Source of the DNA: Bacteroidota bacterium
GTDB taxonomy: Bacteria; Bacteroidota; Ignavibacteria; UBA10030; UBA8401
DNA length: 60,515 nt
Direction of reading: 5' to 3'
Assembly (NCBI GenBank): GCA_008933835.1
Contig: WBUG01000012.1
Location: forward strand, 1-60,515
In this document: piece after piece, positions 1-60,515 of the stretch
Numbering within the stretch: the first letter of the stretch is position 1
How the letters are laid out: each line of letters starts with the position of its first letter
Notes under the pieces: model-generated
Databases searched by the model: none
The model's input: the letters and a program-made list of their open reading frames with translations, nothing else
Told to the model about the DNA's origin: nothing
Program-made: the position numbers and the translations under genes

Positions 1-98
1 CGGCTGCTCCGGCTCCCGCTCCCCCGGCGCCGTCCGCGTCCGCACCGGCTCCGGCGGCCCCACCGGCGCCCGAACCGCCGAAGACACCGGAACCGTGA
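1..98 (+). CDS. C-terminal tail of a truncated gene, probably nuoI
   Basis: Only the last 31 codons lie in the window, read in the frame that begins at base 3 and ends with TGA at 96-98. They encode an almost pure alanine/proline tail ending in PKTPEP, with no domain visible. The nuoJ start codon follows 25 bases downstream in the same direction. In nuo operons the gene before nuoJ is usually nuoI, the iron-sulfur subunit, and Ala/Pro-rich NuoI tails are known in some bacteria. The identity is therefore inferred from position; the low-complexity tail itself says nothing about function. Confidence 0.5.
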   Translation, partial: AAPAPAPPAPSASAPAPAAPPAPEPPKTPEP

Positions 99-123
99 AC
101 CACCACGCATCGGAACCACGACT

Positions 124-639
124 ATGAACCTGTACGAGATCGTCTTCTACTTCTTCGCGGCCCTCACCGTCGGCTCCGCCGCCGTGGTCGTCTTCTCCCG
201 CAACATCGTCTACGCCGCCTTCTCGCTCCTCTTCACCTTCTTTGGGGTGGCGGGACTGTACGTGCTGCTCAATGCCGACTTCCTGGCGGTGACGCAGCTG
301 ATGGTGTACGTCGGGGGCATCCTGGTGCTGCTCCTCTTCGGCGTGATGCTGACGAACACCACGCTCAGCGTCGCCATCCGTTCCGGCTCCCTCCATGTCC
401 TTCCCGCGTCGCTGCTCGCGGCGGCGCTGGCCGGAATGCTCGGAGGGCTGTACTGGACGGCGGAATGGTCCGTGAGCGTCCGCGCGAGCGACATCGCCGC
501 GGAGACGACGTCGAAGGAGATCGGCAGCGCCTTCATCACCTCGCACCTCCTGCCGTTCGAGGTGGCGTCGGTGGTGCTGCTGGTGGCCATCGTCGGCGCG
601 GCCATGATGGCCCGCCGCGAACGCACGACGGAGCAGTGA
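124..639 (+). CDS. nuoJ: NADH-quinone oxidoreductase subunit J
   Basis: Membrane subunit of respiratory complex I, which couples NADH oxidation by quinone to ion translocation across the inner membrane. The 171-residue product has about five hydrophobic segments (near residues 5-24, 29-49, 53-76, 92-110 and 143-162). Two conserved stretches are visible: the TM3 region with QLMVYVGGILVLLLFG (58-73), and the last helix, LLPFEVASVVLLVAIVGA (142-159), followed by a basic end. Length and topology match the family. It is the first complete gene of the nuoJKLMN block; the peripheral-arm genes (nuoA to nuoI) would lie upstream, outside the window. Confidence 0.95.
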   Translation: MNLYEIVFYFFAALTVGSAAVVVFSRNIVYAAFSLLFTFFGVAGLYVLLNADFLAVTQLMVYVGGILVLLLFGVMLTNTTLSVAIRSGSLHVLPASLLAAALAGMLGGLYWTAEWSVSVRASDIAAETTSKEIGSAFITSHLLPFEVASVVLLVAIVGAAMMARRERTTEQ

Positions 640-694
640 CACGCCGGCCCCCGGCCGGACGATTCAGACACCCAGAGAACCGGACGAACGAACC

Positions 695-1012
695 ATGACC
701 ATGGTCCCCATCACCCTCACCCACTTCCTGCTCATCAGCGCGGCGCTCTTCGCGCTCGGCGTCTACGCCGTGATGACGCGCCGCAACGCCATCATGGTGC
801 TGATGGGCATCGAGCTCATCCTGAACTCCGCCAACATCAACTTCCTCGCCTTCTCCCGCTTCGGCGGACTGAACATCGAGGGGCAGATGATGGCCATCTT
901 CGTCATCATCCTCGCCGCGGCCGAGGCGGCCGTCGCCCTGGCCATCGTGCTGAACATCTACAAGCGATTCACCACCGTCAACGTTGACGACATATCACTC
1001 CTGAAAGACTAA
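695..1012 (+). CDS. nuoK: NADH-quinone oxidoreductase subunit K
   Basis: Small three-helix antiporter-like subunit of complex I in the inner membrane. The 105 residues carry the two buried glutamates needed for ion transfer in this family: E40 in MGIELILNSANINF and E77 in ILAAAEAAVALAIV. The start used gives MTMVPITLTHF; the second ATG two codons later is also possible. Its TAA stop shares one base with the ATG of nuoL (TAATG), which fits translational coupling. There is a 55-base gap from nuoJ with no other gene. Confidence 0.96.
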   Translation: MTMVPITLTHFLLISAALFALGVYAVMTRRNAIMVLMGIELILNSANINFLAFSRFGGLNIEGQMMAIFVIILAAAEAAVALAIVLNIYKRFTTVNVDDISLLKD

Positions 1013-3069
1013 TGAGACCAGAACTCACCATCGCGCTCGCCGTCCTTCTGCTGCCGCTCGCCAGCTTCACGCTGCTCATCTTCACCGGGCGGCGGTACTC
1101 CGAACGGAGCGGCCTCGTCGGAACGGCGTTCCTCGGCATCGACCTGCTGCTGGCCCTCTACCTGCTCGCCGCCAAGGTCCCGTCCGACCTGAAGGTGTGG
1201 GACCACACCTTCACCTGGATCGACTTCCACACCGCCGTCAACGGCGTGCCGCTGAAGATCGACATCGGCATCATGGTGGACGACCTCACCGCCGTCATGC
1301 TCGTGGTCGTCACCCTCATCAGCTTCCTGGTGCACCTCTTCTCGCTGGCCTACATGAAGGGGGACGTCCGGTTCTCGCGCTACTACGCGAACCTCGGCAT
1401 CTTCACCTTCTCCATGCTCGGCATCGTGCTGACGAACAACTACCTGCTGATGTACGTCTTCTGGGAGCTCGTCGGCCTCAGCTCCTACCTGCTCATCGGA
1501 CACTGGTACGAGAAGAAGTCCGCGGCGGACGCCTCCAAGAAGGCGTTCCTTGTCAACCGCGTGGGGGACCTCGGCTTCTTCATCGGCATCATGATCGTCT
1601 GGATGCAGTTCTCCACCCTCACGTTCGACGGCATCTTCGGCCAGATCGCGGGGGGGAAGGTGCCGTTCGACTCCAACGCGTGGCTCACCGCCGCCGGCAT
1701 GCTCATCTTCTGCGGCGCCGTCGGCAAGTCCGCCCAGTTCCCGCTCCACGTCTGGCTGCCGGACGCGATGGAGGGCCCGACCCCCGTCAGCGCCCTCATC
1801 CACGCCGCCACGATGGTCGCGGCGGGCGTCTACCTGACCGCCCGCACCTTCCCGATGCTCACCGCGGACGCGCTGCTGGTCATCGCCTACGTCGGCGCCG
1901 TCACCGCGTTCATCGCCGCCACCATCGCGCTGGTGCAGAACGACATCAAGAAGATCCTCGCGTACTCCACCGTGAGCCAGCTCGGCTACATGGTGATGGG
2001 GCTCGGCGTCGGCGCCTACACCGCCGGCGTGTTCCACCTCGTCACCCACGCGGCGTTCAAGGCGGGGCTCTTCCTCGCCTCCGGTTCCGTCATCCACGCC
2101 ATGCACCACGCCCTGCACCATCAGCACGACCACCATACGGACGCGCAGGACATCCGGCACATGGGGGGACTGAAGGGGAAGATGCCGGTCACCTTCTGGA
2201 CGATGCTCATCTTCACCCTCGCCATCTCCGGCGTGCCGCTCACGTCGGGCTTCATGAGCAAGGACGAGATCCTCGCCGGCACGCTCGCGTTCTCGCACTT
2301 CACCGGCCACACGCTCATCCCGGTCATCGGCTTCCTCGTCGCCGGGCTCACCGCGTTCTACATGTTCCGCATGCTCATCGTGGTCTTCCTGGGCTCGCAC
2401 CCGGACGCGCACCGCGCCGAGCATCTGCACGAATCGCCGAAGGTGATGACCGTGCCGCTGATGGTGCTGGCGGCCCTCTCGTTCTTCGCCTTCTACTCCT
2501 TCAACCCCCTCAACGCCTCGCACGGCTGGTTCATGGAGAACGTGACCCCGCCGGCGGTGGCGGTGCCGGCGGCCGCGGCCGCGACGGCCACCGAGACGTT
2601 CGTTGAGGAGGTCCACCATCAGCATTCGCTGGCGATGCTCCTCTCCGTCGGCGTGGCCGGGCTCGGCATCCTCGCCGCGTTCGTCTTCTACCACTGGAGG
2701 AAGGTCTCGGCCGATGCGGTGATGAACGCCGCGAAGCCGGTGCACACGTTCCTCTATAACAAGTGGTTCTTCGACGAGCTCTACCATGCCACCGCGGTCG
2801 CCGCCACGCTCGGCACGGCCCGGGCGCTCGCCTGGTTCGACGCCGTCATCGTGGACGGCATCGTGAACGGTGCCGGCGCGGTGACGAAGGGCTTCTCGAC
2901 CGTCAGCGGGAAGTTCGACTCCATCGTGGTGGACGGCATCGTCAACCTGACCGCCACCGTGGCCGGCTTCCTCGGCATGCTGCTGCGCACCGTGCAGACC
3001 GGCCGGGTGCAGACCTACATCGTGTTCGCGCTCATCGGCCTGATGGCGCTCCTGGCATTGTATATCTAA
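1012..3069 (+). CDS. nuoL: NADH-quinone oxidoreductase subunit L
   Basis: Largest antiporter-like subunit of complex I, carrying the long lateral helix along the membrane arm. At 685 residues it is slightly longer than the typical 610-650. Diagnostic elements are the channel glutamate E152 in FWELVGLSSYLL, lysine K239 in GAVGKSAQFPLHVWLPDAM, and the block MEGPTPVSALIHAATMV (253-269). A histidine-rich loop (about residues 362-376) and a hydrophobic extension near 515-550 account for part of the extra length. The C-terminal 150 residues contain the amphipathic lateral helix and a last transmembrane segment. Confidence 0.96.
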   Translation: MRPELTIALAVLLLPLASFTLLIFTGRRYSERSGLVGTAFLGIDLLLALYLLAAKVPSDLKVWDHTFTWIDFHTAVNGVPLKIDIGIMVDDLTAVMLVVVTLISFLVHLFSLAYMKGDVRFSRYYANLGIFTFSMLGIVLTNNYLLMYVFWELVGLSSYLLIGHWYEKKSAADASKKAFLVNRVGDLGFFIGIMIVWMQFSTLTFDGIFGQIAGGKVPFDSNAWLTAAGMLIFCGAVGKSAQFPLHVWLPDAMEGPTPVSALIHAATMVAAGVYLTARTFPMLTADALLVIAYVGAVTAFIAATIALVQNDIKKILAYSTVSQLGYMVMGLGVGAYTAGVFHLVTHAAFKAGLFLASGSVIHAMHHALHHQHDHHTDAQDIRHMGGLKGKMPVTFWTMLIFTLAISGVPLTSGFMSKDEILAGTLAFSHFTGHTLIPVIGFLVAGLTAFYMFRMLIVVFLGSHPDAHRAEHLHESPKVMTVPLMVLAALSFFAFYSFNPLNASHGWFMENVTPPAVAVPAAAAATATETFVEEVHHQHSLAMLLSVGVAGLGILAAFVFYHWRKVSADAVMNAAKPVHTFLYNKWFFDELYHATAVAATLGTARALAWFDAVIVDGIVNGAGAVTKGFSTVSGKFDSIVVDGIVNLTATVAGFLGMLLRTVQTGRVQTYIVFALIGLMALLALYI

Positions 3070-3090
3070 GCACTCAACAGACCAACTCCT

Positions 3091-4692
3091 ATGGAACAGA
3101 CCTTTCTCAACATCGGCATCCTCACCTGGCTCACCTTCCTTCCGGTCGTCGGCATGATCGTCGTGCTGCTGCTGCCGAAGGAGCAGAAGACCGCGGTCCG
3201 CTGGACCTCGCTGGCGTTCACGCTGGCGCAGGTGGTCTTCGCCGGCATCCTCTTCGCGAAGTTCGACCGGAACCTTGCCGGCGTGAACTCGGCGGAGACG
3301 ATGCAGTTCACCGAGCTCTTCAACTGGATCTCCGTGAAGAGCACCGCGTGGTTCGGCACCATCAAGATCGACTACTACCTGGGGGTGGACGGCATCAGCA
3401 TGCCGATGGTCCTGCTGACGGCGCTCATCTCGTGCATCGCGGTCATCTCCTCGTGGAACATCGAGAAGTCGGTGAAGGGCTACTTCGCCCTCCTGCTGCT
3501 GCTCGACACCGGCATGATGGGGGTGTTCGTGGCGCTCGACTTCTTCCTCTTCTACATCTTCTGGGAGGTGATGCTGCTCCCGATGTACTTCCTCATCGGC
3601 GTGTGGGGCGGACCGCGGCGCGAGTACGCGGCCATCAAGTTCTTCCTCTACACGCTGCTCGGTTCGGTGCTCCTGCTGCTGGCGATGCTGGCGCTCTACT
3701 TCAGCGTCACGGTCGTGGACCCCGCCTCCGGCGAGCGCATCCACACCTTCAACATGATGGCGATGATGAACCCGGCCAACTACGACCCGCAGTCACTCCT
3801 GGCGGGGGCGCACACCTACTGGCGGTACGTGGCGTACCTGGCGGTCTTCATCGGCTTCGCCATCAAGGTCCCCATCTTCCCGTTCCATACGTGGCTGCCG
3901 GACGCGCACGTCGAAGCGCCGACCGCCATCAGCGTCATCCTGGCGGGCGTGCTGCTGAAGATGGGCACCTACGGACTGCTCCGCATCGCGTTCCCGATCT
4001 TCCCTGACGCGGCGCTGTACTATCTCTATCCGCTGGCGTTCGTCGGCTTCATCAACATCATCTACGGCGCGTTCTGCGCCATGGCGCAGAAGGACTTCAA
4101 GAAGCTCATCGCCTACTCCTCCGTCAGCCACATGGGCATCGTCATCCTCGGCATGGCGGCGATGAACACGCAGGGGATGCTCGGCGGCATGATGCAGATG
4201 TTCAACCACGGCACCATCACCGCGATGCTCTTCCTCATCGTCGGCGTCATCTACGACCGCACGCACACGCGCGGGCTGGACGACTTCGGCGGACTGATGA
4301 ACAAGATGCCGAAGTACTCCGGCATCATGGTGGTGGCCTTCTTCGCCGCCATCGGCCTGCCGGGACTGAGCGGCTTCATCTCCGAGGCGTTCTCGTTCCT
4401 CGGCGCGTTCCAGACCTTCCGGTGGCTCACCGTCGCCTCGGCGTTCGGCATCGTGCTCACCGCGGGCTACATGCTCTGGACGCTGCAGCGCGTCTTCCTC
4501 GGCACGCTGCCGGAGAAGTGGAACGGACTGACCGACGTCACCGGCCGCGAACTGGTGATGCTCGTGCCGCTGGGGATCATCGTGCTCGTGCTCGGCGTCT
4601 ATCCCAACCTGATGCTCGACGTGATGAACACCTCGGCCAACGCCCTGGTCGATTTCGTGAAGGCGGGCGGCGGCATGGCGGTCGGGAATTAA
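3091..4692 (+). CDS. nuoM: NADH-quinone oxidoreductase subunit M
   Basis: Second Mrp-antiporter-like subunit of complex I. The 533-residue, roughly 14-helix protein shows the conserved channel glutamate E159 in FYIFWEVMLLPMYFLIG and the family block FPFHTWLPDAHVEAPTAISV followed by ILAGVLLKMGTYGLLR. The first residues (MEQTFLNIGILTWLTFLPVVG) fit a NuoM start, although no good ribosome binding site precedes the ATG, so translation may depend on coupling to nuoL, which ends 21 bases upstream. Confidence 0.96.
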   Translation: MEQTFLNIGILTWLTFLPVVGMIVVLLLPKEQKTAVRWTSLAFTLAQVVFAGILFAKFDRNLAGVNSAETMQFTELFNWISVKSTAWFGTIKIDYYLGVDGISMPMVLLTALISCIAVISSWNIEKSVKGYFALLLLLDTGMMGVFVALDFFLFYIFWEVMLLPMYFLIGVWGGPRREYAAIKFFLYTLLGSVLLLLAMLALYFSVTVVDPASGERIHTFNMMAMMNPANYDPQSLLAGAHTYWRYVAYLAVFIGFAIKVPIFPFHTWLPDAHVEAPTAISVILAGVLLKMGTYGLLRIAFPIFPDAALYYLYPLAFVGFINIIYGAFCAMAQKDFKKLIAYSSVSHMGIVILGMAAMNTQGMLGGMMQMFNHGTITAMLFLIVGVIYDRTHTRGLDDFGGLMNKMPKYSGIMVVAFFAAIGLPGLSGFISEAFSFLGAFQTFRWLTVASAFGIVLTAGYMLWTLQRVFLGTLPEKWNGLTDVTGRELVMLVPLGIIVLVLGVYPNLMLDVMNTSANALVDFVKAGGGMAVGN

Positions 4693-4714
4693 TCACCTCA
4701 AACTGTGAACGGAC

Positions 4715-6211
4715 ATGGCTGACCTCATCCTCAACAACCTCTCCCTGATCCTGCCGGAGACGGTCCTCACGGTCACGGTGATGCTTGTGGTCCTGGCGCA
4801 CCTGTTCGACCGGCGCGACGACACGGTGGTCCACTACCTCTCCCTGCTCGGCCTGCTCGGCGCGATGTACGCACTGACCGGGAAGATGGGGGAGAACCTC
4901 TCGGCGTTCAACGGCATGCTGGCGGTGGACCCCTTCTCGCTCTTCTTCAAGCTCGTCATCCTCCTCTCCACCGTGGTGGTGGTGCTCATGTCGCGCCATT
5001 CGGCCGAGGTGCGCGCCGAACGGGGCCTGCAGGGGGAGTACTACTTCCTGCTCCTCTCCATGGCGCTCGGAATGATGTTCATGGTCGGCGCCTCGAACCT
5101 GCTCATGATGTACCTCGCGCTGGAGATGACCTCGCTCACCTCGTACGTGGCGGCGGGCTTCACGCGGAAAGCGAAGGACTCCGCCGAAGCGTCCCTCAAG
5201 TACCTGCTGTACGGCGCCTTCTCCTCCGGCGTGATGCTCTACGGCATCTCCATCCTCTACGGCCTCACCGGCACGCTGCACCTGGCGGGCATCAACCAGG
5301 CGCTGATGCAGGGGAGCGTGAACGGGCTCGGCCTGGCGGTGTCGTCGCTCCTCATCATGGTCGGATTCGGCTACAAGATCTCGGCGGTGCCGTTCCACTA
5401 CTGGACCCCGGACGTGTACGAAGGGGCCCCGGTCACCGTCACGGCGTTCCTCTCCGTCGCCTCCAAGGCGGCCGGCTTCGCGATGATGATGCGCGCCTTC
5501 GCGGTGATGTTCACCGACACCGCGGCGCAGCTCCCGGCCGGCGCGTGGGCCTTCGTGCAGGGGATACCGCTGCAGCACGTGCTCGTGGTGCTCGCGGTGG
5601 CGACGATGACGCTGGGGAACCTCGTGGCGCTCTGGCAGGACAACGTGAAGCGCATGCTGGCCTACTCCAGCATCGCCCAGGCGGGCTACATGCTGCTCGG
5701 CGTGCTGGTGCTCGGCCATGACGGCGCGGCGGCGGTGATGGTCTACTTCGCGGTCTACCTCTTCATGAACCTCGGCGCCTTTCTCGTGGTGATGCTGGTG
5801 GCCAACACCATCGGCAGCGAGCATGTGGACGACTACAAGGGACTGGGGAAGAAGGCGCCGCTCCTCTCCGTGGCGATGGCGGTCTTCCTCGTCTCGCTCA
5901 CCGGGCTTCCCCCCACGGCGGGCTTCATCGGCAAGTGGATGATCTTCCTGTCGCTCATCAACGCGAAGATGGTCGGCGTGGCGGTCATCGGCGTCATCAA
6001 CAGCGTCGTTTCGCTCTACTACTACGTGCGGGTCATCCGGAACATGTTCCTGCGCGAGCAGGAAAAGCCGACCGGGACCGTGTTCCGTCTCCCCGCGGCG
6101 CAGGTCATCCTGCTCCTCTCGCTCCTCATCCCGACCCTCTACTTCGGGCTCTTCTTCAACGAACTGGTGGAGTTTGCGCAGTACTCGGTGACGATGTTCG
6201 GGGTGCGGTGA
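4715..6211 (+). CDS. nuoN: NADH-quinone oxidoreductase subunit N
   Basis: Third antiporter-like subunit of complex I and the last gene of the nuo operon here. The 498 residues include the TM5 motif ALEMTSLTSYVAAGF with its conserved glutamate, followed by RKAKDSAEASLKYLLYGAFSSG, and the block PFHYWTPDVYEGAPVTVTAF with a following SVASKAAGFA. The length is typical. The gene starts 22 bases after nuoM, and the strong terminator 30 bases beyond its stop marks the end of the operon. Confidence 0.96.
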   Translation: MADLILNNLSLILPETVLTVTVMLVVLAHLFDRRDDTVVHYLSLLGLLGAMYALTGKMGENLSAFNGMLAVDPFSLFFKLVILLSTVVVVLMSRHSAEVRAERGLQGEYYFLLLSMALGMMFMVGASNLLMMYLALEMTSLTSYVAAGFTRKAKDSAEASLKYLLYGAFSSGVMLYGISILYGLTGTLHLAGINQALMQGSVNGLGLAVSSLLIMVGFGYKISAVPFHYWTPDVYEGAPVTVTAFLSVASKAAGFAMMMRAFAVMFTDTAAQLPAGAWAFVQGIPLQHVLVVLAVATMTLGNLVALWQDNVKRMLAYSSIAQAGYMLLGVLVLGHDGAAAVMVYFAVYLFMNLGAFLVVMLVANTIGSEHVDDYKGLGKKAPLLSVAMAVFLVSLTGLPPTAGFIGKWMIFLSLINAKMVGVAVIGVINSVVSLYYYVRVIRNMFLREQEKPTGTVFRLPAAQVILLLSLLIPTLYFGLFFNELVEFAQYSVTMFGVR

Positions 6212-6240
6212 CGCTCACGCACAGCACGGTCGTATGATAA

Positions 6241-6272
6241 CGAAAAAGTCCCGCGTTGCGGGACTTTTTTCG
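6241..6272. terminator. Bidirectional rho-independent terminator
   Basis: A perfect 12-bp stem, AAAAAGTCCCGC paired with GCGGGACTTTTT, closes on a GTT loop. It has a T run on the plus strand and, by symmetry, another on the minus strand. It sits between nuoN (+) and coaX (-), which converge here, so it can end both transcripts. Confidence 0.93.
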
Positions 6273-6314
6273 TTTTGAGCAGACGGTATCTTCCGACATC
6301 AGGGGACGCCGAGG

Positions 6315-7097
6315 TCACCGTTTCTTCTTCTTCCGTTCCAGCCGCTCCACGATCAGACGGATACCGTCCAGCACCAGCGCCGGTTCGTGCTTGTGGATGA
6401 CCTTCGACTGCCGCTTCATCATCTCCGAGAATCCCCCCGTGGCGATGACGGTGGGGTAATCGTCCAGTTCCTTCGAGATGCGCCGGATCATCGTCTCCAT
6501 CGAATCCAGCGCGCCGTACATGATGCCCGCCTGCATGCTCTCCACGGTGTTCTTGCCGATGACCCGTTCGGGGAACTTCAGGTCGATCTTCGGCAGTTTG
6601 GCCGCCCGCCGGTGCAGTTCGCCGGAGGTCGTCTCCACCCCCGCCGTGATGACCCCGCCGAGGTACTCGCCGTTCTTCGAGACCACGTCGAACGTCGTGG
6701 CGGTGCCGAAGTCGACGATGACCACCGGACCCTTGTGCTTCACGAACCCCGCCACCGCGTTGCAGAGCCGGTCCGCCCCCACCGAGCGCGGGTCGTCGTA
6801 GAGGACCGTGATGCCCAGGTCCAGGTCGGACGAGACCACCACCGGTTCGATGCGGAAGTACTTCCGCGACATCCGCACGCAGACGTCCGTCAGGTTCGGC
6901 ACCACCGACGCGATGCCGACGGAGGCGATCTTCTTCAGCGGCACCTTCGCGTCGTCGCAGAACTGTTTCACGAGCATGCCGAACTCGTCCTCGGTGCGGG
7001 TGACGAAACTGGTCACGCGCCAGTCGCCGAGCAGTTTGCCGCCGTTGTAGATGCCCACCACGGTGTGGGTGTTGCCGATGTCGATGGCGAGGATCAT
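6315..7097 (-). CDS. coaX: Type III pantothenate kinase
   Basis: Catalyses the first step of coenzyme A synthesis, ATP-dependent phosphorylation of pantothenate, in the cytoplasm. The ASKHA-fold motifs are present: phosphate-1 loop AIDIGNTHT (4-12) with catalytic Asp6, the pantothenate-binding GADR (107-110), and DFGTATTFD (129-137). At 260 residues it has the standard CoaX length, ending in a lysine-rich tail (RLERKKKKR). Type III enzymes need a monovalent cation and are not inhibited by CoA. It lies 19 bases downstream of birA on the same strand, a pairing common in bacteria (both are cofactor genes), and is probably co-transcribed with it. Confidence 0.96.
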   Translation of the reverse strand: MILAIDIGNTHTVVGIYNGGKLLGDWRVTSFVTRTEDEFGMLVKQFCDDAKVPLKKIASVGIASVVPNLTDVCVRMSRKYFRIEPVVVSSDLDLGITVLYDDPRSVGADRLCNAVAGFVKHKGPVVIVDFGTATTFDVVSKNGEYLGGVITAGVETTSGELHRRAAKLPKIDLKFPERVIGKNTVESMQAGIMYGALDSMETMIRRISKELDDYPTVIATGGFSEMMKRQSKVIHKHEPALVLDGIRLIVERLERKKKKR

Positions 7098-7116
7098 GGT
7101 GTCCTTTGGTTGACGG

Positions 7117-7899
7117 TCATTGATACGCGATGCTCACGTCGCCGGCGTAGATGCGCTTCACCGGTCCGTCGGCGGGACGGACGATGAGCGCGCCGTCCTC
7201 CGCCAGGTCGATGGCGACGGCGTCGTACGCGAACTCGCTTTCCAATACAGTGATCTTTTTCCCGAAAATCAAGGCCTTCATCTTCCAGTCGTCCAGCAGC
7301 GTCTGCGGCGGATACCGCTCCAGCTGCTCGTAGCGGACCTCCAGTTCCTCCAGCACCGCCTGCAGCAGGACGATGCGGTCCGCCGCCGCTCCCGTCTCCA
7401 GCACGAGGGAGGTCGCTTTGAACCGGAGCTCCTCGGGAAACTGCTCCTGGTTCACGTTCAATCCGATGCCGAGCACGATGCGGGTGACGCCGCGGTTGCC
7501 GGTGACCGACTCGAGCAGCATCCCGCACACCTTCTTCGTGCCGATGAGGATGTCGTTCGGCCATTTGCACGAGACCGACAGTCCGGTGACCCGTTCAACC
7601 GCGTCGGCGGCGGCGAGCGACGCGGCGAAGGGGAGGAGCCGGTACTTTTCCGCATCGAACGCGGGATAGAGGATGAGGGAGAAGAGCAGGTTCGTTCCCG
7701 GGTCCGATTCCCACGACCGCTGCAGCCGTCCCCGTCCTGCCGTCTGTTCCTCGGCGATGATGAGCGTGCCGTGCGGCGCGTCGGATGGGTCGATCCGCTT
7801 CCCGAACGTGTTCGTCGAATCGATGCGGTCGAAGCTGTGGATGGTCCGGCCGAATTCCCTCGTTACCAGACCGTTCAAAATCCGTTCTTTTTCAAGCAT
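7117..7899 (-). CDS. birA: Biotin--[acetyl-CoA-carboxylase] ligase, without DNA-binding domain
   Basis: Activates biotin with ATP to biotinyl-5'-AMP and transfers it to the carrier lysine of biotin enzymes such as acetyl-CoA carboxylase. The adenylate-binding signature AGRGRLQRSW (54-63) and KWPNDI (112-117) are present, as is the small C-terminal SH3-like domain (about 215-260). The protein starts directly with the ligase domain, so it lacks the N-terminal helix-turn-helix of E. coli BirA and should be a group I enzyme without repressor function. First gene of a two-gene operon with coaX. The start codon has no Shine-Dalgarno sequence and lies only a few bases from the predicted transcription start, so translation may be nearly leaderless. 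Confidence 0.95.
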   Translation of the reverse strand: MLEKERILNGLVTREFGRTIHSFDRIDSTNTFGKRIDPSDAPHGTLIIAEEQTAGRGRLQRSWESDPGTNLLFSLILYPAFDAEKYRLLPFAASLAAADAVERVTGLSVSCKWPNDILIGTKKVCGMLLESVTGNRGVTRIVLGIGLNVNQEQFPEELRFKATSLVLETGAAADRIVLLQAVLEELEVRYEQLERYPPQTLLDDWKMKALIFGKKITVLESEFAYDAVAIDLAEDGALIVRPADGPVKRIYAGDVSIAYQ

Positions 7900-7912
7900 A
7901 CGTCAGGCACAC

Positions 7913-7942
7913 AATGTAGCCAGCCGATGGTGCTAAAGTCAA
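7913..7942 (-). promoter_or_regulatory. Predicted housekeeping promoter of birA-coaX
   Basis: On the minus strand TTGACT and TACATT are separated by 18 bases. The start site would fall about 7 bases before the birA start codon. The -35 box lies only about 10 bases from the first of the two direct repeats, so factors bound there could affect both this promoter and the divergent dnaK promoter. Confidence 0.5.
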
Positions 7943-7951
7943 CTAAATAAA

Positions 7952-7970
7952 GGACATATTGGCATAACAA
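7952..7970 (+). repeat. Direct repeat, copy 1, upstream of dnaK
   Basis: GGACATATTGGCATAACAA. It matches a second copy beginning exactly 50 bases downstream at 18 of 19 positions. The centre is about 130 bases before the predicted sigma-54 start of dnaK, a distance usual for activator (enhancer) sites. ATTG and CAAT around the core GCATAA form a short dyad in this copy. Confidence 0.75.
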
Positions 7971-8001
7971 TGTTCTTGGCGAGAAAAATTGGCGGATATG
8001 C

Positions 8002-8020
8002 GGACATAATGGCATAACAA
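8002..8020 (+). repeat. Direct repeat, copy 2, upstream of dnaK
   Basis: GGACATAATGGCATAACAA, differing from copy 1 at one base. The centre lies about 80 bases before the predicted dnaK start. The 50-base offset is close to five helical turns, so both copies face roughly the same side of the DNA. Confidence 0.75.
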
Positions 8021-8066
8021 AGAAATATCATGACGATGTTTTGTGTAATATTGACCGGTTAATATG

Positions 8067-8082
8067 TGGCACGGGCATTGCA
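8067..8082 (+). promoter_or_regulatory. Sigma-54 (RpoN) type -24/-12 promoter of dnaK
   Basis: TGGCACGGGCATTGCA matches the sigma-54 consensus TGGCACG-N4-TTGCW at every defined position, with the invariant GG and GC doublets separated by exactly 10 bases. Transcription would start near base 8093, leaving a leader of about 50 bases that ends in AAAGGGAA, six bases before the dnaK ATG. No CIRCE element and no convincing sigma-70 promoter with correct spacing were seen in this intergenic region. Confidence 0.75.
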
Positions 8083-8143
8083 ATTTCTACCGGCAGAATA
8101 CTCTATATAACAGACAAAACCTATACTTCGAAAGGGAAATACA

Positions 8144-10069
<1,926 letters not shown>

Positions 10070-10103
10070 CGGTGATCCGTACCGTTCATACCAACTGACA
10101 ATG

Positions 10104-10128
10104 AAGGCGAGGCGGAACCCTCGCCTTT
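10104..10128 (+). terminator. Hairpin after dnaK, probable weak terminator
   Basis: AAGGCGAGG pairs perfectly with CCTCGCCTT across a six-base loop, followed by an imperfect T-rich stretch (TGTTGT). It lies about 35 bases after the dnaK stop and separates dnaK from the downstream dehydrogenase gene. Confidence 0.55.
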
Positions 10129-10166
10129 GTTGTCTGCACCGAACCGGTCAAACCACAGGAGACGAC

Positions 10167-11366
10167 ATGAACATCCTCATCGCCGACACGCTGCCGGAAC
10201 ACGCCGTGAAAGGGCTCGAAGCCGCGGGAGCCTCCGTGGACTACCGTCCGAAGACCAAAGCGGAGGAGCTCGCCGGGGTCATCGGCGCGGCGGACGTGCT
10301 CGTGGTCCGTTCCACCGAAGTGCCCGCGGCCGCCATCGCGGCGGGAGCGAAACTGTCGCTCATCATCCGGGCCGGCGCGGGGGTGAACAACATCGACATG
10401 AAGGCGGCCAACGCGCGGGGCATCTACGTCTCGAACTGTCCGGGCAAGAACTCCGTCGCCGTTGCGGAACTGACGATGGGGCTGCTGCTCACCGTCGACC
10501 GGCGCATCCCGGACAACGTGGCCGACCTGCGCGCCGGGAAATGGAACAAGAGCGGATACTCCAAAGCGGACGGCGTGCTCGGCCGTACCATGGGCATCGT
10601 CGGTGTGGGGCAGATCGGGAAGGAGGTCGTCCTCCGTGCGAAAGCGTTCGGACTCAAGGTGAAGGCGTGGTCCCGCTCCCTCACGGATGAGCAGGCGGCG
10701 CTGCTCGGCGTGGAGCGCGCCGAATCGGTCCTGGAGCTGGCGAAGGAGTGCGACATCCTGTCCGTCCATCTCGCCCTGAAGCCCGAAACGAAGAAGATCG
10801 TCTCGAAGGAGGTCATCGCCGCGATGAAGCCGAACGCCATCCTGCTCAACACGTCGCGGTGGGAGACGGTGGACGAGGAGGCGCTGTACGAGGCGGTGAA
10901 GGAGGGGCGCCTCCGCGCGGGACTGGACGTCTTCTCCGGCGAACCGGAGGACAAGAGCTCTCCCTTCACCAACCGGCTCGCCTCGCTGCCGAACGTCTAC
11001 GGTACGCACCACATCGGCGCCTCCACCGAGCAGGCGCAGTACGCCATCGCGGACGAAGTGACGGCCATCGTGAAGCAGTACATCGCCCGGGGGACGGTGC
11101 GCAACTGGGTGAACCGCGCCCGGACGACGGCGGCGTCCTACCAGCTCGTGCTGCGTCACTATGACAAGCCCGGCGTGCTGGCGAACGTCTTCAACGCGCT
11201 CAAGACGGAGAACATCAACATCCAGGATGTGGAGAACATCATCTTCGACGGCAGCGAGACCGCCGTCTGCACCCTCAAGCTCGCAGCGCGCCCGAGCGAC
11301 TACACGCTGCAGTCCATCGCCGCGCGCAGCAGCGAGATCATCCAGGCGAACCTGGTGGCGCTCTGA
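10167..11366 (+). CDS. serA: D-3-phosphoglycerate dehydrogenase-like 2-hydroxyacid dehydrogenase
   Basis: NAD-dependent dehydrogenase, probably the first enzyme of serine synthesis (3-phosphoglycerate to 3-phosphohydroxypyruvate). The ATG is chosen because CAGGAG precedes it by five bases; an open frame extends upstream but has no binding site. It shows the NAD-binding GVGQIG (146-151) and the catalytic set Arg231 (NTSRWE), Glu259 (SGEP) and His282 (HIGAST). Residues ~318-399 form an ACT-like regulatory domain (DKPGVLANVFNALKTENIN). At 399 residues this is the E. coli-like size class. The residues after the catalytic Arg are WETVDE rather than the common GGIVDE, so another 2-hydroxyacid substrate cannot be excluded. 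Confidence 0.82.
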   Translation: MNILIADTLPEHAVKGLEAAGASVDYRPKTKAEELAGVIGAADVLVVRSTEVPAAAIAAGAKLSLIIRAGAGVNNIDMKAANARGIYVSNCPGKNSVAVAELTMGLLLTVDRRIPDNVADLRAGKWNKSGYSKADGVLGRTMGIVGVGQIGKEVVLRAKAFGLKVKAWSRSLTDEQAALLGVERAESVLELAKECDILSVHLALKPETKKIVSKEVIAAMKPNAILLNTSRWETVDEEALYEAVKEGRLRAGLDVFSGEPEDKSSPFTNRLASLPNVYGTHHIGASTEQAQYAIADEVTAIVKQYIARGTVRNWVNRARTTAASYQLVLRHYDKPGVLANVFNALKTENINIQDVENIIFDGSETAVCTLKLAARPSDYTLQSIAARSSEIIQANLVAL

Positions 11367-11487
11367 CCCGGCACCGGTATTCATATCACATTTTCCGTTC
11401 ACCGAACACCGAAGACCTATATCCTAACACCTTTTTCCCCCGGCATCCGAACCCCTGAGCCTCTCCTTCACGGAAAGGACCATGACA

Positions 11488-14130
11488 ATGAACTTCAACA
11501 AATTCACCATCAAATCACAGGAAGCGGTCCAGAACGCACAGGAGATCGCCTCCAGTTACGGCAACCAATCCATCGAACCCGAACACCTGCTCGCGGCGCT
11601 CGTGCAGGACGCGCAGGGGACCGTCACGCCCATCCTCCAGAAGCTCGGCGCGAACGTCAACTACATCAAGATCAAGATGAACGACGCGGTGGAGAAGCTC
11701 CCGAAGGTGAGCGGCTCGCAGCAGTACGCCTCCACCGCGCTGCAGAAGGTGTTCGAAGCGGCCCGGAAGGATGCGGAGAACCTGAAGGACGAGTACATCA
11801 GCACGGAGCATCTGCTGCTGGCGCTGCTCGACCAGAAGGGGAACGCGGGCGTGAAGCTGCTGCTGGACCAGGGGGTGACCAAGGAGGGGGTGCTCAAGGC
11901 GCTGAAAGAGGTGCGCGGTTCGCAGCGGGTGACGGACCAGAATCCCGAAGACAAGTACCAGTCGCTGCAGAAGTTCGGACGTGACCTGAACGACCTGGCG
12001 CGGAAGGGGAAACTGGATCCGGTCATCGGCCGCGAGGAGGAGATCCGGCGCGTGCTGCAGGTCCTCTCGCGCCGGACGAAGAACAATCCGGTCCTCATCG
12101 GCGAACCGGGGGTGGGCAAGACCGCCATCGCCGAAGGGCTGGCGCACCGCATCATCGAAGGGGACGTGCCGGAGAACCTGAAGAGCAAGCGCATCGTGGC
12201 GCTGGACATGGCGGCGATGATCGCCGGCGCCTCGTTCCGCGGCCAGTTCGAGGAGCGGCTCAAGGCGGTGCTGAAGGAGGTGGAGAACTCCAACGGCGAG
12301 ATCATCCTCTTCATCGACGAACTGCACACCCTCGTCGGCGCCGGCGCCGCCCAGGGGGCGGTGGACGCCGCCAACATGCTCAAGCCGGCCCTCGCCCGCG
12401 GCGACCTGCGCGCCATCGGCGCCACCACGCTCGACGAGTACCACAAGTACATCGAGAAGGACCCCGCGCTCGAACGGCGCTTCCAGCCGGTGCACGTGGA
12501 CGAACCGACGGTGGAGGACACCATCTCCATCCTGCGCGGCATCGCTGAGCGCTACGAAGTGCACCACGGCGTCCGCATCACGGACGGCGCCATCATCGCC
12601 GCGGCCCAGCTGAGCCACCGCTACATCTCGGACCGGTTCCTTCCCGACAAGGCCATCGACCTGGTGGACGAGGCCGCCTCCAAGCTCCGCATCGAGATCG
12701 ACTCGATGCCCGAGGAGCTGGACGACATCGAACGGAAGGTGAAGCAGCTCGAGATCGAACGCGAGGCGGTGAAGCGCGAGCGCAGCGCCGACTACGCCGA
12801 TGAGCACGACCGCCAGGCCATCGCCCTCCGGCTGACCGAGGTGGAACGCGCGCTGGCGGAACTGAACCAGGTTCGGGCCGGACTGAAGACCCACTGGGAG
12901 AACGAGAAGAGCCTCATCCAGTCCATCCGCTCCATGAAGGAGGAGATCGAGAACGTGAAGCACGAGGCGGAGAAGCGGGAGCGCGAAGGGGACCTCGGCA
13001 AGGTGGCCGAGCTCCGCTACGGCACCCTCGCCACGCTCGAGAAGCGCCTGAAGGAGGCGACCGCGAAGCTCTCCGACCTGCAGCAGGACCGGAAGATGCT
13101 CAAGGAGGAGGTGGACGCCGAGGACATCGCCGAGATCGTGGCGAAGTGGACCGGCATCCCGGTCGCCCGCATGCTCGAGAGCGAACGGACGAAACTGCTC
13201 CATCTCGAGGAGAAGGTCCACGAGCGGATGGTGAACCAGGAGGAGGCGGTGCGGGCCGTGGCGGACGCCATCCGGCGGAGCCGCGCGGGACTGCAGGACG
13301 AGAAGAAACCGATCGGCTCGTTCATCTTTCTCGGCACCACCGGTGTCGGGAAGACCGAACTGGCGCGGTCGCTGGCCGAACTCCTCTTCAACGACGAGAA
13401 CGCCATGGTGCGCATCGACATGAGCGAGTACATGGAGAAGTTCTCCGTGTCGCGCCTCATCGGCGCGCCGCCGGGGTACGTCGGCTACGAGGAGGGGGGA
13501 CAGCTCACCGAAGCGGTGCGGCGGAAGCCGTACTCGGTGGTGCTGCTGGACGAGATCGAGAAGGCGCATCCCGAGGTCTTCAACGTGCTGCTGCAGCTGC
13601 TGGACGAGGGACGGCTGACCGATTCCCAGGGACGTACGGTGAACTTCAAGAACACCATCGTCATCATGACCTCCAACCTCGGCTCCCAACTCATCCAGGA
13701 ACGGATGGAACGGATGCAGACCGATGCGGAATGGGAGGAGGCGGCCGGGGACCTGCGTTCGCAGCTCAACGCGCTGCTGCGGCAGACCATCCGGCCGGAG
13801 TTCCTTAACCGGGTGGACGAGATCATCCTCTTCAAGCCCCTCACGCGGGACGACATCCGCAAGGTGATCGACATCCAGCTGCGGCGCGTCGACGCGCTGC
13901 TGGCGGCGAAGGAGGTGCGGCTGGTGGTGACCGACGAGGCGAAGGAGTGGATCGCGCGGCTGGGGTACGATCCGCAGTACGGCGCGCGGCCGCTCAAGCG
14001 GGTCATCCAGAAGCACATCACCAATGCCCTCTCCGAAAAGCTCCTCGCCGGCGAGATCGGCGAGAAGGATGCGGTCGAGCTCGGCATGGAGGGGGAAGGG
14101 CAGTTCGTCTTCCGGCGCCTTACGGCGTAA
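11488..14130 (+). CDS. clpB: ATP-dependent chaperone ClpB (disaggregase)
   Basis: Hexameric AAA+ disaggregase that threads aggregated proteins and works with DnaK. In order: Clp N-domain (about 1-145), first AAA+ module with Walker A GEPGVGKT (205-212), the coiled-coil middle domain (about 395-525) that defines ClpB against ClpA/ClpC, second AAA+ module with GTTGVGKT (616-623), and C-terminal D2-small domain. The length is 880 residues. Two in-frame ATGs lie six bases apart; the second is preferred because the GGAAAGGA site is then eight bases away rather than two. It stands alone between serA and a convergent gene. Confidence 0.98.
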
Positions 14131-14161
14131 CGCCGGTCGTACAGCGGAACGGAGAGCGGCG

Positions 14162-15718
14162 TCAGAGCACCATGGCGCCGCTCTTCTGTTTGTACCGGAT
14201 CTCGTACAGGTCGGTCCGGCGGTCGTGCCAGTTCAGCACGCTGCCGGTCTGCCGGTGCCGCTTGAGCAGTTCCAGGTCCACGTCGTCCACGATCACCATC
14301 TCGGTGTTCGGCGTCGCTTCGGACTGGATGGCGTCGCGCGAGAAGGGGATGTCCGACGGCGAGAAGATGGCGGACTGTGCGTAGTGCACGTCCAGGTTCT
14401 CGACCGCCGGCAGGTTCCCCACGCCGCCGGCGATGACGACGTACACGTGGTTCTCGACGCAGCGCGCCTGGGCGCAGTAGCGCACCCGCAGGTACGCGAA
14501 GCGTTCGTCGGTGCAGAACGGGACGAAGATCATCTGCGCCCCTTTCTCCACCGCGATGCGGGTCAGTTCGGGGAACTCGATGTCATAGCAGATCTGCACC
14601 GACACCTTCCCCTTGTCCGTCTCGAACACCTCCACCGTGTTCCCCGGTTTCACCCCCCACCACCGCCGCTCGTTCGGCGTCACATGCAGTTTGTACTGCT
14701 TGCCGAGCGTGCCGTCCCGCCGGAACAGGTACGAGATGTTGAAGAGGTCGTCCCCCTCCAGCGTGAAATGCGAGCCGCCGACGATGTTGATGTCGTACTT
14801 CACCGCCAGCTGCCGGAAGAGTTCCAGGTACCGCGGCGTGAACTGCGAGAGGGCGCGCACCGCCTTCCCCGGCCGTTCGGTGGGGAGGAAGGAGAGGAGC
14901 TGCGTGGTGAAGATCTCCGGAAAGACGACGAAGTCGCTCCGGTAGTCGGCCGCCACGTCCACGAAGTACTCGCACTGACGTGCGAAGTCTTCGAACGAGG
15001 AGATCATCCGCATCTGGTACTGCACGGCGCAGACCCGCGCCGGACGGGCGGGGAGGAAGACCCGCGACGTGTCCGGCACGTAGTCCAGGTTGGTCCACTC
15101 CAGGAAGGTCGCATAGCCTTTCGATTCCCCGTCCGACGTCAGGTAGTCGGGTATGAGCCGTTTAAGGACGAACCCGTTCGAGAGTTGCGTGGTCAGCACC
15201 GGGTCCGTCAGCGTCTTGTTCGTCACTTTCTCCACGTACTCCCGTGCGGTCATCTCGGCGGAATGCTTCCCGTACCCCGGTATCCGGCCGCCGAGGATGA
15301 TGCGCATGAGGTTGAACTTCCGCGCAAGGGCCTTGCGGGCGCCGTACAGCCGCCGCGCCAGCCGCATCCCGCGGTACTCCGGGTCCACCATGATCTCGAT
15401 GCCGTAGAGCGTGTTCCCCGCGGGGTTGTGGTTGCGGATGAACCCGTTGTCCGCGATCTCCTTCCAGCTGTGCCACTCCGAATAGAGCGAGAAGTCGAGG
15501 ATGAGGCTGCTGCTGGAGGCGACGATCTTCCCTTCGTACTCCACGCAGATCTGTCCTTCGGGAAAGTGCGTCAGCTGGCTCTCCAGCTGTGCCTGTGACC
15601 ACACCGCCATGCCGGGGAAGCACTTCAGCTGCAGTGCGGTGATGCGGTCGTAGTCCGTCAGCGCGATGGGCCGGACGATGATGTTCTTTTCGAAGTCCTT
15701 CAGTTCGATCGGTTCCAT
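14162..15718 (-). CDS. Bifunctional GNAT acetyltransferase / carbon-nitrogen hydrolase
   Basis: Two-domain cytoplasmic protein of 518 residues. The N-terminal GNAT domain (about 12-205) has an acetyl-CoA loop around [13 protein letters not shown] (112-124). The C-terminal nitrilase-superfamily domain (about 225-500) shows the full catalytic triad: Glu268 in VVFPEIF, Lys343 in KQYKLHVTP and Cys377 in [11 protein letters not shown]. The fusion is widespread, including in Bacteroidota, but its substrates are not established; amide hydrolysis plus N-acetylation of a small amine is the natural guess. It has its own promoter and an AAGGAG site six bases before the start, and diverges from the operon to its right. 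Confidence 0.9.
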
Positions 15719-15752
15719 GACGGGCTCCTTCGATGGTGAGTATCCTCTTTAT

Positions 15753-15780
15753 AGTGTAGCAAATCCGCGTTGAATGTCAA
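15753..15780 (-). promoter_or_regulatory. Predicted sigma-70 promoter of the GNAT/nitrilase gene
   Basis: On the minus strand a perfect TTGACA -35 box and TACACT -10 box are separated by 16 bases, about 35 bases before the start codon. This is an E. coli-like promoter rather than the TTTG/TAnnTTTG type of Bacteroidia. Confidence 0.65.
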
Positions 15781-15858
15781 GGTTTTCACGGTTGCTTTCC
15801 CTTCATCTTCTTTTTACATTACTCCGGCACCAACACCACCATCTAATCGCGTCAACCA

Positions 15859-17325
15859 ATGAGTTCCATCACCGTCCTCCTTCCGCACAGCACGGAAGGA
15901 TACTACAATCAGACACTGTCCCAGTTCACCGCTTCACCCCTCGTGGCGAAGGTCGTCGTCGCGCACGGCGGCGGCGTCACCGTCGCCGAACCGAAATGCG
16001 CCGGCATCACCGTCGCCTCATTGACGTCGGGCAAGACCCTCAATGCCGTGCTCTCCGCGGTGAAGACGGACTATCTCCTTTTCGTCACGCAGGCGCAGTC
16101 CATCACCCTCAATCAGGCCGCGCTCGAACGCTTCGTGCAGGTGGCCGGCGACACCGGAGCGGGGATGGTCTATTCGGACTTCTATGAGGTGAAAGAGGGG
16201 AAACGTTCCGAGCATCCGCTGATCGAGCATCAGCTCGGCTCGGTCCGCGATAACTTCGATTTCGGCGCGCTCCTCTTCTTCGACATGAGGTCGGTGAAGA
16301 AGGCGCTGAAGAAGTTCGGGAAGGTGGACGCGGTGGAGCGGGCGGGACTCTACGACCTGCGGCTGAAGGTGTCCGTCGAGCATGCGCTGTTCCATCTGCA
16401 GGAGTATCTCTATACCAAGACCGAATCGGACGTGCGCAAGAGCGGTGAGAAGCTGTTCGACTACGTGGACCCGCGGAACCGCCAGGTGCAGGTCGAACTG
16501 GAGAAGGTGGCGACGAAGCACCTCAAGAACATCGGCGCCTACCTGAAACCCTCCTTCGCCAAGGTGCCGGTCTCGAAGCATCCCTTCCCGGTGGAGGCGA
16601 GCGTCATCATCCCCGTCCGCAACCGCGAACGGACCGTCGGCGAGGCGGTGACGAGCGTGCTGGCGCAGAAGACCGATTTCCCCTTCAACATCATCGTGGT
16701 GGACAATCACTCCACCGACCGGACGACGGAGATCCTCCGCGCGTTGGCGGCGCAGGACCCCCGCGTGAAGCACATCGTCCCGGACCGGCACGACCTCGGC
16801 ATCGGCGGATGCTGGAACGAGGCGGTCCTGTCCGACCAGTGCGGCCGGTACGCCGTGCAGCTCGATTCGGACGACCTGTACTCCGGCCCGGACACCCTGC
16901 AGCGGATCGTGACCGTGTTCCGGAAGGAGAAGGTGGCGATGGTGATCGGTTCGTACACGCTGGTGAACGCCGACCTGCAGCCCATTCCGCCCGGCCTCAT
17001 CGACCATAAGGAATGGACCCCGGCGAACGGCCGGAACAACGCGCTCCGCATCAACGGACTCGGCGCGCCGCGCGCCTTCGACACCGCGCTGCTGCGCACC
17101 ATCCTGCTGCCGAACACGAGCTACGGCGAGGACTACGCGGTGGCGCTGCGCCTGTCCCGCCGGTACCAGATCGGACGCATCTACGAATCGCTCTACCACT
17201 GCCGGCGGTGGGAGGGGAACACCGATGCGGCGCTCCCCATCGAGAAGATCAACCGGAACGACCTGTACAAGGACGCCGTGCGCACCATCGAGATCCGCGC
17301 GCGGCAGCGGATGAACCGGCGATGA
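15859..17325 (+). CDS. Tandem glycosyltransferase family 2 protein
   Basis: A 488-residue cytoplasmic or membrane-associated protein with two GT2-like halves. The C-terminal half is a clear GT-A domain, starting near residue 245 with [18 protein letters not shown] and carrying the nucleotide-sugar/metal motif DSDD (336-339). The N-terminal half (1-200) has a weaker GT2 pattern: VLLPHS at the start and YSDFYE at 105-110. No transmembrane segment is evident, so it is not a typical lipid-linked polymerase. It is the first gene of the run of overlapping genes leading to the wall-salvage functions; the lipoprotein gene begins inside its stop codon (ATGA). Donor and acceptor are unknown. Confidence 0.8.
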
Positions 17326-17702
17326 CACGGACGGCGGCCGCGGCGTTGCTGCTGCTTGTCGCCGCCGGATGCGACTTCTTCGGGCCGGACGAAACGCTCA
17401 ACGACCAGCTGGCGCCGGCGGACCGCATCCGCATCGACTCGGTGACGAACCTGACCGCCGCCGTCACCGTCTTCTCGGTCTGTCCGGACCCGTGCTGGCT
17501 CTACAGCCGCTCCGTCTCGTCGCAGGAGGACAAGGCCATCACGATGACGTTCTACAAGGTGCGCAAGGAGAACGCCTCCTGTCCGGACGTGCTGACGGAC
17601 CTCGCCATCCCAGTGAAAGTGACGGTGCAGAGCGCGGGCAGCTATACGCTCCGGTTCACCCGCTCCGCGACGGCGACGCTCGATACGACCATCACCTTCT
17701 AA
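17322..17702 (+). CDS. Small hypothetical lipoprotein
   Basis: A 126-residue protein starting with a lipoprotein signal peptide: [17 protein letters not shown], cleaved before Cys17. The mature part (about 110 residues) is rich in Ser/Thr and alternating hydrophobic residues, suggesting a small beta-sandwich domain. It contains a CPDPC motif and one further cysteine that could form a disulfide. No known domain recognised. It overlaps the glycosyltransferase by four bases and the next gene by one, so it is translated within the operon. A periplasmic or outer-membrane role linked to envelope glycan handling is only inferred from the context. Confidence 0.75.
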
Positions 17703-18211
17703 TGGCCACTAAGCCCACATACCGCGAATCGAACCCGGACGACACCTCCGCCATCCAGAACGTGCTCTTCAACACGTGGGTCGCGTCGTACGCGGACTTC
17801 ATCCCGATGTCGGACATCCAGTGGTACTTCAACAACTACTACTCGGACATCAACTTCGCGCGCCTGTTCGACGACCCGGACACCTGGCATTTCGTGGCGG
17901 TGCTCAAGGAGCATACGGTCGGATACGCCCGGGCGAAGCGGAACCGGGAGCAGGAACGCTTCTACCTCGAGTCCCTCTACGTCCTGCCCGAGTTCCAGGG
18001 ACGCGGCATCGGCACCGACCTCCTCCGCATCGTCGAGAAGAAGGCGCTGGAGCACGGACACACCGACGTCTGGCTCGGCGTGATGGTGCAGAACATCCCG
18101 TCGCTCGAGTGGTACAAGAAGCTCGGCTTCACCTTCGTGGAGGAATCCCCCTTCCAGATGGGCAAGACCTCCGTGAACCATCTCATCGGTTACCGTACCA
18201 TCGCACCGTGA
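17702..18211 (+). CDS. GNAT family N-acetyltransferase
   Basis: Acetyl-CoA-dependent N-acetyltransferase of 169 residues. Motif A is clear: LESLYVLPEFQGRGIG (89-104), with the Q/R-x-x-G-x-G pyrophosphate loop. The C-terminal NIPSLEWYKKLGF (131-143) is the usual motif B. Overall layout resembles the PaiA/polyamine-acetyltransferase group, but the substrate is unknown. The ATG overlaps the lipoprotein stop by one base and the stop overlaps the next ATG by one base. In this operon, acetylation of an amino sugar or of a peptide amine released from the wall would make sense, but the sequence does not show it. Confidence 0.85.
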   Translation: MATKPTYRESNPDDTSAIQNVLFNTWVASYADFIPMSDIQWYFNNYYSDINFARLFDDPDTWHFVAVLKEHTVGYARAKRNREQERFYLESLYVLPEFQGRGIGTDLLRIVEKKALEHGHTDVWLGVMVQNIPSLEWYKKLGFTFVEESPFQMGKTSVNHLIGYRTIAP

Positions 18212-19218
18212 TGCCGACCCCGAACGCTGCCGCCGAACTCCCGCCGCACACCGTGGCGGCCCTCCATCCGGACGGCCGCGGTTCGTCCCTGTCGTCCCTC
18301 TCCCGCGAACTCTATCGCCGTCAATGTCTCGACTGGCCGATGATGGCCGCGGGCGCGGAGGCGCTGAACGCGGTACAGGTGCGGAGCGTGGCGGTGGGAC
18401 CGTACGACGTGCGGCTCCAGTTCAATCCGAAACGCATCGTGAGCACCGGCGCGAAGGTCGACGCCGCCTCCATCCGCGAGCGGCGCTGCTTCCTCTGCGC
18501 CGCGCATCTCCCCGCCGAACAGCGCGGCGTGCTCGCGTACGGTTCGTTCCTCGTGCTCTGCAACCCGATGCCCATCTTCCGCGAGCACTTCACCATCGCG
18601 CACGTCCGCCACATCCCGCAGTCCATCGAAGAGAACATCCTGCCGTTCCTCGACCTGGCGAAGGACCTCGCCGGTTCGCACGCGGTGTTCTACAACGGAC
18701 CGAAATGCGGCGCCTCGGCGCCGGACCATATGCACTTCCAGGCGAGCCCGGCCGGCAGCATCCCGGCGGAGCGCGACGCCGCCGATCCCGCGCGCCGCGT
18801 GCAGCGCGCCATCCGGGGCGGGCTCACGGTCTCGACCCTGAAGGAGTACGGCCGGGGGGTGATCGTGCTGGAGAGCGCGTCGCGGCAGGAGACCGAGCTC
18901 GGATTCCTCCGGCTCTGCGCGGCCATGCGGCGCGCCTTCGGCACGGAGGACGAACCGATGCTCAACGCCATCGCGGTGTGGGACGGCGGCCGATGGCGCG
19001 TCATCGTCATCCCACGCACCAAGCACCGTCCCGCCGCGTACTTCCGCGAGGGGGAGGACCAGGTGCTCATCAGTCCCGCCGCGGTGGACATCGGCGGGCT
19101 CATCGTCACGCCGGCGGAACGCGACTTCCGGCGGACCGATGCGGCGCTCGTGGAGGAGATCTTCCGCGAGGTCTCCGTCTCCGACGACATCCTGAACGAC
19201 ATCATCGGGCGACTATGA
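18211..19218 (+). CDS. DUF4922-type GalT-like nucleotidyltransferase/phosphorylase
   Basis: A 335-residue cytoplasmic protein belonging, by motif, to the GalT branch of the HIT superfamily. Visible are a CFLC zinc pair (Cys93, Cys96), a histidine-rich strand region EHFTIAHVRHIP, and H173-M-H175-F-Q177. The last reproduces the GalT H-x-H-x-Q signature, in which the first His binds metal and the second is the nucleotidylated nucleophile. In galactose-1-phosphate uridylyltransferase this set supports NMP transfer to a sugar phosphate. The resemblance to DUF4922 is recalled, not searched. Placed next to a sugar-kinase gene and AmpG, it could convert a recovered wall-sugar 1-phosphate into a nucleotide sugar, or phosphorolyse a nucleotide sugar. 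Substrate unproven. Confidence 0.75.
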   Translation: MPTPNAAAELPPHTVAALHPDGRGSSLSSLSRELYRRQCLDWPMMAAGAEALNAVQVRSVAVGPYDVRLQFNPKRIVSTGAKVDAASIRERRCFLCAAHLPAEQRGVLAYGSFLVLCNPMPIFREHFTIAHVRHIPQSIEENILPFLDLAKDLAGSHAVFYNGPKCGASAPDHMHFQASPAGSIPAERDAADPARRVQRAIRGGLTVSTLKEYGRGVIVLESASRQETELGFLRLCAAMRRAFGTEDEPMLNAIAVWDGGRWRVIVIPRTKHRPAAYFREGEDQVLISPAAVDIGGLIVTPAERDFRRTDAALVEEIFREVSVSDDILNDIIGRL

Positions 19219-20531
19219 TCACTTCCGAACCGCTCATCACCGTCGGCATCATCGACCGCGCATCCTCCGTGCGCGGCCTGCTGCTGGAACCGTTCCGTCT
19301 CACGGACGAGGCCATCCTCACCGGCGAGTTCCGCGCCGTCAACGTGAACGGCGAGGTCGTCGTCACCGGCGGCACGGAGATCGAACTCATGCGCGGCGCC
19401 GAGGTCCTCTTCACGCCGATGAACGGCGGCCGGTTCACGCTGCGCGACGTGGTGTTCGGCATCAATTTCCATTGGGAACGGAAGGAGGACCAGACCTTCG
19501 AGGGGGCCCTGCGCCTCGTGGCCCGGCCCGACGGCACCGTCACGGCGGTGAACGTCATCGCCGTCGAGAAGTACCTCGCCTCCGTCATCTCCTCCGAGAT
19601 GAGCGCCACCGCCCCCGCCGCGCTGCTGAAGGCGCACGCCATCACCTCGCGGAGCTGGCTCGTGGCGATGCTGGAGATGAAGCGGAAGTATTCGACCATC
19701 GGTGTCCCGTCGCAGCGCTCGTTCGCCTCCGGCGACGAGCTCGTGCGGTGGTACGACCGCGAGGACCACGACCTGTTCGACGTCTGCGCGGACGACCACT
19801 GTCAGCGCTATCAGGGGGTCTCGCGCATCATCTCCGCCGCCGCCCAGCAGGCGGTGCACGACACCCGCGGCGTCTTCCTGGTGTACGGCGGCGAGATATG
19901 CGACGCGCGCTTCTACAAGGCGTGCGGCGGTCTCACCGAACGGTTCGAGAACGCGTGGGCCGACACGCCGGTGCCGTACCTGGTGACGGTGAGCTGCGCG
20001 CACGGGCACCACGCTCCGGTCACGACCGAAGCGGAGGCCGCTCGCTGGATCGCCTCGTCGCCCGAGGCGTTCTGTAACACGACGGACGGGAACATCCTGC
20101 GCCAGGTGCTCCCCTCGTTCGACCAGGAGACGACCGACTTCTTCCGCTGGAGCGTCCGCTACACCGCCGCGGAGCTTTCCGCCATCGTGAAGGAGCGCTC
20201 CGGCATCGACTTCGGCGAGGTGACGGACCTCGTGCCGCTCCGCCGCGGTCCCTCGGGCCGCATCACCCGGCTGCGCATCGCCGGAACGCTGCGGACGATG
20301 ACCGTGGGGAAGGAGCTGGAGATCCGCCGCTGGCTCTCGAAGAGCCATCTCTACAGTTCGGCCTTCGTCGTGACGAAGGAGCCGGGGGCGTTCGTGCTCC
20401 GCGGCGCCGGATGGGGACACGGCGTGGGACTCTGTCAGATCGGCGCCGCCGTCATGGCGGTGCAGGGATGGAGCGCTGAATCCATCGTGACCCACTATTT
20501 CACCGGTGCCGAGTTGCAGAAGCTCTATTGA
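19215..20531 (+). CDS. SpoIID/LytB-domain protein without signal peptide
   Basis: A 438-residue protein with the SpoIID fold; SpoIID of spore formers is a lytic transglycosylase acting on peptide-free (denuded) glycan strands. The catalytic region EKYLASVISSEMS contains Glu128, the position of the SpoIID catalytic acid, followed by LLKAHAITSRSW. A CADDHCQRYQG segment with a nearby His matches the zinc-site region reported for clostridial SpoIID. The AGWGHGVGLCQIGA signature is near the C-terminus. The N-terminus (MITSEPLITVGIIDRA) has no signal peptide or membrane helix, so the protein should stay in the cytoplasm unless another route exists. The ATG overlaps the upstream stop by four bases. 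Confidence 0.85.
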   Translation: MITSEPLITVGIIDRASSVRGLLLEPFRLTDEAILTGEFRAVNVNGEVVVTGGTEIELMRGAEVLFTPMNGGRFTLRDVVFGINFHWERKEDQTFEGALRLVARPDGTVTAVNVIAVEKYLASVISSEMSATAPAALLKAHAITSRSWLVAMLEMKRKYSTIGVPSQRSFASGDELVRWYDREDHDLFDVCADDHCQRYQGVSRIISAAAQQAVHDTRGVFLVYGGEICDARFYKACGGLTERFENAWADTPVPYLVTVSCAHGHHAPVTTEAEAARWIASSPEAFCNTTDGNILRQVLPSFDQETTDFFRWSVRYTAAELSAIVKERSGIDFGEVTDLVPLRRGPSGRITRLRIAGTLRTMTVGKELEIRRWLSKSHLYSSAFVVTKEPGAFVLRGAGWGHGVGLCQIGAAVMAVQGWSAESIVTHYFTGAELQKLY

Positions 20532-20586
20532 ACCGGTTCACCGGCGCCCGCACCGTCGTTCCACACATAACCGACCGGAACCGTCT

Positions 20587-21876
20587 ATGACCGACCGACC
20601 CGCCGCCGCTTCCCGTTCCCCCTGGAGCTGGGTCCCCTCCCTCTACTTCGCGCAGGGGATCCCGTACGTGGTGGTGATGAGCATCTCCGTCATCATGTAC
20701 AAGAAGATGGGGATCTCCAACACCGACATCGCGCTCTACACCAGCTGGCTCTACCTGCCGTGGGTCGTGAAGCCGCTCTGGTCGCCGTTCGTGGACATGT
20801 TCCAGACGAAACGGTTCTGGATCGTCACGCTGCAGCTGCTCATCGCGCTCTCGCTCTCCGCCGTCGCCTTCACCATACCGTCCGCCGGCTTCTTCCAGGT
20901 GACCCTGGCGGTCTTCTGGCTGATGGCGTTCGCCTCCGCCACGCACGACATCGCGGCGGACGGGTTCTACATGCTCGGACTGGAACAGCATCAGCAGGCG
21001 GCGTTCGTCGGTGTCCGCAGCACCTTCTACCGCATCGCGATGATCACCGGACAGGGACTGCTCGTCGTGCTCGCGGGTTCGCTCGAGACCTCCACCGGCA
21101 GCATCGCGACCGGCTGGTCGTGGACCTTCTTCGTCCTCTCCGGTCTGTTCGCCGTGCTCTTCGCCTACCATACGGCGATGCTGCCGCGCCCGGCCGCGGA
21201 CCGCGCGGTGCTCTCATCGGGCTCTTCCTCCGTCCTGACGGAGTTCTTCAACACCTTTGCGACCTTCTTCCGCAAGAAGGAGATCGGTGTCATCCTCGCG
21301 TTCCTGCTGCTCTACCGCTTCGCCGAAGCGCAGCTGGTGAAGCTGGTGACCCCCTTCCTGCTCGACCCGCGCGAAGCGGGGGGGCTCGGCCTCACGACGC
21401 AGGAGGTCGGCATCGCCTACGGCACCGTCGGCGTCATCGCGCTGACGCTGGGGGGACTGCTCGGCGGATACGTCATCTCGAAGCGGGGGCTCCGTTACTG
21501 GCTCTGGCCGATGGTCTTCATCATCCATCTGCCGGACGCGGCGTTCGTCTTCCTCTCCTGGCTGCAGCCGGAGAACTTCTTCGTCATCAGCGCGGCGGTG
21601 GCCGTCGAGCAGTTCGGGTACGGGTTCGGATTCACGGCCTACATGCTCTATATGATCCTGGTGTCAGACGGCGAACATAAGACGGCGCACTACGCCATCT
21701 GCACCGGCTTCATGGCGCTCGGCATGATGCTCCCCGGCATGTTCAGCGGATGGCTGGAGGACCAGATCGGGTACAGGAACTTCTTCCTGTGGGTGATGCT
21801 CTCCACCATCCCGGGGTTCATCGTAGCGGCGCTGGTGACGGTGCCGGAAGGATTCGGAAAGAAGAAGGAGCAATGA
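20587..21876 (+). CDS. ampG: AmpG-like muropeptide permease (MFS)
   Basis: Inner-membrane major-facilitator protein of 429 residues with about 12 hydrophobic helices. AmpG carries GlcNAc-anhydroMurNAc and its peptides from the periplasm into the cytoplasm for recycling. Family features include the N-terminal SLYFAQGIPYVVV, PLWSPFVD after the second helix, and SATHDIAADGFYM in helix 4-5, the equivalent of the AmpG region around its conserved Asp. The start ATG (MTDRP) is preferred because upstream codons are Arg/Pro-rich with no homologous look. It lies 55 bases after the SpoIID gene, and its TGA overlaps the possible first ATG of the kinase gene. This gene anchors the interpretation of the operon as wall recycling. 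Confidence 0.85.
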   Translation: MTDRPAAASRSPWSWVPSLYFAQGIPYVVVMSISVIMYKKMGISNTDIALYTSWLYLPWVVKPLWSPFVDMFQTKRFWIVTLQLLIALSLSAVAFTIPSAGFFQVTLAVFWLMAFASATHDIAADGFYMLGLEQHQQAAFVGVRSTFYRIAMITGQGLLVVLAGSLETSTGSIATGWSWTFFVLSGLFAVLFAYHTAMLPRPAADRAVLSSGSSSVLTEFFNTFATFFRKKEIGVILAFLLLYRFAEAQLVKLVTPFLLDPREAGGLGLTTQEVGIAYGTVGVIALTLGGLLGGYVISKRGLRYWLWPMVFIIHLPDAAFVFLSWLQPENFFVISAAVAVEQFGYGFGFTAYMLYMILVSDGEHKTAHYAICTGFMALGMMLPGMFSGWLEDQIGYRNFFLWVMLSTIPGFIVAALVTVPEGFGKKKEQ

Positions 21877-22823
21877 TGAAGAAGGACATGTTCGTCATCG
21901 GCATGGACGGCGGCGGCACGAAGACCCACGCCGTCATCGTGGACCATCACGGCACCGTCATGGCGGAGCACACACTCGGCCCCTCCAACTTCCAGATCAT
22001 CGGCGTGGAGAAGGCGGCCGACGTGCTGCACGAACTGGTGCGGCTCTGCTGCGAATCGGCCGAGTGCGCGCCGAAGCACGTCGCGGCGGTGGTGTGCGGC
22101 CTCACCGGCGCGGGACGGCCGGGGGACCAGAAGCGGATGGCGGAGGGGCTGAAGGCGTACGCGGCGGCGAAGAAGACCGTGCTGAAGTCGGTGCTGGTGG
22201 AGAGCGACGCCCGCATCGCGCTCGAAGGGGCGTTCAACGGAGCGCCCGGCATCATCCTCATCGCCGGCACCGGCTCCATCGCGTTCGGCAAGGACGCCAA
22301 GGGGACCGTCCACCGCGTCGGCGGCTGGGGGCGCGTGCTGGGGGACGAGGGGAGCGGCTACTTCCTCGGGCGGCTCGGACTGACGGCGGTGACGCGGGAG
22401 CTCGACGGACGGGGGGAGAAGACGGCGCTCACGAAGATGCTCGCGTCGAAGTACGGACTGAAGGACCAGACCTCCATCATCAACGCCGTCTATAAAGAGA
22501 ATTTCGACGTCGCCTCGGTCGCCCCGCTGGTGCTCGAGGCCGCGTCGCGGAAGGACGCCGAAGCGCACGCCATCGTCGAGTTCGCCGTGATGGAACTGAC
22601 CGAGCACGTCAAGACGCTCTCGCAGCGTCTCACCGTGAAGAGCGCCAAGAACGTACGGTCCAAACTGCCGCTCAGCTTCATCGGCGGCCTCATCGCCAAC
22701 ACCACCATCCTCTCCTCCATGCTGCAGCAGCACATCGCCGTCAACATCCCCGCCGTGCAGGTGACGGCGCCGATGTCCTCGCCGGCGTACGGCGCGGCAC
22801 TGATGGGGATGCGCACACGATAG
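21876..22823 (+). CDS. BadF/BadG-type N-acetyl amino sugar kinase
   Basis: ASKHA-fold kinase of about 315 residues related to human N-acetylglucosamine kinase and bacterial MurK. The phosphate-1 loop GMDGGGTKTHAV (9-20) and the adenosine region IIAGTGSIAFG followed by GGWG and GDEGSGY are all present, as in GlcNAc/MurNAc kinases of this family. Bacterial MurK phosphorylates GlcNAc and MurNAc at C1; human NAGK acts at C6. Two adjacent ATGs are possible; the second is used here because AAGGAG is then five bases away. It sits between ampG and the NagZ-like gene, so the likely substrate is a sugar freed from muropeptides. Which carbon is phosphorylated decides whether the GalT-like protein can use the product. 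Confidence 0.85.
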   Translation: MKKDMFVIGMDGGGTKTHAVIVDHHGTVMAEHTLGPSNFQIIGVEKAADVLHELVRLCCESAECAPKHVAAVVCGLTGAGRPGDQKRMAEGLKAYAAAKKTVLKSVLVESDARIALEGAFNGAPGIILIAGTGSIAFGKDAKGTVHRVGGWGRVLGDEGSGYFLGRLGLTAVTRELDGRGEKTALTKMLASKYGLKDQTSIINAVYKENFDVASVAPLVLEAASRKDAEAHAIVEFAVMELTEHVKTLSQRLTVKSAKNVRSKLPLSFIGGLIANTTILSSMLQQHIAVNIPAVQVTAPMSSPAYGAALMGMRTR

Positions 22824-22829
22824 GTCCCA

Positions 22830-25712
22830 ATGTCCAACACACGTATCGCTCTCCTCGTCATCCTTCTGGCACTCGCTGCCGGAAGCTGCGGCGGTCCGGC
22901 AGGCACCGGCGTCCGCACCGAGCCGGCCGCCGTCACGGAACCGCCCCCCTCCGCCCCCGCACCTCTCTCGTGGACCGATTCCGTCCTCGCATCCATGTCG
23001 GTGGAGGAGAAGGTAGGTCAGCTCTTCGTGGTGTGGACGACCTCGCACTACATGCCGGGCGATTCGCGCCGCTGGAACGAACTGATGCGCTACGCCGCGG
23101 AACGGAAGGTCGGCGGATTCTACTTCTCCCTCGGCGGCATCTACGAATTTCCCGTCCATGCCAACAAACTGCAGGCGGCAGCGAAGACGCCGCTGCTCAT
23201 CACGGTGGACTTCGAATGGGGGGCGGGGATGCGCATCGGACAGGGGACCACCTTCCCCCGTGCGATGGCCCTGGGCGCGACGCGCGATACGGCGCTCGCC
23301 TACCGCATGGGACTCGCCGTCGCCGCCGAAGCGCGCGCCCTCGGCGTCCATCAGAACTACTCCCCGGTCGCTGACGTCAACAACAACCCGAAGAACCCCG
23401 TCATCAATACCCGCTCGTTCGGCGAAGACCCGCTTCTTGTGAGCGCCATGGCGCGGGCGTTCCTCCGCGGCGAACAGGAGGGTGGGCTCATCGCCACGGT
23501 GAAGCATTTCCCGGGACACGGTGATACGGACATCGATACGCACCTCGACCTGCCGAGCGTGCATTATGACCGCGCCCGGCTCGACAGCGTGGAGCTCCTG
23601 CCGTTCCGCGACGCCATCCGTGCCGGCGTGATGTCCGTGATGAGCGCGCACATCCACGCGGACGCGTTCGAATCGTCCGACTCCGTTCCGGCCACCGTCT
23701 CGTCCGCCGTCCTCACCACGCTGCTGCGCGGCGAACTCGGCTTCGGCGGGCTCGTGGTGACCGACGCCCTGGCGATGCAGGGCATCACCAAGCTCTTCAC
23801 CCCCGGCGAGGCGGCCAAGCGCGCCTTCCTGGCCGGTGCGGACGTGCTGCTGATGTCCCCGGACACCGACGAGGCGATCGATTCGCTCGTCGCGGCGGTC
23901 CGCCGCGGAGCGGTGACGATGGAGCGGCTGGACCGTTCGGTGCGGCGCATCCTCGAGCACAAACGGTGGGCGGGACTGGACCGGAAACGCACAGTGGAGA
24001 TCGATTCGGTGCAGTGGGCCGTCGGCACGGAAGCGCCGAAGTCCCTTGCCCGCGAGATCGCACGGCGCTCGGTGACGGTGCTCGGCAATGCGGGGGGGCT
24101 GCTGCCGCTGCGGAACCTCAACGGCTCGAAGCTGCTGATGGTGGTCTTCTCGGACGACGAGGACCCGGACGGAAACCGTGAACTGTACCGTGAACTCCGT
24201 GAGCGGGCGAAGATGGAGCTCGCCATCCTCGACCCACGGAGCAACGCGATGGAGTACGACGAGGCGCTCAAGAAGGTGAAGAAGGCGGACCTCGTCATCG
24301 CGCAGTTCGTCTATCAGATGCGCTCCGGAACGATGACCGGATTCCTCCCGAAAGAGGTGACCGGATTCCTGCGCAAGGTCGATTCGATGAAGAAGAAGGT
24401 GGTCGCCATCTCCACCGCGAACCCGTACGTGGTGATGGACATCCCCGTCCCCGAAGCCGTCGTGCTCACCTACAGCACGAGCGCGGCCTCGGAAGCCGCC
24501 TGCGCCGAGGTCCTCTTCGGCGAAGTTCCGGCGCAGGGACGGCTTCCCATCACCATCCCCGGACGCGGTGCGTACGGCGACGGAGTGCGGTACGACGCGC
24601 TGGGGGTCCGCACCGGCACGCCGGCGGAGGCAGGCTTCGACGCTCAGCGGCTGAAACGGGTGGACAGCATCATGACGCAGGCGGTCGCCGATTCGGCCTT
24701 CCCCGGCGGCGTGCTGCTGGTGGCGAAGGATGGCATCGTGGTGCACGAGCAGGCCTACGGCCGGCACACGTACGAACCCGGGGCGCGTCCGGTGCGCACG
24801 GACGACATCTTCGACATGGCCTCCGTGACGAAGGTGCTCTCCACCACGAGCGCGATGATGCGGCTGGTGGAGGAGGGACGGCTGTCGTTGAACGATCCCG
24901 TCGCGAAGTATCTCCCCGCGTTCGCGCAGAACGGCAAGGAGCGCATCACGCTCTATAATCTGATGGTCCACAACAGCGGACTCCAGGCATGGAGGAAGTA
25001 CTACGAGTTCTGCGGCGAGCCGAAATGCGTGCTCGATTCCATCTTCGCCGCGCCGCTGGTCTATCCCACCGGCGATTCCACCGTCTACAGCGACCTCGGT
25101 CTCATCACCGTGGGGAAGGTCATCGAGAAGGTGACCGGCATGGCGCTGGACCGGTACGTCGATTCGGTCTTCTTCCGTCCGCTCGGCATGCGCACCACCA
25201 TGTACAATCCCCCGTCGTCGCTCATGGAGCGCATCATCCCCACGGAGGTCGATTCGGTGTGGAAGCGGACGAACGTCGCGGTGCACGGCCGCGTGCACGA
25301 CGAGAACGCCGCCACGCTCGGCGGCGTGTCGGGCCACGCGGGGCTTTTCTCGACCGCGTCGGACGTGGTGAAGATGCTGCAGATGGAGCTGAACGGCGGA
25401 ACGTACGGCGGACGGCGGTACCTCGCGCCGGAGACCATCGCGCGCTTCACGGCGCAGCAGTCCGAACGCTCGAGCCGCGGCATCGGCTGGGACACCCGGG
25501 CGGACGGGCGGTCGTTCACCGGTCAGTACTTCTCGCCGAAGACCTTCCTGCACACCGGATTCACCGGCACATCCGTGGCGGCGGACCCGGAACGGAAGCT
25601 CATCGTCGTCCTCCTCACCAACCGCGTCCATCCGACGCGGAACAACAACAAACTGTCGCGCGTTCGTCCCGCCGTGCACGATGCGGTGGTCGAAGCGCTC
25701 ATCCAACGGTGA
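22830..25712 (+). CDS. NagZ-like GH3 hydrolase fused to a beta-lactamase-fold domain, lipoprotein
   Basis: Exported 960-residue protein. A signal peptide with a weak lipobox (AGSC near residue 20) precedes a GH3 N-acetylhexosaminidase domain with the NagZ loop KHFPGHGDTDIDTH (225-238), which supplies the His/Asp acid-base pair, and nucleophile Asp312 in VVTDALAM. A GH3 C-terminal domain follows (about 410-590). The C-terminal third is a serine beta-lactamase/DD-peptidase fold with SVTK (Ser665, Lys668), YSD (753-755) and HTG (908-910). The architecture, also found in Bacteroidota, would remove terminal GlcNAc and process the peptide or an ester outside the cytoplasm. The ATG is six bases after the kinase stop, so the two are translated together. 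Confidence 0.9.
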   Translation: MSNTRIALLVILLALAAGSCGGPAGTGVRTEPAAVTEPPPSAPAPLSWTDSVLASMSVEEKVGQLFVVWTTSHYMPGDSRRWNELMRYAAERKVGGFYFSLGGIYEFPVHANKLQAAAKTPLLITVDFEWGAGMRIGQGTTFPRAMALGATRDTALAYRMGLAVAAEARALGVHQNYSPVADVNNNPKNPVINTRSFGEDPLLVSAMARAFLRGEQEGGLIATVKHFPGHGDTDIDTHLDLPSVHYDRARLDSVELLPFRDAIRAGVMSVMSAHIHADAFESSDSVPATVSSAVLTTLLRGELGFGGLVVTDALAMQGITKLFTPGEAAKRAFLAGADVLLMSPDTDEAIDSLVAAVRRGAVTMERLDRSVRRILEHKRWAGLDRKRTVEIDSVQWAVGTEAPKSLAREIARRSVTVLGNAGGLLPLRNLNGSKLLMVVFSDDEDPDGNRELYRELRERAKMELAILDPRSNAMEYDEALKKVKKADLVIAQFVYQMRSGTMTGFLPKEVTGFLRKVDSMKKKVVAISTANPYVVMDIPVPEAVVLTYSTSAASEAACAEVLFGEVPAQGRLPITIPGRGAYGDGVRYDALGVRTGTPAEAGFDAQRLKRVDSIMTQAVADSAFPGGVLLVAKDGIVVHEQAYGRHTYEPGARPVRTDDIFDMASVTKVLSTTSAMMRLVEEGRLSLNDPVAKYLPAFAQNGKERITLYNLMVHNSGLQAWRKYYEFCGEPKCVLDSIFAAPLVYPTGDSTVYSDLGLITVGKVIEKVTGMALDRYVDSVFFRPLGMRTTMYNPPSSLMERIIPTEVDSVWKRTNVAVHGRVHDENAATLGGVSGHAGLFSTASDVVKMLQMELNGGTYGGRRYLAPETIARFTAQQSERSSRGIGWDTRADGRSFTGQYFSPKTFLHTGFTGTSVAADPERKLIVVLLTNRVHPTRNNNKLSRVRPAVHDAVVEALIQR

Positions 25713-25716
25713 CCGT

Positions 25717-26484
25717 ATGGACCATCCCTGGCGGCTGCAGGAGATAACCCAGAAGACCGTCCGACAGCACGACTACACCGTCGCCCTGCTTCCGGTCGGT
25801 GCGCTCGAAGCGCACGGCATGCACGTGCCGTACGGCTCGGACGCGTTCCACTCCGCCATGGTCGCGGACCGCATCTGCGCGAAGGCGTGGGACCGAGGCG
25901 CCCGTCCGCTGCTGCTTCCTGCCATCCCGTTCGGCGTGCAGGGGAACACCCGCAATTTTCCGATGACCATCAATGTGCGGCAGTCCCACATCGATGCGGT
26001 CATCACCGACATCGTCGAATCGCTGGAGTTCCACGGCGTGAAGAAGCTCGTCATCGTGAACGGTCACGGGGGGAACGACTTCAAGCCGCTGCTGCGCGAC
26101 CTCTATCCCCGCACGCCGGTCTTCCTGGCGCTGGTGGACTGGTGGAAGGTCGGCGGCGACGCCGCGAAAGAGATCTTCGCGAAAGGGGGCGAGCATGCGG
26201 ACGAGATGGAGACGAGCGTCGGCATGGCGCTCTTCGGCCATCTGGTGCACCTGGAAGATGCCGGCGACGGCGCCGCGAACCGCTCGCGGTTCGATGCGGT
26301 GGAGAAAGGATGGGTCTCCATCGCCCGGCCATGGCACCTGGTCACGAACGATTCCACCCACGGCGACCCCCGCGCTGCGTCGAAAGAGAAAGGGGAGCGC
26401 TACATCGAGCTCGTGGTCGACCGGATGGCGGAGTTCATCGTGCAACTCGCCGCGGCGAAACCGGACGAACGATTCCCGTATTGA
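25717..26484 (+). CDS. Creatininase-family metal-dependent amidohydrolase
   Basis: A 255-residue cytoplasmic protein of the creatininase fold, which uses two divalent metals to hydrolyse cyclic or linear amides (creatinine, formamides in riboflavin and deazaflavin synthesis) or to process the mycofactocin precursor. The metal-ligand pattern is intact: Glu31 and His33 in GALEAHG, Asp42 in YGSDAFHS, His117 in NGHGGN, and Glu164/Glu166 in HADEMETS. The start ATG is four bases after the GH3 gene stop, so it is the last gene of the salvage operon. An amide substrate from the wall peptide is a guess based on position; no mycofactocin or flavin genes are nearby. Confidence 0.85.
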   Translation: MDHPWRLQEITQKTVRQHDYTVALLPVGALEAHGMHVPYGSDAFHSAMVADRICAKAWDRGARPLLLPAIPFGVQGNTRNFPMTINVRQSHIDAVITDIVESLEFHGVKKLVIVNGHGGNDFKPLLRDLYPRTPVFLALVDWWKVGGDAAKEIFAKGGEHADEMETSVGMALFGHLVHLEDAGDGAANRSRFDAVEKGWVSIARPWHLVTNDSTHGDPRAASKEKGERYIELVVDRMAEFIVQLAAAKPDERFPY

Positions 26485-26634
26485 TGCGGCAATCCCTGTA
26501 CCAGTGTTGCATTTCCGGTCACTTTTCGATAGTCTGCAACACCGATAACGTACCAAGGCCCCGATAACGTCCTGCTCCCGCTGAACCGCGCCCAACGGTA
26601 AGCCTCGACCTCCCCACCATACGCAGGAGTTCCC

Positions 26635-27984
26635 ATGTACCATCATCGCATCGGCCGGATGGTGTTCTTCTGTTTGGCCGTGTTCACACACATCAGAGCA
26701 CAGGACATCTCCATCACCGATTTCCGGATACCTCAATCGCAGTATGGATCGCTGATCATGGATCTCAGCGGAAATTACTGGGGGACGACCAGGCCCATCG
26801 GCATCGGCTCGAACGATTTCAGCAGGACACTACGCTCGTCGGCATCAGTACGGTACGAACGAGCATCGATGGATGAGGACCGAATGCTCCATTGGTCTGT
26901 GATATCCGACGCGGGCGGAGAATCGTCATCGAACGGAGGATCGTGGAACACGGAATACTCTATCAGACGTTCCGAGCAAGCCGGTCTTGCATCACAGTTC
27001 TCGTACGATGGGTACATCGTTCCCGACCTTCTGTTCCTGTACGGTTCGGCCTCGTTCGACGGCGACTATCAATGGAGCAGCTCTTCGGTCGATACGCACG
27101 GCGTGTTTCAACTACGGTGGACCTACCGTATGCGTACGATGGACCTCACCGTGAGCGCCGGTCTCGGGATCGGCAGGATGCGGGAAGGAAGTCCCGTGTT
27201 CTACATCATCCGCATCATCGAACGCTTGAAGGAGCTGAGCGTGTTCAAGCGCGACCTGACGCACGAGGAGATCCTGGAACTCGTCGATCTGTTCGCCCGG
27301 AAGATGGAATACCGCTCCGACCACGAACGGTTCACGAAGTATTTCTTCGGCGAACTGATGGACATCCTCCGTGCGAAGGATGTGTTGACCGGGCCGGCGC
27401 TCTCGCCGTATGAGGTCCTCTATGCACTGGAAGGATCGTCGGAGTCGGTCTATCCCCGTTGGTTCGGATGGAAGGCGACCGTGGGCGCGGGCGCCAGTTC
27501 CTTTCAGGGGGAGGAATCCATCCAGAACGCCGGCCGTTATTTCAACCGTTCGGATATCCGGTTCATCACCGCTTCGCTGAGCGGCGGTCTGCCGCTGACG
27601 AACAATCTCCACTGTTACGCGGCATTGACGGCGCAAACACCGGTTGCATCACCGCTGACGCGGACCGGCATGATCGCTTCCGGACAATTGATGTATGAAT
27701 TGACGGAACGAATCCATACCGATGTATCGGTCTTGATACGGGACGACCTGAATGTGCGATACTTCTCGGATGACATGACGCAGATTTCGTATTCGGAACG
27801 CAGTTATGCGTCGACACAGTCGATTCAATGGGCGTTTCGTTATTTCATTGAGGATGACATCTCTCTGTCGACCGTGCTCTCCTGGCGCGATGAAGAGTTG
27901 ACGTATTTTTCTTCGACCAGTTCCTGGAAAAGGAGCAACACTACGAATGCGATCGATTTCGGCATTTCATACCGATTCTACTGA
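26635..27984 (+). CDS. Unknown exported protein, probable outer-membrane beta-barrel
   Basis: A 449-residue protein with a signal peptide (cleavage after AQ near residue 23). The rest is a series of alternating polar/hydrophobic strands rich in Ser, Tyr and Arg, ending in YRFY; a terminal aromatic residue is the usual assembly signal of outer-membrane barrels. A helical insert interrupts the strands at about residues 184-265 (IIRIIERLKELSVFKRDLTH and EEILELVDLFARKMEYRSDH). I do not recognise the family. Codon use is less GC-biased than the neighbours, suggesting separate origin. AGGAG lies about six bases before the ATG. It is 150 bases beyond the salvage operon and could be independent of it. 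Confidence 0.75.
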   Translation: MYHHRIGRMVFFCLAVFTHIRAQDISITDFRIPQSQYGSLIMDLSGNYWGTTRPIGIGSNDFSRTLRSSASVRYERASMDEDRMLHWSVISDAGGESSSNGGSWNTEYSIRRSEQAGLASQFSYDGYIVPDLLFLYGSASFDGDYQWSSSSVDTHGVFQLRWTYRMRTMDLTVSAGLGIGRMREGSPVFYIIRIIERLKELSVFKRDLTHEEILELVDLFARKMEYRSDHERFTKYFFGELMDILRAKDVLTGPALSPYEVLYALEGSSESVYPRWFGWKATVGAGASSFQGEESIQNAGRYFNRSDIRFITASLSGGLPLTNNLHCYAALTAQTPVASPLTRTGMIASGQLMYELTERIHTDVSVLIRDDLNVRYFSDDMTQISYSERSYASTQSIQWAFRYFIEDDISLSTVLSWRDEELTYFSSTSSWKRSNTTNAIDFGISYRFY

Positions 27985-28172
27985 GAAGGGACGCTGAACG
28001 GATTTCGAACGCCCGGAATCCGGCCGAATTTTCCGTTTTTTCCGCATCAAAAAAATCCTATCTTAGGCCATAAATTGGACTGCGGACCATCGGTCCGTCC
28101 CTCCCTTTCACCCATTGTACCGCGGTCCGGTCGTCACCATCGGCCGGACCGTCGCGTCTGACCGGAGCCGTT

Positions 28173-29726
28173 ATGCCGACAAAATTCAAGAACGAACCGT
28201 TCACCGATTTCTCCAAACCCGCCAACCGCAAAGGGATGGAGAAGGCCCTCCTCAAGGTCCGCGCCGAACTGGGCAAGGACCATCCGCTGGTCATCGGCGG
28301 CGAAGAGATCATGACCGCCGACAAGCTCGTCTCCATCAATCCCTCGTCCCCCTCCACCGTGGTCGGTACCTTCTCCAAAGCGGATCCCGCATTGGCGAAC
28401 CGCGCCATCGAAACGGCGGCGGCGGCGTTCGAGACCTGGAAGAACGTGCCGGCGAAGAAGCGGGCCGACATCCTCTTCAAGGCGGCGGCGCTGATGCGGA
28501 AACGGAAGTTCGAGTTCTCCGCGCTGCTGACGTACGAGGTGGGCAAGTCGTGGGCCGAGGCGGACGCCGACACGGCCGAAGCGATCGACTTCATGGAGTT
28601 CTACGGACGCGAGATGCTCCGCTACGCGGCGCCGCAGCCGCTGACGAAGACCGCCGGCGAACAGAACGAACTGCGCTACATCCCGCTCGGTGTCGGCGTG
28701 GTCGTCCCGCCGTGGAACTTCGCCCTCGCCATCCTCGTCGGCATGACCACCGCTGCGGTCGTCACCGGCAACACGGTGGTGCTCAAACCCTCCAGTGATT
28801 CCCCCGCCATCGGCTGGAAGTTCTTCCAGCTGCTGCGCGAGGTGGGGCTCCCCGCCGGCGTCGTCAACTTCGTCGTCGGTTCCGGCGCGACGGTCGGCGA
28901 CGTGATGGTGGCGCACCCGAAGACCCGCTTCATCTCCTTCACCGGCTCGAAGGAGGTCGGCATCCACATCAACGAGCTCGCCGCGAAGGTGCAGCCGGGA
29001 CAGATCTGGCTGAAGCGCGTCGTGGCCGAGATGGGGGGCAAGGACTCCATCCTCATCGACAGCGAGACCGACCTCGATGCGGCCGCGCAGGCCACCGTCG
29101 CCTCGGCGTTCGGGTTCCAGGGACAGAAATGCTCCGCCGCCTCGCGCGCCATCGTCGTCGCCTCCGTCTATGACCGCTTCGTGGAGAAGGTCGTTGCCCG
29201 CACGAAGGCGCTCACCGTCGGGATGCCGGAGGACCCGGCGACGTACATGGGTCCGGTGGTGAACCGCGGCTCCATGGAGAAGATCCTGCAGTACATCGAG
29301 ACCGGCGTGAAGGAGGGGGGACGTCTCGTCGCGGGCGGGAAGCGCGCCGGCACCGACGGCTTCTTCCTCGAACCGACCGTCATCGCCGACGTCGCCCCGA
29401 CGGCGACCATCGCGCAGGAGGAGATCTTCGGACCGGTCCTCGCCGTCATCAAGGCGAAGGACTTCGACGACGCGCTGCGCATCGCCAACAACACCGAGTT
29501 CGGCCTCACCGGCGGCGTCTGGACGAAGAACAAGAAGAGACAGGAGCGGGCGAAGAACGAGTTCCACGTCGGCAACTTCTATGTCAACCGGAAGATCACC
29601 GGCGCGCTCGTTGGGGTGCATCCGTTCGGCGGCTTCAACATGAGCGGCACCGACTCCAAGGCCGGCGGCCGCGACTACCTGCTGCTCTTCCTGCAGGCCA
29701 AGTCCATCTCCCAGAAAGTGAAATGA
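28173..29726 (+). CDS. rocA: L-glutamate gamma-semialdehyde (P5C) dehydrogenase
   Basis: NAD-dependent aldehyde dehydrogenase of 517 residues that oxidises glutamate semialdehyde to glutamate, the second step of proline (and arginine/ornithine) catabolism. The active site has Glu286 in VAEMGGKD and Cys320 in FGFQGQKCSA. The Phe-Gln-Gly-Gln-Lys context before the cysteine, and the N-terminal extension NEPFTDFSKPANRKGMEKAL, are typical of single-domain RocA/PruA-type P5C dehydrogenases. No proline dehydrogenase gene is adjacent, so PutA activity must be elsewhere. The 188-base upstream gap is AT-rich, with a possible TATCTT -10 box at 28059-28064 but no clear -35 box. sucC follows 42 bases later. 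Confidence 0.9.
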   Translation: MPTKFKNEPFTDFSKPANRKGMEKALLKVRAELGKDHPLVIGGEEIMTADKLVSINPSSPSTVVGTFSKADPALANRAIETAAAAFETWKNVPAKKRADILFKAAALMRKRKFEFSALLTYEVGKSWAEADADTAEAIDFMEFYGREMLRYAAPQPLTKTAGEQNELRYIPLGVGVVVPPWNFALAILVGMTTAAVVTGNTVVLKPSSDSPAIGWKFFQLLREVGLPAGVVNFVVGSGATVGDVMVAHPKTRFISFTGSKEVGIHINELAAKVQPGQIWLKRVVAEMGGKDSILIDSETDLDAAAQATVASAFGFQGQKCSAASRAIVVASVYDRFVEKVVARTKALTVGMPEDPATYMGPVVNRGSMEKILQYIETGVKEGGRLVAGGKRAGTDGFFLEPTVIADVAPTATIAQEEIFGPVLAVIKAKDFDDALRIANNTEFGLTGGVWTKNKKRQERAKNEFHVGNFYVNRKITGALVGVHPFGGFNMSGTDSKAGGRDYLLLFLQAKSISQKVK

Positions 29727-29768
29727 CGGCATCACACTGAGCGATCACATCTTATCGTAGGAGACGCA

Positions 29769-30932
29769 ATGAAGATCCACGAATATCAGGGCAAAGACAT
29801 CCTCCGCAAGTACGGCGTCGCCGTTCCGCGCGGCGAGGTGGCGTTCACGGTCGACGAGGCGGTGGCGGGAGCGAAGAAGCTCGGCGGTTCGGTCTGGGTG
29901 GTGAAGGCGCAGATCCACGCCGGCGGCCGCGGCAAAGGGGGCGGCGTGAAGGTGGCGAAGAGCATCGACGAGGTGCGGCAGTACGCCTCGCAGATCCTCG
30001 GCATGACGCTGGTGACGCACCAGACCGGTCCGGAGGGCCGTCTCGTGAAGCGCCTGCTCATCGAAGAGGGGGCGAACATCGACAAGGAGATGTACGTCGG
30101 CATCACGCTGGACCGGGTCCGCTCCCGCAACGTGGTGATGGTCTCGACCGAAGGAGGGATGGAGATCGAGAAAGTGGCCGAGGAGCATCCCGAGAAGATC
30201 GTGAAGGAGCACATCGATCCCGCCGCCGGCTTCCAGCAGTTCCAGGCGCGCAAGCTCGCGTTCGCGCTCGGACTGAGCGGCGACGCGTTCAAGAACGCGG
30301 TGAAGTTCCTGCTGGCGCTCTACAAGGCGTACGAAGCGACCGACGCATCGCTCTTCGAGATCAACCCCCTCGTCATCACGAAGGAGGGGGCGGTGGTCGC
30401 GCTGGACGCGAAGGTGAACTTCGACGACAACGCGCTCGACCGGCATCCGGAGTTCAAGGAGCTGCGCGACCTGGACGAGGAGGACCCGCTGGAGGTCGAG
30501 GCGTCCAAGAGCAATCTCAACTACATCAAGCTCGACGGCAACGTCGGCTGCATGGTGAACGGTGCCGGTCTCGCGATGGCGACGATGGACATCATCAAGC
30601 TCGCGGGGGGCGAACCGGCCAACTTCCTCGACGTCGGCGGCGGCGCCAACGCGCAGACGGTGGCGAGCGGGTTCAAGATCATCCTCGCGGACAAGAACGT
30701 GAAGGCGATCCTCATCAACATCTTCGGCGGCATCGTCCGCTGCGACCGCGTCGCGAACGGCGTGGTGGAGGCGGCGAAGATCGTGGACGTGCACGTCCCC
30801 ATCGTCGTCCGGCTCGCCGGCACCAACGCGGACATCGCCGCGGACATCCTGAAGAACTCCGGGATGAGCTTCCTCGTGGCGGAGAACCTGAAGGACGCCG
30901 CGGAGAAGGTGACCAAAGCGCTGGCGGCGTGA
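29769..30932 (+). CDS. sucC: Succinate--CoA ligase (ADP-forming) subunit beta
   Basis: ATP-grasp subunit of the TCA-cycle enzyme that interconverts succinyl-CoA and succinate with substrate-level phosphorylation. The protein begins [19 protein letters not shown], includes [16 protein letters not shown] (near 50-65), the phosphate/succinate region [15 protein letters not shown], and the end [14 protein letters not shown]. The 387-residue length is standard. TAGGAG lies six bases before the ATG. The alpha subunit gene sucD, often adjacent, is not downstream here; a toxin-antitoxin pair takes its place. Confidence 0.96.
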
Positions 30933-30951
30933 CCAAGAGAACGGAGTGAAC

Positions 30952-31143
30952 ATGAAAGGGATCGAATACGTTGTGGATGCCCGAGGACGGAGGAAGGCGG
31001 TCCTCGTCGATCTGAAAGTGCACGGCGATGCTTGGGAGGATTTCTATGACGCTCTCGTCGCACGGCTGCGAGCCAATGAACCGCGGGAAACGTATTCATC
31101 CGTCCGTTCAAAGCTGAAGGCCAAAGGGAAAGTCCGTGCGTGA
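30952..31143 (+). CDS. Small protein, probable antitoxin of a type II pair
   Basis: A 63-residue protein (MKGIEYVVDARGRRKAVLVD at the start) encoded just upstream of, and overlapping by eight bases, a RelE/ParE-like toxin gene. The N-terminal strand-rich part followed by DLKVHGDAWEDFYDALVARL and a basic tail resembles small Phd/RelB-like antitoxins that bind DNA and cap the toxin. No confident family assignment. The ATG has CGGAG five bases upstream. A GTG six bases earlier is possible. Codon use is less GC-rich than sucC and gatB, consistent with later insertion. Confidence 0.65.
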   Translation: MKGIEYVVDARGRRKAVLVDLKVHGDAWEDFYDALVARLRANEPRETYSSVRSKLKAKGKVRA

Positions 31144-31396
31144 GTACGGAATTCTCTTCACCCGTTCTGCGCGGAAGGAACTGGAACTTCTCCCCGCCCC
31201 CGCCTGCGAACGGATACTGTCCGAAATAGGTTCGTTGTCCCGTCGACCGTTCCCCTCCGGCTGTACGAAGCTGAGAGGGGAACGTCATCTTTGGCGAATC
31301 CGGATCGGTGTGTATCGCGTCATTTATTCTGTGCTGACCGACCGTCTCGTCATTGAGGTCATCAGGATCCGTCACCGGAAAGAGGCGTATCGATAG
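31136..31396 (+). CDS. RelE/ParE-family toxin
   Basis: An 86-residue protein starting at GTG. It has the RelE/ParE fold pattern: YGILFTRSARKELELLPAPA at the N-terminus, then KLRGERHLWRIRIGVYRVIY and a closing strand with RIRHRKEAYR. RelE members cut mRNA in the ribosome and ParE members poison gyrase. The strand LWRIRIGVYRVIY and the terminal H-R-x-x-A-Y are shared by ribosome-dependent RelE-type toxins, so RNase activity is the more likely. It overlaps the antitoxin gene by eight bases, and gatB begins four bases after its stop, so gatB may be transcribed with it. Confidence 0.85.
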   Translation: MREYGILFTRSARKELELLPAPACERILSEIGSLSRRPFPSGCTKLRGERHLWRIRIGVYRVIYSVLTDRLVIEVIRIRHRKEAYR

Positions 31397-31399
31397 TTC

Positions 31400-32863
31400 A
31401 TGAGCAAGACTGATGCATACGAAGCGGTCATCGGACTCGAGGTCCACGCCCAGCTGTCGACCGCCACGAAGATCTTCTGCGGCTGCTCCACCGCGTTCGG
31501 AGCGCCGCCGAACACCAATGTCTGCCCGGTCTGCCTCGGCATGCCGGGGAGCCTGCCGGTGCTGAACCGGCAGGTGGTCGAGTACGCCGTCCGTCTCGGC
31601 CTCGCCGTCGGCTGCCGCATCGCCCCCCGTTCGGTCTTCGCCCGCAAGAACTACTTCTATCCGGACCTTCCCAAAGGGTACCAGATCTCGCAGTACGAAG
31701 AGCCCATCTGCCTCGCCGGTCATGTGGACGTCGCCGGGGCGGACGGTTCCCCCCGCCGAATCGGTATCACCCGCATCCATATGGAAGAGGATGCCGGCAA
31801 GTCCATTCATGACGCCGGTGCCGGCACGCTGGTGGACGCGAACCGGTGCGGCACGCCGCTGCTCGAGATCGTGAGCGAACCGGACCTGCGCACCGCGCAG
31901 GAGGCGGTGCAGTACCTCGCGTTCCTCCGCCAGACGGTCCGCTACCTCGGCATCTGCGACGGCAACATGGAAGAGGGGAGCTTCCGGTGCGACGCGAACG
32001 TCTCCGTCCGCCGGAAAGGGGAGACGCGCCTCGGCACCAAGACCGAGGTGAAGAACATGAACTCCTTCAGCAGCGTGGAGCGCGCCATCGAACGGGAGAT
32101 CCGCCGGCAGATCGGCATCCTCGACGAGGGGGGCGCCGTGGTGCAGCAGACGCTACTGTGGGACGCCGAACGGGGCGAGGTGCATCCGATGCGGAGCAAG
32201 GAGGAGGCGCACGACTACCGTTACTTCCCCGACCCGGACCTCGCGCCGGTGCTCGTGAACGACGCCTGGGTGGACGAGGTGCGCCGCTCCCTGCCGGAGC
32301 TTCCCGCCGCCAAACACGCCCGGTTCGCCGCCGAGTACGGACTGCCGGAGTACGACGCCGGCGTCCTCACGCAGGACCGTTCCGTCGCCGAGTACTTCGA
32401 ACGGACCGTGCGCGCCCTCTCCGCGAAGGGGCGCGACGCCGCCAAGACGGCGAGCAACTGGGTGATGACCGACGTGCTCCGGTCGCTGAACGAACGTCAA
32501 TGCACGGCGGAGGAGTTCCCCGTGACCTCCGAACGTCTCGCCGCGATGCTCGACCTGCTGCTCGACGGTACCGTCAGCGGCACCATCGCGAAGGAGCTCT
32601 TCGCCGACATGCTCGTCTCTCCCGACGCTCCGAAGGTCATCGTGGAGCGGAAGGGCATGGCGCAGATCTCCGACACCGGCGCCATCGGCCGGGAGATCGA
32701 TGCGGTCCTGGCGCGGTTCCCCGCCGAGACCGCCCGCTTCCGCGCGGGCGAAACGAAGCTGATGGGATTCTTCGTGGGCGAGACCATGAAGGTGATGAAG
32801 GGGAAAGGGAATCCGAAGCTCATCAACGAACTCTTACGAACGAAACTGGAAGGCCGATCATGA
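31400..32863 (+). CDS. gatB: Aspartyl/glutamyl-tRNA amidotransferase subunit B
   Basis: tRNA-binding kinase subunit of the GatCAB complex, which amidates misacylated Glu-tRNA(Gln) and Asp-tRNA(Asn) so that cells lacking GlnRS or AsnRS can make these tRNAs. Conserved regions include [35 protein letters not shown] (zinc and entry region), and [20 protein letters not shown]. The C-terminal part carries the helical tail and YqeY-like domain. The length is 487 residues. gatA and gatC are not in the window. The gene overlaps tpiA by four bases and follows the toxin gene by four bases. Confidence 0.96.
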
Positions 32864-33609
32864 GACCCATCGTCATCGCCGGCAACTGGAAGATGAACAA
32901 CGACATCGCCCAGACCGCCGAGCTCATCAACGCACTGAAGGCGGCGAAGAAGACCTCCTCCGCCGCGGTCATCGTCTGTCCCCCCTTCACCTCGCTCCAG
33001 GCCGCCTCGCTTCTGCTGGCCGGAAGCGGCATCGCGCTCGGCGCGCAGGACGTGTCGCTCCACGACAGCGGCGCGTACACCGGCGAGGTGTCGCTGGCCA
33101 TGCTGAAGTCCGCCGGCTGCTCGTACGTCATCGTCGGACATTCGGAACGCCGGCAGTACCACGGCGAGACCGACGCCGTCATCAATCAGAAGGCGAAGAA
33201 GGTGCTCGCCGGCGGTCTCATCCCCATCGTCTGCATCGGCGAAACGCTGCAGGAGCGCGAACAGGGGGTGACCGCAACGGTGCTCACCACGCAGACCACC
33301 GGTGTCCTCGCCGGCATTCCGGCGGCCGACGTGGAGAAGCTCATCGTCGCCTACGAACCGGTCTGGGCCATCGGCACCGGCAAGACCGCGACGAAGGAAC
33401 AGGCCGAAGAGGCGCATCGGCTCATCCGCTCCGTCATCGCGAAGCTCTATTCGAGCGGGACGGCCGAGAAAGTGGTCATCCAGTACGGCGGCAGCGTGAA
33501 ACCGGAGAATGCCAAAGAACTGCTTACCCAGAAGAACATCGACGGCGCGCTGGTCGGCGGCGCCTGTCTGAAAGCGGATTCATTCTTGGGCATCATCAAC
33601 GCCGCATAA
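32860..33609 (+). CDS. tpiA: Triosephosphate isomerase
   Basis: Interconverts dihydroxyacetone phosphate and glyceraldehyde 3-phosphate in glycolysis. The 249-residue TIM barrel shows GNWKMN (Lys11 region), catalytic His in IVGHSERRQ, catalytic Glu in [14 protein letters not shown], and the phosphate-binding QYGGSVKP and GALVGGACL. The ATG lies inside the gatB stop (ATGA). A clear terminator follows 20 bases after the stop and ends the transcript. Confidence 0.97.
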
Positions 33610-33628
33610 GTATAGAGTGCAGGCAATT

Positions 33629-33668
33629 GCCGTAATTCTGCCGAAATCGGTGGGATTACGGCTTTTTT
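33629..33668 (+). terminator. Rho-independent terminator after tpiA
   Basis: A stem of GCCGTAATTC with GGATTACGGC (one G-T pair), extended inward by TGCCG/CGGTG around an AAAT loop, is followed by TTTTTT. It ends the gatB-tpiA transcript. Confidence 0.88.
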
Positions 33669-33693
33669 GTTTCCTGAAGGACCAATATTTCTC

Positions 33694-33722
33694 TTGGTTT
33701 AGGGGCGGTCGTATGTTATATT
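33694..33722 (+). promoter_or_regulatory. Predicted sigma-70 promoter of the GH2-like gene
   Basis: TTGGTT and TATATT are separated by 17 bases, giving a start near 33729 and a leader of about 70 bases. It lies just after the tpiA terminator, so a new transcription unit (GH2-like gene, smc and onward) begins here. Confidence 0.6.
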
Positions 33723-33796
33723 AATGCTGTTTTTTGTCGCAAATTCCGTAAAATTTGGTCAAAAACGACACTTTTGCCATAATTCAGGGCATCTCT

Positions 33797-36379
33797 TTGG
33801 CACGCACGCTCTTTCGGTCTTTCACATACCTTCTGCTTTCGTTCCTCTGCGTCAACCCACTATTTTCTCAGCAGTTATTCCTCGAAAACGGTTCTCCGTC
33901 CCATCCCCAGGTGCTGGGGTACGCCTCTCAGACCCGGTCCGTCATCGACCTTTCCGGCGAATGGGAATTCTCCTTGGACGAAGGAGTGACCTGGGCCTCC
34001 GTCCGTATTCCGGCGGCGGCGCAGTACGAAGGGAAGATTGTCTACAAGCGGAAGTTTGCGGCGGACGAAGAGCTCATCGGCCGGAGCGCGTTCCGTTTCG
34101 TTTCCTACGGCATCAACCACACCGCCGATGTCTTCATCAACGACCTCTTCATCGGCCGGCATGCGGGTGGATACACGTCGTTCGAACTTCCGGTGCCGGA
34201 GAACGCGGTGCAGTCCGGCGGCGAGAACGTCATCCGCATCGTGACGGACAATTCGCTCGACCACCGCACCACGTTCCCGCTCCGGGCGCAGGTGAACGGC
34301 GTCCGGAACTACGGCGGACTGACGCGGGACCTCTTCCTCGTCGCGGTGCCGCGTGCCTCCATCGCCTCCGCCGGAGTGACGGTGGACGCCATCGAACCGA
34401 AGGGGGTCCGCCTGACGGTGTCGGCGGAGCTGACGGCGGACGGACGGCTCCGCGAACCGCTCAGCGGCAGGTCGCTCCAGCTCACCGTCTCGGTCGCCTC
34501 AGCGTCGACCGGCGCCCTGTTCGGGAAGCCGGTGACGGTCCCGGTGGACCCGCTCGCGGAAGGGAAGCAGACGGCGGAGGTGCCGGTCACCCTCTCCGGG
34601 CTGACGATGTGGAGTCCCGACACCCCGGAGCTCATCACCGTCACCCTCTCGCTCGCCGCCCTTGAAGGGAAGAAGGATTCGCTGCTGGACGAGACCGCGG
34701 TGACGACCGGCGTGCGGACGTTCACGAAGGACAAAGAGCAGCTGCTGCTCAACGGGGCGCCGGTGACGCTGCGCGGCGTCGTCTGGTTCGAGGATTCCGA
34801 GCGGCACGGCAGCGCGATGACGTATGAGGAGATGGAACGCGACGTCGCGCTCATCCGCAATCTCGGCGCCAACACCGTGCGCGCGGCGCTCAATCCGCCG
34901 CATCCCTTCTTCGTGCAGCTGTGCGACCGGTACGGCCTGTTCGTGCTCGAAGAGGTCCCGAACGACGGTATCCCGGCGGCCGTGGCGTCGTCCGAAGGAT
35001 ACCGGGAACAGATCGAAGAACGGCTGCGCGCCATGGTGCAGCGCGACCGGCACCGTCCCAGCGTCATCGCCTGGGGGCTGGGCTCCGGTTCCGCCGCGAC
35101 CGCGGACGGCGTGCCGCTGCTGAAGGCGCTGCACCGTACGGCCAAGGCGCTGGACGGACGGCTCACCTACTCCGTCAGCGGGGACGGGGAGCACCGCGGG
35201 GTGGACGCGGCGGACATCGCCGGCATCGACCTGAGCGGCGACGACACGAAGCGGTTCCGCTCCCGCCTCACCGAGTTCAAACGCATCTTCGCCGGAACGC
35301 CGGTGCTCGTGGCGGGCTACGGTCTGGCGGTGGAGAAGGGGAACCACAACGGGTACAGCGACCCGGTCTCCGAGGAGGCGCAGGCGCGTCATCTGCATCA
35401 GCGCATGGCGCTGCTGCGCGAACTGGGAGCGGCGGGCGGCATCATCCGCGCGTTCAACGACCACCGCAGCGACCGGCCGGTGATGCGGCTCGGACCCGCG
35501 TCTTCGGACCTCCACACCTCCGGCATCGTCGCGCTCGACCGGCAGAAGAAGACCGCCTACGACGTGATGCACTCGCTGTACCATGGCCAGAAGGTCTCCG
35601 CCCTCCCGATGGGCGTGCACGTTCCCCCCTCGCCGTACCTCTACGTCATCATCGGCCTGGCGCTGCTCGTGACGGCGGCCTGGCTCATCAACGGCAACCG
35701 CCGGTACCGCGAGAGCACCTGGCGCTCCGTCTTCAAATCGTACAATTTCTTCGCCGACATCCGGGACCAGTTCTCGCTGCCGCTCTTCCACACCACCGTC
35801 ACGGCGGTCATCATCGCCGTCACCATCGCGGTCACCGTCTCGAGCGTGCTCCACCACTACCGCACGGACGCCCTGGCGGACTACCTGCTCTCGTTCTTCC
35901 TTGCGGATGCGGTGAAGCGCCTCCTCATCGCCATGGCGTGGGACCCGGTGACGAGCATCCTCTACCTCTCCGGCGCGATGATGGCGTGGTTCTTCCTGCT
36001 GACCTTCCTCATCCAGGTCGGCGCACGCGTCGCCCGGACGAAGGTGCGGCTCTTCCATTCCTACTCCATCGCCGTCTGGACCGCGATGCCGTGGATCGCC
36101 TTCATCCCCGTCGGCATGATCCTCTACCGGGTGCTGCAGAGCGACGCGTACGTGCCGTGGATCGTCGGCCTCATCGGCATGATGTCCCTCTGGACCTTCT
36201 TCCGGATGCTGAAGGGGATCTCGGTCATCTACCATATGTACACCCCCAAGATGTACATGCTCGGCCTCACCGCCGTGGTGGTGCTCCTCGGCGGCGGCTA
36301 CCTGTACGCGGACGCCGTGCTGTCGGTGACCGCCTACGCCGACCTGTTCTTCTCTTCCGTCCTTCCGTTCGCCCACTGA
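33797..36379 (+). CDS. Membrane-anchored GH2-fold pseudoenzyme
   Basis: An 860-residue protein from a TTG start with AGGG seven bases upstream. The start is chosen because it gives a good signal peptide (ARTLFRSFTYLLLSFLCVN then PLFSQQ). The exported part has GH2 sugar-binding, immunoglobulin-like and TIM-barrel domains (about 27-600). At the acid/base site the family pattern W-x-x-x-N-E reads WGLGSG (426-431): Asn to Ser430, Glu to Gly431. At the nucleophile site T-E-Y-G reads AGYG (506-509): Glu to Gly507. Six hydrophobic helices follow (about 614-838), resembling a Yip1-like membrane domain. It should bind a glycan but not cleave it by the normal mechanism. Confidence 0.8.
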   Translation: MARTLFRSFTYLLLSFLCVNPLFSQQLFLENGSPSHPQVLGYASQTRSVIDLSGEWEFSLDEGVTWASVRIPAAAQYEGKIVYKRKFAADEELIGRSAFRFVSYGINHTADVFINDLFIGRHAGGYTSFELPVPENAVQSGGENVIRIVTDNSLDHRTTFPLRAQVNGVRNYGGLTRDLFLVAVPRASIASAGVTVDAIEPKGVRLTVSAELTADGRLREPLSGRSLQLTVSVASASTGALFGKPVTVPVDPLAEGKQTAEVPVTLSGLTMWSPDTPELITVTLSLAALEGKKDSLLDETAVTTGVRTFTKDKEQLLLNGAPVTLRGVVWFEDSERHGSAMTYEEMERDVALIRNLGANTVRAALNPPHPFFVQLCDRYGLFVLEEVPNDGIPAAVASSEGYREQIEERLRAMVQRDRHRPSVIAWGLGSGSAATADGVPLLKALHRTAKALDGRLTYSVSGDGEHRGVDAADIAGIDLSGDDTKRFRSRLTEFKRIFAGTPVLVAGYGLAVEKGNHNGYSDPVSEEAQARHLHQRMALLRELGAAGGIIRAFNDHRSDRPVMRLGPASSDLHTSGIVALDRQKKTAYDVMHSLYHGQKVSALPMGVHVPPSPYLYVIIGLALLVTAAWLINGNRRYRESTWRSVFKSYNFFADIRDQFSLPLFHTTVTAVIIAVTIAVTVSSVLHHYRTDALADYLLSFFLADAVKRLLIAMAWDPVTSILYLSGAMMAWFFLLTFLIQVGARVARTKVRLFHSYSIAVWTAMPWIAFIPVGMILYRVLQSDAYVPWIVGLIGMMSLWTFFRMLKGISVIYHMYTPKMYMLGLTAVVVLLGGGYLYADAVLSVTAYADLFFSSVLPFAH

Positions 36380-36397
36380 CCCGGACCGCCGCATCGC

Positions 36398-39300
36398 ATG
36401 TATCTCTCCAAACTGGAAATATTCGGCTTCAAGTCCTTCGCCAACAAGGTGGGGCTCTCGTTCGACATCGGCCTCACCGCCATCGTGGGACCGAACGGCT
36501 GCGGCAAGACGAACGTGGTGGACGCCATCCGCTGGGCGCTGGGCGAGCAGAAGCCGAGCCGGCTCCGTTCGGACAAGATGGAGGACGTCATCTTCAACGG
36601 CACCAAGAACCGCAAGCCGCTCGGCCTCGCGGAGGTGTCGCTCACCATCGAGAACACGAAAGGAATCCTCCCCTCCGAGTACAAGGAGGTGACCATCACC
36701 CGCCGCGTGTACCGCTCCGGCGAGAGCGAGTACTTCCTCAACAAGACCCTCTGCCGCCTGAAGGACATCAAGGACCTCTTCATGGACACCGGCATGGGGA
36801 GCGACGCGTACTCCGTGATCGAACTGAAGATGATCGAGACCATCCTCAGCGACAAAGCGGACGAACGGCGCCGGCTGTTCGAGGAGGCGGCGGGCGTGAC
36901 GAAGTACAAGGTGCGGCGGAAGGAGACCTTCACGAAGCTGGACCACGTGCAGCAGGACCTGAACCGGGTGAACGACATCGTGAAGGAGGTGCAGAAGGCG
37001 GTCAACTCGCTCGAGCGGCAGGCGCACAAGGCCGAACAGTTCAACGCGCTGTCGGCGGCGCTGAAGGAGAAGGAAGTGCATCTGCTGGAGCGGGAGTACG
37101 CCGAGGTCCTCGGCTCCATCGGTCCGCTCCGCGAGAAGCTCACCACCGCGGTGGACGAGAAGCAGAAGATCAGCGACGAGCTCTCCGCGGAGGAGGGGCT
37201 GCTCGACACGCTGCGGGGCGAACTGGAGGAGCTCGAAGGACGCCTGAACGACGTGCAGACCGAGCTCAACGAGCACCAGCAGCGCATCAACCTTGTGCAG
37301 CAGGCGCGGGTGAAGGCCTCCGAGCGCACCATCTCGCTGAACGAGGCCATCGAACGGTACGAGCGGGAGAAGCAGGAGCTGCAGGAGCAGATGGCCGAGC
37401 TCGAACGGCGGGCGGAGGAGCTCGCCGCCGTCATCGAACGGGCCCACGCCGAGTCCGGCGCCGCGGCCGCGCACTACGCCGCGAAGAAGGAGGAGCTGGA
37501 CGCCTTCACGGCGCAGGTGGACGAGAAGAAGGCCGAAGTGAAGGCGAAGCAGGACGCCGTCATCGCACTGCTCCACGAGCTCTCCACCAAACGGAACGAA
37601 TACGAACGCATCAAGGCGCGGCTGGAGAACATCAACGGACGGCTCGAGTACTCCGGCGAGGAGAACGCCGTCTACGCGCAGGACATCGGGAAGAACACCG
37701 AGGCCGTGGCCGGTCTCACCGCGCAGGACCGCGAGCTCCGCCGCCGCTTCGCCGAAGCCGAGCTGAAGGCGCAGGACGCCGAGCGCCGGCGTGCGGAACT
37801 CCGGCAGGAGATCGAAGGGCTGAAGAACCGCGCGTTCGAGCTCCGCTCCTCCGCCGAACGGAAGCGCTCCCGGCTCGAGTTCCTGCAGGGGCTCGTGGAG
37901 AGCCATGAAGGCTTCTCCGAAGGGGCGAAGTACCTGCTCTCCGACGGCAGCGGCGCCGCGATGGTGCTCACCACCGTGGCGGACGCCTTCGCCAGCACGG
38001 CCGAACACCGTATCGCCGTCGAGGCGGCGCTCGGCGAGTTCGCCGGATGTCTGGTGGTCGCCACCATCGACGACGCGCACCGGGCGGTGGAGATCCTCCG
38101 CGAACAGGGGAAGGGACGCGCCACGTTCATCTGTCTCGAATCGGTCCCCGGCGCTCCGCGCGCGGCCGGCCGTTCCGGTCCGGGGGTCGTCGCCTGGGCG
38201 TCCGATGTGGTGACGTGCGACGAACGGTACCGCCGGCTGCGCGACTTCCTCTTCGCCGACACCGCGCTGGTGAGCGACGTGAAGAGCGCCGCCGCCCTGG
38301 TGCGGAAGGACCCGTCGCTGCGCTGCGTCACGCTCGACGGCGAACTGGTCACCGGGTCCGGCATCCTGCGGGGGGGGAGCCTGCGCACGGAGGACGGCGG
38401 GATGATCGGCAAGAAGGCGCAGATCGAGGAGCTCGCGGCCGAACTGCGGTCGCTGGAGGAGGAACAGGAGAGCGTCCGGAAGGGGACCGCGGACGCCGAA
38501 GCGGCCCTCGCCGCGGCGGGGTCGAAGGAGCTGGCGGACGAGGTGAAGCGCATCGAACAGCAGATGACCGCGGTCGAGATGCGCATCGCGCAGACCGAGT
38601 ACGAGAAGAAGCGGATGCTGGAGAACGTCGAGCGCAACGAGGCGGAGAACCGCCGCCTGCGCGAGGAGGCCGACGGCCTGACGAACGACCTCGCCGCGCT
38701 CACCCCCGCCATCGGGGAACTGGAACGGCGGAAGTCGCTGGCGGAGCAGCAGTCCGGCGCCACCGCGAGCGAGCTGGAGACGATGGAAGTGATGTGGAAC
38801 GAGTTCTCGAAGGTGGCCGCCGACGCGCAGCTCGAGATGATGCGGCTCGAGAACGAGGAGAAGAACGCCGCGCGGGAGCGCGAGTACACCACCGCCACCG
38901 TCGCGAACCTGCGGAACGCCGGGGTCCAGCGCGACGCGGACATCGGCGGCGCCCGCGGCGAGATCGCGCGCCTCGAAGGGGAGCTCGTCACCAACGCCTT
39001 CGAGCTCGAGGGGCTCGACGCCGGCCTGAAGGAGATCGTGGAGCGCAAGCGCGTGGCCCAGAGCGACTTCAACCGCACCCGGAACCGTGCGCACGACATC
39101 GAACTGAAGCTGAAGGACGCCCGCCGGCTGCACGACACCTCGCTCTCCCGCTCGCACGAACTGGAACTGCGCATCTCGGAGCTGACGATGAAGGCGCAGA
39201 ACCTCGTAGCGCGCGCGAAGGACGAACTGGACTTCACGCTCGAGCTCAGGGAGTTCCCCGCCGAAGAGCCGTTCGCCATCGAAGAACTGCGCGACGAGGT

Positions 39301-39946
39301 GAAGGGGATGAAGGAGAAGATCCGCTCCCTCGGCGCGGTGAACTTCGCCGCGTTCGACGAGTACAAGACGGAGAGCGAACGGCTCACGTTCATCACCGGA
39401 CAGCGGGACGACCTCATCGAGTCCGAGAAGACCCTGCTGCAGACCATCGAAGAGATCAACGCCACGGCGCAGCGCGAGTTCCTCTCCACCTTCGAGAAGA
39501 TCCGCGAGAACTTCATCGCCACGTTCAAGGGACTGTTCGACGAGGGGGACGAGTGCGACCTGCAGCTGGAGAAGGACGCCGACCCGCTCGAGGCGCGCAT
39601 CGAGATCACCGCGAAACCGCGCGGCAAGCGGCCGACCTCCATCGACCTGCTCTCCGGCGGCGAGAAGACCCTCACCGCCATCGCCCTGCTCTTCGCCATC
39701 TACCTGGTGAAGCCCTCGCCGTTCTGCATCCTGGACGAGGTGGACGCGCCGCTGGACGATTCCAACATCGACCGGTTCGCGCGCATCATCCGGAAGTTCA
39801 GCGACAACACCCAGTTTATCATCGTCACGCACAACAAGCGCACGATGGAAGCGGCGAACGCCATGTACGGCGTGACGATGGAGGAGCAGGGGGTCTCCAA
39901 GCTCGTGTCGGTGCGGTTCAATCAGAACGCGGTGGCGACGAATTGA
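36398..39946 (+). CDS. smc: Chromosome segregation protein SMC
   Basis: ATPase of the condensin-like SMC-ScpAB complex that organises and separates the chromosome. The 1182-residue protein has Walker A GPNGCGKT (31-38), long coiled coils (about 165-495 and 690-1020) flanking a hinge domain (about 503-680, SHEGFSEGAKYLL onward), and the C-terminal head with the signature LSGGEKTL (1085-1092) and Walker B ILDEVDAPLDDSN. All positions needed for ATP hydrolysis look intact. It starts 18 bases after the GH2-like gene, and its TGA overlaps the TTG of the following phosphatase gene. Confidence 0.97.
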   Translation: MYLSKLEIFGFKSFANKVGLSFDIGLTAIVGPNGCGKTNVVDAIRWALGEQKPSRLRSDKMEDVIFNGTKNRKPLGLAEVSLTIENTKGILPSEYKEVTITRRVYRSGESEYFLNKTLCRLKDIKDLFMDTGMGSDAYSVIELKMIETILSDKADERRRLFEEAAGVTKYKVRRKETFTKLDHVQQDLNRVNDIVKEVQKAVNSLERQAHKAEQFNALSAALKEKEVHLLEREYAEVLGSIGPLREKLTTAVDEKQKISDELSAEEGLLDTLRGELEELEGRLNDVQTELNEHQQRINLVQQARVKASERTISLNEAIERYEREKQELQEQMAELERRAEELAAVIERAHAESGAAAAHYAAKKEELDAFTAQVDEKKAEVKAKQDAVIALLHELSTKRNEYERIKARLENINGRLEYSGEENAVYAQDIGKNTEAVAGLTAQDRELRRRFAEAELKAQDAERRRAELRQEIEGLKNRAFELRSSAERKRSRLEFLQGLVESHEGFSEGAKYLLSDGSGAAMVLTTVADAFASTAEHRIAVEAALGEFAGCLVVATIDDAHRAVEILREQGKGRATFICLESVPGAPRAAGRSGPGVVAWASDVVTCDERYRRLRDFLFADTALVSDVKSAAALVRKDPSLRCVTLDGELVTGSGILRGGSLRTEDGGMIGKKAQIEELAAELRSLEEEQESVRKGTADAEAALAAAGSKELADEVKRIEQQMTAVEMRIAQTEYEKKRMLENVERNEAENRRLREEADGLTNDLAALTPAIGELERRKSLAEQQSGATASELETMEVMWNEFSKVAADAQLEMMRLENEEKNAAREREYTTATVANLRNAGVQRDADIGGARGEIARLEGELVTNAFELEGLDAGLKEIVERKRVAQSDFNRTRNRAHDIELKLKDARRLHDTSLSRSHELELRISELTMKAQNLVARAKDELDFTLELREFPAEEPFAIEELRDEVKGMKEKIRSLGAVNFAAFDEYKTESERLTFITGQRDDLIESEKTLLQTIEEINATAQREFLSTFEKIRENFIATFKGLFDEGDECDLQLEKDADPLEARIEITAKPRGKRPTSIDLLSGGEKTLTAIALLFAIYLVKPSPFCILDEVDAPLDDSNIDRFARIIRKFSDNTQFIIVTHNKRTMEAANAMYGVTMEEQGVSKLVSVRFNQNAVATN

Positions 39947-40668
39947 GCGGCGAGCTCACCTATACGGTCTTCACGGACTTCGACGGCACCGTCGCCCTCC
40001 GCGACGTGGGGGACGCGATGTTCGAGCGCTTCGGCGACGTTCCGGCCTGCGCCGCGGCGTTCGACGCGTACCGGCGCGGCGAGATCGACGCCCGGCAGTG
40101 CTGGGAACGGGGCTTCGCCACCATGCGCCCCGTCTCCCGCGGCGAGTTCCTCCGCTTCACGGAGGAGCACCGTGTGGACGACTCGTTCCCCGCGTTTGCC
40201 GAGTACTGCGCTGGTCTTGGCATCCCCGTGACGGTGCTCAGCGACGGTTTCGACGCGTACATCGGTCCCATCCTGGAACGGGCGGGATTCTCGTCGTTGC
40301 CGCGCTACTCGAACGAGCTCGAGTTCCGTCCGGACGGCACCGCCGCGCCCCGCTTCCCGTACACCGACGCCGAGTGCCGCCGCTGCGCCAACTGCAAGCG
40401 GAACCACCTGCTGACCCGCTCGCACGACGGCCAGGTGATCGTGTACATCGGCGACGGCGTGTCGGACCGGTGCCCCGCGCAGTATGCGGACATCGTCTTC
40501 GCGAAGGACGCGCTCGTACCCTTCTGCGAGACGCACAACATCACCTTCCACCGGTTCGGCACATTCGGAGACGTGCTCTCGCGCTTCCGGAGCATCGTCG
40601 AGACCGAGCGCCCGAAGAAACGGCGCACCGCCGACCTGGCGCGGAAGGACATCTTCATCGGGGAATGA
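39943..40668 (+). CDS. HAD-superfamily phosphatase, MtnX/SerB-like
   Basis: A 241-residue HAD-IB type phosphatase. Motif I is FTDFDGTV with nucleophile Asp12 and Asp14. Motif II is TVLSDGFD, and motif III/IV is YIGDGVSDRCPA. A cap domain lies between motifs I and II. MtnX acts on a methionine-salvage enol phosphate and SerB on phosphoserine; the sequence does not separate these, though the helical cap and CRRCANCKRNHL cysteine cluster (about residues 145-158) are as in MtnX-like proteins. Start is a TTG overlapping the smc stop by four bases; no other start exists before residue 26, and smc coupling would supply ribosomes. Confidence 0.8.
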   Translation: MSGELTYTVFTDFDGTVALRDVGDAMFERFGDVPACAAAFDAYRRGEIDARQCWERGFATMRPVSRGEFLRFTEEHRVDDSFPAFAEYCAGLGIPVTVLSDGFDAYIGPILERAGFSSLPRYSNELEFRPDGTAAPRFPYTDAECRRCANCKRNHLLTRSHDGQVIVYIGDGVSDRCPAQYADIVFAKDALVPFCETHNITFHRFGTFGDVLSRFRSIVETERPKKRRTADLARKDIFIGE

Positions 40669-40670
40669 CC

Positions 40671-41249
40671 ATGGACATCCGCCTGAAAATATTCGAACTC
40701 CGCAGCTACACGCCCCTTCCCTTCGTGGCGCTCATGCTCATCTACGCTGAGCCCACCCCGGTCACCCTCGCGGCGGGTCTCGCCCTGGCGCTGCTCGGCG
40801 AGGCGCTGCGCTTCTGGGGGGTCTCCATCGTCGGCAGCGAGACGAGGACCACCGGCGCGGTCGGAGCGACGAACCTCATCACGGACGGCCCGTTCGGCCA
40901 TGTGCGGAACCCGCTCTACGTCGGCAACATCATGATGTACGTCGGCTGCGGCATCATGTCCAACGCGCTCGCCCCGTGGCTCTCCGTCGCGGCGTTCCTC
41001 TGGTTCGCGCTGCAGTACCACCTGATCGTTTCGCGCGAGGAGGAGCACCTCCGGCAGGCGTTCGGGAGCGAATACGAGACCTACGTGCGGAACGTTCCGC
41101 GCTTCCTGCCGCGCCTCTCCCGGTACCGCGGCGAGCATTCGTTCCACCGCGGACCGGACCTGGCGAGAGGGCTCGCCTCCGAGACCCGCACGTTGCAGGG
41201 CTTCGCCGTCGTCGTCGTGCTCATCATCGCCCGGTACTTCGTCCGCTGA
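40671..41249 (+). CDS. Isoprenylcysteine methyltransferase-like membrane protein
   Basis: A 192-residue integral membrane protein with about five hydrophobic segments. The SAM-binding signature of the ICMT/phospholipid methyltransferase group is clear: GPFGHVRNPLYVG (73-85), then SREEEHLRQAFGSEYETY (121-138). Such bacterial proteins methylate lipids or unidentified membrane substrates; there is no prenylated-protein system here. Two ATGs are possible; the one six bases further is used because GGGGA then lies at a good distance. It sits directly upstream of lpxB, so a role in lipid modification of the envelope is plausible but inferred. Confidence 0.85.
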   Translation: MDIRLKIFELRSYTPLPFVALMLIYAEPTPVTLAAGLALALLGEALRFWGVSIVGSETRTTGAVGATNLITDGPFGHVRNPLYVGNIMMYVGCGIMSNALAPWLSVAAFLWFALQYHLIVSREEEHLRQAFGSEYETYVRNVPRFLPRLSRYRGEHSFHRGPDLARGLASETRTLQGFAVVVVLIIARYFVR

Positions 41250-41253
41250 CGCC

Positions 41254-42369
41254 GTGAACCGCGTGATGATGATAGCGGGCGAAGCCTCCGGCGACGCGCA
41301 CGGTGCCGGGGTCGTCCGGGAGCTGCTCCGCCGTCATCCGGGGATGGACATCACGGGCATCGGCGGAGACCTGATGCGCGGCGCCGGGATGCGGACGGTC
41401 TTCCATGTGCGGGAGATGTCGTTCATGGGGTTCGTGGAGGTCATCCGTCACCTGCCGTTCATCCGCCGGGTGGAACGGACGCTGGAGGCGCTGCTGGACC
41501 GGGAACGACCCGATGCGGTGGTGCTCATCGACTATCCGGGGTTCAATCTCCGCTTCGCCCGTGCGGCGAAGCGCCGCGGCATCACGGTCATCTATTACAT
41601 CAGTCCGCAGGTGTGGGCCTGGAAGAAGGGACGCGTGAAGCGGATGAAGGAGCTCATCGACCGGATGCTGGTCGTCTTCCCGTTCGAGGTCCCCATCTAC
41701 GAAAAGGAGGGGATCCCGGTGCGGTTCGTCGGACATCCGCTGGTGGAGGAGATGAAGGAGGGGGCGACGCGCGAAGCGTTCTGCGCGAAGCACGGACTCG
41801 ATCCGGCGAAGGGGATCATCGCCGTCATTCCGGGAAGCCGGAAACAGGAGGTGCGGGGGCTGTTCCGGACGATGGCGGCCGCCGCGCTCGAAGTGGCGGG
41901 GAGCGGCCGGCAGGTGGCCGTGGCGGTCGCTCCGAACCTGACAATGGACGAATACGCGCACGGCGTATCGCACGGTGCGAACGTCGTCTTCGTCCGCAAC
42001 GATACGCACGACGTGATGAAGCACGCGGAGTTCGCGTTCGTCGCCTCCGGCACCGCGACGCTCGAGACCGCCTGCAGCGGCACCCCCATGGTGGTGGTCT
42101 ACCGCACGGCCCCGGTCACCTACTGGATCGCGCGTCTCGTCATCCGCATCCGCAACATCGCGCTGGTGAACATCGTCGCCGGACGCACGGTGGTGCCGGA
42201 ACTGCTGCAGGACGCCGTGACCGTCCCCGCGCTGGTGAAGGAGGCCGCCGCCATCCTCTCGGACGACGCGCGTCGCGAGACGATGACGAAGGAACTGGCG
42301 CGCGTGCGCGAACTCCTCGGCGGTCCCGGCGCGGCCGCACGGGTCGCGGACGCCATCCTGACGGCATGA
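41254..42369 (+). CDS. lpxB: Lipid-A-disaccharide synthase
   Basis: GT19 glycosyltransferase that joins UDP-2,3-diacylglucosamine and lipid X to form the lipid A disaccharide at the inner membrane. The start is a GTG giving MNRVMMIAGEASGD, with the N-terminal AGEASGDAHGA motif (8-18). Further conserved parts are DYPGFNLRFA, YYISPQVWAWKKGR, VFPFEVPIYEK and FVGHPLVEE. The C-terminal UDP-binding region has AFVASGTATLETACSGTPMV. The length is 371 residues. Its stop overlaps the next ATG by four bases; lpxB, the acyltransferase and lpxK form a lipid A operon segment. Confidence 0.96.
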   Translation: MNRVMMIAGEASGDAHGAGVVRELLRRHPGMDITGIGGDLMRGAGMRTVFHVREMSFMGFVEVIRHLPFIRRVERTLEALLDRERPDAVVLIDYPGFNLRFARAAKRRGITVIYYISPQVWAWKKGRVKRMKELIDRMLVVFPFEVPIYEKEGIPVRFVGHPLVEEMKEGATREAFCAKHGLDPAKGIIAVIPGSRKQEVRGLFRTMAAAALEVAGSGRQVAVAVAPNLTMDEYAHGVSHGANVVFVRNDTHDVMKHAEFAFVASGTATLETACSGTPMVVVYRTAPVTYWIARLVIRIRNIALVNIVAGRTVVPELLQDAVTVPALVKEAAAILSDDARRETMTKELARVRELLGGPGAAARVADAILTA

Positions 42370-43019
42370 AGCACCGCGCGCTCATCCTGCTGATGCGGAG
42401 CGTGCTGTGGCGCATCGTCCTTCTCTGGTGCCGGACGCTGCGCATCACCCGCGTCGGCGCAGGACCGGCGGACGCGCTGCGGGCGTCGGGTCGGAACTAC
42501 GTGGCGGCGTTCTGGCACGGGACGATGTTCACGGGATGGTATCTGCTCCGGCCCGTCGGAGGAGAGCGGATGTCGGCCCTCGTGAGCCAGAGCAAGGACG
42601 GGGCGTACCTTTCGGCGATGCTGGAACGATGGGGATTCACGATGATCCGCGGATCGAGCCATATCGGCGGGAAGGAGGCGATGCAGCTGATGACCGCCGC
42701 GGTCAGCGGCGGGAGTTCGCTCGCCATCACGCCGGACGGACCGCGCGGACCGAAGCGGGAGATGAAGATGGGCGCGGTGCGGACCGCGCAGAAATGCGGC
42801 GTGCCGCTGCTGCTCATCGGTATCGCGGCTGAGAGGCAGCGTGTGATGGGAAGCTGGGACGCGTTCGAGCTCCCGATGCCCTTCTCGCGGGTGACCGCGG
42901 TGTACAGCGAACCGGTGACGGTGCCGGCGGAGCTCGACGGTCCGCCGCTCGATGAGTTCAGGAAGCGCATGCAGGAACGGTTGAACGAACTGACCGCCGC
43001 CGCGGAGGCGGGCGTATGA
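42366..43019 (+). CDS. DUF374 lysophospholipid/lipid A acyltransferase family protein
   Basis: A 217-residue inner-membrane-associated acyltransferase of the LPLAT superfamily (DUF374). It has the catalytic-type histidine in AFWHGTMF (H51, variant of HX4D) and the substrate loop ITPDGPRGP (121-129). An N-terminal hydrophobic stretch (about 6-22) anchors it. DUF374 proteins are often encoded with lpx genes and are thought to add secondary acyl chains to lipid A precursors or act on phospholipids; the exact substrate is not shown. It lies between lpxB and lpxK with four-base overlaps on both sides. Confidence 0.85.
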   Translation: MKHRALILLMRSVLWRIVLLWCRTLRITRVGAGPADALRASGRNYVAAFWHGTMFTGWYLLRPVGGERMSALVSQSKDGAYLSAMLERWGFTMIRGSSHIGGKEAMQLMTAAVSGGSSLAITPDGPRGPKREMKMGAVRTAQKCGVPLLLIGIAAERQRVMGSWDAFELPMPFSRVTAVYSEPVTVPAELDGPPLDEFRKRMQERLNELTAAAEAGV

Positions 43020-44056
43020 GACCGCATCCGGCGCTCCTCCCGCTGTCGTGGCTGTACGGCCTGGCGGTCACGCTCCGCAATGCGGCGTACGATACGGGAC
43101 TGTTCTCCGCCTCCGACGCCGGTGTACCGGTCATCTCCATCGGGAACATCACCGCAGGAGGGACGGGCAAAACGCCGGTCACGGCCGACGCTGCGCACAC
43201 GCTGCTCGCCGCCGGCATCCCGGCCGCGGTCGTGAGCCGCGGGTACGGACGGCGGACCGCCGGAACGGTGGTCGTGAGCGACGGACGGAACCTGCTGGCG
43301 ACGGCGGACGAGGGAGGGGACGAACCGGTGCTGCTCGCGGCGTCGGTCCCCGGTCTCGTGGTCATCGCCGACGAGGACCGTGTGCGCGGCGCGCGCATCG
43401 CCGTGGAGCGGTTCGGCGTCCGGTGCGTGCTGCTCGACGACGGATTCCAGCACCGGCGGCTGAAGCGCGACCTCGATATCGTGCTGATGAACGAACAGCG
43501 TCCGCCGTTCGTTACGGCGCTGCTGCCGGCGGGATACCGACGCGAACCGCTGAGCCGATTCGCGCGGGCGCAGGCCGTGATGGTGACGAAATCCCGTTCA
43601 CCGGAAGCGGCGGCGGCGCTGCTCTCCAGACCGGAGCTGTCGCATGCCCTCCATCGCTTCACCGCATCGTACGAGGGTGACGGCGTGACCGATATCGTGA
43701 CGGGAGAGCGGCGGCCGCTCGATGCTCTCCGCGGTCTTCCGGTGGCGGCGCTCTGCGGCATCGCCGAACCGGAGGGATTCCTGCATGCGCTGACGGCGGC
43801 GGGTGCCGATGTCACCGAGCGAACGGTGTTTGCGGACCATCACCGGTACACGGAGGCGGATGTCCGCTCCGTCCGCGAGCGGGCGGAACGCAGCGGCGCG
43901 CGGCTCGTGATGACCACGGAGAAGGACGCGGTGAAACTGAGACCCCTGGCCGGCGGGTTCGGCGGTGTGCCGGTGTCGGCCCTGACGATGCGCGTCCGCA
44001 TCGCAGAACGGGAACGATGGAAGGAGATGCTGCTCGCAGCGGCACGAACGGTATGA
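43016..44056 (+). CDS. lpxK: Tetraacyldisaccharide 4'-kinase
   Basis: Membrane-bound P-loop kinase that phosphorylates the lipid A disaccharide 4' position, yielding lipid IVA. Conserved features are the N-terminal hydrophobic region, Walker A-like NITAGGTGKTP (44-54), SRGYGRR, and LLDDGFQHRRLKRDLDIVL. The 346-residue length is usual. It completes the LpxB/LpxK pair and confirms that the organism makes lipid A. The ATG and the downstream gene ATG both overlap neighbouring stops by four bases. Confidence 0.96.
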   Translation: MRPHPALLPLSWLYGLAVTLRNAAYDTGLFSASDAGVPVISIGNITAGGTGKTPVTADAAHTLLAAGIPAAVVSRGYGRRTAGTVVVSDGRNLLATADEGGDEPVLLAASVPGLVVIADEDRVRGARIAVERFGVRCVLLDDGFQHRRLKRDLDIVLMNEQRPPFVTALLPAGYRREPLSRFARAQAVMVTKSRSPEAAAALLSRPELSHALHRFTASYEGDGVTDIVTGERRPLDALRGLPVAALCGIAEPEGFLHALTAAGADVTERTVFADHHRYTEADVRSVRERAERSGARLVMTTEKDAVKLRPLAGGFGGVPVSALTMRVRIAERERWKEMLLAAARTV

Positions 44057-44745
44057 AGATCGCGGTCACCCATTGCGGAGAGGAAGAGAAGCAGTCCGTC
44101 TATCTGGACTGGCTTCGGTCGTTCGCCCCGAACGCGGCATGGGTGACCGTTGCGGCGCCCGGCACGGAGGAGGGGCTGTTCGGTTACCATGGACTGGTGC
44201 TCACCGGCGGCGGGGACGTCGATCCCTTCTTCTCCAAGGCCGAACCGGCGGAACTGGTGCGCGCATGCGACCGCGAACGCGACACGTTCGAGTTCCGCCT
44301 CATCGGCGAGGCGATGAAACACCGCGTACCGATGCTCGGCATCTGCCGCGGGATGCAGGTCGTCAACGTGTACTTCGGCGGAACGCTCACGGCGGACCTC
44401 GTGCACGACGAGCATCCCGACCATGAAACGCCTTCCGGCCGCTCCGGCCGGACCCACACGGTGGAGGTGTACGCCGCCACGCTGCTCCGCTCCCTCACCG
44501 GTGCGGAGGAGGGGACGGTGAACACGTACCACCACCAGGCAGTGAAGGAGCTCGGCGGAGGACTCGCCGTCTCCTCCTGCTCCGAAGACGGCGTTCCCGA
44601 GTCGCTCGAGTGGAGCGAGAAGGAGGGGAAGCCGTTCCTCCTCGCGGTGCAGTGGCACCCGGAACGCATGGCGGACCGGGGGAACCCCTTCACCACGGCG
44701 GTGGCGGAGGCGTTCGTCCGCGCTGTGCAGTTGAACGCTTATTGA
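44053..44745 (+). CDS. Class I glutamine amidotransferase-like hydrolase (PuuD-type)
   Basis: A 230-residue gamma-glutamyl hydrolase-type amidotransferase. The catalytic triad is visible: Cys98 in LGICRGMQVVNV, and the His-x-Glu in AVQWHPERM. The sequence LTGGGDVDPFF near residue 50 and HTVEVYAATLL fit the gamma-glutamyl-GABA hydrolase (PuuD) branch. No synthetase partner is fused or adjacent, so it probably cleaves a gamma-glutamyl amide rather than feeding ammonia to another enzyme. Start ATG overlaps the lpxK stop by four bases. Substrate unknown. Confidence 0.85.
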   Translation: MKIAVTHCGEEEKQSVYLDWLRSFAPNAAWVTVAAPGTEEGLFGYHGLVLTGGGDVDPFFSKAEPAELVRACDRERDTFEFRLIGEAMKHRVPMLGICRGMQVVNVYFGGTLTADLVHDEHPDHETPSGRSGRTHTVEVYAATLLRSLTGAEEGTVNTYHHQAVKELGGGLAVSSCSEDGVPESLEWSEKEGKPFLLAVQWHPERMADRGNPFTTAVAEAFVRAVQLNAY

Positions 44746-44822
44746 CTGTTGTATCATCCGACCGCAGCGATGCGTCGTGTCCGTTCACGTATGGGGCTCC
44801 GCCCCGAAAGGAATAGTGCGCC

Positions 44823-45860
44823 ATGAAACTGTCCGATTACAAGTATCCCATCCCGCGGAACCTCATCGCGAAACATCCGGCCAATCCGCGGGACCATGCC
44901 CGGCTGCTGGTGGTCAACCGCGCGGATGAGACGTTCGAGGACCTCCACTTCTACGACATCGTGGACTTCTTCGAGAAGGGGGACGCCATCGTGGTGAACG
45001 ATACGAAGGTGTTCCAGGCGCGCCTCATCGGGAAGAAGGAGAAGACGAACGCGAAGATCGAGGTGTTCCTGCTCCGGCAGCTCAACGCCGAGGAGAACAT
45101 CTGGGACGTCATCGTCGACCCGGCGCGCAAGGTCCGCATCGGCAACAAGATCTACTTCGACAACGGGAACCTGTGGTGCGAGGTCATCGACAACACCACC
45201 TCCCGGGGCCGCACGGTGCGCTTCAACTACTCCGGCGACTTCTTCAAGGTGATCGACAAGATCGGCCTGACGCCGCTGCCGCAGTACATCAAGCGCGAGC
45301 CGACGCCGAAGGACAAGGACGCGTACCAGACCATCTTCGCGGAGAAGGTCGGCGCGGTCGCCGCCCCCACCGCGGGCCTGCACTTCACCCGTCCGCTCCT
45401 CAAGAAGCTGGAGCGGAAAGGGGTCGGCATCGCCCCCGTGCTGCTGCACATCGGCCTCGGCACCTTCCGCTCCGTGGAGGTGGAGGACCTGACGAAGCAC
45501 AAGATGGACTCCGAGTACTTCTCCGTCCCCGAATCGGCGGTGAAGGTGGTGAACAAGGCCATCGACGGCCGGAAGAAGGTGTGCGTGGTCGGCACGAGCG
45601 CGACCCGCGCCGTGGAGTCGGCCGTGACGACGGACGGCCACCTGAAGGTGCTCAGCGGATGGACCGACAAGTTCATCTTCCCGCCGTACGATTTCAAGAT
45701 CGCGGACCGGCTCATCACCAACTTCCACATGCCGGAATCGACCCTGCTGATGCTCGTCTCGGCCTTCGCCGGCCACGAGCTGGCGATGCGCGCCTACAAG
45801 CACGCCATCAAGAAGGGGTACCGGTTCTTCAGTTACGGCGACGCGATGCTCATCCTTTGA
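44823..45860 (+). CDS. queA: S-adenosylmethionine:tRNA ribosyltransferase-isomerase
   Basis: Transfers the ribosyl part of SAM to preQ1 in tRNA, forming epoxyqueuosine, in the synthesis of the anticodon base queuosine. The 345-residue sequence starts MKLSDYKYPIPRNLIAKHPA and contains DAIVVNDTKVFQARL, VGAVAAPTAGLHFT, HIGLGTFRSVEVEDL and TNFHMPESTLLMLVSAFAG, all diagnostic of QueA. A small GGGGC/GCCCC hairpin without a T run lies in the 77-base gap upstream, then AAAGGA ten bases before the ATG. The permease gene follows after four bases. Confidence 0.97.
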   Translation: MKLSDYKYPIPRNLIAKHPANPRDHARLLVVNRADETFEDLHFYDIVDFFEKGDAIVVNDTKVFQARLIGKKEKTNAKIEVFLLRQLNAEENIWDVIVDPARKVRIGNKIYFDNGNLWCEVIDNTTSRGRTVRFNYSGDFFKVIDKIGLTPLPQYIKREPTPKDKDAYQTIFAEKVGAVAAPTAGLHFTRPLLKKLERKGVGIAPVLLHIGLGTFRSVEVEDLTKHKMDSEYFSVPESAVKVVNKAIDGRKKVCVVGTSATRAVESAVTTDGHLKVLSGWTDKFIFPPYDFKIADRLITNFHMPESTLLMLVSAFAGHELAMRAYKHAIKKGYRFFSYGDAMLIL

Positions 45861-45864
45861 CGCC

Positions 45865-47727
45865 ATGGAACCCTTCTTAACACGCAACTTCCTCATCACG
45901 CTCGTCCTCAATGTGGGGCTCGTCGGCGTGTTCGGTTACCTCCTGACCCGGCGGAACCTGCTGGCATACTTCTCGGGCGGAAAATGGTGGCTCACGTGGC
46001 TCTCCATCGCCGTCATCACGCTGATGGACGAGCTCACCTCCATCTTCTACGCCCCGAGCGAGGCGTACCGCGTCATCGGCACCAACGCCATCGTCTTCAT
46101 CATCGTCACCTCCATCCTCATCCGGTTCATCTCGGAGCGGATGGTGGAGATCGCCGAGATCCTGGAGCATCACAACATCAAAGGAGGAGGGGTCTATTCG
46201 TTCTCGTATCTCGTGCTGGGACCTTCCGTCTCGTTCGTCGCCGTCGCGTCCATCCTCGTCACCTACATCCTCACCGCCAGCATCTCCACCGTGAGCGCAG
46301 TGGAGAACGGCATGGCCTTCATCGAGATGTCCGACAGCGGGAAGTTCGCTCTGCAGATGGGCATCATCTGGTTCGTGGCGATGGTCAACATCCTCGGCAT
46401 CAAAGAGAACGCCAAGCTCACGTTCGGCATCTTCATCGTCGCGGCCCTCGTGCTGATGAACCTCCTCGCTTCCGGTGTCATGCGCATGGACGACCACCAT
46501 TGGAACGTGGTCGGTCAAAGCTTCATGAACGTCGCCGTGGGGCTCGACCAGGGGACGGTCTTCCACTCCTTCTTCTATCTCGTCATCGGTGTCTCCGGGT
46601 GCATCCTGGCGTACTCCGGCATCGAGTCCGTGGTGCAGACCGCCAGTCTCGTGAAGAGCTGGCGGGAGGTGGGGAAGGCGTATCTCTTCCTGGCCCTGAC
46701 GACCGGCATCTTCACCCCCGTGCTGGCGATGGTCGTCCTCTCGTCGGACATCGACGTGATCCGGCATGAGACGGACCTCATCACGCAGTTCGCACGGATC
46801 GTGGGGGGCATCCCGTTCGGGTACATCGTCGGCGTTCTGGCGAGCCTGCTGCTCATGATGGCGGTGAACACCGCCTACATCGCCTCCAGCGAGCTCATCG
46901 AACGCGTGGCGCACCGCTACGGGTTCCACTGGATCCTCAAGACGAACGGACGTCAGTCGCTCTACCGCGTGCACATCGCGAACGCGCTCTTCTATTCGCT
47001 CGTCGTCGTCATCACCTCGGGGAGCCAGAAACAGCTCGCCGAGATGTACGCGCTCGGCCTGCTGGCCAGTTTCGCCATCAACATCGGCAGCCTGCTCATC
47101 TACCGGTACTCGAAAGGGACGCAGGAGAGCCGCGCGTTCAACACCTCGCGCGTGGGTACCCTCGGCATCTTCGTCTTCCTCGTCAGCTGCTTCCTCTTCC
47201 TCGCCGCCACCAAGCCGTACGGCCTGGCCATGTGGTCCACCGCGACCGTCTTCTTCCTGTTCGTGGGACTGCGCGTCGCCTCGAAACGCGCTCCCGAGAT
47301 CAAGGAGATCAAACAGACCGACCAGCCCCTGAACATGATCTTCTACCTGGTGGAGTCCGAGTCCGAAACGGTGAACGTCTACTTCCGGCGTCCCAAGGAG
47401 CACGCGCCGCGCATCGATGACGCGTCGTCGGTGTTCATCAGTCTCTACCATCCGCGGCAGGGGATCCCCGAGAAGGTGGCGCCGAACCACTTCCGGTTCG
47501 CCAATCAGAGCCAGTCCATCTTCCAGGGGATCACGGAGATCCTCTACGCCATCGACTACGAACTGCCGCACAAGAAGATCACGGTCCACCTCGGCTGGCC
47601 GACGTCGTCCTGGATCGACCGCCTCTCCATCGGTGTGATGATCCACGGCATCATGCGGCTCCCCAACCTCTTCCCGCGGTTCGATTTCGTCATCGAATAC
47701 TTCGGGAAGGAGAAGGCGAAGTCCTGA
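45865..47727 (+). CDS. APC-superfamily permease with C-terminal soluble domain
   Basis: A 620-residue inner-membrane transporter. The first ~475 residues contain about 12 hydrophobic helices with APC-type features: GGGVYSFSYLVLGPSVSFVA in the first helix pair, and a segment around AYSGIESVVQTASLVKSW near the middle. The last ~140 residues (from about KEIKQTDQPLNMIFYLVESE) form a soluble alpha/beta-looking domain ending in a short Lys-rich tail. Substrate unknown; amino acid or polyamine transport is typical of the family. The N-terminus has one extra hydrophobic segment. It is tightly linked to queA and ispD (gaps of four and one bases). Confidence 0.82.
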   Translation: MEPFLTRNFLITLVLNVGLVGVFGYLLTRRNLLAYFSGGKWWLTWLSIAVITLMDELTSIFYAPSEAYRVIGTNAIVFIIVTSILIRFISERMVEIAEILEHHNIKGGGVYSFSYLVLGPSVSFVAVASILVTYILTASISTVSAVENGMAFIEMSDSGKFALQMGIIWFVAMVNILGIKENAKLTFGIFIVAALVLMNLLASGVMRMDDHHWNVVGQSFMNVAVGLDQGTVFHSFFYLVIGVSGCILAYSGIESVVQTASLVKSWREVGKAYLFLALTTGIFTPVLAMVVLSSDIDVIRHETDLITQFARIVGGIPFGYIVGVLASLLLMMAVNTAYIASSELIERVAHRYGFHWILKTNGRQSLYRVHIANALFYSLVVVITSGSQKQLAEMYALGLLASFAINIGSLLIYRYSKGTQESRAFNTSRVGTLGIFVFLVSCFLFLAATKPYGLAMWSTATVFFLFVGLRVASKRAPEIKEIKQTDQPLNMIFYLVESESETVNVYFRRPKEHAPRIDDASSVFISLYHPRQGIPEKVAPNHFRFANQSQSIFQGITEILYAIDYELPHKKITVHLGWPTSSWIDRLSIGVMIHGIMRLPNLFPRFDFVIEYFGKEKAKS

Positions 47728-47728
47728 C

Positions 47729-48418
47729 GTGTCCGTCTCCGTCATCATACCGGCCGCCGGTTTCGGCGAGCGGATGGGGGCCGCCATCGGCAAGCAGTTC
47801 CTCCTGCTGGCCGGCAAGCCGATCCTGGTCCACACGCTCGAACGGTTCCAGGCGTGCGGCGCGGTGGACGAGATCATCGTCGCGACCCGGCCCTCCTCCT
47901 TCCCGCTCATCACGGAGTTCGCCTCCGTGTTCGGACTGACGAAGCTCCGTCCGCCGGTGGAGGGAGGGGAGCGGCGGCAGGATTCCGTCGCCAACGCCCT
48001 GCGGCACCTCGCGCCGGAGGCCGACATCGTGGCGGTGCACGACGCCGTCCGACCCTTCGTCCGCCTCAAAGAGATCGAACAGTCCATCGAAACGGCGCGC
48101 TACTTCGGCGCCTCCGTCGTTGCGGTGCGGGCTAAGGACACGATGAAGCTCGCCTCCACGGACGGACGGGTGGAGCGGACGCTGAACCGGGCCTCGCTGT
48201 GGAGCGTGCAGACGCCGCAGACCTTCCGCCGGCAGGTGCTGCTGGACGCGTACGCGTACGCCGCCGCGCACGGCGTCTCGGCCACGGACGACTCGTTCCT
48301 GGCAGAACAGACCGGCCTTTCGCCCATCATCGTCGAGGGGAGCTACGAGAACATCAAGATCACCACGCCGGACGACCTGCTCCTGGCGGAACTGCTCCTG
48401 CAGCGCTTCGTCCCGTGA
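47729..48418 (+). CDS. ispD: 2-C-methyl-D-erythritol 4-phosphate cytidylyltransferase
   Basis: Transfers CMP from CTP to MEP in the non-mevalonate isoprenoid pathway, which supplies bactoprenol and quinone side chains. The 229-residue protein begins at GTG (MSVSVIIPAAGFGERMG), with the CTP-binding loop AAGFGERMG followed by KQFLLLAGKPI, GGERRQDSVANAL, VHDAVRPFV and the end motif NIKITTPDDLLLAE. The start is one base after the permease stop; no alternative start gives the full P-loop. ispF is not adjacent. Confidence 0.96.
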   Translation: MSVSVIIPAAGFGERMGAAIGKQFLLLAGKPILVHTLERFQACGAVDEIIVATRPSSFPLITEFASVFGLTKLRPPVEGGERRQDSVANALRHLAPEADIVAVHDAVRPFVRLKEIEQSIETARYFGASVVAVRAKDTMKLASTDGRVERTLNRASLWSVQTPQTFRRQVLLDAYAYAAAHGVSATDDSFLAEQTGLSPIIVEGSYENIKITTPDDLLLAELLLQRFVP

Positions 48419-48421
48419 CGC

Positions 48422-48450
48422 TTGCTTCTCTGCGGGGGATTTCATTATTT
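48422..48450 (+). promoter_or_regulatory. Weak predicted promoter before plsY
   Basis: TTGCTT and TTATTT are separated by 17 bases inside the AT-richer 74-base gap between ispD and plsY. It could give plsY-gpsA an independent start. Confidence 0.35.
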
Positions 48451-48492
48451 TGCACCCGGACACCGCTCCATCACCACAAGGGGGAATCTGAC

Positions 48493-49173
48493 ATGGAAAA
48501 TCTTCTCCTGGTCGTCCTGCTGAGCTACGTCATCGGCTCGATCCCGACCAGTATCATCGCCACGAAACTCGCCAATGCGGGGGACATCCGCCGCTTCGGC
48601 AGCGGCAACGCCGGAGGGACCAACGTGCTCCGCATGCTCGGCTGGAAAGTGGGCCTGGCGGTCATCCTGTTCGACCTGTTCAAAGGGGTCGTCGCCTCGT
48701 ACTACGTGCCGCAGCTCGTCTGGGACCCGAATCCGCTCCCGTTCAACAACGCCACCCCCTTCTCGGACTACACCGTGGTGCAGATCCTCTGCGGCATCGC
48801 GGCGGTCTTCGGTCACATCTGGACCCTGTTCGCCGGTTTCAAGGGGGGCAAGGGTGTGGCGACCGGGGCCGGCATGATCCTCGGCCTGGCGCCGGTGGAG
48901 TTCGCCGTCGCCATCGTCGTGTTCGCCGTCGTCTTCGCCGCCTGGCGCTACGTCTCGCTCGGCTCCATCGCCGCGGCGCTCGCCATCCCGCTCACCATGT
49001 TCCTGCGCGAGAACGTCTTCCTGGTGGACATCCGCGGCTACCATACGCTCGTCTACTTCGCCATCGGCGTCTCCCTGCTCATCGTCTTCACCCACCGCGA
49101 GAACATCCGGCGGCTGCTGGCGGGCACGGAGAACAAGCTCACCAGCTTCTCGGGCTCGCGGAAGAACCCGTAA
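48493..49173 (+). CDS. plsY: Glycerol-3-phosphate acyltransferase PlsY
   Basis: Inner-membrane acyl-phosphate-dependent enzyme making lysophosphatidic acid, the first step in phospholipid synthesis. The 226-residue, roughly five-helix protein has the three conserved loops: RRFGSGNAGGTNVLR, GHIWTLFAGFKGGKGVATG, and HRENIRRLLAGTENKL. The ATG is chosen because GGGGGAAT precedes it and the protein begins MENLLLVVLLSYVIGSIPTS, the classic PlsY start. gpsA, whose product is its substrate, follows 24 bases downstream. Confidence 0.96.
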   Translation: MENLLLVVLLSYVIGSIPTSIIATKLANAGDIRRFGSGNAGGTNVLRMLGWKVGLAVILFDLFKGVVASYYVPQLVWDPNPLPFNNATPFSDYTVVQILCGIAAVFGHIWTLFAGFKGGKGVATGAGMILGLAPVEFAVAIVVFAVVFAAWRYVSLGSIAAALAIPLTMFLRENVFLVDIRGYHTLVYFAIGVSLLIVFTHRENIRRLLAGTENKLTSFSGSRKNP

Positions 49174-49197
49174 CACCATCATCCAAAGGCGGTCCGT

Positions 49198-50196
49198 ATG
49201 CGCATCTCTGTTCTGGGGGCCGGAAGCTGGGGAACGACGCTCGCCATCGTACTGTGCGAGAACTTCCGGGACGTCACCCTGTGGAGCTACCGGGCGGACC
49301 AGGCGGAGGAGATGCGCGCCCGGCGCACCAATCAGGACTACCTGCCCGGGGTCGTCCTCCCGTCCCATCTCAAGATCTCCCACGACATCCACGAGGCCGC
49401 CTGGCGGCGCGACGTCATCGTCGCCGCGGTCCCGTCGCAGTTCCTCCGGAACATCCTCAAGGACATCGCCCAGTTCGACCTCAGCGACACCATCATCGTC
49501 AATGTCGCCAAGGGGATCGAGAACTCGTCGCTCATGACCATGTCCGAGGTGATGCTCGACGTCCTCGAGCATGAGAAGCGCTCCAACATCGCCATCCTGT
49601 CCGGACCGAGCCACGCCGAGGAGGTGGTGAAGCGGATCCCCACCGCCGTCGTCTCCGCCTCGTTCTCCGGCCGCACCGCCAAGCTCGTCGCCAACATCTT
49701 CAGCACCAAGTTCTTCCGGGTCTACGTGTCGGACGACATCCGCGGCGTGGAGCTCGGCGGCGCGCTGAAGAACGTCATCGCCATCGGCGCGGGAGTGGTG
49801 GACGGCGCCGGCTTCGGCGACAACACCAAGGCCGCCATCATCACCCGCGGTATCGCGGAGATGACCCGGCTCGGTGACCGCATGGGGGCGCTGCCCCGCA
49901 CGTTCAGCGGGCTCTCGGGCGTGGGGGACCTCATCGTCACCTGCATGAGCCGACACAGCCGCAACCGCCACGTGGGCGAGCAGCTCGGCAAAGGACGCGC
50001 GCTGAAGGAGATCCTGGACGAGATGGTGATGATCGCCGAAGGCGTGGCCACCTGCAAGTCCGCCGTGGACCTCGCCCGCCGTCACGGCACCGAGATGGCC
50101 ATCTTCCAGGAGGTGTACAACATCATGTACGAAGGGAAGGACCCGCACCGCGCCACCGAAGACCTGATGACACGCAGCATCAAGGGAGAGCATTGA
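49198..50196 (+). CDS. gpsA: Glycerol-3-phosphate dehydrogenase [NAD(P)+]
   Basis: Reduces dihydroxyacetone phosphate to sn-glycerol 3-phosphate, the backbone for PlsY. The 332 residues start MRISVLGAGSWGTTLA with the dinucleotide loop GAGSWG (7-12), and contain LSGPSHAEEV, the catalytic lysine region GGALKNVIAIGAGVVDG, and TRGIAEMTRLGDRMGA. AAAGG lies before the ATG. The plsY-gpsA pairing is common and makes a small phospholipid unit. Confidence 0.97.
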   Translation: MRISVLGAGSWGTTLAIVLCENFRDVTLWSYRADQAEEMRARRTNQDYLPGVVLPSHLKISHDIHEAAWRRDVIVAAVPSQFLRNILKDIAQFDLSDTIIVNVAKGIENSSLMTMSEVMLDVLEHEKRSNIAILSGPSHAEEVVKRIPTAVVSASFSGRTAKLVANIFSTKFFRVYVSDDIRGVELGGALKNVIAIGAGVVDGAGFGDNTKAAIITRGIAEMTRLGDRMGALPRTFSGLSGVGDLIVTCMSRHSRNRHVGEQLGKGRALKEILDEMVMIAEGVATCKSAVDLARRHGTEMAIFQEVYNIMYEGKDPHRATEDLMTRSIKGEH

Positions 50197-50237
50197 CCGC
50201 TCTCCCGTTCTCTCCACACCACAGTCCCCGGAACGCC

Positions 50238-51893
50238 ATGAGAACCGCCGCCGCTCTCTTCCTGCTGCCGCTCCTCCTCTCCGCGCAGCAGTACGCCGAC
50301 ATCATCTTCACCAACGGAAAGGTCTGGACCGTCGACGCCGCGAAGCCCGAAGCGCAGGCGGTCGCCGTCATCGGCGGCCGCATCGCCGCTGTCGGCACCT
50401 CGAAGGAGGTCGCCCGGTACGCCGGGAAGGGGACCGTGACGGTGGACCTGAAGGGACGCCGCATGCTGCCGGGCTTCATCGACAACCATACACATTTCAT
50501 GAGCGGCGGATTCCAGCTGCAGAACGTCGACCTGCGCAGCGCCGCCAGCGAGGAGGCGTTCGCCGACATCATTCGCAAACGGGCCGAGGAGCGCCCCGGA
50601 CGCTGGATCACCGGCGGTGACTGGGACCACGACCTGTGGAAGAGCGGCGCGCTGCCGACGAAGGAGATGGTGGACCGCTACACACCGTCGACGCCGGTGA
50701 TGGTGAACCGGTACGACGGCCACATGGCGCTGGCGAACTCCGTCGCGCTCCGCCTCGCCGGCATCACGAAGGAGACCCCCGATCCGCCCGGCGGCACCAT
50801 CGTGCGGGACCCGAAGACCGGCGAACCGACAGGACTGCTCAAGGACGAGGCGATGTCCCGCGTCTACGCGCAGATCCCCGCCTCCTCCGACGAGGACCTG
50901 CTCGCCGCCGCCCGTCTCGCGCTGGCCGAAGCGCGCCGGAACGGCGTCACCTCCATCCAGGACATGGCCTACTCCAACGGTGAACGGGACGTCACGACGT
51001 ACCTCGAGCTCGACCGGCGCGGCGAACTCACCGCACGGATGAACTGCACCAGCTACATCACCGACTGGCGCCACCTCGCCCGCAGCGGCGTACAGGCGCC
51101 GTTCGGCGGCGAGATGGTCCGGCTCGGCTCCGTGAAGGCGTTCGTCGACGGCTCGCTCGGCTCCTCCACCGCGCTCTTCTTCTGTCCGTACGATTCCGAC
51201 CCCTCCACGCGCGGACTGCCGATGGATGTGGTGACCGACGGCCGGCTGGAACGCTGGCTGACGAGCGCCGATAGCGCCCGGCTCCAGCTCCGTGTGCACG
51301 CCATCGGCGACAGCGCCAACAGCCTGCTGCTCGACATGTTCGAACGCATCCGCGGACGGAACCCGGCGTGGGACCGCCGTTTCCGCATCGAACACGCCCA
51401 GCATATCCACCCGAAGGACTTCGCGCGGTTCCGCGCGCTCGGCGTCATCGCCGCAGTGCAGCCGTACCACGCCATCGACGACGGCCGCTGGGCGGTGAAA
51501 CGCATCGGCGACGAACGCTGCCGCACCACCTATCCCTTCCGTTCGTTCCTCGACAGCGGCGTGGTCATGACCTTCGGCAGCGACTGGACCGTGGCCCCGC
51601 TCTCGCCGCTGCTCGGCATCTATGCCGCGGTCACGCGCCGCACCACGGACGGCGCGAATCCGGGGGGCTGGTATCCGGAACAGCGCATCTCGGTGAAGGA
51701 GGCCGTCCGGTGCTACACGCTCGACGCGGCCTACGGCGCGTTCGAAGAGAAGGAGAAGGGGAGCATCACCGCCGGGAAGCTGGCGGATTTCGTGGTGCTG
51801 GACCGCGACATCCTCTCCGTCGATCCGAACGACATCGAAAAGGCGTCGGTGGCGATGACCGTGCTGGGAGGGAAGATCGTGTACACGAAATGA
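50238..51893 (+). CDS. Exported amidohydrolase family 3 (YtcJ-like) protein
   Basis: Metal-dependent amidohydrolase of about 551 residues with a signal peptide ([17 protein letters not shown]), so it acts in the periplasm. The ATG is chosen because it gives this signal; a TTG overlapping the gpsA stop would add 15 mostly polar residues. Metal-site motifs are [18 protein letters not shown], a His in [16 protein letters not shown], and the Asp in [20 protein letters not shown]. These proteins resemble YtcJ/AepA and N-acyl amino acid or formamide hydrolases; substrate unknown. It ends the plus-strand run and converges on the TonB-like gene. Confidence 0.88.
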
Positions 51894-51898
51894 CGGAA

Positions 51899-51927
51899 CG
51901 GTCCCGGAGCGCTCGGCTCCGGGACCG
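51899..51927. terminator. Strong hairpin between convergent genes
   Basis: A perfect 12-bp stem CGGTCCCGGAGC with GCTCCGGGACCG has a five-base loop. It lies between the amidohydrolase stop (+) and the TonB-like stop (-), seven bases from the latter. There is no T run on either side, so it may act as a stabilising or factor-dependent terminator. Confidence 0.5.
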
Positions 51928-51933
51928 GTACCG

Positions 51934-52635
51934 TCAGTGTAACCGGAACCGGAACGGCACCGTCACCCAGACGGCCACCGGACCGTTGTTCATGACCGCC
52001 GGCGTGAAGACCCATTGCCGGGCCGCCGCCAGCGCCGCCTCGTCCAGCATCGGCGACGACGACCGGACCACCACCGCCTGCTTCACTCTCCCTTCCTTCG
52101 TCACCCACATGTTCACATACACCGTCCCTTCGATGCCGGCGCGGCGCGGGATCTCGGGGTAGACCGGGTCCACGCGGTGCACCACCGCGGGCGGCTTCTC
52201 CACCGGAACGAACGCCGGCGGAGGGCCTTCGTCGACGAGGACCGCTTCGTCGGGGATGGAATACGTTCCGGAGGGATCGCCGACTTCGAAGCCGGTCTCC
52301 GACGCGTTCATCTGCTCCTGCGTGGCGATGGTGGCATCGGGTGTGATCTCCGCATCGGGGACCGGCACGGGAACGCCGACCGCAGCATGAGAGGGGAGAC
52401 CGATGCGGGGCAACGGCAACGCTTCGGTGTTCCGGAGGGAGGGGGGCGGCGGAATGAAATCGATGGCGGTGTTCACGAATCGTTTCGGGAAACTGACGTC
52501 GCTTCCGCTCCATATGGCCGAGAGGTGATACCCGGCGGCGGCGAGGATGTGGAGCAGTGCGGCGGTCATCAGTCCGTTGGCGATGTTCCTCGGGTACCGC
52601 AGTCGGAGTTCGTAGGCGGCGGTTCGGGTGTTCAT
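51934..52635 (-). CDS. TonB-like energy-transduction protein
   Basis: A 233-residue inner-membrane protein with the TonB plan: short cytoplasmic N-terminus, one hydrophobic helix (about 20-40), a proline-rich periplasmic stretch (PPPP and PVPVPD segments), and a C-terminal TonB domain (about 155-233). The domain contains VYPEIPRRAGIEGTVYVNMW and the LDEAALAAARQWVFTPA motif. TonB connects inner-membrane ion flow to outer-membrane transporters; no exbB/exbD genes are adjacent. The start is an ATG after GGAGGAG. It lies downstream of the vWA protein gene on the same strand, with a hairpin in the 64-base gap. Confidence 0.87.
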   Translation of the reverse strand: MNTRTAAYELRLRYPRNIANGLMTAALLHILAAAGYHLSAIWSGSDVSFPKRFVNTAIDFIPPPPSLRNTEALPLPRIGLPSHAAVGVPVPVPDAEITPDATIATQEQMNASETGFEVGDPSGTYSIPDEAVLVDEGPPPAFVPVEKPPAVVHRVDPVYPEIPRRAGIEGTVYVNMWVTKEGRVKQAVVVRSSSPMLDEAALAAARQWVFTPAVMNNGPVAVWVTVPFRFRLH

Positions 52636-52664
52636 GGCTCCTCCGTTCGGTGAGGGGTAGAAGA

Positions 52665-52687
52665 CGGACCGGCGCTCTGCCGGTCCG
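52665..52687 (-). terminator. Hairpin between vWA gene and tonB-like gene
   Basis: A perfect nine-bp stem CGGACCGGC with GCCGGTCCG and a five-base loop. On the minus strand it follows the vWA stop, with only a short T-rich tail (TCTTCT), so it may attenuate rather than fully stop transcription into the TonB-like gene. Confidence 0.4.
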
Positions 52688-52699
52688 CATGTCCGCAGG

Positions 52700-54022
52700 T
52701 CACTTCTGTTTTTGTGTCCGGTAGTTCTCGTACTGGATGGACTTCTTGGCGCGCCGCGCATCGTCCTCACGGGCGGAGCGCTGGAACGTGTCCATCTTCC
52801 CCAGCTGGGAACGGACCGCGTCACCGGCCGCTCCCGCCGCCGTTGCGGCCGGAGAGGCGATCATCGCTTCCTTGGCCTCGCCGAGGATGCGGTGCGCCTC
52901 TTCGGTCCGTCCCTCGTCCAGCGCCTGCACCGCCTGCTCCACCTTCTTCGTCGAAACGGCGATGTCCGCCGACGCCTGCACGGTCAGGTCGCGGTTCCGC
53001 TCGACATCGGCGATGTCGCGCGTGTAGCGCACCGACGCCGCGAACGTGGGATACTCGCGGCTGATGGTCCCGGTCTCGTACCGTAGTTCGCCGTTCACGA
53101 GCGTCCGGGTGCCGGTGCCGGGAGGGACCGAGAGCGCCACGGTGAGTTCACGCCGTTCGCCGGAAAGGAGATCGCCGAGCGGGACGATGACCGCGCCCCG
53201 CTCGCGGGAGAACTCGTAGCCGACCACGTCGGTCACGTTCGCGCCGTTCGCGGCGGTGAGCCGCAGCGAGGCGCTCTGCGCCAGCACCGTCGAGAGACGG
53301 TGGAACTCCTTCCCCACGATGGCCGCCATGTCCGTCGGCCGCTCAATGAAGTAGTAGTTGCCGGCACCGCTCTCGGCGAGTCCCATCATCAGGTCCTCGT
53401 TATAATCCAGTCCCACGCCCATCGTCGTGACGGTGATGCCGTGCCGTCGGTGATCCCGCACGATGCGGTCGAGCGCCGCCGGATCGGTGACGCCGACGTT
53501 CGCCAATCCGTCGGAGAGGAGCACCACCCGGTTCACGTGGTCGCGTCGCGCGCTCCGCTGTACCTGTCGGAGCCCCTCCTTCAACCCTCCCCCCAGATTG
53601 GTCGAACCGCGCGGGGCGATGCCGTCCAGGATGCCCCGCAGCGATGCGCGGTCCGTTCCGACCGTGCGGGAGGGACGGAGCACGTCGACGACGTCGTCGT
53701 AGACGACCACCGAGAGGATGTCGCCGGAACGGAGCAGGTCCGTCAGGGAGCGGACCGCGGTGCGGACGTACTCGAACTTCCGCTCATCCCCCATGGAACC
53801 GCTGCGGTCGATGACGATGGCGAGGTTCAGCGGCGAACGCTCGGACGGGACCAGGATGTCCGCGGTCGTCACGGTCACCTGCAGGAACACCGTTCCGCCC
53901 CGTTCGGAGAGGAACGGGTAGTTGAGCCGTCCTTCGAGGGAGACCGCCGGTACCGGACGCTGCGGCGTCATGCCCGAAGCGGCGGCGGCGAAGAGGATCA
54001 GCGCGACGGAGAGCGTTTTCAT
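52700..54022 (-). CDS. Exported von Willebrand factor A domain protein
   Basis: A 440-residue protein with a signal peptide (MKTLSVALILFAAAASG) and a vWA domain (about 65-240) carrying the MIDAS metal site DRSGS (72-76), with TNLGGGL and LLSDGLANVG further on. The C-terminal part (about 250-440) has a beta-rich segment and a charged helical end rich in Ala/Glu/Lys. The start is an ATG after a near-perfect AAAGGAGGT site. Such proteins bind ligands through the metal and are often found in envelope stress clusters. It is divergent from the ECF sigma factor gene, 88 bases apart, suggesting shared regulation. Confidence 0.85.
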   Translation of the reverse strand: MKTLSVALILFAAAASGMTPQRPVPAVSLEGRLNYPFLSERGGTVFLQVTVTTADILVPSERSPLNLAIVIDRSGSMGDERKFEYVRTAVRSLTDLLRSGDILSVVVYDDVVDVLRPSRTVGTDRASLRGILDGIAPRGSTNLGGGLKEGLRQVQRSARRDHVNRVVLLSDGLANVGVTDPAALDRIVRDHRRHGITVTTMGVGLDYNEDLMMGLAESGAGNYYFIERPTDMAAIVGKEFHRLSTVLAQSASLRLTAANGANVTDVVGYEFSRERGAVIVPLGDLLSGERRELTVALSVPPGTGTRTLVNGELRYETGTISREYPTFAASVRYTRDIADVERNRDLTVQASADIAVSTKKVEQAVQALDEGRTEEAHRILGEAKEAMIASPAATAAGAAGDAVRSQLGKMDTFQRSAREDDARRAKKSIQYENYRTQKQK

Positions 54023-54110
54023 GGGACCTCCTTTGGAATTTGTGGAATTGAATGAGTACTTTGGAGCGTTCACCTTCTGTCCGTTAATGACATTCATGTC
54101 TGAAAGGTAA

Positions 54111-54683
54111 ATGGCCGCCCGCCTCTTTTTCCTCACCCCCGACGCCGAGATCCTCGACCTGATCCGCTCCGGGGATGAAGAAGGGCTGGTGATGCTGTAC
54201 TCCGCGAACGAACGGATGGTGCGCGTCTTTGTGACGAACAACTCCGGCACGCCGGACGACGCGGAGGACCTGCTGCAGGAGGCGGTCATCATCCTGTGGG
54301 AACGGGTGCGGGCGGGAACGTTCGAACGGAACGCGAAGCTCTCCACCTTCATCTACGCCACGGTGCGGAATCTATGGCGCGCGAGGCTGCGCGGGATGAA
54401 ACGGGAAGTACCGGCGGACCTGGCGGAGCGCGACGACGCGTCGGACGAACCCTCTCCCGCCGACGCGCTCGCGGGGAGCGAAATGGCCGCCGCCGTCGCG
54501 GCCGCACTGGACCGGCTCGGGGAACCGTGCCGTACGTTGCTGCTCCTCTATTATTGGGAGGAGCGCAGCATGGAGGAGATCGCCGCGCAGCTGAAGTTCG
54601 CCAACGCCGACACCGCCAAATCGAAGAAGTACCAATGCAAGAAAGCGCTGGAACGCATCCTCACCGATGAACGGATCATCTAA
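54111..54683 (+). CDS. ECF-type RNA polymerase sigma factor
   Basis: A 190-residue group 4 sigma factor. Region 2 includes DAEDLLQEAVIILWERVRAG and ATVRNLWRARLRG; region 4 contains EERSMEEIAAQLKFANADTA followed by KSKKYQCKKALERIL. The N-A-D-T-A-K-S-K-K-Y-Q-C-K-K pattern is typical of Bacteroidota sigma factors and is one of the better lineage clues in this window. The start ATG follows GAAAGG. It overlaps the anti-sigma factor gene by 17 bases and diverges from the vWA protein gene; autoregulation from the shared 88-base region is likely. Confidence 0.93.
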   Translation: MAARLFFLTPDAEILDLIRSGDEEGLVMLYSANERMVRVFVTNNSGTPDDAEDLLQEAVIILWERVRAGTFERNAKLSTFIYATVRNLWRARLRGMKREVPADLAERDDASDEPSPADALAGSEMAAAVAAALDRLGEPCRTLLLLYYWEERSMEEIAAQLKFANADTAKSKKYQCKKALERILTDERII

Positions 54684-55677
54684 GAAATACTGGACCGACG
54701 ACCCCGAGATGGTGGAGCGGTACGTGCTCGGCCGTCTGTCGGAGGAAGAGAAACGGAGGCTCGACGCCGAGATCGCGGAGTGCGAACCGTGCCGCGAGAT
54801 GCTGCGGCGCGAGACGCTGCTCGCCGCCGGGGTCCGGCGTTTCGGCCGCGACGGACTCCGCTCCCGTCTCCGCCGCCGGCTGGTCCGGGAGCGGCGCTCT
54901 CCCGTACGGATGTATCAGAGCGTCGGCCTCGCCGCCGCCGTGGTCATCATCGCCGTGGGGGTCGGAGTGTACCAGATGTTCTTTGCGGACCTGACGCGCC
55001 CCACGCAGTTCGGGAAGAAGGAGATCGTCATCACGCAGGGAGGGGAGATCGGCGAGGCGCGTGAAGAGAAGCGGGAAGTGCGGACGCCGGAGGAGAAGAT
55101 GGACGCTCCTCCGCCGGAGGCGAAACCTGCCGTCCGGTCTGGAGCCGAACGGAACGTGCGTCCTGCCGAAGCGGCGAAGCGGACCGCACCCGAACCGATA
55201 CAGGAGTTCGCTCCGGCCGCGAAGAGCGATGCGGCAGCAGCGCGGAGCATCTGGCTCCTCGGCACCGTCGTCATGGAGACCGGCGCGGCCCGCACCGGCG
55301 CCGCCGCGCTCTCCGCGGAATCGCGCACGGCGGACGCGGCGGCGCCGCAGGCGTCCCCGGACCGCCCCGTCACCCTCCGCCGCGGGGACGTCCGGAACGA
55401 CGTCGCCCTGCGGCAGCGTCCCCTGAGCGCCCTTCCCACCGCACGCCGTTCGCAGATGGGATCCGCCCGCCGTGTGGAAACGCTGGTCGAGACGACCGGC
55501 GACGGAGGGCTCCAGCTGACCATCTACACGGACGACGTCGCCGCGTCGGAGCTCGACGCGGCGTCGGTCGAAACGCTCGACGGCGATTCGCTCGTCGTCA
55601 CCACCGCCACGCAGCGCATCCTCTACCGCCTGCCGCCCGATCTCTTCACCGCCCCGTCCGTCCGGACGAAGCGATAG
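54667..55677 (+). CDS. Putative membrane anti-sigma factor
   Basis: A 336-residue single-pass membrane protein. The cytoplasmic N-terminus (1-80) has the anti-sigma fold cue MVERYVLGRLSEEEKRRLDA, then a CEPC cysteine pair (C39, C42) but lacks the upstream histidine of the ZAS motif, so zinc binding may be incomplete. A transmembrane helix spans about 85-106. The periplasmic part is rich in Ala/Pro/Arg/Glu (about 120-270) and ends in a small strand-rich domain. It overlaps the ECF sigma gene, as cognate anti-sigma factors do, and should hold the sigma factor inactive until an envelope signal arrives. Confidence 0.8.
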   Translation: MNGSSKKYWTDDPEMVERYVLGRLSEEEKRRLDAEIAECEPCREMLRRETLLAAGVRRFGRDGLRSRLRRRLVRERRSPVRMYQSVGLAAAVVIIAVGVGVYQMFFADLTRPTQFGKKEIVITQGGEIGEAREEKREVRTPEEKMDAPPPEAKPAVRSGAERNVRPAEAAKRTAPEPIQEFAPAAKSDAAAARSIWLLGTVVMETGAARTGAAALSAESRTADAAAPQASPDRPVTLRRGDVRNDVALRQRPLSALPTARRSQMGSARRVETLVETTGDGGLQLTIYTDDVAASELDAASVETLDGDSLVVTTATQRILYRLPPDLFTAPSVRTKR

Positions 55678-55684
55678 GACCGAC

Positions 55685-57859
55685 ATGTCCAGCGATCTGC
55701 AATACGTGAAAGGCATCGGGCCGGTGCGGGCCGCGCTCCTGCGCCAGGCCGGCATCGAGACGGTGCGCGACCTGCTGCTCTACTTCCCGTACGACTACCT
55801 CGACCGTTCGCGCATCATCCCCATCGGGGAGCTGCCGCGGCACGTGGAAGCGGGGAACGAAGTGACCGTCATCGGCACGGTGTTCCGCGCCGAGACGAAG
55901 TACACCCGCAACCGGAAGAAGATCTTCTTCCTGACGGTGAACGACGCCACCGGATACCTCTCCTGCGTCTGGTACGGCGGCGTGGAGTGGTTCCAGAAGG
56001 CCTTCGAACCGGGCGAGGTGCTCGCCCTCTCCGCCGTGCCGGAACTGGACCGCTACCACCGCGTGCAGTTCATCCATCCCGAATTCGACCGGCTCCGCAC
56101 GAAGGACGCGGAGGACGACACGGACTGGAGCTCGCTGCTCCATACCGGCGCCATCATCCCGAAGTACTCCTCCACCGAAGCGCTCCGCAACGGCGGACTC
56201 GACAACCGCGGTTTCCGCCGCATCCTCCGCAACGCCGTAGACCATCACCTCGGCGCGCTCGGCGAACACCTTCCGCGCGAGATCCTGCAGCGCAATACGC
56301 TGCTGGACCTGACCGCGGCGGTGCGCATGGTGCACTTTCCCCGCTCGTACGCCGAACGGGACCACGCGGTCCGGCGGCTGAAGTTCGACGAGCTCTTCTA
56401 TTTCCAGCTCCTGCTCGCCTTCCGCCGGAGGGAACTGAAAGGGGAGCTCCGCGGCATCCCGTTCCGTCCGCCGGGCGAACTGTCGGAGCGGCTCCTCGGC
56501 TCGCTGCCGTTCGAACTGACCGGCGCACAGCGGCGCGTCATCGGCGAGGTCCGCGGCGACATGACGAGACCGGTGCCGATGAACCGCCTGCTGCAGGGGG
56601 ACGTCGGCAGCGGCAAGACCGTCGTCGCCCTCGCGGCGATGCTCCACGCGGCGGAGAACGGCCATCAGTGCGCTCTCATGGCGCCGACGGAGATCCTCGC
56701 CGAACAGCACTGGCGGAGTCTCACGGCGCTGCTGGAGGGCCTGCCGGTGACCGTGCGGCTGCTGGTGGGGGGACAGAAACGAAAGCTCCGCGGCGACGTG
56801 CTGGAGGACCTCCGGCGCGGCTCGGCGAACATCGTCGTCGGCACGCACGCCGTCATCCAGGACGGCGTCGATTTTGCGCGGCTCGGTCTGGTGGTGATCG
56901 ACGAACAGCACCGGTTCGGCGTCGCACAGCGCTCCGTGCTCCGCGAGAAGGGGAAGAACAATCCGCACGTCCTGGTGATGACCGCCACCCCTATCCCGCG
57001 CACGCTCGCGCTGACGGTGTACGGGGACCTGGACGTATCGGTCATCGACGAGATGCCGCGGGACCGGAGGCCGGTGAAGACCGCCCTGCGCACCGAAAAA
57101 GAAGCGGCGAAAGTGTTCGACTTCGTCGCCGCCGAGGTGCGGAACGGCCGGCAGGCGTACATCGTCTATCCGCTCATCGAAGAGTCGGACAAGGTGGACC
57201 TGAAGGCGGCGACGGCCGAGTACGAACGGCTGCAGCGCTCGGTCTTTCCGGACCGCCGGCTCGGACTGCTCCACGGCCGTCTGCCGTCGGAGGATAAGGA
57301 AGCCCTCATGCGCCGTTTCAAGGCGCGCGAGATCGACATCCTCGTCGCCACCACCGTCATCGAGGTGGGCATCGACGTGCCGAACGCCACCATCATGGTC
57401 ATCGAGGAAGCGCAGCGGTTCGGCCTGTCGCAGCTGCACCAGCTCCGCGGGCGCGTGGGCCGCGGCGCGGAGCAGAGCTACTGTGTGCTGATGACCGACA
57501 GCAAGTACGCCGCGCGGGTGCTGCAGAACGCGACGGACCGGGCCGAGGCGCGCCGGACCGTCGAAGCGACGCAGACGCGGCTCCGGACGATGGTGGAGAC
57601 CACCGACGGGTTCCGTATCGCGGAGGTGGACCTGGAGGTCCGCGGCGCCGGCGAGTTCTTCGGCACCCGGCAGAGCGGCATGCCGGGATTCCGGCTCGCG
57701 AACATCGTCACGGACACGGACATCCTCGCCGCCGCGCGCGAGGAGGCCTTCGCGCTCGTGGAGCGCGATCCGCACCTGGCGCGAAGCGAGAACCGGAACG
57801 TCCGGCGGGAGTTCGAAGCGGTCTTCCGCGACCTGCTCTCGTTCGTCCGCGTCGGATGA
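55685..57859 (+). CDS. recG: ATP-dependent DNA helicase RecG
   Basis: Branch-migration helicase of 724 residues that remodels stalled forks and Holliday junctions. It has an N-terminal wedge (OB-fold) domain (about 45-150), Walker A GDVGSGKT (305-312), the DEQH box (406-409) in VVIDEQHRFGVAQR, and the helicase C-terminal domain containing EVGIDVPNATIMVIEEAQRF and the RGRVGRG motif. The length is slightly longer than the E. coli 693. It follows the anti-sigma gene by seven bases, and its stop overlaps a possible ATG of the downstream phosphatase. Confidence 0.96.
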   Translation: MSSDLQYVKGIGPVRAALLRQAGIETVRDLLLYFPYDYLDRSRIIPIGELPRHVEAGNEVTVIGTVFRAETKYTRNRKKIFFLTVNDATGYLSCVWYGGVEWFQKAFEPGEVLALSAVPELDRYHRVQFIHPEFDRLRTKDAEDDTDWSSLLHTGAIIPKYSSTEALRNGGLDNRGFRRILRNAVDHHLGALGEHLPREILQRNTLLDLTAAVRMVHFPRSYAERDHAVRRLKFDELFYFQLLLAFRRRELKGELRGIPFRPPGELSERLLGSLPFELTGAQRRVIGEVRGDMTRPVPMNRLLQGDVGSGKTVVALAAMLHAAENGHQCALMAPTEILAEQHWRSLTALLEGLPVTVRLLVGGQKRKLRGDVLEDLRRGSANIVVGTHAVIQDGVDFARLGLVVIDEQHRFGVAQRSVLREKGKNNPHVLVMTATPIPRTLALTVYGDLDVSVIDEMPRDRRPVKTALRTEKEAAKVFDFVAAEVRNGRQAYIVYPLIEESDKVDLKAATAEYERLQRSVFPDRRLGLLHGRLPSEDKEALMRRFKAREIDILVATTVIEVGIDVPNATIMVIEEAQRFGLSQLHQLRGRVGRGAEQSYCVLMTDSKYAARVLQNATDRAEARRTVEATQTRLRTMVETTDGFRIAEVDLEVRGAGEFFGTRQSGMPGFRLANIVTDTDILAAAREEAFALVERDPHLARSENRNVRREFEAVFRDLLSFVRVG

Positions 57860-57915
57860 CGCCGCAACATGCACGGGGCACTCCCCGTATGGAACAGACC
57901 AACGCAGGAACCGAC

Positions 57916-60357
57916 ATGCCGACATACGCACCCCGTTCTCTCGCCCTTCCGCTGCTGGCCGGATTCGCCGCCCTTCTCCTCGTAACGTCCGTCCGGTGGG
58001 ACTTCTCCCCCAAATCGTCGGTGGACATCACCGTCACCCGCGGCGACGCGGAGCGGATCGCCCGCGGCGTCCTGACGGACCACGGGTACGACCCCTCCGG
58101 TCTCTCCACCGAAACGTCGTTCCAGCTCAACACGGCGCTGCAGCAGTTCCTGCGCGAACGGGTGGGAGGGCGCCGTGCGGCGGAGCTTCTTCGTTCCGAT
58201 TCGGTCCCCGCGCACCGGTGGAGCGTCTACTTCTACGACCCCGGACTCTCCACCAGCCGGATGCCGCACCAGTACCGCGTCTGGCTCTCGGCGTCGGGAC
58301 GGCTCATCGGGTTCTCGCATGTCATTCAGGATACGGCGGCGGGGGAGAAGCTCGCCGCCGCCGACGCCCGCGCGGTGGCGGAGCGGTACCTCGCCTCCGC
58401 GGGAGTGGACCTCGGCCGGTACACGGTGAAGCGGACCGCCGTCAACTCTCAGGCGAAACGGACCGACCACTCGTTCATCTACGCGGGCAACGACAGTCTC
58501 TTCGGCGCGGCGCCGGAAGTGACCGTGCGGGTGCAGGGGGCGGAGGTCGGCACGTTCTTCCGCGACGTGGTGCCGCCGCAGTCGTTCACGCAGCGCGTGG
58601 CGGACAGTTTCGGTTCGCTCGCCATCCTCTCCATCGCTGCGTACGTCGTACTGCTCACCCTCGCGTTCGTCATCATTGCGCTCTTCCTCCGCAAGTACCA
58701 TGAGGGCGAGGTGGGTGTCTCCACCGCGTTCACCGTCGCGGCGCTCCTCTTCGTCACCGCGTTCGCGGCCAGCTTGCTCGGCTTCGAATCGTCCGGCGTC
58801 GGCGTGACGATGGGGGACACGAACCGGCTCTTCGTGAAACTGGTGATGATGGTCATCTCCGCCGTCATCCTCTACGGATTCCTCACCGCCATGACGTTCG
58901 CCGCCTGGAGCGTCGGCGAATCCTCCGCGCGGCACGGACGGGGCGCGCTCCTCTCCGGCGCCGATGCGGTGCTGCGGCGGCGGTTCTTCACCGTGGACAC
59001 GGCCTACTCCGTGCTGTGGGGATACGGCGCCGGCGCGGCGGCGTTCGGACTCGCCGCCGCCGTGCACTACGCCGCTGTCGTGGTGTTCGGCGCTCCGGTC
59101 ACGGCGATGTCGCTCGGCGGCGTCGCCGAAGCGACGATGCCGCCGGTGTACGTCGTGCTCACCGCTCTGGCGGGCGCGCTCGTGTCGGAGATCGTCTTCC
59201 GCCTCTTCCTCATTGCATGGATGCGGGAACGGACCGGCCGCACCTGGCCGGGCGTGCTCCTCTCCGCTCTCCTTTGGTCCGTGGTCTCCACCGTGCTGTG
59301 GGAACCGCCGTTCGGACAACTGACGCCGCTGCCGCAGCTCTTCCTCTCGCTGCTGCTCGGCCTCTTCCTCAGCGGCGTCTTCCTGCGGTACGGTCTGCTC
59401 GCCGCCGTCATCGCGAACGTCGTGACGGTGTCGTTCGGCATGATGGAGCCCCTCGTCTTCTCGTCGGGCGATGCGTTCCTCGCCGACCGGCTGCTGTTCG
59501 CCGCGGTCATGGCGCTTCCGCTCGCCGTCGCGGCGGTCGGTCTCGTCCGCCGGGAGGAGTTCACCTTCACGGCGGAGGGGCTCCCGGCGCACATCCGGCG
59601 CATCAGCGAACGGGAACGGATGGCGAAAGAGCTGGAGATCGCCCGCACGGTGCAGATGAGCCTGCTGCCGAAGGAGAATCCGCGCATCGACGGGTACGAC
59701 ATCGCGGGGGCCTGTCTTCCCGCGTTCGAAGTGGGGGGCGATTACTACGATTTCGTGACGCTCGGCGGGAACCGGCTCGGCATCGCCATCGGCGACGTCT
59801 CGGGCAAGGGGGTGCCGGCCGCCATCTACATGACCCTTACCAAGGGCATCCTGCAGTCCCACGCAGAGGAGAACGTCTCGCCCAAGACGGTGCTCAGCAA
59901 GGTCAACCGGCTGATGTACCGGACCATCGAACGGAACTCGTTCGTAAGCATGTTCTACGCCGTGCTGGACGTGACGAGCGGGACCGTCCGCTATGCGCGG
60001 GCAGGGCATAACCCCGTGATCCTTGCGGGGTTACGCGACGAACAGCGCGAGTTCCTCACTCCGAACGGCGTCGCGCTCGGCCTGGACGAAGGGGGCGTCT
60101 TCGATTCCGTGCTCGAAGAGCGCGAGTACCGTCTGCGGTCCGGCGACCTGCTCGTCTTCTACACGGACGGTTTCACCGAAGCGCGCAACGCGGCGGGTGA
60201 CGACTTCGGCGAGTCGCGTCTCCTCGCCGCGGTCGAACGCGCGCGCGGCGGCTCCGCGTCGTCCATCGTTGATGCGGTCGTGCGCGAGACGCGCGCGTTC
60301 ATCGGCGACATGCCGCAGCACGACGACATGACGATGGTGGTCGTGAAGGTCGGATGA
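57916..60357 (+). CDS. Membrane SpoIIE/PP2C phosphatase with degenerate CPBP-like domain
   Basis: A large fusion of about 813 residues from the ATG with AGGAA five bases upstream (two in-frame ATGs lie 27 and 60 bases earlier; the first overlaps the recG stop). It has an N-terminal transmembrane anchor, a periplasmic-looking region (about 30-220), then several membrane helices (about 230-560) resembling a CPBP (CAAX protease-like) domain, and a SpoIIE/PP2C domain (about 565-813). Phosphatase metal residues are intact: Asp in GGDYYD (609 region), Asp in IGDVSGKG (627) and HDDMT (803-804). The CPBP motifs are altered: EExxxR reads SEIVFR, and the usual histidines are missing. It is probably a signalling phosphatase whose membrane part senses rather than cleaves. 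Confidence 0.85.
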   Translation: MPTYAPRSLALPLLAGFAALLLVTSVRWDFSPKSSVDITVTRGDAERIARGVLTDHGYDPSGLSTETSFQLNTALQQFLRERVGGRRAAELLRSDSVPAHRWSVYFYDPGLSTSRMPHQYRVWLSASGRLIGFSHVIQDTAAGEKLAAADARAVAERYLASAGVDLGRYTVKRTAVNSQAKRTDHSFIYAGNDSLFGAAPEVTVRVQGAEVGTFFRDVVPPQSFTQRVADSFGSLAILSIAAYVVLLTLAFVIIALFLRKYHEGEVGVSTAFTVAALLFVTAFAASLLGFESSGVGVTMGDTNRLFVKLVMMVISAVILYGFLTAMTFAAWSVGESSARHGRGALLSGADAVLRRRFFTVDTAYSVLWGYGAGAAAFGLAAAVHYAAVVVFGAPVTAMSLGGVAEATMPPVYVVLTALAGALVSEIVFRLFLIAWMRERTGRTWPGVLLSALLWSVVSTVLWEPPFGQLTPLPQLFLSLLLGLFLSGVFLRYGLLAAVIANVVTVSFGMMEPLVFSSGDAFLADRLLFAAVMALPLAVAAVGLVRREEFTFTAEGLPAHIRRISERERMAKELEIARTVQMSLLPKENPRIDGYDIAGACLPAFEVGGDYYDFVTLGGNRLGIAIGDVSGKGVPAAIYMTLTKGILQSHAEENVSPKTVLSKVNRLMYRTIERNSFVSMFYAVLDVTSGTVRYARAGHNPVILAGLRDEQREFLTPNGVALGLDEGGVFDSVLEEREYRLRSGDLLVFYTDGFTEARNAAGDDFGESRLLAAVERARGGSASSIVDAVVRETRAFIGDMPQHDDMTMVVVKVG

Positions 60358-60426
60358 CGCGACGTCGTCCGGTCTTCACGCTCCGTCCTCTCCGGAAAAA
60401 ATTTCCGCGAAAATCCCCGCCGAGTC

Positions 60427-60454
60427 TTGACAACCTTCTATAATTCCGTATATT
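60427..60454 (+). promoter_or_regulatory. Strong predicted sigma-70 promoter leading out of the window
   Basis: TTGACA and TATATT are separated by 16 bases, in a short AT-rich patch. Transcription would run off the right edge of the window, so the gene it drives is not visible. A CCCG/CGGG hairpin lies about 20 bases downstream. The 158 bases after the phosphatase gene hold nothing else that I can support. Confidence 0.7.
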
Positions 60455-60515
60455 AGTAGTGGAATTTCGCCCGTTTTCGCGGGTCGCACTCCGGTCGGCG
60501 ATGAAGCGATGAAGC

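Follow-up and report, generated by a model that had tools for sequence, protein, structure and literature searches.

A GH2-fold protein lacking both catalytic glutamates and bearing a Yip1-like membrane domain is encoded upstream of smc in an Ignavibacteria contig

The window, by which we mean the whole 60,515-nucleotide stretch of contig WBUG01000012.1 (Bacteroidota; Ignavibacteria) analysed here, carries on its forward strand a gene (33797..36379, 860 amino acids, TTG start) for an exported protein with the fold of glycoside hydrolase family 2 (GH2), in which both catalytic glutamates are replaced and a Yip1-like membrane domain follows at the C-terminus. We give about an even chance to the best overall explanation, namely that a Yip1-like core carries a GH2 pseudoenzyme as an ectodomain for periplasmic binding or scaffolding. 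That the protein belongs to GH2 by fold and sequence family is evident from its domain profiles (Pfam Glyco_hydro_2_C, E 1.6e-26; Glyco_hydro_2_N, 1.4e-7; both pass their cut-offs) and from its AlphaFold model (pLDDT 91.1, pTM 0.87, built with 55 sequences), which Foldseek matched to GH2 beta-glucuronidases at E 7e-42 with a TM of at most 0.84 on the target. None of the NCBIfam enzyme models reached its cut-off for this protein, the best scoring 139.6 of 900 bits.

All features of the protein lie on the forward strand. A predicted signal sequence (residues 1-25, 33797..33871) forms a hydrophobic helix (2-23) ahead of the GH2 part in the model, and the position of this hydrophobic segment is conserved. 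There follow the N-terminal jelly-roll (about residues 45-195, 33929..34381, matched by Glyco_hydro_2_N, limits from the model), the Ig-like domain (about 196-305, 34382..34711; PF00703 in 53/55 members, weak in the window copy) and the TIM barrel (about 306-598, 34712..35590; PF02836 in 55/55 members). C-terminal of the barrel, the model places the long hydrophobic helices 615-633, 663-690, 717-745, 752-779, 783-812 and 816-842, the six that make up the membrane domain (615-860, 35639..36376).

Alignment by phmmer to beta-glucuronidases of known structure covered residues 64-595. It set Gly431 (35087..35089) on the acid/base glutamate (SVIIWSVGNE in the enzyme, SVIAWGLGSG here) and Gly507 (35315..35317) on the nucleophile (VIVTEFG and VLVAGYG, respectively). 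An active retaining GH2 enzyme has a glutamate at each of these two places, where the window protein has glycine. In GH2 paralogues of related genomes, the acid/base glutamate was present in all 15 compared and the nucleophile was kept in every one alignable at the second site. The loss of both glutamates proposed in the first-pass annotation is therefore borne out; both changes are present in the sequence, well beyond chance. The protein shares the jelly-roll, Ig-like and TIM-barrel fold and the generic structural residues of GH2 beta-glucuronidases and beta-galactosidases (PDB 5uj6, 6ncw, 6ncy), but differs in lacking the two glutamates and in the added membrane domain. Moreover, the NRK of the glucuronidase type (6ncy) aligns to HTS in the window protein.

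The gene is widespread. An orthologue was found in 59 of 60 near relatives of the window genome and in 271 of 294 sampled genomes of its class, nearly always as a single full-length copy. Phylum-wide, 84 of 296 genomes gave a match at E <= 1e-60, these being nearly all the genomes of the window's class together with some from other classes. The loss of catalysis is widespread and old: among 139 non-redundant family members neither glutamate was found in 93, exactly one in 45 and both in a single member. At the acid/base position the residues counted were G (53), E (24), S (19) and D (11), among others; at the nucleophile position they were S (28), E (23), R (22), G (20) and K (15), again among others. 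A FastTree phylogeny of 100 rows requires no fewer than 11 switches between Glu and non-Glu at the acid/base site and 13 at the nucleophile site, counts that carry no direction. Across the 139 members the two sites have drifted separately.

The sole member with both glutamates (locus L104) comes from Candidatus Kryptonia, and smc adjoins the gene there as well. Five more genomes of its family-level group (71-87% identity), which we label Kryptonia-like because they group with L104, carry GNE and (T/S)EYG in the same architecture, so that both glutamates are retained in 6/6 genomes of this clade. An intact clade of this architecture points to descent from an enzyme. If the Glu-Glu paralogues are taken as the outgroup, it is simplest to assume that the ancestor was an enzyme already joined to its membrane domain and that catalysis was lost several times later, through different substitutions. 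The first-pass annotation had held that intact homologues of the same architecture would signify a recent mutation; such homologues do exist, in one clade, but they indicate an enzymatic ancestor and not a recent change. Its view that the dead hydrolase had gained a membrane domain finds no support, since the intact clade has that domain and one genus keeps the membrane part alone; on the simplest reading there would have been no such gain after catalytic loss in the window lineage. The intact clade and the dead members together offer a natural before-and-after series for the evolution of pseudoenzymes. An annotation or assembly artefact, a frameshift or an active enzyme only recently mutated is hardly credible as an explanation, given that the frame is intact over its full length in independent genomes from many families and that losses are common to deep clades.

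The ectodomain is in use and not decaying, as its constraint is similar to that of the membrane part (mean entropy 2.35-2.89 bits for the GH2 parts and 2.41 bits for the membrane part). Positions conserved at 85% or more in a diverse subset are mostly generic GH2 structural residues common to the paralogues, among them W56, N115, N144, G174, W272, P277, N319, R362, D473 and D555; the GH2 framework has been retained. Within the barrel, the entropy of the two catalytic columns falls at the 54th and 79th percentile. Right behind the dead nucleophile lies a family-specific motif, NGYSDP (residues 518-523, 35348..35365), whose G519 is invariant in the diverse subset and which also occurs in the intact clade.

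This motif, fixed beside the pocket, could be taken together with the constraint on the ectodomain and the 45 members with exactly one glutamate to mean that the protein is still an enzyme, the barrel hydrolysing or transglycosylating via another residue or substrate assistance and the changes marking a new mechanism. We find this very doubtful, since the catalytic positions follow no pattern (G, S, K, R, A, Q, D, N and others) and no new acid has become fixed. A search by conservation found no fixed substitute acid in the barrel, whose best conserved acids (D349, D473, D555) are generic to GH2; the nearby alternative acid that had been named as grounds for doubting the loss of catalysis did not appear in this search. 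We know of no retaining mechanism that could work with Lys or Arg in place of the nucleophile, and residual catalysis is therefore unlikely in members with these residues, although some residual or altered activity could persist in the one-glutamate lineages.

The likeness of the membrane part to Yip1, raised at the outset, was supported: PF04893 matched 22 of 33 membrane parts at E<0.01, and while the window copy scored 21.6, under the cut-off of 28.6, a stand-alone relative passed it with 33.3. DUF4271 (PF14093) was considered as an identity for the membrane part and rejected, with one relative at 16.7 of 29.7 bits and 1/33 members at E 0.0027. A fold search of the PDB with the confident model of the membrane part gave nothing above chance; its best VIA-align rows were GPCRs at Z <6, which mean only a helical bundle. 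The family is set apart from Yip1 proteins, including the prokaryotic 'YIP1 family', by the fusion to a GH2 ectodomain and by the YNFFADIRDQ loop. This loop follows the first membrane helix (residues 634-662, 35696..35782; RRxRExxxRxxxxxYNFFADIRDQ) and shows the strongest conservation in the whole protein, at 1.31 bits vs 2.25-2.95 in other segments. It should be cytoplasmic, judging from the exported ectodomain and the positive-inside pattern, the topology being read only from the model and the charge distribution.

Seven genomes, all of genus g63 in family f15, encode the membrane part alone, without the GH2 domain, and smc lies directly downstream in 7/7. Four other genomes of f15 (including G258) have smc and no detectable membrane part. 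Weak hits to the membrane domain in three genomes of other classes (proteins of about 530-580 amino acids) had no supporting Pfam match. The stand-alone copies, the linkage to smc and the conserved loop argue for the membrane part as the core of the protein, with the GH2 part a former enzyme put to new use. The product would accordingly be a protein of the inner membrane, built around a conserved core, the six-helix, Yip1-like domain with its almost invariant loop on the cytoplasmic side; its periplasmic ectodomain would derive from a GH2 exo-glycosidase, retained as a pseudoenzyme once catalysis was lost. We infer that, much as in Klotho or rBAT/4F2hc, this ectodomain has a non-catalytic role in ligand binding, folding or scaffolding, and that it may pass a signal to, or recruit something at, the cytoplasmic loop, where output or docking would take place.

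GH2 enzymes often form oligomers, and the ectodomain might instead be a passive folding or oligomerisation module that binds no sugar, on a membrane part that works as a transporter or channel. Conservation of structural and not catalytic residues would fit such a role, as would the loss of the ectodomain from one genus that keeps the membrane part. Prokaryotic Yip1 members have no known function, and a review proposes them as possible transporters or receptors (PMC6682643). We nevertheless regard a passive module as rather unlikely, since conservation peaks in the cytoplasmic loop and not in a transmembrane pore lining, and no transporter fold was matched, a missing match not being evidence of a new fold.

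Directly downstream of the family gene, 18 bp past its stop, lies smc (36398..39946, forward strand, 1182 amino acids), which encodes the chromosome-packing protein SMC, and upstream is tpiA (32860..33609, forward strand, 249 amino acids), a less widely conserved neighbour. Among the 127 loci with sufficient downstream sequence, smc followed directly in 104 (median gap 8 bp; 15 loci with a 1-bp overlap of stop and start); tpiA was upstream in 64 of 121. The link to smc persists in loci of other classes where the remaining neighbours are absent, and the neighbour order is retained where the GH2 part has been deleted. The main exception is a group within the window's class, some of it Kapaibacterium, in which several members carry hrcA-grpE-dnaJ downstream (directly so, in place of smc, at loci L143, L151, L152, L183, L188 and L193). 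The link, which the first-pass annotation had passed over, is operon-like, old and strong, but not absolute. An apparent co-loss of the family gene with smc was discarded, as the two genomes lacking both (G208, G421) are equally explained by a missing contig, the genes being normally adjacent.

From the tight gene link one may tentatively propose SMC, or some process timed with it, as the partner on the cytoplasmic side, and the gene order locked with smc hints at a connection between cell envelope and chromosome. In its direct form, the protein would be a membrane anchor or sensor for SMC, with residues 634-662 binding SMC or its loader and coupling the state of the envelope to chromosome organisation. 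The frequency of smc as the downstream neighbour, in other classes too and well above that of tpiA upstream, speaks for such a role, as does an order that survives deletion of the GH2 part. We hold it to be improbable, however: adjacency is not interaction, the gene lies at a different place in one large clade, and the four f15 genomes that have kept smc without the membrane part show that SMC does not need it. Adjacency can also reflect operon inertia, which might be the whole reason for the link. The fullest version, in which the dead ectodomain senses or anchors to envelope glycans while the almost invariant loop engages SMC/condensin, and envelope state is thereby coupled to chromosome organisation in a large branch of Bacteroidota, is a long shot. 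The smc link and the loop offer a direct way towards a membrane partner of chromosome organisation, and towards what would be the first function assigned to a bacterial Yip1-like domain.

Returning to the favoured reading of a pseudoenzyme ectodomain on a Yip1-like core, there are parallels among other glycosidase folds. Klotho and beta-Klotho are GH1-like pseudo-glycosidase receptors, and rBAT and 4F2hc are GH13-like partners of transporters. They likewise have a glycosidase-fold ectodomain that is tethered to the membrane, lacks the full catalytic machinery and has been taken over for binding or scaffolding; but they belong to other GH families and organisms and have a single transmembrane helix, so that the likeness is functional and we claim no homology. 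A literature search found no paper on this family, on inactive GH2 proteins with membrane helices or on the family's link to smc. The family would represent the conversion of a glycosidase fold to a non-catalytic membrane ectodomain, several times, across a whole bacterial branch. Automatic annotation would probably list every copy among the GH2 sugar enzymes, which would inflate the predicted carbohydrate use of Ignavibacteria and their relatives.

Lastly, several observations were made on individual loci. Very divergent copies (22% identity) occupy the same tpiA-smc neighbourhood in two relatives with small genomes of 1.7 Mb (L077, L078). One contig filed as Armatimonadetes (L108) carries a family gene close to that of the Chlorobiota-labelled L109, probably through a binning or naming error. 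The reading frame is broken within the gene at L053 (G058:C122) and L210 (G100:C1), by either sequencing error or real decay; a 2016-amino-acid frame at L053 that suggested a fusion of the gene to smc was dismissed because of this break, the membrane part sitting in another frame. In the window, a 1777-codon open frame runs antisense to the family gene and smc (34499-39832, reverse strand) and is most likely a shadow frame of high G+C content. The TTG start of the window gene aligns with the TTG found in relatives of the same family. Usable ATG starts are rare for the gene within the window's order, where TTG is the usual candidate (window 33755-33799; L002-L009, L020, L028, L033, L038); at four of these loci (L020, L028, L033, L038) the 45 codons ahead of the signal-sequence core contain neither ATG nor GTG nor TTG. 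A weak or non-standard start, and hence low expression, is possible in this order; members in other orders mostly start with ATG.
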